Positions 1 to 39,509 of a stretch of 39,509 nt of DNA are shown here, one piece after another; positions within the stretch are counted from its first letter, which is position 1, and every line of letters starts with the position of its first letter. The position numbers were made by a program, and so were the translations under genes. This stretch comes from Hahellaceae bacterium. Its GTDB lineage: Bacteria > Pseudomonadota > Gammaproteobacteria > Pseudomonadales > Oleiphilaceae. Under the pieces are notes generated by a model. That model worked only from the letters and a program-made list of their open reading frames with translations, was not told the DNA's origin and did no database searches. Location: the NCBI GenBank assembly GCA_016744695.1, contig JADGDV010000031.1:1-39509 (forward strand), read 5' to 3'.

Positions 1-70
1 TGCTGAGAGCGTTGAGGATATTGAGGCATTGTTGCCGTGGAATTATAAAGCTCAAATTACCGAGAAATAA
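1..70 (+). CDS. IS66-family transposase, C-terminal 22 residues (partial)
   Basis: An open frame enters from the left edge and ends at TAA 68-70. Its last residues include VEDIEALLPWNYK. The block IEALLPWN is the characteristic C-terminal signature of IS66 TnpC transposases, just after the DDE catalytic domain. The DDE residues and the tnpA/tnpB accessory genes would lie to the left and cannot be seen. The stop lies 27 bp inside the element end, a normal distance for this family. Only the C-terminal tail supports the identification. Confidence 0.7.
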   Translation, partial: AESVEDIEALLPWNYKAQITEK

Positions 71-97
71 AACCACGTAGCTTCATTAAGCGCTTAC
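1..97 (+). mobile_element. Right end of an IS66-family insertion sequence (partial)
   Basis: The first 97 bases look like the end of an IS66-family element that enters from the left. A transposase C-terminus (1-70) is followed by an end whose outermost bases, read inward on the minus strand, are GTAAGCGC; IS66-family termini typically begin GTAAGCG. The boundary at 97/98 is also where tnsA similarity stops. IS66 elements duplicate 8 bp of target, so 98-105 (CTCCCTTT) should recur at the other end outside the window. The family call rests on the short transposase tail and the terminal bases. Confidence 0.7.
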
Positions 98-569
98 CTC
101 CCTTTTCACGCCAGTAAAGACGTTCAACCTGAAGCTTTTCTATTGTCCTAGGGTCACTATATGCTTTTGTTGTTTTTACCTGAATGGCAAACCGAGGCTT
201 GTCTTTTTCACTAGAATCTACGACAAAGTCACTGCTCATGTATTGATCCACACCATGATGGTTTGGATGCTCTATGCCTAGCCGTTCACTTATCTCCTTC
301 GTTACCGCTCGTTCTAATGGGAATTGTTCTCGAATATCGGTCGTTGTGGTGCGCCATTGAAGCAAAAGAAATGTTGCAAGTTCTAGATCGGAGAGCAGAT
401 GATGAGTGCGCTGACTTAAGTGGCCGAAGACGCGATGAGAACGGCCCTCAGAAGGGACATCACGAACAGTAATCCATGGTTTATAGCTTGATCCCGTGCC
501 TTGACCGCGACCTTCTTTGATCCAGCGCCTATTTTTGGCTTCTGAGTTCCAGTATTGCTTCTTGCCCAT
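57..569 (-). pseudogene. tnsA: TnsA-like Tn7 transposition endonuclease, disrupted by IS66
   Basis: TnsA is the endonuclease that, with TnsB, makes the 5'-strand cuts releasing Tn7. The frame matches Tn7 TnsA closely: RRWIKEGRGQG (15-24), HHLLSDLELA, DIREQFPL, GVDQYMSSDF, FAIQVK. The restriction-endonuclease-like catalytic triad falls at E63, D114 and K132, the same numbers as in E. coli Tn7 TnsA. Family members run to about 220-275 residues. Here similarity ends at G157, at base 98, and the last 13 residues are read from IS66 sequence. The C-terminal domain that contacts TnsC is therefore missing. ATG start at 569. The catalytic domain is complete, but transposition function is probably lost unless the remainder is supplied elsewhere. 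Confidence 0.9.
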
Positions 570-622
570 AGTAAATTGCCACCCGAACTGACTTATTTAT
601 AAAGTAGCTCAGATGGCAAAAA

Positions 623-687
623 TTAACAACTTTATTGTTTTGTTAACAACTATATTGTTTTATTAACAACTTTATTGTTCACCCACA
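623..687 (-). repeat. TnsB-binding repeats of the Tn7-like right end
   Basis: Three near-identical copies of TTAACAACTTTATTGTTT (plus-strand reading) start at 623, 643 and 663, an exact 20-bp period. The middle copy differs by one base (TATATTG). Read on the minus strand they give AACAATAAAGTTGTTAA, which resembles the overlapping TnsB sites of the Tn7 right end (GACAATAAAGTC...). The outermost copy runs into the terminal ACCCACA at 681-687. Tn7 has four overlapping sites at this end; I see three good copies here. Confidence 0.88.
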
Positions 688-711
688 GGTGGGAAGTAAG
701 CAAGTACTTAC

Positions 712-2544
712 CTACTCTACAGTAACTGATTTAGCTAAGTTTCTAGGCTGATCAACATCAGTACCTTTAATTAAAGCTACATGATAACTCAGTAACTGAA
801 GCGGTACAGTATATAGAATAGGCGCTACAATTTTCTCACACTGTGGTACATCTAATACCTTCATTGTATCGTCGCTTTTGAAGTGCGCACCACGGTCTGC
901 GAATACATACATCAAACCACCACGCGCTCTTACTTCTTCTACATTTGAGTGTAGTTTTTCAAGCAATTCATTATTGGGTGCGACTACAATAACAGGCATA
1001 TCAGCGTCAATGAGTGCTAATGGGCCGTGCTTTAGTTCACCCGCTGCGTAAGCTTCTGCATGAATATAGGAGATCTCTTTTAGCTTTAGTGCACCTTCCA
1101 TTGCGATAGGGTATTGATCACCTCGCCCTAAGAACAAACTATGATGTTTGTCTGCAAAGTCTTCAGCCAACTCAATGATCGCATCATTCATATCCAAAGC
1201 TTGCTCAATTTTAGCAGGCAAAGAAAGTAGCGCATTCACAATAGATGTTTCAGTCTCGTCACTCATTGCATTGTGCTTACCAATGGCTGTTACAAGCAAT
1301 AGTAACCCTGTTAACTGCACAGTAAAGGCTTTAGTCGATGCAACACCTATCTCTGCCCCTGCATTCATCATATAGGCAAGATCAGATTCACGCACCATTG
1401 ATGAACCTGGCACGTTACAAATAGTTAGACTTGATTTAAAACCTAATTCTTTCGCTAGCCTAAGTGCTGCTAATGTATCTGCGGTTTCACCAGACTGTGA
1501 AATGGTGACCAACAATGAATTAGCATGAACGATAGGTTTTCTATAACGAAACTCTGATGCGATTTCTACATTACAAGAAACACCGGCCAATTCTTCAAAC
1601 CAATAACGAGCCGTCATTCCAGCATTGTAGCTAGTACCACAAGCAATAATTTGAACATGCTTTATATCTTTTAAGATATCTTCAGCATTTTCACCAAAGG
1701 CAGTGCTTAGCACCTTTCCATTGGCTAAACGGCCTTCCAGTGTATTCTTAATCGATATAGGCTGCTCATAGATTTCTTTAAGCATGTAATGCTTATAAGG
1801 GCCTTTATCGCCCGCATCATGAGTAACATCTGACTCTTTTATCTGACGCTCTACTTTATCGCCGTTGGTATCGTAAATAGTCACTTCAGTGCGTGTTAGC
1901 TCAGCAATATCCCCTTCTTCAAGGAAAGCAAAACGACGTGTTACTGGTAGTAATGCTAGTTGGTCTGAGGCTAGGAAGTTTTCACCTATGCCGTAACCAA
2001 TAACAAGTGGGCTACCTGAACGCGCTGCGATTAATCGATCAGGGTCTGTATTGTCCATTACAACAGCACCGTAAGCGCCTTCAAGTTGCTTGATTGTTGC
2101 CTGAAAAGCAGCCAAAAGTGTGTCATGACGCTGTAATTCAAAATGTACCAGGTGAGCAATGACTTCAGTATCGGTATCAGACTCAAACTTATAGCCTTGT
2201 TTGGTCAACATCTCGCGTAGCACATGGTGATTTTCAATAATGCCGTTGTGAACAACGGCTATACGGTCGCTTGACGCGTGCGGGTGTGCATTGGTCTCGT
2301 TTGGTTCACCGTGTGTCGCCCAGCGTGTGTGAGCAATACCTATAGATCCAGGACAAGGTGCTTCTTCTAAAGCATCTGCAAGTGCTTTTACTTTACCCAC
2401 TCGACGTACACGATTGAAATCACAATCCTTAGTCAGCAACGCGACACCTGCAGAGTCATACCCTCTGTATTCAAGTCTTTTAAGCCCTTCTAAAAGTATT
2501 TCTGCCACATCCCTTTGTGCTACAGCACCGACGATTCCACACAT
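712..2544 (-). CDS. glmS: Glutamine--fructose-6-phosphate aminotransferase (isomerizing)
   Basis: GlmS converts fructose-6-phosphate and glutamine to glucosamine-6-phosphate, the first committed step towards UDP-GlcNAc for peptidoglycan and LPS. The 610-residue length is normal (E. coli 609). It opens MCGIVGA, giving the N-terminal cysteine nucleophile after Met removal; the glutaminase domain covers about 1-240 and two SIS sugar-isomerase domains follow (the first with [10 protein letters not shown], the second with [19 protein letters not shown]). The C-terminal LAKSVTVE codons are the conserved stretch recognised by TnsD, and a Tn7-like element sits 24 bp past the stop. It lies 49 bp downstream of glmU on the same strand and is probably cotranscribed with it. 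The transposon has displaced whatever normally follows glmS. Confidence 0.98.
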
Positions 2545-2593
2545 GTCTTTGTTCCTGTCTCTTTGTTTATCTGATATTTGGTATATCTAATAT

Positions 2594-3970
2594 TTATTTG
2601 TTTTTTACCGGACGCTGCCAGCCATCAATATTTCTTTGCTTGCTTCGTGCAACGGCTAGTTGTTCTTGCTCTATATCTTTTGTCACTGTTGAGCCTGCTC
2701 CAACCGTTGCCTTGCTACCCACTTTTACTGGAGCAACTAAGGATGTATTAGAGCCAACAAATACATCATTACCAATTTCAGTCTTGAACTTGTTTACGCC
2801 ATCATAGTTACACGTAATAGTACCTGCACCTACATTCACGTTTGAACCTAGTTCGGCATCACCGATATAACTTAGGTGGTTAATTTTACTACCTTCGCCT
2901 AAGATTGTTTTTTTCGTTTCTACAAAGTTACCCACTTTTGAACGGTCAGATAACTTAGTACCTGGGCGAAGTCTGGCAAAAGGACCGACATTTACACTTT
3001 CACCAATCTCTGTATCTTCAACGATTGAGTTAGCATGTATTTGGGTATTAGCACCAATTTTAGCATTCTTGATAATGCAGTTAGGACCAATAACAACCCC
3101 CTCAGCTAATTCAACCTCACCTTCAAGAATAACATTGATATCTAAAAAGACATCTTTTCCAACACTGACCTTACCTCGAACATCTAATCTTGCTGGGTCT
3201 ATAACAGTTGCGCCTTCAATCATTAGGCGCTCGGCTTGTTGAGCCTGATACCAACGCTCTAAAGTAGCGAGTTGCACCCGGTTATTAACACCTTGCACTT
3301 CTTCTTCACAAGCAGGATGTGCTACAGCGACTTCCATTTGATCATTAACCGCCATGGCAATGATGTCTGTAAGGTAATACTCACCCTGAGCATTTGAATT
3401 TGATAGTTTAGGTAACCACTCTTTAAGTTTAGAAGCCGATGCAGCCAAAATGCCTGTATTAACTTCTTTAATCGCTAATTGCTCTGGTGTTGCATCTTTC
3501 TGTTCAACAATGGCCTGTACAAAACCACTAGCATCACGCACGATTCGGCCATACCCCATAGGGTCATCAAGCTCTACCGTTAACAATGCAATACTCTTCT
3601 CACTAACATGCTTCAATAATGTGCTGAGTGTTTCTGTATTGGTGAGTGGAACATCCCCATACAATATCAACACAGTCGCATCGTCAGGGACACTGGGGAG
3701 TGCTTGATCAACCGCATGACCCGTACCCAATTGCTGCTCTTGAGTAGACCAGTGAATTTGAGTATCTGTCGTTAATTTATCAAATGATGAACGAACCAAG
3801 TCTGCACCATGGCCAATTACAATATGAGTGCCGTCAGCACCTAATGCACGAGCATTATCTACCACATGGTGAAGTAATGGTTTAGCGGCTAATGTATGTA
3901 ACACTTTCGGAAGATTGGATCTCATACGCGAGCCTTGTCCGGCCGCAAGAATGACTACATGAACACTCAT
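2594..3970 (-). CDS. glmU: Bifunctional UDP-GlcNAc pyrophosphorylase / glucosamine-1-phosphate N-acetyltransferase
   Basis: GlmU acetylates glucosamine-1-phosphate and then uridylylates it to UDP-GlcNAc, completing the pathway GlmS begins. The N-terminal nucleotidyltransferase domain starts with [17 protein letters not shown] (the GxGxRM...PK signature). From about residue 250 there is a left-handed beta-helix of hexapeptide repeats ([20 protein letters not shown] and so on). I start it at ATG 3970; an upstream in-frame TTG at 3973 would add one residue. AAGGA lies 9 nt before the ATG. The 458-residue length fits the family (456 in E. coli). It is separated from atpC by a terminator hairpin, so it probably has its own promoter in 3974-4141. 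Confidence 0.98.
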
Positions 3971-4141
3971 CAAGACGTTTCCTTACTAGATTGTTCTTCA
4001 AATTAAATATAGAAATTAATTATACGGTAAAAACAAATAAATGGTGTAGCTTAGACGACCATTAAGTCCCCTATTACAGCTTTTGGCGCCTATCTTTTGT
4101 GAAACCTTGTTAAATTGATACTTTAGATTACTTTCTAAAAA

Positions 4142-4180
4142 CAAAAAAGGGCAACCACTTAACGTGATCACCCTTTTTTG
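4142..4180 (-). terminator. Rho-independent terminator of the atp operon
   Basis: Inverted arms CAAAAAAGGG (4142-4151) and CCCTTTTTTG (4171-4180) enclose a 19-nt loop just past the atpC stop. On the minus strand the second arm ends in a T-run after GGGC/CCC pairing, as expected for an intrinsic terminator. The symmetry would also let it work from the other side. Confidence 0.75.
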
Positions 4181-4194
4181 AAATAAATTACAAA

Positions 4195-4617
4195 TTAACG
4201 TAATTTATTTCGTAAGCTCTGAATCGTACGGAGTCTAGCTGCTGCTTCTGCAAGCTGTGATGCTGCTCTCGAATAATCGAAATCACCACTTTGATTAGCA
4301 AGTTCCTTCTCGGCTGCTTGCTTCGCTTCCATCGCTGCTGCTTCGTCCATATCAGCCGCACGCTGTGCGCTGTCAGACAGTATAGTCACGACATTCGGCT
4401 GAACTTCCAGATATCCTCCAGATACATAGAAGACCTCTTCTTCTCCACCTTGCTTGATCACTCGGACCGGGCCAGGTTTTAAAGCAGAAAGAAGTGGAGC
4501 GTGGCCAGGAGCCACACCCAAATCACCTTCTTGACCTGCAGCGATTACCATCTCTACACGTCCAGAAAAGATTTCTTCTTCAGCACTTACAATATCGCAA
4601 TGCACGGAAATACCCAT
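4195..4617 (-). CDS. atpC: F1F0 ATP synthase epsilon subunit
   Basis: Epsilon is part of the central stalk, links gamma to the c-ring, and can inhibit ATP hydrolysis through its C-terminal helices. The 140 residues show the N-terminal beta-sandwich (the [17 protein letters not shown] opening, then [19 protein letters not shown]) and a two-helix C-terminal domain from about residue 88, rich in Ala and Glu and ending [11 protein letters not shown]. It is the last gene of the atp operon, 45 bp after atpD, and is followed by a terminator. ATG start with AGAGG 8 nt upstream. Confidence 0.98.
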
Positions 4618-4627
4618 ATGCTTTGCC

Positions 4628-4648
4628 TCTTATCCACTCTTATCCACT
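4628..4648 (-). repeat. Tandem 10-bp repeat before atpC resembling DnaA boxes
   Basis: Between atpD and atpC the plus strand carries TTATCCACT at 4630-4638 and again at 4640-4648. Each is one base from the DnaA box TTATCCACA. On the minus strand this is a tandem AGTGGATAAG repeat just ahead of the atpC ribosome-binding site. It may be chance duplication; no function is claimed. Confidence 0.4.
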
Positions 4649-4662
4649 TTTACAGGGGATAA

Positions 4663-6060
<1,398 letters not shown>

Positions 6061-6079
6061 CTAAATTCTGTTCAGCCAC

Positions 6080-6940
6080 TTATACTGCTGCTGCACCGCT
6101 AACAATTTCAGAAAGTTCCTGAGTAATCGCTGCCTGACGTGCCTTATTATAAATTAGCTGCAGTTCGTCAATCATGTCACCTGCGTTATCGGTTGCGCTC
6201 TTCATTGCAATCATACGAGCGGCTTGCTCACATGCTGCGTTTTCAACAACGCCCTGATAAACCTGAGATTCAATAAAACGAGTAAGAAGGCCATCTAATA
6301 ACTGTTTGGCATCTGGCTCGTAAAGGTAATCCCAGTGGTGCTTGAAATCATTCTCTTCTGCAGCTTGCAAAGGCAGAAGTTGAGAAACAGTAGGTTCTTG
6401 TGTCATTGTGTTTACAAAGTGGTTGTGAACGACGTATAAACGATCGATCTTTCCTTCATCATAAGCATCTAGCATCACTTTAACTGAACCAATCAACTCG
6501 TGAGCTGATGGTTGGTCACCTAAGTGAGCTAGTGCTGCTACAACGTTACCGCCGTAGTTTTTGAAGAAACCAACTGCTTTTTGTCCAATAGCACAGATGT
6601 CAATTTCGACACCTTGTTCATTCCACTCTTTCATGTTTTTTATGGTTTTCTTGAACAGGTTACCGTTCAAGCCACCACATAAACCACGATCAGTTGAAAC
6701 GACAATATAGCCTACACGCTTAACTTCACGCTCTTGCAGATACAAGTGGTTGTATTCTGGATTTGCATTAGCAAGGTGTCCAATTACGCCACGAATTCGA
6801 TCGGCGTAAGGTCTACCTTTACTCATACGTTCCTGAGCTTTGCGCATTTTACTAGCAGCAACCATTTGCATAGCGCTGGTAATTTTCTGCGTGCCCTGAA
6901 TACTTGAAATCTGGTTACGTATTTCTTTTCCGACGGCCAT
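6080..6940 (-). CDS. atpG: F1F0 ATP synthase gamma subunit
   Basis: Gamma is the rotating central shaft of F1. The 286 residues show the long N-terminal coiled-coil helix ([33 protein letters not shown]), the central Rossmann-like domain ([18 protein letters not shown]), and the conserved C-terminal helix with [36 protein letters not shown]. The length is that of the family. It sits 89 bp after atpA and 37 bp before atpD. Confidence 0.98.
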
Positions 6941-7029
6941 AGTATCACTGCCTTTAAAGCGTTTTTACTCAATTGGGTTTACGATGCCTGCGACTAAATT
7001 GTATTAGCTCAGCAGCAGGCTATTCGTGA

Positions 7030-8574
7030 CTACCAGGTTTGAGTAGCTTTGAATTTCTCAATAGCAGCTTTGAAAGCACCAGCGATATCATTGTTATAAT
7101 CGCCTTTTTCGTTGACCTTAGCTAACAGATCCGCTTCTTCAGCGTTCATGTAAGAAATCAACGCAGCTTCAAAATCTACCACCTTGTTCACATCTATATC
7201 ATCTAAGAAGCCTTCGTTAGCAGCGTACAAAGAGATTGCCATTTCAGCAACACTCATTGGGCTATACTGCTTCTGCTTCATAAGCTCTGTAACACGTTGA
7301 CCGTGCTCCAACTGCTTACGAGTAGCTTCATCAAGATCAGAAGCGAACTGGGCAAATGCTGCCAATTCACGATACTGTGCTAACGCCATACGAATACCGC
7401 CACCTAACTTCTTGATGACTTTAGTCTGGGCGGCACCACCAACACGAGAAACCGAAATACCTGCGTTCATCGATGGACGTATGCCAGCGTTAAACAAGCT
7501 CGATTCAAGGAAGATCTGACCGTCAGTAATCGAAATAACGTTAGTCGGTACGAATGCAGATACATCGCCCGCTTGTGTTTCGATTATTGGTAGTGCGGTT
7601 AAAGAACCTGTTTTGCCTTTAACTTCACCATTAGTGAACTTCTCTACGTAATCAGCATTTACGCGTGATGCACGCTCAAGTAATCTTGAGTGTAGATAGA
7701 AAACGTCACCTGGGTATGCTTCACGACCTGGCGGACGACGTAACAATAGAGAGATCTGACGGTATGCCCAAGCTTGCTTGGTCAAATCATCAAATACGAT
7801 CAATGCGTCTTCACCGCGATCACGGAAGTATTCACCCATTGTACAACCAGCATAAGGTGCAAGAAACTGCATTGCTGCAGCATCCGCAGCGCCCGCTGCA
7901 ACAACGATGGTGTGATCCATTGCGCCATGCTCTTCGAGCTTACGCACAACAGCAGCGATAGAAGATTGCTTCTGACCAATCGCTACATAGATACACTTAA
8001 TACCTGTGTTCTTCTGGTTGATGATCGCATCGATTGCAATTGCAGTCTTACCGATCTGACGGTCACCGATGATCAACTCACGCTGACCACGACCAATTGG
8101 AACCATTGCATCGATCGCTTTTAGACCGATCTGTACAGGTTCATCAACTGATTGACGTTCGATTACGCCTGGAGCAACTTTTTCGATAGCATCTACAAGA
8201 TCTGTATTAACAGGACCTTTACCATCAATTGGGTTACCTAGTGTGTCTACAACACGACCCAAAAGTGCTTCACCAACAGGTACTTCTAGAATTCGGCCAG
8301 TACACTTAGCTTTTTGACCTTCGGCCAAGCTATTGTATTCACCTAATACTACGACACCAACAGAATCACGCTCTAAGTTAAGCGCCATACCATATGTGCC
8401 GGCTTCAAATTCAACCATCTCACCGTACATTACGTCGGCAAGACCATGGACTAGAACGATACCATCAGAAACACTGACGATTGTGCCCTCATTACGGGCT
8501 TCAGAAGATACATCGAGCTTCTCAATGCGCTTCTTGATGATTTCGCTAATCTCAGCAGGATTTAATTGCTGCAT
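7030..8574 (-). CDS. atpA: F1F0 ATP synthase alpha subunit
   Basis: Alpha forms the non-catalytic nucleotide sites of F1 and supplies the arginine finger to beta. It has 514 residues (E. coli 513). The P-loop GDRQIGKT is at 170-177; [11 protein letters not shown] is Walker [12 protein letters not shown] contains the arginine finger. The N-terminal helix [17 protein letters not shown] contacts delta at the top of the peripheral stalk. It is the fifth gene from the operon end, between atpH and atpG. ATG start. Confidence 0.99.
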
Positions 8575-8602
8575 GCAAATGTCCTCAATTAAGTACTACC
8601 GC

Positions 8603-9139
8603 TTACGAATTAATCGCTTCGGCCAATTTCGCAAGTTTTCCACGAACAGAAGCATCAATAACCAGATCTTCAGCTCTCATTATCACACCACCCAGAAGTT
8701 CTGGATTTGTGGTAGAGCTAATGTTTACTTTACGATCTAGTTTCTTTGCTAATATCTGTGCCAGTTTTTCTTCCTGCTCTACATTCAATTCGAATGCACT
8801 TTCAACTTCAACATCAACAGATTTTTCTAGTTGAGCTTTATAAAGTTCAAATAATGCAGCAATTTCTGGAAGCAAAACTAATCGATCATTTTCAGCAAGA
8901 ACAAATATAAAGTTCTTACCATAATCTGACAGTTTACCTTCACACACATCAACAAATGTTTGAGCCTTCTCTTCACTAGTTAGTGAAGGATGGTCCAAAA
9001 TTGTCTTCATGTTCTCATCAGCGGCTACCAATGCACTAAAATCAAGCATTGCAGACCACTCTGCTAATGCATTTTGATCTTGTGCTTCATGGTAAGCCGC
9101 CTTTGCGTATGGCCGGGCTACCGTTGTTAACTCTGCCAT
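8603..9139 (-). CDS. atpH: F1F0 ATP synthase delta subunit
   Basis: Delta joins the peripheral stalk (b2) to the alpha3beta3 head. The 178 residues match E. coli (177). The N-terminal six-helix bundle starts [14 protein letters not shown], and the C-terminal domain contains [28 protein letters not shown], the typical OSCP/delta ending. It starts at ATG 9139, 12 bp after atpF, consistent with translational coupling. Confidence 0.98.
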
Positions 9140-9151
9140 AACAAACCTCTC

Positions 9152-9622
9152 TTATAGTTCCGTAGCGAGCTTGTTAAGCAAGTCGCTATGTACACTGGAA
9201 TCAATCGAGGTTTGCAGAATCTTCTCAGCACCGGCTACCGCGATAGCAGCGACTTCAGCACGAAGTGCTTCTTTCGCTCGATTGCTTTCCTGATCGATTT
9301 CAGCTTTCGCTGCTACAATCAAACGTTCACCTTCGTCACGAGCTTGTTCTTTAGCTTCGTCAACGATTTGAGCAGAACGCTTATTTGCTTGTTCGATCAG
9401 TTCAGCCGCTTGTACTTTAGCTTCACGCAATTCTTGCTTAGCCTTTTCTTGGGCTAAATCAAGGTCGCGAGATGCACGATCCGCAGCGTCTAAACCATCA
9501 GCAATTTTCTTCTGTCTTTCTTTTAGCGCTTCCATAATGGGAGGCCAGACGTATTTCATACAAAATACGACAAAGAGGAAGAATGCGATAGCTTGACCAA
9601 TCATTGTCAAGTTAATGTTCAC
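9152..9622 (-). CDS. atpF: F1F0 ATP synthase b subunit
   Basis: Subunit b forms the dimeric peripheral stalk. Its 156 residues (E. coli 156) comprise one N-terminal membrane helix ([22 protein letters not shown], about 5-26) followed by a long charged coiled coil rich in Ala, Glu and Lys. The start is GTG at 9622, as in E. coli, with GAGAGG seven bases ahead. It follows atpE by 63 bp. Confidence 0.97.
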
Positions 9623-9685
9623 GTCAACACCTCTCGCCTGTTTTAAGTAAAACTATTAAATGTAAAAATTACTTATAACAGCGAA

Positions 9686-9958
<273 letters not shown>

Positions 9959-9963
9959 TTAAG

Positions 9964-9992
9964 TGAGTTAAAGTTAAAGTTAAAGTTAAAGC
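9964..9992 (-). repeat. Short tandem repeat TTAAAG in the atpB-atpE spacer
   Basis: The plus strand shows a six-base unit repeated about four times (AGTTAA, AGTTAA, AGTTAA, AGCTAA) between atpE and atpB. It is a simple-sequence run in untranslated mRNA ahead of atpE. It could affect mRNA structure or be a slippage product. Confidence 0.6.
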
Positions 9993-10056
9993 TAAGGTTG
10001 AAACTATTTACTAAATGTCTATTTACGAACTATTTATTAAGTAAGCAACAGATCGT

Positions 10057-10893
<837 letters not shown>

Positions 10894-10900
10894 TCAAACT

Positions 10901-11302
10901 CTATTTCCGCAATGGCTTATGACTCAACATAAGTGGAGCCAGCCAATTCGTCGTTAATACAATAATAAAGGTTACAAACAGTGCTAAAACGTTTAACGGC
11001 TTTACTGATACAAAAACAACTGTAAATAATACAGCAGTTAATGCCAATTTCACTGCTTCCCCTTTATAAAAGGAGTTAACTATCTGACGCGCAGCTCTGG
11101 CACCCGTATGAGCGAAGGCTTTTTTAGCAAAATAAATATTAGGTAACACAAAAATCATCCCGCCCAGCAATGCTGAATAGGCTGCTACCTGATCTTTTAG
11201 CAAAAAACCGAGACTTATTATTAGGGTTGCTCCCGCTTGAACCCCAATGAGTCGATATATTGCTGGACGTTGAATGCCAGAAGTTATCTTTTTATCGTTC
11301 AT
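10901..11302 (-). CDS. atpI: ATP synthase protein I
   Basis: AtpI is a small membrane protein thought to help c-ring assembly or magnesium handling; it is not essential for ATP synthase activity. The 133 residues have about four hydrophobic segments (GVQAGATLIISLGFLL, YSALLGGMIFVLPNIYFA, KLALTAVLFTVVFVSV, LFVTFIIVLTTNWLAPLML). FAHTGARAARQIVNSFYKGEAVKL is the typical middle segment. First gene of the atp operon, with a 394-bp leader and promoter region upstream. Confidence 0.95.
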   Translation of the reverse strand: MNDKKITSGIQRPAIYRLIGVQAGATLIISLGFLLKDQVAAYSALLGGMIFVLPNIYFAKKAFAHTGARAARQIVNSFYKGEAVKLALTAVLFTVVFVSVKPLNVLALFVTFIIVLTTNWLAPLMLSHKPLRK

Positions 11303-11696
11303 GCATGCTCACCAAAATAAGATGCATTCTCGTTAAATTAATCCACTCTAATAAAATACACCCTTTTATAGGTTTATTTTATTACAGTGCTTCTACAATC
11401 TCACGATTCCGCTTTTAACCTTCGCCAGACATGGTGATATTCATAGCTGCCACCTCAGGCGTGCAGATTATATTGATTTACGGCTTAGCATTCAAGAAAA
11501 AAGGAGGGATAATCGCGGATTTAGCATAAATAATTGATTATTTTTTAATCTAATATTGTGTTCGCAAACGCTTCAGTTTCATAACTTGTATAGAGGCATT
11601 GCCCTGACACCTATATATAGTAGAACGTATGTTTAAAACACTTGTTTTAGACTTAGTAAGTCTACTTTGGTTTTTTTTTGTAATTTTTAATAACTA
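11303..11696. promoter_or_regulatory. Noncoding region between parB and atpI (atp operon leader)
   Basis: This 394-bp gap must carry the atp operon promoter and the end of the parB transcript. A 10-bp perfect inverted repeat, TAATAAAATA (11349-11358) and TATTTTATTA (11375-11384), sits shortly before atpI. Two overlapping palindromes lie at 11631-11664 close to the parB stop (separate entry). I see no convincing gene: short open frames in both strands lack matching start signals. I could not fix a promoter. Confidence 0.6.
11631..11664. repeat. Two overlapping palindromes downstream of parB
   Basis: Positions 11631-11652 form a 22-bp palindrome (arms GTTTAAAACA and TGTTTTAGAC, nine of ten paired). 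Positions 11648-11664 form a perfect palindrome, TAGACTTA-G-TAAGTCTA. A T9 run follows at about 11671-11679 on the plus strand, so a plus-strand transcript would see a terminator-like hairpin plus T-run. No plus-strand gene is visible upstream. A protein-binding site or parB 3' processing signal is also possible. Confidence 0.45.
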
Positions 11697-12563
11697 TTAT
11701 TTAATATGCTCAAGTATTCCATCTAGCTCATCTAGACTGCTGTACTGAATGGTCAGTTTACCTTTACCTTTAGCAGAATGCTTTATATCTACATTGGCGC
11801 CAATTCTTTCAGATAGACTTTCTTGTAAGCGGTATATATCAGGATCTACTTTTTTTGGCTCTTTAGGGTGCTCTTTCTCTTCTTGTAAGCGTCTAACCAA
11901 TGCCTCGGTCTGCCTAACTGAAAGTGATTTTGCCTCAACCTGGCGCGCTGTTTGAAGCTGTAATTCAGGAGGTAATGACAACATTGCACGACCATGACCC
12001 ATTTCAAGATCGCCATGCTCCAACATAATTTTTACTTCGCTGGATAAACCCATTAAACGCAGTAAATTAGTAACCGTTGAACGAGATTTACCTACCGCAG
12101 TGGCTACTTCTTGCTGGGTTAACTCAAACTCTTCCTGGAGACGTTGCAGCGCAATCGCCTCCTCCATAGCATTTAGGTTTTCTCGTTGAATATTCTCAAT
12201 CAAAGCCATGGCAATCGCAGCATCATCAGCTACGTCACGAATAATAGTAGGTACGCGATCAAGACCTGCTATCTGAGTCGCCCGCCAGCGCCGCTCACCC
12301 GCTATTATTTCATAGCGTCCCTCAGCAATAGGTCTCACAATAATAGGCTGCATTACACCTTGCTGGCGAATAGAATCGGCTAGTTCTTCTAATGCATCAG
12401 GGTCCATATCGCGGCGGGGTTGATATTTACCTCGTTGCACCAAGTCAACGGGTAGGTCACGCAGCTCACCATCCTGTGTTGCTTCCGTCTGGAGTTTAAC
12501 TTTTGAGCCAGCCAATAATGCACCTAACCCTCGCTCTCCTAACCCACGCTTTTTCGTTGCCAT
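11697..12563 (-). CDS. parB: Chromosome partitioning protein ParB
   Basis: ParB binds parS sites, loads as a CTP-dependent clamp and spreads, organising the origin region for segregation. The 288 residues contain LPVDLVQRGKYQPRRDMD (box I), IIAGERRWRATQIAGL (arginine-rich CTP/spreading motif), ENIQRENLNAMEEAIAL (box II), an HTH (TQQEVATAVGKSRSTVTNLLRL), and a C-terminal dimerisation domain. Two perfect parS palindromes are present within recF in the same window. It follows parA by 40 bp on the same strand. Confidence 0.98.
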   Translation of the reverse strand: MATKKRGLGERGLGALLAGSKVKLQTEATQDGELRDLPVDLVQRGKYQPRRDMDPDALEELADSIRQQGVMQPIIVRPIAEGRYEIIAGERRWRATQIAGLDRVPTIIRDVADDAAIAMALIENIQRENLNAMEEAIALQRLQEEFELTQQEVATAVGKSRSTVTNLLRLMGLSSEVKIMLEHGDLEMGHGRAMLSLPPELQLQTARQVEAKSLSVRQTEALVRRLQEEKEHPKEPKKVDPDIYRLQESLSERIGANVDIKHSAKGKGKLTIQYSSLDELDGILEHIK

Positions 12564-12603
12564 GATCTACCTTAATTGTTATTTATCAAACGTCTTTAAA
12601 GCT

Positions 12604-13407
12604 CTATGCCGGTTCTGCAGCTTTTGCCTTTGCTCTAGCTTTTGCCTTGCTCTTACGCACAACCTCTCCAGCTAATGCCAAATAAGATAACGCGCCTTTT
12701 GAACCTTTATCGTACTTTAATGCAGGCAAGCCATAACTAGGCGCTTCTGCCAGACGAATATTTCTGGGGATAACCGTGCCATATAGCTGATCACCAAAAT
12801 ACTCTTTAAGCTGAGAAGACACATCGCGAGTTAAACTATTGCGAGGGTCATACATCGTGCGCAGTATACCTTCAACTTCAAGAGCTGAATTAATAGTCTC
12901 TCTAATTTGCTCAATCGTATTCATCAACGCTGCCAAACCTTCTAATGCATAATATTCACATTGCATTGGAATAATCACGCTGTCAGAGGCAGACAATGCA
13001 TTAACCGTCAGCATGTTCAGCGAAGGGGGGCAGTCGATTAGAATAAAGTCGTAATGATCTCTCACTTTATTCAACGCTAATCGTAAGCGGTGCTCGCGAC
13101 CGATTTCATTCAGCAACTCTACTTCTGCCGCGGTAACATCACCATTGGCTGGAATAACATCAAAACCTGCTGCCTCTGAAGAAATGATAACTTCGTCGAT
13201 AGTGGCTTTTTTAGTCAACACATCATAAGCGGTTTTTGAGACATCATTTTTATCAACACCGCAACCCATGGTCGCATTGCCCTGAGGATCTAAGTCAACC
13301 AATAAAATTTTTCGTTTGGTTGCAGCCAGTGAAGCGGCCAAGTTAACACAAGTTGTTGTTTTACCTACGCCGCCTTTTTGATTGGTAACGGCAAATATAC
13401 GTGCCAT
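12604..13407 (-). CDS. parA: Chromosome partitioning ATPase ParA (Soj)
   Basis: ParA is the nucleoid-binding ATPase that moves ParB-parS complexes. The 267 residues start MARIFAVTNQKGGVGKTTT, with the deviant Walker A (KGGVGKTT, two lysines) near the N-terminus, typical of chromosomal ParA without the N-terminal HTH of plasmid types. DLDPQGNATMGCG and FILIDCPPSLNML are the other nucleotide motifs. The C-terminus ends in an Ala/Lys-rich tail (KSKAKARAKAKAAEPA). Lies between rsmG (65-bp gap) and parB. Confidence 0.98.
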   Translation of the reverse strand: MARIFAVTNQKGGVGKTTTCVNLAASLAATKRKILLVDLDPQGNATMGCGVDKNDVSKTAYDVLTKKATIDEVIISSEAAGFDVIPANGDVTAAEVELLNEIGREHRLRLALNKVRDHYDFILIDCPPSLNMLTVNALSASDSVIIPMQCEYYALEGLAALMNTIEQIRETINSALEVEGILRTMYDPRNSLTRDVSSQLKEYFGDQLYGTVIPRNIRLAEAPSYGLPALKYDKGSKGALSYLALAGEVVRKSKAKARAKAKAAEPA

Positions 13408-13472
13408 ACCTGTGTCTCCTTTAACCTATAGATGCTTATAGTAACCTGATATTCATTCTGATGTTTTAAAAA

Positions 13473-14102
13473 TCAGACTTTACGAATAATTATTAAATGT
13501 CGTTCACCATCACAACCTGGCACATCAAGTACATGGCTTTTTTCTACCTTATAACCTTCTGGCAAACTTGATAACTCTTCTTCAGGGAACAAGCCTTTCA
13601 TAGCCAAAAATTGCCCCTGTTCATCAACTAAGTGACCACACCAGCTGACCATATTTTCAATCGCACTAAAGGCTCTGGATATCACTTGATCAAAAGGCTT
13701 TTCTGGCTGAAATTCCTCAGCACGACCATGCACCACCGTAATATTACTCAAGCCTAGCTCTAATTTACTCTGAGTAAGGAAGCGGGTTTTCTTACCGTTG
13801 CTATCTAATAACGTAAAATGAGTATCTGGAAATAGTATAGCGAGAGGAATGCCTGGTAAACCCGGCCCCGTACCTACATCAATAATTTGCTCTCCCTTTA
13901 CCCAAGGAACCACACTCAAAGAATCTACTAAATGACGATAAAGCATATCTTCAGGGTTTCTAACCGCCGTTAAATTGTACGCTTTATTCCACTTATTAAG
14001 TAATTCCAAGTAGCGCAATAATAACGATATTTGTTGCTCTGTTAATGCCACACCTAAACGCTGAGCACTATCCACTAACGGGGCTTTAAAACTCTCTTGC
14101 AT
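13473..14102 (-). CDS. rsmG: 16S rRNA (guanine527-N7)-methyltransferase
   Basis: RsmG (GidB) methylates N7 of G527 in 16S rRNA; its loss gives low-level streptomycin resistance in several bacteria. The 209 residues show the Rossmann SAM motif IDVGTGPGLPGIPLAI, the LLDSNGKKTRFL second motif, and VISRAFSAIENMVSW. Length matches the family (207 in E. coli). It lies 13 bp after mnmG, the usual gidA-gidB arrangement. Confidence 0.97.
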   Translation of the reverse strand: MQESFKAPLVDSAQRLGVALTEQQISLLLRYLELLNKWNKAYNLTAVRNPEDMLYRHLVDSLSVVPWVKGEQIIDVGTGPGLPGIPLAILFPDTHFTLLDSNGKKTRFLTQSKLELGLSNITVVHGRAEEFQPEKPFDQVISRAFSAIENMVSWCGHLVDEQGQFLAMKGLFPEEELSSLPEGYKVEKSHVLDVPGCDGERHLIIIRKV

Positions 14103-14115
14103 TAAATTATTCCGA

Positions 14116-16011
14116 TTATGCTATTTGATTAGTCGCTTTAGTAGCCATTGCACGTTTCTTAAGATAAATAATTAACAACGAAACTGCTGCAGGCGTTACT
14201 CCTGGTATACGCGATGCCTGAGCGATGGTTTCAGGCCGAACATCCTTTAATTTGAGGGTTAACTCATTAGATAAGCCTGAAATGCCGTCGTAATCAAAAT
14301 CAGCAGGTAACACAGTGTTTTCATGTCGACGTAGTTTATCAATATCGTTTTGCTGTCGGCTAATATAACCTTCATATTTAATTTGTACTTCTAATTGTTC
14401 AGCAACCCGTTCATCATCGATGGTATGGCCGCTTATTTCAGCAATTTTAGTATAATCCAATTCTGGGCGACGCATTAAATCAGATAAACTGTATTCACGA
14501 TTTAATGGATGCTCAAGATGTTGATTAGCCATTTTTGCTTTTTCTGAATCCGGTTGTATCCAAGTTTTATCAAAATATGTTCTTTCTGCTGCTAATGATT
14601 CTTTCTTTTTAGAGAAAGCAGCCCAGCGCTCATCATCAACCAAACCTAATTCACGCCCTTTTTCAGTTAAACGAAGGTCGGCATTATCTTCTCTTAAAAT
14701 AAGACGATATTCTGCACGGCTAGTAAACATCCGATACGGTTCAGTCGTGCCTAAGGTAACAAGATCATCAACTAATACACCAATATAGGCTTCATCACGT
14801 CTTGGACACCAGGATTCCTCCCCTTTTGCTCTAAGCCCTGCATTCAAACCGGCTAATAAACCCTGAGCGCCTGCCTCTTCGTAACCGGTCGTGCCGTTTA
14901 TCTGACCTGCAAAAAAGAGATTTTTGATAAACTTGGTTTCTAATGAATGTTTTAAGTCTTGTGGGTTGAAGTAATCATACTCAATGGCATAACCCGGGCG
15001 TGTAATATGTGCATTTTCAAAGCCTTTCATCGAGTGAACTAATGCTAACTGAACATCAAACGGCAAACTGGTTGAAATGCCATTAGGGTATAACTCATGA
15101 GTCGTTAAACCTTCGGGTTCTACAAAAATTTGATGTGAATTTTTATCAGCAAAGCGATGAACTTTATCTTCAATCGAAGGACAATAACGAGGCCCTACGC
15201 CTTCAATAACACCTGAATACATAGGCGACCGGTCTAACCCTGCACGAATAATATCGTGGGTTCGTTCATTGGTATGCGTGACATAACAACTAATCTGCTC
15301 GGGGTGATCTGCAAGGCTTCCCATATATGACATGATAGGCAAAGGTGTATCGCCCGGTTGCTCAGCCATTACTGAAAAATCGACTGACCTGGCATCAATG
15401 CGTGGAGGTGTGCCTGTTTTTAAACGTCCCACTCTAAAAGGTAGCTCTCTAAGACGCTTAGCCAATGCGATGGATGGTGGGTCACCCGCTCGGCCACCTG
15501 AATGATTATCTAAACCTATATGAATAACCCCACCTAAAAAGGTACCGACAGTTATTACAACCGTCTCAGCATGAAAACGCACGCCCATATTGGTCACAAC
15601 ACCTTTTACCTGATCACCTTCCATGATCAAGTCATCGGCAGACTGCTGAAATATATCGAGGTTTTTTTGATTCTCAAGTATCGAACGAATAGCGGCTTTA
15701 TAAAGAACGCGGTCGGCTTGTGCACGGGTTGCTCTTACAGCCGGGCCTTTGCGTGAGTTCAATACACGAAATTGAATGCCACCTTTATCGGTAGCCAGTG
15801 CCATAGCACCACCTAAGGCATCAATCTCTTTTACAAGATGACTTTTACCAATACCACCAATAGCTGGATTACAGGACATTTGCCCTAATGTTTCGATGTT
15901 ATGGGTAAGCAATAATGTTGCACAACCCATTCTAGCGGCAGCTAAAGCGGCCTCTGTACCGGCGTGACCTCCGCCAATGACAATTACATCAAAACGTTTG
16001 TTAAAATCCAC
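14116..16011 (-). CDS. mnmG: tRNA uridine-5-carboxymethylaminomethyl synthesis enzyme MnmG
   Basis: MnmG (GidA), with MnmE, installs the (carboxymethyl)aminomethyl group at wobble U34 of several tRNAs, using FAD and NADH. It has 631 residues (E. coli 629). The FAD dinucleotide fold [17 protein letters not shown] is near the N-terminus; [22 protein letters not shown] and [17 protein letters not shown] are family signatures. The C-terminal helical domain for MnmE binding ends with [20 protein letters not shown]. Start is GTG at 16011 with AGAGG seven bases upstream. Its partner mnmE lies 6.5 kb away, separated by the accessory insertion. Confidence 0.98.
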
Positions 16012-16452
16012 AACTATACCTCTAATAAACTTAAATCCTTAAAACAGCCGCGTAGTATAATCTTAATACTGTTCTGTTTCAGCATAAACTGTGTGAAATT
16101 TGATCAAATTTAGACAATTTTAAATTATTGATCTAAACTGTCTAAAAAATTAGAGCAAACAACCTAATTTTAAATACTTTCAATAACTTATAACAACTAC
16201 TTAATAAAAGTTATTACTATGTTTATCCACACGGTTATTTTATGATCTTTTAGAACTATATCAATATAACTAACTGTAATTTAAGTATTTTTTATTTACA
16301 TTAAATATGAACATGAAGGGCAGTGAAAAAGTTATCCACAGATAATGTCGTAAAAACAATCAATATTTCTATTTATTCACATATTAAGTTTATATGTCAT
16401 AATACCCACGGAATTTATATTTTATAAAATACACGCTCATGGATGAGATGTT
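16012..16452. other. AT-rich gap upstream of mnmG with three DnaA boxes (possible secondary origin element)
   Basis: This 441-bp divergent gap between mnmG and the DUF4123 gene is very AT-rich. It has consensus DnaA boxes on the plus strand at 16223-16231 (TTATCCACA), 16332-16340 (TTATCCACA) and 16373-16381 (TTATTCACA), and GATC sites at 16102, 16130 and 16244. In E. coli the gap upstream of mnmG is oriC. Here the strand switch of housekeeping genes points to the rpmH-dnaA gap instead, so this may be an ancestral origin remnant, a DnaA-regulated promoter or a DnaA titration site. Promoters for both flanking genes must also lie here. Confidence 0.55.
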
Positions 16453-17394
16453 ATGGAACCCCTTTTTGAAGTCATGGATGAACTTCAGTTGCTGTCATTC
16501 TCAATGGCTCAGCAAAACTCGCAAGCAAACCACCTATATGCCGTTATTGAAGGGGCCAAAGCGCCAGACGGCTATCAAAGCACTGGTGCATTACTTTATA
16601 CCCTAGAAAATACTCCTTCAGCACACCTTCTACTTTTAGATGATGAACTTATTAAGGTATCTCCTTGGCTGGTTAAAGTAGAGCCTATCAGTCCTTTATT
16701 TGATTGGTTAATAAATAATGCAAATAAGCACCCCTTTGTTCTGTTTTGGTCAAGTAACACGATTGAGCAAGTTAAACCCTTTATGGTTAAGCTGTTAAAC
16801 GCTAGATCTCCTCAGGGTGGCACGTTGTTTTTTCGTTATTACAATCCAGCCGTTTTTAATGTATTTATTGAGCATAGCCCTGATACAGCCTTAATAAATA
16901 GACTAGGTGGCGCATCGGCTATTGCCGCCTATTCACCTCATGAGTCAGATCAAAATCAATCATCTTGGCATGTCCGAGAACTCAACCCTGCTGAAGTAGA
17001 CGCCCACTCAGCCAATGCAATAAAGCCTCCTGACATAGTATTTAACCAACAAGAATGGCAGGCTTTATGTGATTCTAAACGCGATACAAGCCTGAAACAG
17101 ATGGGGATATATCTAAAGACAAACTACCCTGATCATCTGCAAGATATCGATTCAAGCCAAATACAACGCTTTGTTAGTCAATGTATATCACAAGGAGAAA
17201 GCCTTGGTTTCTTCACTCGAAACGAACTAGAACAATGGTTGGATCTCTCGCTCTTTTTTGGTGAGAATTTTGTGGATAACTCTCGTTACTTATGGGCAAA
17301 GAAAATTGTAAACAATGCAGAGCTATCTACAAACTATAAGCTACAACAATTAAATCAATATTTGGATTTCTATCAAGCAAGGAGCGCAATATGA
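16453..17394 (+). CDS. DUF4123-domain protein, probable type VI secretion adaptor/chaperone
   Basis: DUF4123 proteins (Tap/TEC) load a cognate effector onto VgrG in type VI secretion. The 313 residues show the family pattern: HLYAVIEGAKAPDG at 27-40, an alpha/beta core with FVLFWSS (95-101), and the hallmark GGTLFFRYYNPAVF (122-135). The C-terminal third is helical and Gln-rich. No signal peptide. The next gene overlaps its stop by four bases (ATGA), so the pair is translationally coupled, typical of adaptor-effector couples. No vgrG or PAAR gene is present in the window. It is transcribed against the direction of the surrounding housekeeping genes, consistent with insertion. Confidence 0.85.
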   Translation: MEPLFEVMDELQLLSFSMAQQNSQANHLYAVIEGAKAPDGYQSTGALLYTLENTPSAHLLLLDDELIKVSPWLVKVEPISPLFDWLINNANKHPFVLFWSSNTIEQVKPFMVKLLNARSPQGGTLFFRYYNPAVFNVFIEHSPDTALINRLGGASAIAAYSPHESDQNQSSWHVRELNPAEVDAHSANAIKPPDIVFNQQEWQALCDSKRDTSLKQMGIYLKTNYPDHLQDIDSSQIQRFVSQCISQGESLGFFTRNELEQWLDLSLFFGENFVDNSRYLWAKKIVNNAELSTNYKLQQLNQYLDFYQARSAI

Positions 17395-19502
17395 TAGATG
17401 CACCACTGGCCAGACCACTTAATATAATGGCAGTTAAAGCCGCCAATCAACAACTTTATCAACAATACCCACACCTAAAAGACCTAGCACTCAACCCTTC
17501 AAACCCTCAACACCAGCCCTATATGGATTATTGGCGTGAGGCTTATATTGAGTCTGGAGGCCCTTTTAAAGCACTGGATGCCAGTTCTAATCAAAAAATT
17601 AATGACCCCATACAGCCTTGTGATTGCGTAAGCCCCGACCATATTGTCGATTTAGTATTTGAACCTTCAAGTGGCACAGTTTACCTGCTTGATGCCAATG
17701 ATTTTAATGCATTAATGGAAGAAACCCGCTTACTGGATGATGTAATGAAGCCCGTAGTGGAATGCAAAAGTGAGGACAAATTACCCGAAGAAAAACAGCA
17801 AGCCGTTAAAAAACTAACCGCGCTTGGCATTAACCCACCAAAATCAAAATTTGGTGGTAGTGAGGCAGGCAAGCTAACCGAAATTGTGCGTTTGAAAGGC
17901 AATAAAAAATACACCTACGTGCGATCTGAAAAATTAAAAGACCATGTACGCAGTTATAAAATAAAAACGGATAATAAAAAATTTGATTATAAAGCCATGG
18001 CCAAAAAGGTGCGGGAAGACCTTAATAAGCCTGAGTACAAAGTTAAATTTTCAAGCGAAAACTTATTAGAAAAACTAGATAGCTTTAATGACCTTAATAC
18101 GTTTATGAATCAATATGCTGATAGCACAGAGACTATTTATTTGGCTGGTGATAAAAACACGCATTACAACGCCACCGCTGAAGCACAGTTTTTCAGGTTC
18201 ACCGCCGGCGCGGCTTTTCATTCAGAGTTAGACCCAGCCAATGGCAAGTTATCTATTGCCATGGCGACTCATGCAGAGCTTTCACTGGCAGAAGGAAAGG
18301 CGAAATGCCAGCTTCTTATGCCCTCACCAGAAGGTATTCACTGTCAATTTGAACTCAACGAACAACCCTGTGATTTGGGTTTTTTCAGATTGGACTTAAA
18401 TTTAACCCTTAGTGGAAACGCAGGAGCCAGTGCCAACCTAGGTGCGGCCATTAACTTTGAAATGGTGAATAACAAACCAGCCATAAAAGGGGTTAGTAAA
18501 GATTATAAAAACACAGAAAAGCCTGACCGATTTCAGAAAGATCGATTCTTACATGAAAAAGGAAATGTTCAGGGGGTACAAGGCGAAGCTGGATTTTTTG
18601 CAGGAGTGTCGGCTGGATGTAAGGTTAATTTGGCCTTGCAGTGGCAGAACCCAGAAGAGGCTAATAAATTTGTTACTTTAGCTGAGGCGGGGGAATCTAT
18701 TGAAGTGGCTGCTGGAATTGGAGGGGAGGCTTACCTTAAAATTGAATATAATGAAAAATCTCAAAAGTTTATTATTCGATTTGGTGCAGGATTAGTAGCT
18801 GGAATTGGAGCTAAAGGAAAATTAGATGCCGTTATTGATGGGGGTAATATACTTAAATTAATACAACTTATTTATCATCAGATTATGAAGACAGAGTTTA
18901 TCAGGTCTGAAATTATTGACCCTGAAAGTTTTGATTTTCTTCAACAGCTAATAGCTAAAACGTTTATTGCAGGCTCTGACTTAGCTCAAGAAGTCCAATC
19001 TAGTCTGCAAGGTATGTCTATCTGGTGGAAAACTCTGAACCAATCAAAACATGAGGCAGAGCAATTAGCAGATAAAATATTAGCTGACGATTCCTTCTAT
19101 AAATTCTCAGCCCCAATGATAAAAGGGCGTTTTCTAGCCATTTTATGCAGGCAGTTCCTGTTTTCACTTGAAAGCAAACAAGAGCAAGCCATTGTTAAAT
19201 TATTAAGTTATACACAGGGCATATCTGAGTATCATGAAATACTTAAACATACCTCAGAATCAGGAGAACAGTTAAGCCCAAACGACACACTTAAAGCTGA
19301 AAGTATTCTTGATGAAATTTTAGATACAGAAGAACAAATACGTTTTGATGTATGGAAACACAGACTCAAAAAAGAATCCGAAATAGGTAAACCCATCATC
19401 GCCTACTCAGAACCATGGCAAATTAAACCTGTTGATAACTCAAGAATTGCCATGCTGCAAGCAGTCGAAAGCCGCTGTTATCATGAACAAATTATGGCTT
19501 AG
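17391..19502 (+). CDS. Putative type VI secretion effector, function unknown
   Basis: A 703-residue cytoplasmic-type protein with no signal peptide, coupled to the DUF4123 gene by an ATGA overlap, with AAGGAG ahead of its ATG. Residues 1-125 contain the small motif PCDCVSPDHIVDLVF. About 265-480 form a Gly/Ala-rich beta region: AELSLAEGKAKCQLLMPSPEG, FRLDLNLTLSGNAGASANLGA, GFFAGVSAGCKVNLALQWQNP, and FGAGLVAGIGAKGKLDAVIDGG. I recall this pattern in large T6SS-associated effectors of other proteobacteria, where a C-terminal toxin part varies. The remaining 220 residues are mainly helical and match nothing I recognise; no nuclease, lipase or peptidase motif is apparent. The hydrophobic Gly-rich stretches would permit a pore-forming role, but that is speculation. 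Effector status is inferred from context. Confidence 0.6.
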   Translation: MIDAPLARPLNIMAVKAANQQLYQQYPHLKDLALNPSNPQHQPYMDYWREAYIESGGPFKALDASSNQKINDPIQPCDCVSPDHIVDLVFEPSSGTVYLLDANDFNALMEETRLLDDVMKPVVECKSEDKLPEEKQQAVKKLTALGINPPKSKFGGSEAGKLTEIVRLKGNKKYTYVRSEKLKDHVRSYKIKTDNKKFDYKAMAKKVREDLNKPEYKVKFSSENLLEKLDSFNDLNTFMNQYADSTETIYLAGDKNTHYNATAEAQFFRFTAGAAFHSELDPANGKLSIAMATHAELSLAEGKAKCQLLMPSPEGIHCQFELNEQPCDLGFFRLDLNLTLSGNAGASANLGAAINFEMVNNKPAIKGVSKDYKNTEKPDRFQKDRFLHEKGNVQGVQGEAGFFAGVSAGCKVNLALQWQNPEEANKFVTLAEAGESIEVAAGIGGEAYLKIEYNEKSQKFIIRFGAGLVAGIGAKGKLDAVIDGGNILKLIQLIYHQIMKTEFIRSEIIDPESFDFLQQLIAKTFIAGSDLAQEVQSSLQGMSIWWKTLNQSKHEAEQLADKILADDSFYKFSAPMIKGRFLAILCRQFLFSLESKQEQAIVKLLSYTQGISEYHEILKHTSESGEQLSPNDTLKAESILDEILDTEEQIRFDVWKHRLKKESEIGKPIIAYSEPWQIKPVDNSRIAMLQAVESRCYHEQIMA

Positions 19503-19509
19503 TCCAGCA

Positions 19510-19532
19510 AGCGAGTATTTTTTATACTCGCT
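19510..19532. terminator. Bidirectional hairpin between convergent genes
   Basis: Perfect 9-bp arms AGCGAGTAT (19510-19518) and ATACTCGCT (19524-19532) around a T5 loop, in the 37-bp gap between the putative effector and the SUMF1-like lipoprotein gene, which face each other. T-runs outside the stem are weak on both strands, so termination efficiency is uncertain. Confidence 0.65.
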
Positions 19533-19539
19533 GCTTACT

Positions 19540-20397
19540 TTATTTCAAAAGCTGTTTTACATTAGCTACGCAGCGCAAGCCCACATAATGCTCCTTTTTA
19601 GGCTCAACATAATAACGGCGCATTGTTAAATGGAATCGACTTGAAGATGCGTTGCTTCCCCCCCTGTAAGTTCTCTTAATAGCAGCAACAATGTTCAGTG
19701 GATTATTTTCTGGCGAAAGCTTGTAATAGTCTTCTGAGAACCAATCCTTAACATATTCCCCAACATTCCCAGACATATGATGAAGCCCTAAAGGATTGGG
19801 CGGGTAATAGTCACCTACCATCGGTTCTTTTTGAGAATCGCTCCAGCCCTTTATATTAGAGCCTTTCAGATCAATCATTCCATCATTCGTCGCAAAAGGA
19901 AGATTCTGACCACGACTACGCGCCGCATATTCCCATTGCGCCTCCGTAGGCATATCAAAGGCTAAGCCGCTCTGCTCTGCTAGCCAGTCACAATAGGCTT
20001 TAGCTTCATACCAATTAGGCATATAGGCTGGAATATTGGGTAAATGGAACCATTTATTTGGGTAATATATTTCTCGACCTGTCGCCACACTAAAGGCATC
20101 AAACTCTTCCCAGGTCACTTCGTATTTATTAATTGAGAAGCTGTCTAATGTCACCTTATGCAGATAATCATCATCTTTATCACTACTCCAATGCAGGAAG
20201 TACTTTTCTCCATACTCATCCGTCTCCCACACACCAAAATCGCCCATCATAAAACTACCCCCTTCAACATAAACTATATTATTAATAGTTTGCTGAACAA
20301 TACGGTTCGTTTCAATTTGAATGGGGTCTAACGGTGTCTGGCAGGCTGACAGTAGAACGGATGTAAAAACAATAACAGGGAGGTGGTAACTAGACAT
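19540..20397 (-). CDS. SUMF1/FGE-fold lipoprotein, possible immunity protein
   Basis: A 285-residue formylglycine-generating-enzyme-fold protein. The N-terminus is a lipoprotein signal peptide with lipobox LSAC (C19), so it should be anchored facing the periplasm. Family motifs: YVEGGSFMMGDFG (43-55), NKYEVTWEEFDAF, MPTEAQWEYAARSRG (149-163), MSGNVGEYVKDWF (208-220), TYRGGSNASSSRF (243-255), and YVGLRCV near the end. The paired active-site cysteines of true FGE (after the RGGS segment) are absent, so sulfatase activation is unlikely. It converges on the putative T6SS effector across a hairpin. A periplasmic immunity role is plausible by position but unproven; its opposite orientation is unusual for an effector-immunity pair. 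ATG start with AGGAAG upstream. Confidence 0.8.
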   Translation of the reverse strand: MSSYHLPVIVFTSVLLSACQTPLDPIQIETNRIVQQTINNIVYVEGGSFMMGDFGVWETDEYGEKYFLHWSSDKDDDYLHKVTLDSFSINKYEVTWEEFDAFSVATGREIYYPNKWFHLPNIPAYMPNWYEAKAYCDWLAEQSGLAFDMPTEAQWEYAARSRGQNLPFATNDGMIDLKGSNIKGWSDSQKEPMVGDYYPPNPLGLHHMSGNVGEYVKDWFSEDYYKLSPENNPLNIVAAIKRTYRGGSNASSSRFHLTMRRYYVEPKKEHYVGLRCVANVKQLLK

Positions 20398-20511
20398 CGC
20401 TTCTTCCTTGAAGTGAATAGTGTTTAAAAATGCGTTTAGATTAGGCTATTTTAACAGTTCACTAAATGATTAGCACGCTGCTCAAATAACCTTTATTAAA
20501 GCGGTTTATAG

Positions 20512-22410
20512 TTAAGGATGATCTCCCCTAAGTTCTTTAACTTCTAACTCCAAAGCGGCTGCCGTTACGTCTTCTGGCTTCCACTGTTTACCACCTACAA
20601 TATTTACTTTCGACCAAAATCGTTTAGGTCGCTGACTAAATGCTGGCCCATCTTTATTACTAAAGAAACTCCCCCATAAACCTTGTAAGGCCAAGGTAAT
20701 AACAGGCACAGGGCTACGCTCTAAAATAGTATCAACGCCTCCTTTAAACTCATTCATATCCCCTGTTTTAGTTAATTTACCTTCAGGGAAGATACAAACC
20801 ACCTCACCTTGTTCCAACTCTCTAGCGATCGAATCAAAAGCCTGTTGATACGTTTTTTCATCTTTATGACGAGGAGCAATAGGAATAGCTTTAGCTAAAC
20901 GGAAAATAGGTCCTAATAGTGGCGACTTAAATATTTGATAATCCATTACAAAACGAAGGGGGCGCTTACAAGCACCCGCAATCAATAAAGCATCAACAAA
21001 ACTTACATGGTTACAGACCAATACAGCAGGCCCTTCATCTGGAATAACCTTTAAATTTTTATGGCTTACACGATACATAGAATGCGACAGCATCCATACA
21101 ACAAAACGAAACGCGAATTCTGGTACTTGTGCATAAACATAAGCAGCAATGACCAGATTCATAATGGCAAGCACCAAAAAGAATTCAGGAATGCTTAATT
21201 CCAACACACCTAACAACACAATACTTGCAACGGCACTGCCCACCATGAAAATGGCGTTCATAATATTATTAGCAGCAATAATTTGCGCTCTTTGTTCTGG
21301 CTTGGCATTTTTCTGAATATAAGCGTACAAAGGAACAATAAATAAACCACCAAATACACCAATAAGCGCTAAATCAACTAACACATGAATATTTGCTGAA
21401 TAACTAACAAACTCTAACCAGCTGAGTGGCTGCTCTAGTGAGTAAGTAGGAATAGCAAAATATAGATCTATACCAAAAATAGTCAGTCCAAGTGAACCAA
21501 TGGGCACTATACCTATTTCTACTTTATGCCCAGACAAACGTTCACAAAGCATAGAGCCCGCACCAATTCCAACGGAGAATAACGCTAGCAGCATAGTAAC
21601 GACTGAAGAGTCTCCCTGAAGTGTCTCTTTTGCAAAATTAGGAAACTGGGTGAGATATGAAGCACCTAAAAACCAAAACCATGAAATAGCCATAATAGAT
21701 AAATAAACAGACCTATCCGCTCTGGCATATTTAAGCACTTTACCGGTGGTTCTGAATATATTTAAATCTAACTTCATACTTGAATCAGACGCTTTGGCTT
21801 TAGGGATAGATCTGCTTGCTAAGTAACCCGCTATAGCAGTCACAACCACTACCCCTGCAGTAATCACTTTTGTACCTTCAAGCCCCATAAGTAGACCTGC
21901 ACCAATAGTGCCTAATAAAATAGCAACAAAGGTGCCCATTTCTACTAAGGCATTACCACCCACTAGCTCGTCATCTCTTAAATGCTGGGGCAAAATGGCA
22001 TATTTAACCGGACCAAAAAATGTCGATTGTGTGCCCATTACAAATAGCAGCATTAACAGCAAGGTATAAGACTCTGAAATAAAACAGGCTGCGGCTAATA
22101 TCATAATGCCAATTTCTGCCAATTTTACTTTTCGAATAATCGAAGATTTTTCATACTTATCAGCTATTTGACCTGCAATCGCAGAAAATAAAAAAAATGG
22201 CAATATAAATAGACCGGCCGCTAGATTCATTACTGTATTGGTATCTAGGCCAATAGACTGAGTAGCGGTAAACGCGATTAATAACATCAAAGTATTTTTA
22301 AAAATATTGTCGTTAAACGCGCCAAGAAACTGGGTAGAGAAAAAGGGTAAAAAACGTTTTGATGTTAACAGCGTAACCTGACTATGCTCTTCCTTGTTTT
22401 GTTCATTCAT
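20512..22410 (-). CDS. MFS transporter fused to a 1-acylglycerol-phosphate (PlsC-type) acyltransferase
   Basis: The 632-residue protein joins an LplT-like major facilitator domain (about 17-435; FLGAFNDNIFKNTLMLLI is the lysophospholipid-transporter opening) to a PlsC acyltransferase domain (about 440-615). The acyltransferase motifs are NHVSFVD (467-473, catalytic His/Asp) and FPEG (541-544). It probably flips lysophospholipid inward and re-acylates it, acting in phospholipid repair. Relatives in other proteobacteria are often about 1100 residues with an added acyl-ACP synthetase (Aas); that third domain is absent here, so acyl donors must come from elsewhere. It lies 71 bp downstream of mnmE on the same strand. 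Confidence 0.9.
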   Translation of the reverse strand: MNEQNKEEHSQVTLLTSKRFLPFFSTQFLGAFNDNIFKNTLMLLIAFTATQSIGLDTNTVMNLAAGLFILPFFLFSAIAGQIADKYEKSSIIRKVKLAEIGIMILAAACFISESYTLLLMLLFVMGTQSTFFGPVKYAILPQHLRDDELVGGNALVEMGTFVAILLGTIGAGLLMGLEGTKVITAGVVVVTAIAGYLASRSIPKAKASDSSMKLDLNIFRTTGKVLKYARADRSVYLSIMAISWFWFLGASYLTQFPNFAKETLQGDSSVVTMLLALFSVGIGAGSMLCERLSGHKVEIGIVPIGSLGLTIFGIDLYFAIPTYSLEQPLSWLEFVSYSANIHVLVDLALIGVFGGLFIVPLYAYIQKNAKPEQRAQIIAANNIMNAIFMVGSAVASIVLLGVLELSIPEFFLVLAIMNLVIAAYVYAQVPEFAFRFVVWMLSHSMYRVSHKNLKVIPDEGPAVLVCNHVSFVDALLIAGACKRPLRFVMDYQIFKSPLLGPIFRLAKAIPIAPRHKDEKTYQQAFDSIARELEQGEVVCIFPEGKLTKTGDMNEFKGGVDTILERSPVPVITLALQGLWGSFFSNKDGPAFSQRPKRFWSKVNIVGGKQWKPEDVTAAALELEVKELRGDHP

Positions 22411-22481
22411 AGTATGTTTTCCATGCTTAATTAGAATATCTATACCCGCATTGTAGATGACTTATCTAGTTGAGGAGAAAA

Positions 22482-23861
22482 CTATTTACCAATACAGAAA
22501 CTTGAAAATATACGACCTAACAAATCATCAGGGGTTACTTTACCTGTGATCTCCCCTAATGAGTCTTGAGCAGCTCTAAGGTCTTCTGCTAACAATTCAC
22601 CGGCCCCCATATTAAGTAACTGTTGTTGACCTGTGTGAAGTACCTTCTCTGCGCTGTCTAGCGCATCTAAATGACGTCTTCTAGCGGTAAAGCCACCTTC
22701 CATTGTTGCGTTATAGCCCATGCATTGTTTTAGGTGATCTTTTAACAGGTTAATCCCAGAACCTTCTTTAGCGGATAAATTAATAACAGGTACTTTTGTG
22801 TTAGCCGCTAGCATGGCTTGTTCTTTAGTCTGATCAATTTTATTTCGTACAACGGTAATATGTTCCATGCTAGGGAGGTGATGTACAAAATCAGGCCAAA
22901 TCACTTCAGGGTCCATAGAGTCGCTAGTCGTACCATCTACCATTAATAAAATTCGATCAGCCTGTTGTATTTCATTCCAGGCTCTATCAATACCAATACG
23001 CTCTACTTCATCATCACTTTCTCGTAGACCTGCGGTATCAATAATATGTAAAGGCATGCCATCTATGTGGATATGTTCTTTAAGTACGTCTCGAGTTGTG
23101 CCTTCAATTGAGGTCACTATTGCGGCTTCCCGACCTGCTAAAGCATTAAGTAAACTGGATTTACCTGCATTAGGGCGACCTGCAATGACCACATTCATGC
23201 CTTCCCGAATTAATGTACCCTGATTTGCACGGTCACGTACTGAATGAAGTTGATCAATAATGCCTTGTAGATCATTGGCAACTTTACCATCACCTAGAAA
23301 ATCAATTTCTTCCTCAGGAAAATCAATAGCCGCTTCAACATAAATGCGTAACGCAATGAGTTGTTCTACTAAAGACTCTATTTCTTTTGAAAAGGCACCT
23401 TGTAATGATCTTAATGCACATTTAGCGGCTTGCTCTGAGGCACTATCGATTAAATCTGCAATTGCTTCTGCTTGCACCAAGTCCATTTTATCATTCAAAA
23501 AAGCACGTTCAGAAAATTCACCTGGTCGAGCAATTCTTGCACCTAATGACAGGGTAACTTGCAATAACATATCCATAATAACCGGGCCACCATGTCCTTG
23601 AAGTTCAAGAACATCTTCGCCGGTAAAAGAATGAGGGTTCGGAAAAAAAAGCGCTATGCCTTCATCAATTTGCTCATTTTGAGTATTTAAAAACGGACCA
23701 TAATGGGCAAACCTGGGCTTTGGCGTGAGACCCAAAATAGCCTCAGCAATACTTATAGACAGCGGACCAGAAACTCTAATAATACCTACGCCTGCTCGAC
23801 CAGGTGCCGTTGCCAGTGCCACTATGGTGTCATTTTCGAGTTGAGAAAGAGTAGAAGTCAC
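22482..23861 (-). CDS. mnmE: tRNA modification GTPase MnmE
   Basis: MnmE (TrmE), the partner of MnmG in wobble-uridine modification, binds formyl-THF and GTP. The 459 residues show the N-terminal tetrahydrofolate-binding domain ([13 protein letters not shown]), a helical domain with an inserted G domain ([15 protein letters not shown]-loop; [18 protein letters not shown] switch II; NKID), and the C-terminal FCIGK with the cysteine required for activity. GTG start at 23861. A terminator separates it from yidC upstream, so it probably has its own promoter. Confidence 0.98.
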
Positions 23862-23884
23862 AATTCATCTGCCTATCGTTGTTA

Positions 23885-23914
23885 TTAAAAAAGGCCCCTG
23901 AAAAGGAGCCTTTA
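23885..23914 (-). terminator. Rho-independent terminator after yidC
   Basis: On the minus strand AAAGGCTCC (23913-23905) pairs with GGGGCCTTT (23898-23890) around a six-base loop, with one G-T wobble, and is followed by a T-run. It closes the rpmH-rnpA-yidD-yidC transcription unit. Confidence 0.85.
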
Positions 23915-23942
23915 AGTTGCAATCATTGCTTAGTTAAACAGT

Positions 23943-25670
23943 TTAACCTGTTTTTTCAGCCGCTGCATTTTCAATATTTTTAGTAATAACCCACTGCTGA
24001 GCAATCGATAATACGTTGTTCACCACCCAGTACAATACAAGACCGGCTGGGAACCATAAGAAGAATACCGTAAACATAATAGGCATTAACTTCATTACTT
24101 TTGCCTGAACAGGGTCTGGAGGTGTCGGGTTCAATGACATCTGAATAAACATACTTGCACCCATTATTATCGGTAAGATAAAGAGCGGATCTTTAATCGA
24201 CAAGTCTGTAATCCAGAAAAAGAAAGGTGCATGACGTAGTTCAACACTCTCTAGTAATACCCAATACAACGAGATAAACACAGGCATTTGAACCAAGACA
24301 GGAAGACAACCCCCTAGTGGGTTAATTTTCTCTTTCTTGTATAACTCCATCATACCTTGTGACATTTTCTGGCGATCATCACCATATTGTTCTTTTAAAG
24401 AAGCTAGTTTAGGTGCAACACGACGCATATTCGCCATTGAACGATAACTTGCAGCAGATAGCTTAAAGAATGCAGCCTTCACTAAAACAGTAACGAGGAT
24501 GATAGCCACACCCCAGTTTCCAACAATACCAAAAAGGAAGTCCAATAATAGGTAAAGTGGTGTTGCTATGAAGAATAAGAACCCATAATCAATGGTTAAA
24601 TCAAGATTCGGATCGGCTAGAACCAGGTTCTTTTTGATTTTTGGTCCAATGTAAAGATTCGCAGTAATTTCTTGTTGCTCACCTGCCGCTACACTGACTT
24701 CAGGACCAATAAAGCCCATCAAATAAAGTCCGTTTTTAACTTTGGTTTGATATGTGAATTCAGTATCGGCTGCTGGTATCCATGCACTTAAGAAGTAATG
24801 TTGAAGAAAAGCAATCCATCCGCCTTGAACTTTTTGATTGATAGGTGTTTCAGACATATCATCAAAATCAAATTTTTCATAAGGCTCTTTAGGTGTTGAA
24901 AGTGCCATACCTAAGTATGACTGCATACCCATGCTATTTTGTTCTGATGGATCAGCGCTCTTATCACGAATTATCTTACCTGAAAAATTGGTATTCCATG
25001 TTTCAGATGACTGGTTATTAATAATATATGAAACATGAACTAAATAGCTTTCACGTTCAAATCGATAGCGTTTAGTGATGCTTATATCATTATTATCAAC
25101 ATATTTAAGGTCAACTATTAGCTCATTTTCACCATCACCTAATTCATAATGGTTTGAAGAAACCTGATAAACCGGTGTAGGGCCATTTCTTGATGAATCG
25201 AAACCATCTTTTCCATATAAACCGCTTTCAATAGTGTATTTATGGTTTTGATTATTTTCAAGTAATGCAAAAGATTCTTCTGAACCTAATGATGTTTTAT
25301 ATTGAGTTAATAAGGCTTCAGATATGTTGCCGCCATTTAGATCAATAGCGATGTCTAATACATCTGTTTTAATTCGTATTTGCTGACCCGCTGATATTAT
25401 TGCATTAGCATTAGCGTTATTGATATCAGTATTTGTTGCTTGTTGTTCTGGTGTTACAAAATCATCACCATCACTATTATTAATACTGTTACCCACAGAA
25501 AGGGTAGAAGAAGAGTCAGAAATGTTAGCTGATGAGCTATTTAACGTTTCAGTAATTGCTGCTGGTGTTGAAGCAACAGGCTGACTGCCATAGTCATCAT
25601 TCCAAGCTAATACCATCATATAAGAAACGATAGCTAAGCCAATAAAAATTATTCCGCGTTGTGCATCCAT
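23943..25670 (-). CDS. yidC: Membrane protein insertase YidC
   Basis: YidC inserts and folds inner-membrane proteins, alone or with SecYEG; F0 subunits a and c are classical substrates. I start it at ATG 25670 (575 residues, MDAQRGIIFIGLAIVSYMMV), which matches the family N-terminus; an in-frame TTG at 25679 would add three residues. The N-terminal helix is followed by a Ser/Asn-rich linker and a large periplasmic beta-domain, then five membrane helices with the family motifs GGCLPVLVQMPVFISLYWVL and PAGLVLYWVVNNVLSIAQQW. It starts 5 bp after the yidD stop. Confidence 0.98.
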   Translation of the reverse strand: MDAQRGIIFIGLAIVSYMMVLAWNDDYGSQPVASTPAAITETLNSSSANISDSSSTLSVGNSINNSDGDDFVTPEQQATNTDINNANANAIISAGQQIRIKTDVLDIAIDLNGGNISEALLTQYKTSLGSEESFALLENNQNHKYTIESGLYGKDGFDSSRNGPTPVYQVSSNHYELGDGENELIVDLKYVDNNDISITKRYRFERESYLVHVSYIINNQSSETWNTNFSGKIIRDKSADPSEQNSMGMQSYLGMALSTPKEPYEKFDFDDMSETPINQKVQGGWIAFLQHYFLSAWIPAADTEFTYQTKVKNGLYLMGFIGPEVSVAAGEQQEITANLYIGPKIKKNLVLADPNLDLTIDYGFLFFIATPLYLLLDFLFGIVGNWGVAIILVTVLVKAAFFKLSAASYRSMANMRRVAPKLASLKEQYGDDRQKMSQGMMELYKKEKINPLGGCLPVLVQMPVFISLYWVLLESVELRHAPFFFWITDLSIKDPLFILPIIMGASMFIQMSLNPTPPDPVQAKVMKLMPIMFTVFFLWFPAGLVLYWVVNNVLSIAQQWVITKNIENAAAEKTG

Positions 25671-25675
25671 GGGGT

Positions 25676-25975
25676 TCAAGCCAATTGTTCAGATTCAGGG
25701 TTGGTTTTTTCAGAGCTGAATTGAGAATGCTCATGAAGATGTTTTTGTTGATGATCGCAATGTTCGTGAGGAACATGATCTATGCCCCCTTCAGACCAAG
25801 GGTGACATCTTAGCAAACGACGTAATCCGATGTAACCGCCTTTAAGCAGCCCGAATCTTTCAATTGCTGTAAGTGTATAACTGGAACAGGAAGGGTAAAA
25901 ACGACAATGATTACCCAAAAACGGGCTAATACAATACTGATAAAACCTTACAAAAAGGATTGCCAGTTTAGCCAT
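25676..25975 (-). CDS. yidD: Membrane protein insertion efficiency factor YidD
   Basis: YidD is a small membrane-associated protein that assists YidC-dependent insertion. The 99 residues contain the family block [32 protein letters not shown] with its three conserved cysteines, then [20 protein letters not shown]. The C-terminal His-rich tail ([16 protein letters not shown]) is longer than in many homologues and could bind metal. It is between rnpA (22-bp gap) and yidC. Confidence 0.97.
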
Positions 25976-25997
25976 TGTTTTTGACCTTTCGTTGCTT

Positions 25998-26417
25998 TTA
26001 GGGTCGTTTATGCTCTGAATTATTGTTTGATTTATTTTCTATCGCACGTTTATTAAGACGTTGCCAAAGTTTTTCTAATTGCTTAGTAACTGTTTGGTTA
26101 TCAAGCTCAGAAATACCCGGACGAGATAGAACAACAATATCCAAAGTTTCAAAATTGTGCTGATGTAACCTGAAAGATTCACGAACTAAACGTTTTAGTC
26201 TATTGCGTTGAACTGCAAGACGTACGTTTTTCTTAGAAAATATAAGTCCAACTCGTGGGCTTACATCTTCATCTTCACAATTTTCTGCAATGCTACGCTC
26301 TCTAGCTAGCAGAAGTATATGTCGATTTGATACTTTACAGGTAACACCATCAAACACATTACGATAATCCTCAGCGGTTAATAATCTTACTTGCCGAGGA
26401 AACCCGTAATGGTTCAT
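25998..26417 (-). CDS. rnpA: Ribonuclease P protein component
   Basis: RnpA is the protein subunit of RNase P and helps the catalytic RNA cleave tRNA 5' leaders. The 139 residues start [22 protein letters not shown] and contain the RNR signature ([16 protein letters not shown]) for RNA binding. It follows rpmH by 12 bp, the universal rpmH-rnpA arrangement. The C-terminal Asn/Lys tail is short and unremarkable. Confidence 0.97.
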
Positions 26418-26429
26418 AGCCAGATCTTA

Positions 26430-26564
26430 TTAAGCGCTAAGACGCTTACGACCTTTTGCACGACGACGGTTAATTACGTGACGACCATTTTTGGTTGCCA
26501 TACGAGCACGGAAACCGTGGCTACGCTTACGCTTCAGAACGCTAGGTTGGAATGTTCTTTTCAT
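26430..26564 (-). CDS. rpmH: 50S ribosomal protein L34
   Basis: A 44-residue, strongly basic protein starting [20 protein letters not shown] and ending KGRKRLSA, with the standard L34 core [22 protein letters not shown] is at 26562-26564 and the stop at 26430-26432. It is the first gene of the leftward rpmH-rnpA-yidD-yidC unit, facing away from the candidate oriC and from dnaA. Confidence 0.98.
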
Positions 26565-26745
26565 TGCTAATTCTCACAAGCTAACTAATTGGTTTTCTAT
26601 TACTAAAAAATAGGAGCGGAATTCTATGTAATTTTGAAACTTTATACAATCCCTTTTGATTAAATATTAAGAAATAAAGTACAAAAAATAAACGAATGAA
26701 TTTAAAAGCTCTTTAAATAGTTATAAATAAATCTTTTAAGGTCTT

Positions 26746-26766
26746 TTATTATTACTACTATTATTA
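26746..26766 (-). other. DnaA-trio-like triplet run (candidate unwinding element)
   Basis: On the minus strand, seven consecutive triplets read TAA, TAA, TAG, TAG, TAA, TAA, TAA. DnaA-trios, defined in bacterial origins as repeated 3'-(G/A)AT-5' on one strand, are the sites where a DnaA filament engages single-stranded DNA. A near-consensus DnaA box on the same strand (26789-26781) ends 14 bases before the run. This adjacency matches known basal unwinding systems. Confidence 0.6.
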
Positions 26767-26780
26767 CTGAGCGTGTTTTC

Positions 26781-26789
26781 TGTTGATAA
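26781..26789 (-). promoter_or_regulatory. DnaA box (one mismatch)
   Basis: TTATCAACA on the minus strand, one base from TTATCCACA. It lies beside the DnaA-trio-like run. Confidence 0.5.
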
Positions 26790-26873
26790 CACTAATTTTA
26801 CTATAAAAAATATATAGTTAGAACGATGATAAGGCTATTGATATAGCTTTTATAGACTGAATATTAGCTGTTT

Positions 26874-26928
26874 ATAACCTGAGTATAAAAAGTGGGTTTA
26901 TTCACAGGCATTTTTATACTCAGGTTAT
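26874..26928. repeat. Perfect 18-bp inverted repeat bracketing a DnaA box
   Basis: Left arm ATAACCTGAGTATAAAAA (26874-26891) and right arm TTTTTATACTCAGGTTAT (26911-26928) are exact reverse complements around a 19-base centre. The centre contains TTATTCACA, and the right arm runs directly into TTATCCACA. A partial third copy of the arm core, CTCAGGTTAT, is at 26954-26963. This could be a cruciform or a binding site for an initiation regulator. It lacks a T-run, so a terminator reading is weak. Confidence 0.8.
26898..26906 (+). promoter_or_regulatory. DnaA box
   Basis: TTATTCACA, fitting the TTATNCACA consensus, in the centre of the 18-bp inverted repeat. Confidence 0.75.
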
Positions 26929-26933
26929 CCACA
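26925..26933 (+). promoter_or_regulatory. DnaA box (perfect)
   Basis: TTATCCACA, overlapping the outer end of the right arm of the inverted repeat. Confidence 0.85.
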
Positions 26934-27332
26934 ATGATACCCCTATACATATCCTCAGGTTATTTTTGTAAATAATAATTATATTTTTATTGCCTTAAAA
27001 TTGTTCACAAGGCTGTTATTAAGTTCATAGTCAATTGAATATTATAGTAAAAGATATGCACAGGCTGTATATTTCTTTATTTTAGGGGGGTAGAAGAATT
27101 GTGTCTTAAAAGGTAGAATTAATCTCAATAACTAGGGGGGCTAGGTTAAAAATTAACCATATAAGCACCCAATATTGATGATACTTTAATGACTAAAGGC
27201 ATCGGTTTGGTTAATTGATACGTTAGTTCTGCTTATATACCTTATAGTTTTCTATAAATAAGTCGCAGACTACAGGTACATATATGTATATATATCTATC
27301 CCCTACCATTTTTTAAAAAACGAGTTACAGCA

Positions 27333-28802
27333 GTGTCACAAAACTTATGGGCTGAATGCCTTGAATATTTAAAGGATGAATTTCCTTCTCAACAGTTTAA
27401 TACCTGGCTTCGACCTTTACAGGCAGAAGCAACAGAGAAAGAAATTTGTTTATATGCACCTAATAAGTTTGTGCTGGATTGGGTTTCTGAAAAATATCTT
27501 AATCGTATTCGTGAATTATTAATCGATTTAACAAGTGGTCATGCACCTAGTGTTAAATTGAAAATTGGAACAGCCAGTGCTAGTTCTTCAAATGAAGCGG
27601 CACCTTCACGGCTAGAGCCTACTAAGCACAGTCGTACAGCGAGCACTTCTAATAACAACGCAAGAAGTGTAGCTAGCAAGCAAAATGATAACTTCTCTCA
27701 GCCAAAGCATAATTTTAATAAAAGAGAGGGGGTTCAAGATAGAAAAGAGCGTTCAGTTGAGGTAGAAGGTGCGATTAAGCATCAGAGTTTTCTTAACTCA
27801 ACATTTACTTTTGATACCTTTGTTGAAGGTAAGTCTAACCAATTAGCTCGTGCTGCTTCTGTACAAGTAGCTGAAAACCCTGGTAGTGCTTATAACCCAT
27901 TATTTCTTTATGGCGGTGTGGGCTTAGGTAAAACGCACTTAATGCATGCTGTGGGAAATGAAATATATAAAAAGAACCCTAATGCTAAAATTGTTTATCT
28001 TCATTCTGAGCGATTTGTAGCAGATATGGTTAAAGCACTTCAGTTGAATGCGATAAATGAGTTTAAACGCTTCTATCGTTCTGTTGATGCACTGCTTATC
28101 GATGATATTCAATTTTTTGCTCGAAAAGAAAGATCTCAGGAAGAATTCTTCCATACTTTCAATGCCTTACTAGAAGGCGGTCAACAAATGATATTGACTA
28201 GTGACCGCTATCCAAAAGAAATTGATAATATGGAAGAGCGATTAAAGTCTCGTTTTGGCTGGGGTCTAACCGTTATGGTTGAACCTCCTGAACTTGAAAC
28301 TCGCGTAGCTATTTTATTGAAAAAGGCAGAGCAAACGAATGTTCGTTTAAATAATGAGTCTGCTTTCTTTATTGCTCAAAAAATCAGGTCAAATGTTCGT
28401 GAACTTGAAGGGGCCTTAAAATTAGTCGCCGCTAATGCTCATTTTACAGGTCAGGAAATCACACCTCCCTTCATAAGAGAGTGTCTAAAAGACCTTTTAG
28501 CGCTTCATGAGAAACAAGTAAGCATTGATAATATTCAACGGACTGTCGCTGAATATTACAAAATTAAAGTGGCTGATTTATTATCAAAACGTAGAACTCG
28601 TTCTATAACTCGCCCAAGACAAGTGGCGATGGCCTTGTCTAAGGAACTCACCAATCATAGTCTTCCTGAAATTGGAGATGCGTTTGGTGGTAGAGATCAC
28701 ACCACTGTTTTACATGCCTGTAGAAAAATAGTCGAATTGAAAGAAACAGAACCTAATATTAGGGAAGACTATCAGAATTTTTTAAGAACACTTACAACGT
28801 AA
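27333..28802 (+). CDS. dnaA: Chromosomal replication initiator DnaA
   Basis: DnaA binds 9-bp boxes and opens oriC, then recruits DnaB. The 489 residues show domain I (1-80), a Ser/Asn-rich flexible domain II (about 81-145), the AAA+ domain with Walker A GGVGLGKT (194-201) and LLIDDIQFF, and a domain IV HTH ending with the signature [15 protein letters not shown]. The start is GTG at 27333, common for dnaA. DnaA boxes upstream suggest autoregulation. First gene of the rightward arm. Confidence 0.99.
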
Positions 28803-28907
28803 AAAAATATTGTAAAAATGGTATAACCTAATAATAATGTGTTTAATAAAGCGCTATAAAACAACAATGTTAACTAACGATAAAGAGTCGAAAAGAGCCG
28901 AGTCACT

Positions 28908-30014
28908 ATGAAGCTGATAATAAGTCGAGAAGCACTCCTTGCACCATTACAATCTATTTCTGGTGTGGTAGAAAAAAAACAGACAATGCCTGTTCTGTCG
29001 AACATATTATTGGTGGCTGAACAAGGTGAGCTAACCCTTACTGGTACTAATATGGAGGTTGAGCTGGTTTGCAGAATAGATCAGGTTGACATACAAGTGC
29101 CAGGACAAATTACGGTACCTGCCCGTAAATTATCAGATATTTGTCGTTCACTTTCTGATTCAGCGATGCTTGATTTAAGCATAGAGGGAGACAGACTACA
29201 TGTACGTGCAGGTAAAAGTCATTTTACCTTATCAACATTACCGGCTGATCACTTCCCTAATATAGAAGATAGTCCGCAAGATATCAGTATGACGCTGCCA
29301 CAAGTAGATTTTAAAAAAATGCTTGATGCAACCTCATTTGCTATGGCTCAACAAGATGTACGTTATTATTTAAATGGTATGTTGTTGGAGATGGGGGCTA
29401 CGTCAATTCGTGCTGTTGCAACGGATGGCCATCGTCTTGCTATGTCTAGCATCGATATTATTGGAACAACATTCGAGAATGTTCGTCAGGTTATTGTTCC
29501 AAGAAAAGGTATATTAGAACTCTCACGTCTTTTAACCGATGTTAATGGCACTATTCAAATATCATTCAGTGATAGTCATGTTCGTTCTGAGATTGGCGCT
29601 TATACTTTCACTTCAAAACTGATTGAAGGAAAGTTCCCTGATTACAATCGAGTTATTCCTCGAGGCGGGGATAAGATTATCATTGCCGATCGCCTTGAGT
29701 TAAAAAGCATGTTTATGCGTGCAGGTATTCTTTCACACGAAAATATACGTGGTGTGAGATTACAATTATCAGACAATCAACTACAGGTATTTGCAAACAA
29801 CCCAGAGCATGAGCAAGCAGAAGATAGCTTGTCTGTTGCTTATCATGGAGAGTCACTAGAGGTTGGTTTTAATGTAGGTTATCTCATTGATGTAATGGGT
29901 GTTATTAGCAGTGACCAGGTAAAACTGACGCTCTCTAATCCAAACGCAAGTGCTTTAATTGAGTCTACAGAAGAAAGTAATAGTGTTTATGTTGTTATGC
30001 CAATGAGACTGTAG
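28908..30014 (+). CDS. dnaN: DNA polymerase III beta subunit (sliding clamp)
   Basis: DnaN forms the ring that tethers polymerase III to DNA. The 368 residues (E. coli 366) carry the three clamp repeats; MKLIISREALLAPLQSISGVVEKKQTMPVLSN is the N-terminal signature and YVVMPMRL the canonical C-terminus. It follows dnaA by 105 bp on the same strand. In many relatives recF comes next; here two unrelated genes intervene. Confidence 0.99.
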   Translation: MKLIISREALLAPLQSISGVVEKKQTMPVLSNILLVAEQGELTLTGTNMEVELVCRIDQVDIQVPGQITVPARKLSDICRSLSDSAMLDLSIEGDRLHVRAGKSHFTLSTLPADHFPNIEDSPQDISMTLPQVDFKKMLDATSFAMAQQDVRYYLNGMLLEMGATSIRAVATDGHRLAMSSIDIIGTTFENVRQVIVPRKGILELSRLLTDVNGTIQISFSDSHVRSEIGAYTFTSKLIEGKFPDYNRVIPRGGDKIIIADRLELKSMFMRAGILSHENIRGVRLQLSDNQLQVFANNPEHEQAEDSLSVAYHGESLEVGFNVGYLIDVMGVISSDQVKLTLSNPNASALIESTEESNSVYVVMPMRL

Positions 30015-30083
30015 AACTATAGGTGTAGTGTCTAAATATTATTAAATGATTAATTAGAATTTAAAGGGATAAAGGTTAGGACG

Positions 30084-31361
30084 ATGAAGGATACTTTTCT
30101 AAATACAGTAAAAGGGGCGTTTCGAATTGGACAAACGGCCGCTGTAATTTCAAAAACCGGTGTTAACTGGTTGTGCGGAGATCGTCCTCCTACTCCAAAA
30201 TTATTAAGACAAACCTTTGAAGAACTCGGTGCTACTTATATTAAGTTAGGTCAGTTTATAGCAAGTTCACCTACTTTTTTTCCGAAAGAGTATGTAGAAG
30301 AATTTCAGTTCTGCCTTGATCAAACAAAATCATTACCTTTTAGTGTAATGAAGAAAATTTTGTTAGAGGAATTTGATAGACCTTTAAATGAAATATATAA
30401 GGAAATCGACCCAAAGCCTCTAGCCTCTGCTTCTATAGCACAAGTACATGCAGCTACATTAATAACAGGTGAAGATGTTGTTATTAAAATACAAAAACCT
30501 GGTGTTTCTAATGTGCTTCTAACCGATCTTAATTTTCTTTATGTTTCTGCTAGGGTGTTGGAATACTTGGCGCCTAAGCTCTCCTGGACGTCTTTATCAG
30601 GCATAGTACAAGAGATTCAGCGTACTATGTTGGAAGAATGTGATTTTATTAAAGAGTCGAATAACATTAAGGAATTTAAAGAGTTTCTTATAAGGTCTAA
30701 TAATACTGAGGCTGTAGTGCCTGAAGTATATGATCAATTTAGTACGCGTCGAGTATTAACTATGGAACGATTTCATGGTGTACCGCTTACTGATTTAGAG
30801 ACTATAAGACGCTACTGCAGTGACCCTGAAAAAACATTGATAACAGCGATGAATACTTGGTTTGCCAGTCTTACAAAATGTGATTTCTTTCATGCTGATG
30901 TTCATGCGGGTAATTTAATGGTACTGAAAGATGGACGTATTGGATTCATTGATTTTGGTATTGTTGGTCGAATAGGTTCAGGTACTTGGGAAGCTATATC
31001 CGATTTTATTTCATCTGTAATGGTAGGTGATTTTGAAGGCATGGCAGATGCTATGGTACGTATTGGTGTTACTGACTCTGATATTGATACTATGAGTTTA
31101 GCTGATGACATACGCACACTTTATCAGCGAATGGATACTATGGCGCCTGACTATACTGTCTTGGAAGACCCTGATAAAAATGAAGATGAAATTAATAATA
31201 TATTAATGGATATGGTTAAAGTAGGTGAACAGCATGGGATTCACTTCCCTAGAGAGTTTGCTTTATTAATGAAGCAGTTTTTATACTTCGATCGGTATGT
31301 GCATATCCTTGCACCAGAAATGGATATGTTTGTTGATACCCGATTGAATATGCTTCATTAA
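30084..31361 (+). CDS. ABC1/UbiB-family (AarF) atypical kinase
   Basis: A 425-residue ABC1-family protein. UbiB-type members have ATPase activity that supports ubiquinone biosynthesis or lipid-quinone handling. Family motifs: KLGQ (54-57, the KxGQ element), the Ala-rich loop LASASIAQVHAA (113-124) replacing the glycine loop, VVIKIQKPG with the nucleotide-binding K135, HADVHAGN (270-277) and FIDFG (288-292). I see no clear C-terminal membrane pair like that of UbiB, so it is probably a paralogue and not the ubi-operon enzyme. It lies 69 bp after dnaN, ends at a strong terminator, and interrupts the usual dnaN-recF junction. Confidence 0.9.
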   Translation: MKDTFLNTVKGAFRIGQTAAVISKTGVNWLCGDRPPTPKLLRQTFEELGATYIKLGQFIASSPTFFPKEYVEEFQFCLDQTKSLPFSVMKKILLEEFDRPLNEIYKEIDPKPLASASIAQVHAATLITGEDVVIKIQKPGVSNVLLTDLNFLYVSARVLEYLAPKLSWTSLSGIVQEIQRTMLEECDFIKESNNIKEFKEFLIRSNNTEAVVPEVYDQFSTRRVLTMERFHGVPLTDLETIRRYCSDPEKTLITAMNTWFASLTKCDFFHADVHAGNLMVLKDGRIGFIDFGIVGRIGSGTWEAISDFISSVMVGDFEGMADAMVRIGVTDSDIDTMSLADDIRTLYQRMDTMAPDYTVLEDPDKNEDEINNILMDMVKVGEQHGIHFPREFALLMKQFLYFDRYVHILAPEMDMFVDTRLNMLH

Positions 31362-31394
31362 AATAACTTGGCTAATTAATATTATAATTTACAG

Positions 31395-31420
31395 AACCGA
31401 TCAAGTGATCGGTTTTTTTT
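31395..31420 (+). terminator. Rho-independent terminator after the ABC1 kinase gene
   Basis: Stem AACCGATC (31395-31402) and GATCGGTT (31407-31414) with a four-base loop, followed by a T-run to 31420. It should end the dnaA-dnaN-kinase transcript, so the next gene needs its own promoter. Confidence 0.9.
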
Positions 31421-31531
31421 CGCGCTTAATAACGGTTCTCAGTCCTCAATAATTACCCCATTGTGTTCATGATCGGTTAGAATGTTTTGATAATAAGATT
31501 TACCTTATCAGATCAGGGAAAGCTAACAATT

Positions 31532-32281
31532 ATGTTGTCATTTGCTCGGGCTACTCTTTCTTCTTCTATTGCTTTATGGAGAGGTACAAAAACATCACGA
31601 TTAGGCAAGCGTCCTCAAAAGAGATTACATCTTTATGATATTGAGGGTTGCCCTTATTGCAAATTAGTTCGTGAAGCAATGACTGAACTTGATATTAATG
31701 TTGTTATTTATCCTTGCCCTAAAGGTGGCGTTCGATTCAGAAATAGCGCCATAAAAATTGGTGGTAAAGAACAGTTTCCTTATCTGATAGATCCTAATAC
31801 TTCTATTTCGCTTTATGAGTCTTATGACATTATTAGTTATCTTTTTCGATATTATGGAAAAGGACACCTACCTAATCGTTGGAGACGAAGATACTTTAAT
31901 ATTACAACATCTTTAGTCTCTACTGCTGTTCGTCTTGGATCTGGAATTTACTATAAGCCTTCAAAACCACCGACTATGATGTTGGAGTTATATAGTTTCG
32001 AGTCGAGTCCGTTTTCCCGTCCTGTCCGTGAGTTGCTTTGTGAATTAGAGGTACCTTATGTTCTGCATAATGTAGGAAGAAACCAAGTTCTTGATTTTGT
32101 ACTGCCATCAATCAGAGAAAGAATTTTTCCTTTTTATAATGTGAAAGGAAAAAATAGAAAAGATATGGTGACTAGAACTGGCCGAATGATGGTACCGTAT
32201 TTAATCGATCCAAATACCTCAACAGAATTATTTGAGTCAGAAGAAATTCTCAAATATCTAAATAACAAATACTCCGTTTGA
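31532..32281 (+). CDS. Tandem GST-N/glutaredoxin-like domain protein
   Basis: The 249-residue protein (from ATG 31532; an upstream TTG at 31487 would add 15 residues) has two consecutive thioredoxin-fold GST N-terminal domains. The first (about 31-110) has the active-site-like motif CPYC (40-43); the second (about 152-247) has SPFS (159-162) in the same place. Each copy then carries PYLIDPNTS, so the gene arose by internal duplication. No GST C-terminal helical domain is evident. A redox or glutathione-dependent role is possible from the CPYC copy. It lies between the kinase gene and recF, with only 9 bp to recF, so these two are probably cotranscribed. Confidence 0.85.
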   Translation: MLSFARATLSSSIALWRGTKTSRLGKRPQKRLHLYDIEGCPYCKLVREAMTELDINVVIYPCPKGGVRFRNSAIKIGGKEQFPYLIDPNTSISLYESYDIISYLFRYYGKGHLPNRWRRRYFNITTSLVSTAVRLGSGIYYKPSKPPTMMLELYSFESSPFSRPVRELLCELEVPYVLHNVGRNQVLDFVLPSIRERIFPFYNVKGKNRKDMVTRTGRMMVPYLIDPNTSTELFESEEILKYLNNKYSV

Positions 32282-32290
32282 AATTCATAA

Positions 32291-33400
32291 ATGTCTCATC
32301 AGTATATAACGCTTAAAAATTTCAGAAACTTGGTAGACCAAAAAGTTTCATTTTCACCATTTATTAACATAGTAAATGGAAAAAATGGGAGCGGAAAATC
32401 AAGTCTTATTGAGTCTCTTTATTACCTGTCTGTGGGTAAGTCTTTTAGAAGTGCAAAATTAGATACTATTGTTCAGCACACTACTTCTGCTTTTACTCTA
32501 TTTTCTTTATCTGCCTCTAGTGCTTCAAATAGCACTTTAGCAAGTCATCAAAATCGTGTGGGTATTGAGCGAGCTAGAAATACCAATGCCCTTATTAAGG
32601 TTAATGGTGACTTTATACGCAGTGCTACTCAGCTTGCTAATATATCCCCTACCCTACTTGTTGAACCAGAAACATTTGAGTTGTTAGATGGTGGCCCTAA
32701 TAATAGAAGACGTTACATGGATTGGGGAGTGTTCCACGTGGAACATAACTTCTCACGAGCCTGGAAGCACTATACAAAGAGTTTAAAACAGCGGAATACA
32801 TTGTTACGACGTGGTAGAATAGATCGTGCTGAGATAGCCCCGTGGGATGCTCAGATGATTAAGTCTTCAAAGTGGATAGATGAATATCGAAGTGAGTATA
32901 TAGTATCTCTTGTTCCGGTTATAAATGAGATACTTTCGTTACTTAATCAGTCTATGGATGTAGATATAAGTTACTATCGTGGCTGGGATAAAAAGACAGA
33001 TTACGCTACAGTATTAGATAATACATTTAAGCGAGATTGTAAGTCTGGTTATTCTCATCAGGGTCCACATCGTGCTGATATTCGAATTAAAACTGGAGGC
33101 CGCTATGCTGATGAAACACTGTCACGTGGCCAAAAGAAGATCCTTATATTTGCCATGATTCTTGCTCAAGGTAAAATATTAAAAGATAGATTGAATAGAA
33201 ACTCCATCTATTTAATTGACGATATTAGTGCTGAGTTAGATACTGATCATCGTAAGAATTTGTGTACCTACTTAGAGGGCTTAAAAACACAAGTAATCTT
33301 GACCGTTGTAGATAGCGCATCAATATCTTCTTATTTTAGTGAAGGCATTGAAAAAAGAATGTTCCACGTGGAACATGGTAAAGTTTCACAAGTGAATTAG
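32291..33400 (+). CDS. recF: DNA recombination and repair protein RecF
   Basis: RecF is an SMC-like ATPase that, with RecO and RecR, loads RecA at gaps. The 369 residues have Walker A GKNGSGKSS (30-38), the signature LSRGQKK, and Walker B IYLIDDISAELD. The coding sequence contains two perfect parS palindromes (separate entries), each translated as FHVEH; the second is near the C-terminus, so the terminal RMFHVEHGK segment may reflect DNA-level selection. 141 bp before gyrB. Confidence 0.98.
   Translation: MSHQYITLKNFRNLVDQKVSFSPFINIVNGKNGSGKSSLIESLYYLSVGKSFRSAKLDTIVQHTTSAFTLFSLSASSASNSTLASHQNRVGIERARNTNALIKVNGDFIRSATQLANISPTLLVEPETFELLDGGPNNRRRYMDWGVFHVEHNFSRAWKHYTKSLKQRNTLLRRGRIDRAEIAPWDAQMIKSSKWIDEYRSEYIVSLVPVINEILSLLNQSMDVDISYYRGWDKKTDYATVLDNTFKRDCKSGYSHQGPHRADIRIKTGGRYADETLSRGQKKILIFAMILAQGKILKDRLNRNSIYLIDDISAELDTDHRKNLCTYLEGLKTQVILTVVDSASISSYFSEGIEKRMFHVEHGKVSQVN
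32730..32745. promoter_or_regulatory. parS: parS site 1 (inside recF)
   Basis: TGTTCCACGTGGAACA, a perfect 16-bp palindrome identical to the Pseudomonas-type parS, the nucleation site for ParB. It lies in the recF coding sequence and is read there as FHVEH. Confidence 0.92.
33360..33375. promoter_or_regulatory. parS: parS site 2 (inside recF)
   Basis: A second identical perfect palindrome, TGTTCCACGTGGAACA, 630 bp after the first and close to the recF stop, again read as FHVEH. The two sites share the same reading frame. Confidence 0.92.
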
Positions 33401-33541
33401 TTTTCATTCAAAATTATTTACTCGCTTTATTTAACACACTTAGGTTGATTAAATAGAGAAGATAATAATAATTCTGAATGGGAACTAGCCAATAACAGAA
33501 TAGTTATAAGTAATAAGAAAATACGCCTAGGAGCGTTATAG

Positions 33542-35962
<2,421 letters not shown>

Positions 35963-35964
35963 TA

Positions 35965-35992
35965 TTTAGTACGGTGTTGGAGCCGTACTAAA
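35965..35992 (+). terminator. Hairpin after gyrB
   Basis: Arms TTTAGTACGG (35965-35974) and CCGTACTAAA (35983-35992), perfect over 10 bp, directly after the gyrB stop; AT-rich sequence follows. Likely gyrB terminator, with a weak T-run. Confidence 0.65.
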
Positions 35993-36000
35993 ATATAAAT

Positions 36001-36029
36001 CAATAACCAGCCTGCATGGCTGGTTATTG
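36001..36029. terminator. Bidirectional hairpin between gyrB and the YjdF-type gene
   Basis: Perfect 12-bp arms CAATAACCAGCC (36001-36012) and GGCTGGTTATTG (36018-36029) around a TGCAT loop, between convergent genes. It can serve both transcripts. Confidence 0.75.
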
Positions 36030-36632
36030 TTACTTTAGATTTTTTAGTTGCTTATCGTGTGATTTAGCTAGAACGATTAAAGAACAAATAGCCCCCAATA
36101 AGGCTAAACCCATATCAGATTGTGTGTCCCATATATAACCTTGTGTGCCCAAGAACGCCTCTGCATCTTCGCCTGATGCTAGAGCTACCCCCCATTCAAT
36201 AAGTTCGTAGAAAGCACTAAAAGCTAAGCAAACTGATACCGCTAGAATATTCATCCAAGCATGACCGTTTATGACCTTCTTTCTAATGAATATTTCTCTT
36301 GCCAATAAGGCAGGTACAAAACCTTGAAAGAAATGCCCTACTTTGTCGTAGTTGTTCCGCTCTGATCCAAATAGATTATCGAATAAGGGAACCTCAGCGT
36401 AGGTGAAGTGGCCCCCAATCATTAGTACTATGCAGTGAGCTAGAATAAAAAAATATAAAATGGGTGTTAGCGGAAAATTTTTGTAGGTGAAAGCCATTAA
36501 TCCACCGCCTATAAAGACGGGTAACACCTCAAGAAACCATGTGAACTGGTCTTTTGGGTTTATGCCTGACCAAATTAACACAGTTATTAAAATGATAATC
36601 CACAGGTATTTAATAATATCGATTTTAGTCAT
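36030..36632 (-). CDS. DUF2238/YjdF-family membrane protein
   Basis: A 200-residue protein with about five to six membrane helices. It carries the YjdF-family signatures NNYDKVGHFFQGFVPA, AFSAFYELIEW and GTQGYIWDTQSDMG; the acidic and histidine residues in these blocks look like a conserved intramembrane site, but no biochemical function is established for the family. It follows the aldo/keto reductase gene by 26 bp on the same strand, probably in one transcript, and ends against the gyrB terminator. Confidence 0.88.
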   Translation of the reverse strand: MTKIDIIKYLWIIILITVLIWSGINPKDQFTWFLEVLPVFIGGGLMAFTYKNFPLTPILYFFILAHCIVLMIGGHFTYAEVPLFDNLFGSERNNYDKVGHFFQGFVPALLAREIFIRKKVINGHAWMNILAVSVCLAFSAFYELIEWGVALASGEDAEAFLGTQGYIWDTQSDMGLALLGAICSLIVLAKSHDKQLKNLK

Positions 36633-36658
36633 AAGTGCGCTCGTAAAAAATAACCTTG

Positions 36659-37699
36659 TTAGAAAGGTACGGGTTGTGTGCGTCTAATTTCTTCAATCTC
36701 ATCGACTACTTCATCGGATAGCGTTACAGAAATTGAATCAATATTGCTGCGCAACTGCTCCATTGTTGTGGCGCCAATTAATGTGGAGCTAACAAATGGC
36801 CGACTATTTACATAAGCTAAAGCCATTTGGCAAGGGTCTAGACCATTGCGGTGAGCTAGGTCGATGTATTTTTCAGTTGAATTATCAATAGACTCCCCCA
36901 CTCTATGCTCAGGACGAGTTTCCATGGTTAGGCGGGCACCATCAGGTCGAGCTCCGTTAAGATACTTACCGCTTAAAATGCCTCGCGCTAAGGGAGACCA
37001 AGCGAGTAAGCCACAGTCTTCATGGAGTGCTATTTCACTTAAATCGGGTTCAAAGTGGCGGCACAGCAAAGAGTATTCATTTTGTATTGACGCCATACGG
37101 GGTAGGTTGTGTTCTTTGGCTAGCTGTAACCATTTACTCATTCCCCAGGCTGTTTCATTAGACAAGCCTACATGTCGAATCTTACCGTCTTGAATTAAGC
37201 CCTGTAGTGTGTGTAAAACCTCCACAAAGTTATCCTCTTCAGCTTTATGGTTAAAATCTGGGATAAACCCCCAGGTTTTTCCAAAGTGGTAAGAGCCTCT
37301 GTTAGGCCAGTGTAATTGGTATAGGTCGATATAGTCTGTTTTTAGTCTTGTTAAACTGTCTTCGACGGCCTGAATAATATTTTCTTTGTTAATGACATTA
37401 TTGCCGTCTCTTATCCATGGCAATCCAGGCCCTGCAATTTTAGAAGCCAGTATAACTTTGTCTCTGTTAGACCTTGATGCAAACCAGTTTCCGATAATGG
37501 TTTCTGTTGTGCCATAACGTTCTTCACTGGGTGGTATGGCATACATTTCGGCCGTATCAAAAAAATTAATGCCACGTTCCAAGGCATAATCCATTTGTTC
37601 AAACCCTTCATCTTGGGTATTTTGCCAACCCCAAGTCATGGTACCTAGGCCAATCAGGCTGATATCGAGTCCGGTTCTTCCTAGCTTTCGGTATTCCAT
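36659..37699 (-). CDS. tas: Aldo/keto reductase, Tas type
   Basis: A 346-residue NADPH-dependent aldo/keto reductase. It opens MEYRKLGRTGLDISLIGLGTMTWG, close to E. coli Tas (YgdS). The catalytic tetrad is visible as D48, Y53, K87 and H130 (in DLYQLHWPNRG). RQ/VG-type NADP-binding residues are near the C-terminus (STLIGATTMEQLRSNI). The physiological substrate is unknown; E. coli tas was found as a suppressor of tyrosine auxotrophy. ATG start. Upstream is a 258-bp divergent gap to the solute-binding protein gene. Confidence 0.92.
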   Translation of the reverse strand: MEYRKLGRTGLDISLIGLGTMTWGWQNTQDEGFEQMDYALERGINFFDTAEMYAIPPSEERYGTTETIIGNWFASRSNRDKVILASKIAGPGLPWIRDGNNVINKENIIQAVEDSLTRLKTDYIDLYQLHWPNRGSYHFGKTWGFIPDFNHKAEEDNFVEVLHTLQGLIQDGKIRHVGLSNETAWGMSKWLQLAKEHNLPRMASIQNEYSLLCRHFEPDLSEIALHEDCGLLAWSPLARGILSGKYLNGARPDGARLTMETRPEHRVGESIDNSTEKYIDLAHRNGLDPCQMALAYVNSRPFVSSTLIGATTMEQLRSNIDSISVTLSDEVVDEIEEIRRTQPVPF

Positions 37700-37957
37700 T
37701 TTGTATATCCTTGGCTGTAAGGTAATGGGTCTTCACTAATGTATTTATAATAAATATTAGTATATCAGCGTGTTAAAAAATCGCATAAATGAAAAATTTT
37801 ATATTCGCTATTGTTTCTTGACGGTATTGAGCTTGGTGTTTCTAGTGGCGTTATTTCTCGCAGATTCTAATGATTATTTTTTGTAATAATGAAATTTATA
37901 CTCATACTTAAAAAAGAATAGTTTTAGCGAAATTGAATCTAAAAGGGTCATCAGCTT

Positions 37958-38704
37958 GTGAAGGTATTTTACTACATTATATCTGCACTCATATTGACTG
38001 ATCAGGTTCATGCAGATGAAAGACTAAGTCTAAAAATCGCTGGATATGATTACCCTCCGCTCTATTATGTGAATAAATCTAAGCAGATAGAGGGTGTATT
38101 TTTTAATGTTATAAAGAAGATGTGTGATCTTCAGAATTTTGATTGTCAATTTATTGCTAGTAGTGCTGCCCGTTCGTACAAACAGCTTGAAGATCAATCA
38201 ATTGATATTCTTATTACCGGTAAAATTGCTCGTTTTAATGATTGCTGTAAAACAACTGATTGGTCTTACCCGTGGACAGGTGGAATATATTCAAGAAATG
38301 AGTTATCGAAGCCAGTGGGTTCGTCACTGCTGCTGGACAAGTCTTTAGTTATTCCGCTTGGCTTAGAGCTACCTTTCTTTGTGTTTAAAGAACTTAAAGC
38401 ACAGCAGGAAAGCAATATAACGAGCGTAATTAATGCGAGGACAGCAAGGCTGACACTAAAAATGTTTGGCAAAGGACGAGGTGATTTTATTTGGAGTTCC
38501 ATTGAAACAGAGGCGTTATTAAGAGAATACTCCGATGACAAAGCAGCGACCTATTATTTTTATCCACTTATAACAATTCCAGTCGTTGCATGGGTTAATG
38601 TATCTAACCCAGAATACGATAAAATTGTTAATGGTTTTAATAATGCGTATATAGAATTAAAGGCGTTAAATAAAGTCGCTCATAACGGCTTATTAATAGA
38701 TTAA
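37958..38704 (+). CDS. Periplasmic solute-binding protein, family 3 type
   Basis: A 248-residue secreted protein with a signal peptide (cleavage likely after VHA, residue 19). The mature part resembles amino-acid-type bacterial solute-binding proteins: LKIAGYDYPPLYYVNKSKQIEGVFFNVIKKMC at the start, DILITGKIARFNDCCKTTDWSYPW, and a second lobe after about 105. No ABC permease or ATPase genes adjoin it, so it may work alone or as an orphan sensor-type protein; ligand unknown. The start is GTG at 37958. Its stop overlaps the convergent EamA gene by four bases. Confidence 0.8.
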   Translation: MKVFYYIISALILTDQVHADERLSLKIAGYDYPPLYYVNKSKQIEGVFFNVIKKMCDLQNFDCQFIASSAARSYKQLEDQSIDILITGKIARFNDCCKTTDWSYPWTGGIYSRNELSKPVGSSLLLDKSLVIPLGLELPFFVFKELKAQQESNITSVINARTARLTLKMFGKGRGDFIWSSIETEALLREYSDDKAATYYFYPLITIPVVAWVNVSNPEYDKIVNGFNNAYIELKALNKVAHNGLLID

Positions 38705-39509
38705 TCTTTGACCAGGCCATTACTGGATGGCTTGGATAACACTACCCCGATAAAAATGATGCCACATGCCCCTAACTGCCATATGCTTAACCGTTCATCC
38801 AAAATAAAAAATGCAATGATGATAGTAAAAACGGGGATGAAGTTAATATAGGCTGTTGCCTGAGATGCTGGGATTTTACTGACCGCGAAGTTGTAGAGTC
38901 CATAGGCCCCTATTGATACAAATACACCTAAGTAGACGATGGCTATTGCGCTTTGCATAGAAAAGATTTCAGGTAGTGGGAGTACCATTGCCGCAGGTAA
39001 AAAAAACAATGAACCGCTAATCGATTGAAGTGCAGTAAGAAATAGTGCCGAGTAACGAGCGGTTAAGTGTTTAAGTAAAAGGGTGTAACCACATGCGCAA
39101 GCCATGGCTAGAAATTCAAAAAAATTACCCAATACAGGGTTTGGAGCACGTTCGGTTTCAGTGCTTAATAAACTTAAAGTAATGGTACCGCAAACCGCAA
39201 TAACAAACCCTATTAGTGACTTTTTACTCAAGTGTTCTTTGAGAAATAAATAAGCACCCACTGCGACCATTAAGGGGAGTAATGAAGTAATAACACCGGC
39301 TTGTGATGCACTCGTATTTTTAAGGGCAATAGATTCAAAAATAAAGTACAAGCAGGGTTCAAACAGGCACATTCCTGCTAGATATTTCCAGTCCCCTTGT
39401 CGGTAATGTATTTTTCCTAAGCGACGAAAAATGAGTAAAAAACAGAAAGAGGCAATGGTCATTCTAAAGAACAACACATGCACAGGGTGAAACTCAACAA
39501 ACGCTATTT
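38701..39509 (-). CDS. EamA/DMT-family transporter (5' end beyond window)
   Basis: A multi-helix drug/metabolite transporter. The frame stays open to the right edge (the residues read IAFVEFHPVHVLFFRM), so the true start and the first one or two helices lie outside. Visible parts: the end of the first EamA repeat (SITSLLPLMVAVGAYLFLKEHLSKKSLIGFVIAVCG) and the second repeat (GAYGLYNFAVSKIPASQATAYINFIPVFTIIIAFFILDERL). Substrate unknown. The C-terminus KPSSNGLVKD is complete. Confidence 0.9.
   Translation of the reverse strand, partial: IAFVEFHPVHVLFFRMTIASFCFLLIFRRLGKIHYRQGDWKYLAGMCLFEPCLYFIFESIALKNTSASQAGVITSLLPLMVAVGAYLFLKEHLSKKSLIGFVIAVCGTITLSLLSTETERAPNPVLGNFFEFLAMACACGYTLLLKHLTARYSALFLTALQSISGSLFFLPAAMVLPLPEIFSMQSAIAIVYLGVFVSIGAYGLYNFAVSKIPASQATAYINFIPVFTIIIAFFILDERLSIWQLGACGIIFIGVVLSKPSSNGLVKD

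Follow-up and report, generated by a model that had tools for sequence, protein, structure and literature searches.

A Tn7-like remnant beside glmS, probably of a TnsE-type element carrying BREX, and its proposed internal deletion bordered by IS66-like ends in a Hahellaceae bacterium

Introduction

Downstream of the glmS gene of a Hahellaceae bacterium (NCBI GenBank assembly GCA_016744695.1) lies an apparent right end of a Tn7-like transposon, in which tnsA stops at the border of an insertion sequence (IS). The question raised by this locus is whether the element is whole apart from that interruption or has lost the genes by which it moved, and what has become of the DNA that it carried. The window analysed here is the whole of contig JADGDV010000031.1 (39,509 nucleotides, here C74), and the locus occupies its positions 1-711. 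The genome amounts to 4,067,888 bp (about 4.07 Mb) in 77 contigs and is rated 99.97% complete.

The right end and tnsA

From glmS outward the layout is a 24 bp spacer, the element end, three TnsB-type sites, a hairpin and tnsA, the last being readable up to the border at 97/98. The features, by position on C74, are as follows.

1-97, + strand: IS66-like right-type end, with matching ends on contigs C55, C29 and C24
98-105: CTCCCTTT, the tnsA sequence adjoining the IS
99-569, - strand: tnsA codons 1-157 (of about 274), from the open reading frame (ORF), Pfam and identity to Psychromonas arctica TnsA
579-616, - strand: hairpin just in front of the start codon of tnsA, from RNA folds and an alignment of 15 loci
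623-639, + strand: innermost right-end TnsB-like site (site 3), from a repeat search
643-659, + strand: TnsB-like site 2 of the right end, from the same search
663-679, + strand: outermost right-end TnsB-like site (site 1), from the same search
680-687, - strand: terminal 8 bp of the element, CACCCACA (TGTGGGTG when read inward)
688-692: GGTGG, read as a 5-bp target duplication with its other copy at C24:20920-20924
712-2544, - strand: glmS, the 3' end of which is the attTn7 target; 68% identity over 610 residues to P. arctica GlmS

The TnsB-type repeats recur with a period of 20 bp, and the three matches found (at most two mismatches) compare with 0.05 expected, a count of three being reached in none of 100 shuffles. 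The 24 bp between the element end and glmS (688-711) include GGTGG as their outer part and are followed by the glmS stop codon at 712-714. A TnsB array at the right end and an insertion downstream of glmS are both present, with GGTGG as a 5-bp target duplication only if the C24 sequence and the C74 right end belong to one element.

The tnsA reading frame extends into the IS to give an ORF of 170 amino acids (57-569). Residues 1-157 show 81% identity to P. arctica TnsA and match the Pfam TnsA-like N domain (PF08722) with E=1.5e-12. Counted in the ORF, position 63 is E, position 114 D and position 132 K, which we take to be the nuclease triad of Tn7 TnsA (E63/D114/K132); the triad is thus retained although the protein is truncated at residue 157.

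The hairpin in front of the tnsA start is also present in many Tn7-like relatives. An ungapped dyad score exceeded that of a locus's own 50 shuffles in 13 of 33 loci, the C74 locus not being among them, after which RNA folds and alignment counts were applied to 15 of the 33, picked out for sequence likeness. In the alignment of these 15 loci 93.7% of cells pair, 8 of the 15 pairs have changed on both sides, and none of 500 shuffles did as well. Fold z-scores were -3.3 at the C74 locus, -3.5 at L017, -7.9 at L068, -4.2 at L023 and -4.2 at the plasmid locus L083; they were weak at the tnsA of a second element described below (L005, -1.3) and at L084 (0.2). The 3' arm at the C74 locus contains a Shine-Dalgarno-like GGTGG, and the hairpin may block expression of tnsA by read-through from glmS, either by masking the ribosome site or by ending transcription. 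A literature search at the level of titles and abstract openings returned nothing on a hairpin upstream of tnsA.

The IS66-like ends

Positions 2-67 of the right-type IS end encode the C-terminal 22 residues of a TnpC-like protein, with a stop codon at 68-70. The ends on C55 and C29 each differ from positions 1-97 by one base in 97, and at the far end of C24 the 38 bases from 21949 are identical to the right-type end. The end sequence is, we presume, of the IS66-family type, and the 22-residue tail matches PF13817 with a sub-threshold E=0.055; ‘IS66-like’ is therefore the safe wording. In the preliminary description of this DNA a Tn7-like right end at attTn7 had been recognised and tnsA, with its triad, had been seen as cut after residue 157 by an IS66 element. 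The right end is borne out by the 20-bp-period repeats, the terminal 8 bp, GGTGG and the 24 bp to glmS, and the cut gene by E63/D114/K132 and the IS border at 97/98; the family name would fit the end sequence and, with the sub-threshold protein match, is softened as above.

The IS was read over 97-99 bp at each end, its interior being in none of the contigs examined. Six exact ends were found in the genome, two of them left-type and four right-type, so they can be paired in more than one way and two or more copies are without a partner end. None of the eight possible left/right pairings shows an 8-bp duplication, the best being 4 of 8 bases, for the flank at the start of C24 (compared by eye). 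The octamer CTCCCTTT has no duplicate beside the opposite IS end or any left-type IS end; against CATCAACC, which flanks the IS at the start of C24, 2 of 8 bases are alike (counted by eye). Several copies of the IS66-like element thus appear to be rearranged or unpaired in this assembly.

Other defence genes lie near ends of this IS. On C29 a GajA-like gene (Gabija; L008 2446-3873) is cut by the same IS at about residue 475, the best model having 709 positions, and at the end of C55 there are ZorA2/ZorB2-like genes (Zorya; L009 2201-3717) about 6 kb from another IS end. Counting the BREX genes of C24, there are defence genes on three of the five IS-bordered contigs, the three that were scanned with PADLOC; the other two are C8 and C74. 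Neither the IS ends nor the BREX region gave a match when searched against plasmids.

Contig C24 and the left end

Contig C24 (21,986 bp) starts with the opposite, left-type IS end (1-98), which is followed directly by tnsD from about residue 364; this C-terminal part matches PF15978 with E=9.5e-9. The tnsE gene of this contig is broken by a TAG after codon 364 (TnsE_C, E=3.5e-38). The gene order after an HTH gene is then brxA, brxB, brxC, an ATPase with its HEC-02B-like partner, pglX, an 880-residue ATPase, a Schlafen/AlbA_2 protein, pglZ and brxL. The six core genes brxA, brxB, brxC, pglX, pglZ and brxL all match PADLOC models in this order and at nearly full length, the weakest best E-value being 3.3e-63; the order is, as we understand it, that of BREX type 1. 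Such nearly full coverage of the models suggests that selection may still be acting on the core genes. The two features that follow brxL are:

C24:20895-20919: left end of element 1
C24:20920-20924: GGTGG outside the left end (CCACC on the C24 strand)

Besides its core genes the BREX operon, which looks complete, includes four others (L006 7213-8789 and 12387-16183): a HEC-02A-like ATPase and a HEC-02B-like partner, both located between brxC and pglX, and the 880-residue ATPase and the Schlafen/AlbA_2 protein between pglX and pglZ. The HTH gene before brxA (L006 2168-2341) encodes a 58-residue HTH_17 protein that matches the mad1 model and is a candidate regulator.

The left end holds a single TnsB-like site, GAACAATAAAGTTGTTAA, which is the outermost one and is identical over 18 bp to the outermost right-end site. 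TnsB sites were scanned for in the genomes of nine relatives and left ends compared for eight of these (G196 being left out), and all eight left ends have three sites at 0, 66-67 and 120-122 bp with at most 4 mismatches of 18; the first five relatives were chosen for three spaced sites among the matches listed, and the three further ones had fewer sites, or only some of theirs, among those matches. At offsets 66, 67, 119, 120 and 121 of the left end on C24 the best candidate site has 10 mismatches. The stop codon of brxL ends 6 bp inside the outermost site, and the TTTTTC after this site resembles the bases that follow the middle site in some relatives; our guess is that the left end may have been shortened by a collapse between TnsB sites. 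It has been reported that the Tn7 right end consists of four overlapping sites, that left-end sites are spaced and that a construct is not functional when both its ends are left ends (PMC11406308, excerpted text).

The missing transposition genes

The DNA of P. arctica tnsA-E (7,638 bp) was used as a query against the 4.07-Mb genome and gave two matches only: bases 1-470 match C74 at 79% identity and bases 5678-7568 match C24 at 77%. The query matches both flanks of the gap, so this search carries its own positive control on both sides. With this query as control, protein searches of the 77-contig assembly for TnsB and TnsC were empty. The family searches with PF08721 (TnsA C-terminal) and PF09299 (TnsB) matched no control genome, are uninformative alone and were replaced by searches based on relatives. 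Neither the C-terminus of tnsA, nor tnsB, nor tnsC, nor the N-terminus of tnsD was found in the 4.07-Mb assembly. Projected onto P. arctica, the gap extends from codon 157 of tnsA to roughly codon 364 of tnsD, or about 5.2 kb. Since neither TnsB nor TnsC was found in the assembly, we speak of a remnant of a Tn7-like element and not of a working member. A match of the TniQ family on C71, whose E=0.0035 falls short of the curated cut-off, was considered as the missing half of tnsD and rejected as chance; the TniQ search matched 2 of 14 control genomes, none of them above the cut-off, and around the C71 match no tns gene was recognised by eye and there was no match to the tnsA-E query.

The preliminary description had envisaged an IS66 insertion into an otherwise whole element, with the remainder of tnsA, then tnsB, tnsC and tnsD, lying beyond the IS and unassembled. 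That the IS interrupts tnsA exactly at 97/98 and that the assembly is fragmented into 77 contigs agree with such an insertion, which is nevertheless very unlikely: about 5 kb of single-copy DNA would be missing despite 99.97% completeness and the retention of contigs down to 3,968 bp, the opposite IS end on C24 is joined to tnsD at about residue 364, and no left-type IS end has a copy of CTCCCTTT beside it. A plain insertion was rejected on the tnsA remainder, tnsB, tnsC and the 8-bp duplicate, none of which was found in this assembly. These are three of the outcomes that the description had named as refuting it; a further one, the lack of a left end, did not come about, since the left end and its GGTGG are on C24, as is the C-terminal part of tnsD. 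The octamer at 98-105 does adjoin the IS, as described, but recurs at no opposite end. The description's own fallback, a truncated fragment or rearrangement, comes closer to the evidence, and nearest of all is an internal deletion bordered by the IS.

We hold it to be highly probable that the locus is the remnant of a TnsE-type, glmS-targeting Tn7-like element with a deletion of about 5.2 kb from tnsA to tnsD, bordered by IS66-like ends, and that the rest of the element is on C24. A deletion is the best reading because the IS flanks have no 8-bp duplication in common: a single IS insertion should leave one, and recombination between two copies, or an IS-adjacent deletion, fits what is seen. 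The interior of the IS is in no contig examined, so C24 and C74 are not directly joined, and we infer that the join runs through one unassembled IS copy. The element would have entered attTn7 at a time when an older Tn7-like element, diverged from it, was already present, and so come to lie between that element and glmS; its movement genes would then have been lost either when two IS copies recombined or through an IS-adjacent deletion; and it would now be immobile, most likely no longer working as a transposon. That it should be fixed in place had been predicted from the cut tnsA, and the prediction gains support from the loss of TnsB, TnsC and most of TnsD and from the short left end, on account of which TnsA supplied alone in trans would not help.

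A second Tn7-like element on contig C24

Beyond left end 1 and its GGTGG, C24 continues with another right end, that of a second Tn7-like element which has diverged from the first and has different TnsB-type sites. Its tnsA (tnsA2) is interrupted by a stop after codon 52, and homology is lost past about residue 89. C24 thus shows a tandem of two decayed Tn7-like elements, at attTn7 on our reading, and the order from glmS would be GGTGG, right end 1, tnsA', IS, tnsD', tnsE, BREX, left end 1, GGTGG, right end 2, tnsA2' and IS. The contig with the other left-type IS end, C8, was considered as the rest of the second element and rejected: no tns gene was recognised among its ORFs, of which, by eye, two resemble an IS3 pair and another a Rho gene, and its IS flank, compared with the four right-type flanks, agrees in at most 3 of 8 bases.

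The stacking seen on C24, of two elements or more, raises the possibility that there are three, one of the two ends of element 1 belonging to a third, so that the C74 right end and the C24 left end would come from different elements, each cut by its own IS. The excess of right-type over left-type IS ends (four against two) would also suit this arrangement. We think it improbable, as both ends have exactly the same outermost 18-bp TnsB-type site, the retained tns pieces do not overlap and both adjoin the same kind of IS, and no second set of these pieces was found except for the short, diverged tnsA2. The IS ends at the two sides of C24 are in direct orientation, a layout that permits circular excision, and C24 with one IS copy could accordingly be imagined as an excised circle or a plasmid-borne segment in place of chromosome. 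This is very unlikely given that on C24 the second element's right end gives way to GGTGG and then to the left end of the first, the arrangement expected at attTn7, and that tnsA' and tnsD' are complementary halves. On the preferred reading, a chromosomal remnant with an IS-bordered deletion, recombination between the direct IS copies flanking the BREX segment could lead to loss of that segment, and the island probably keeps its anti-phage BREX system in place at attTn7.

Relatives of the element

A pattern scan of 84,980 species genomes yielded 20 TnsA relatives, mostly from gammaproteobacteria, with one from Providencia and two from Pseudovibrio; many are presumably marine, to judge by the organism names. 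In 18 of the 20 loci tnsA is followed by tnsB, C, D and E; the two exceptions are L020, which reaches a contig end, and L029, which has a frameshifted tnsA with no tnsB match and is likely to be itself a remnant. In a Thalassolituus metagenome-assembled contig (L010 3-10360) the 3' end of glmS is about 9.4 kb from a tnsA that is the nearest relative of the C74 gene (89% identical), a distance that suggests another stacked insertion.

Among 196 genomes searched around the source genome, 23 have a TnsA match, the source included. Within the genus, G004 has a tnsA frame of intact length (283 codons), and G001 and G003 are without a TnsA match. The single-contig genome G002 has a right end of two sites (at most 4 mismatches) beside glmS, next to which is a tnsA piece comprising residues 1-151 with one stop. 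No tnsB match was found within 1.5 kb beyond this right end and tnsA piece, and farther out there are two genes that by eye are not tns genes, the more distant resembling a fatty-acid desaturase. With the source genome, therefore, two genomes of the genus contain a broken remnant on the glmS side.

That G002 too keeps a right end and a tnsA fragment beside glmS invites the proposal that leftover right ends are retained as TnsB-binding ‘immunity scars’ that ward off Tn7-like insertions, attTn7 being sealed and host-owned and the BREX system domesticated. We regard this as an improbable, speculative reading, and chance decay explains the kept right ends as well as selection does.

Comparison with known systems

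This is apparently a case of a defence system outliving its vehicle: the BREX genes read through over their full length, and the transposition genes and left end have decayed at three places. The survey of Benler et al. (2021, PMC8649781), as far as its excerpted text goes, began from tnsB and retained elements with both ends; if immobile remnants at attTn7 are common, tnsB-based surveys would miss them and the share of defence islands delivered by Tn7-like elements would be underestimated. The excerpts name BREX as a cargo that Tn7-like elements carry, with a table entry in which BrxC has the number 40, report an enrichment of IS in such elements and describe adjacent insertions as giving confusing multiple ends. 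In the accessible part of a second paper tnsE is located in the tns operon of relatives of the E. coli Tn7 (PMC10293859). A search of the Tn7 and BREX literature by titles and visible abstracts gave no Tn7-like BREX island gutted by an IS, which we do not take as a claim that none exists.

Each part of the locus is of a known kind and there is no new mechanism. The closest parallels are the Tn7-type elements of P. arctica (L013) and Shewanella surugensis (L011), in which the right ends are 24-25 bp from the glmS stop, the right-end TnsB-type sites are 20 bp apart, and the start of tnsA, the end of tnsD and tnsE are arranged alike. Unlike these and other TnsE-bearing, glmS-targeting relatives, the element described here has lost about 5.2 kb of tnsA-D, has a stop in tnsE and has one site in place of three at its left end. 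As in the BREX carriers in the excerpted text of PMC8649781, the BREX cargo lies between the tns genes and the left end, whereas the carrier here is without a transposition core. The tandem likewise resembles the adjacent insertions mentioned there, in that one right end lies beside the left end of another element, here with GGTGG between them, and differs from them in that both elements have decayed.
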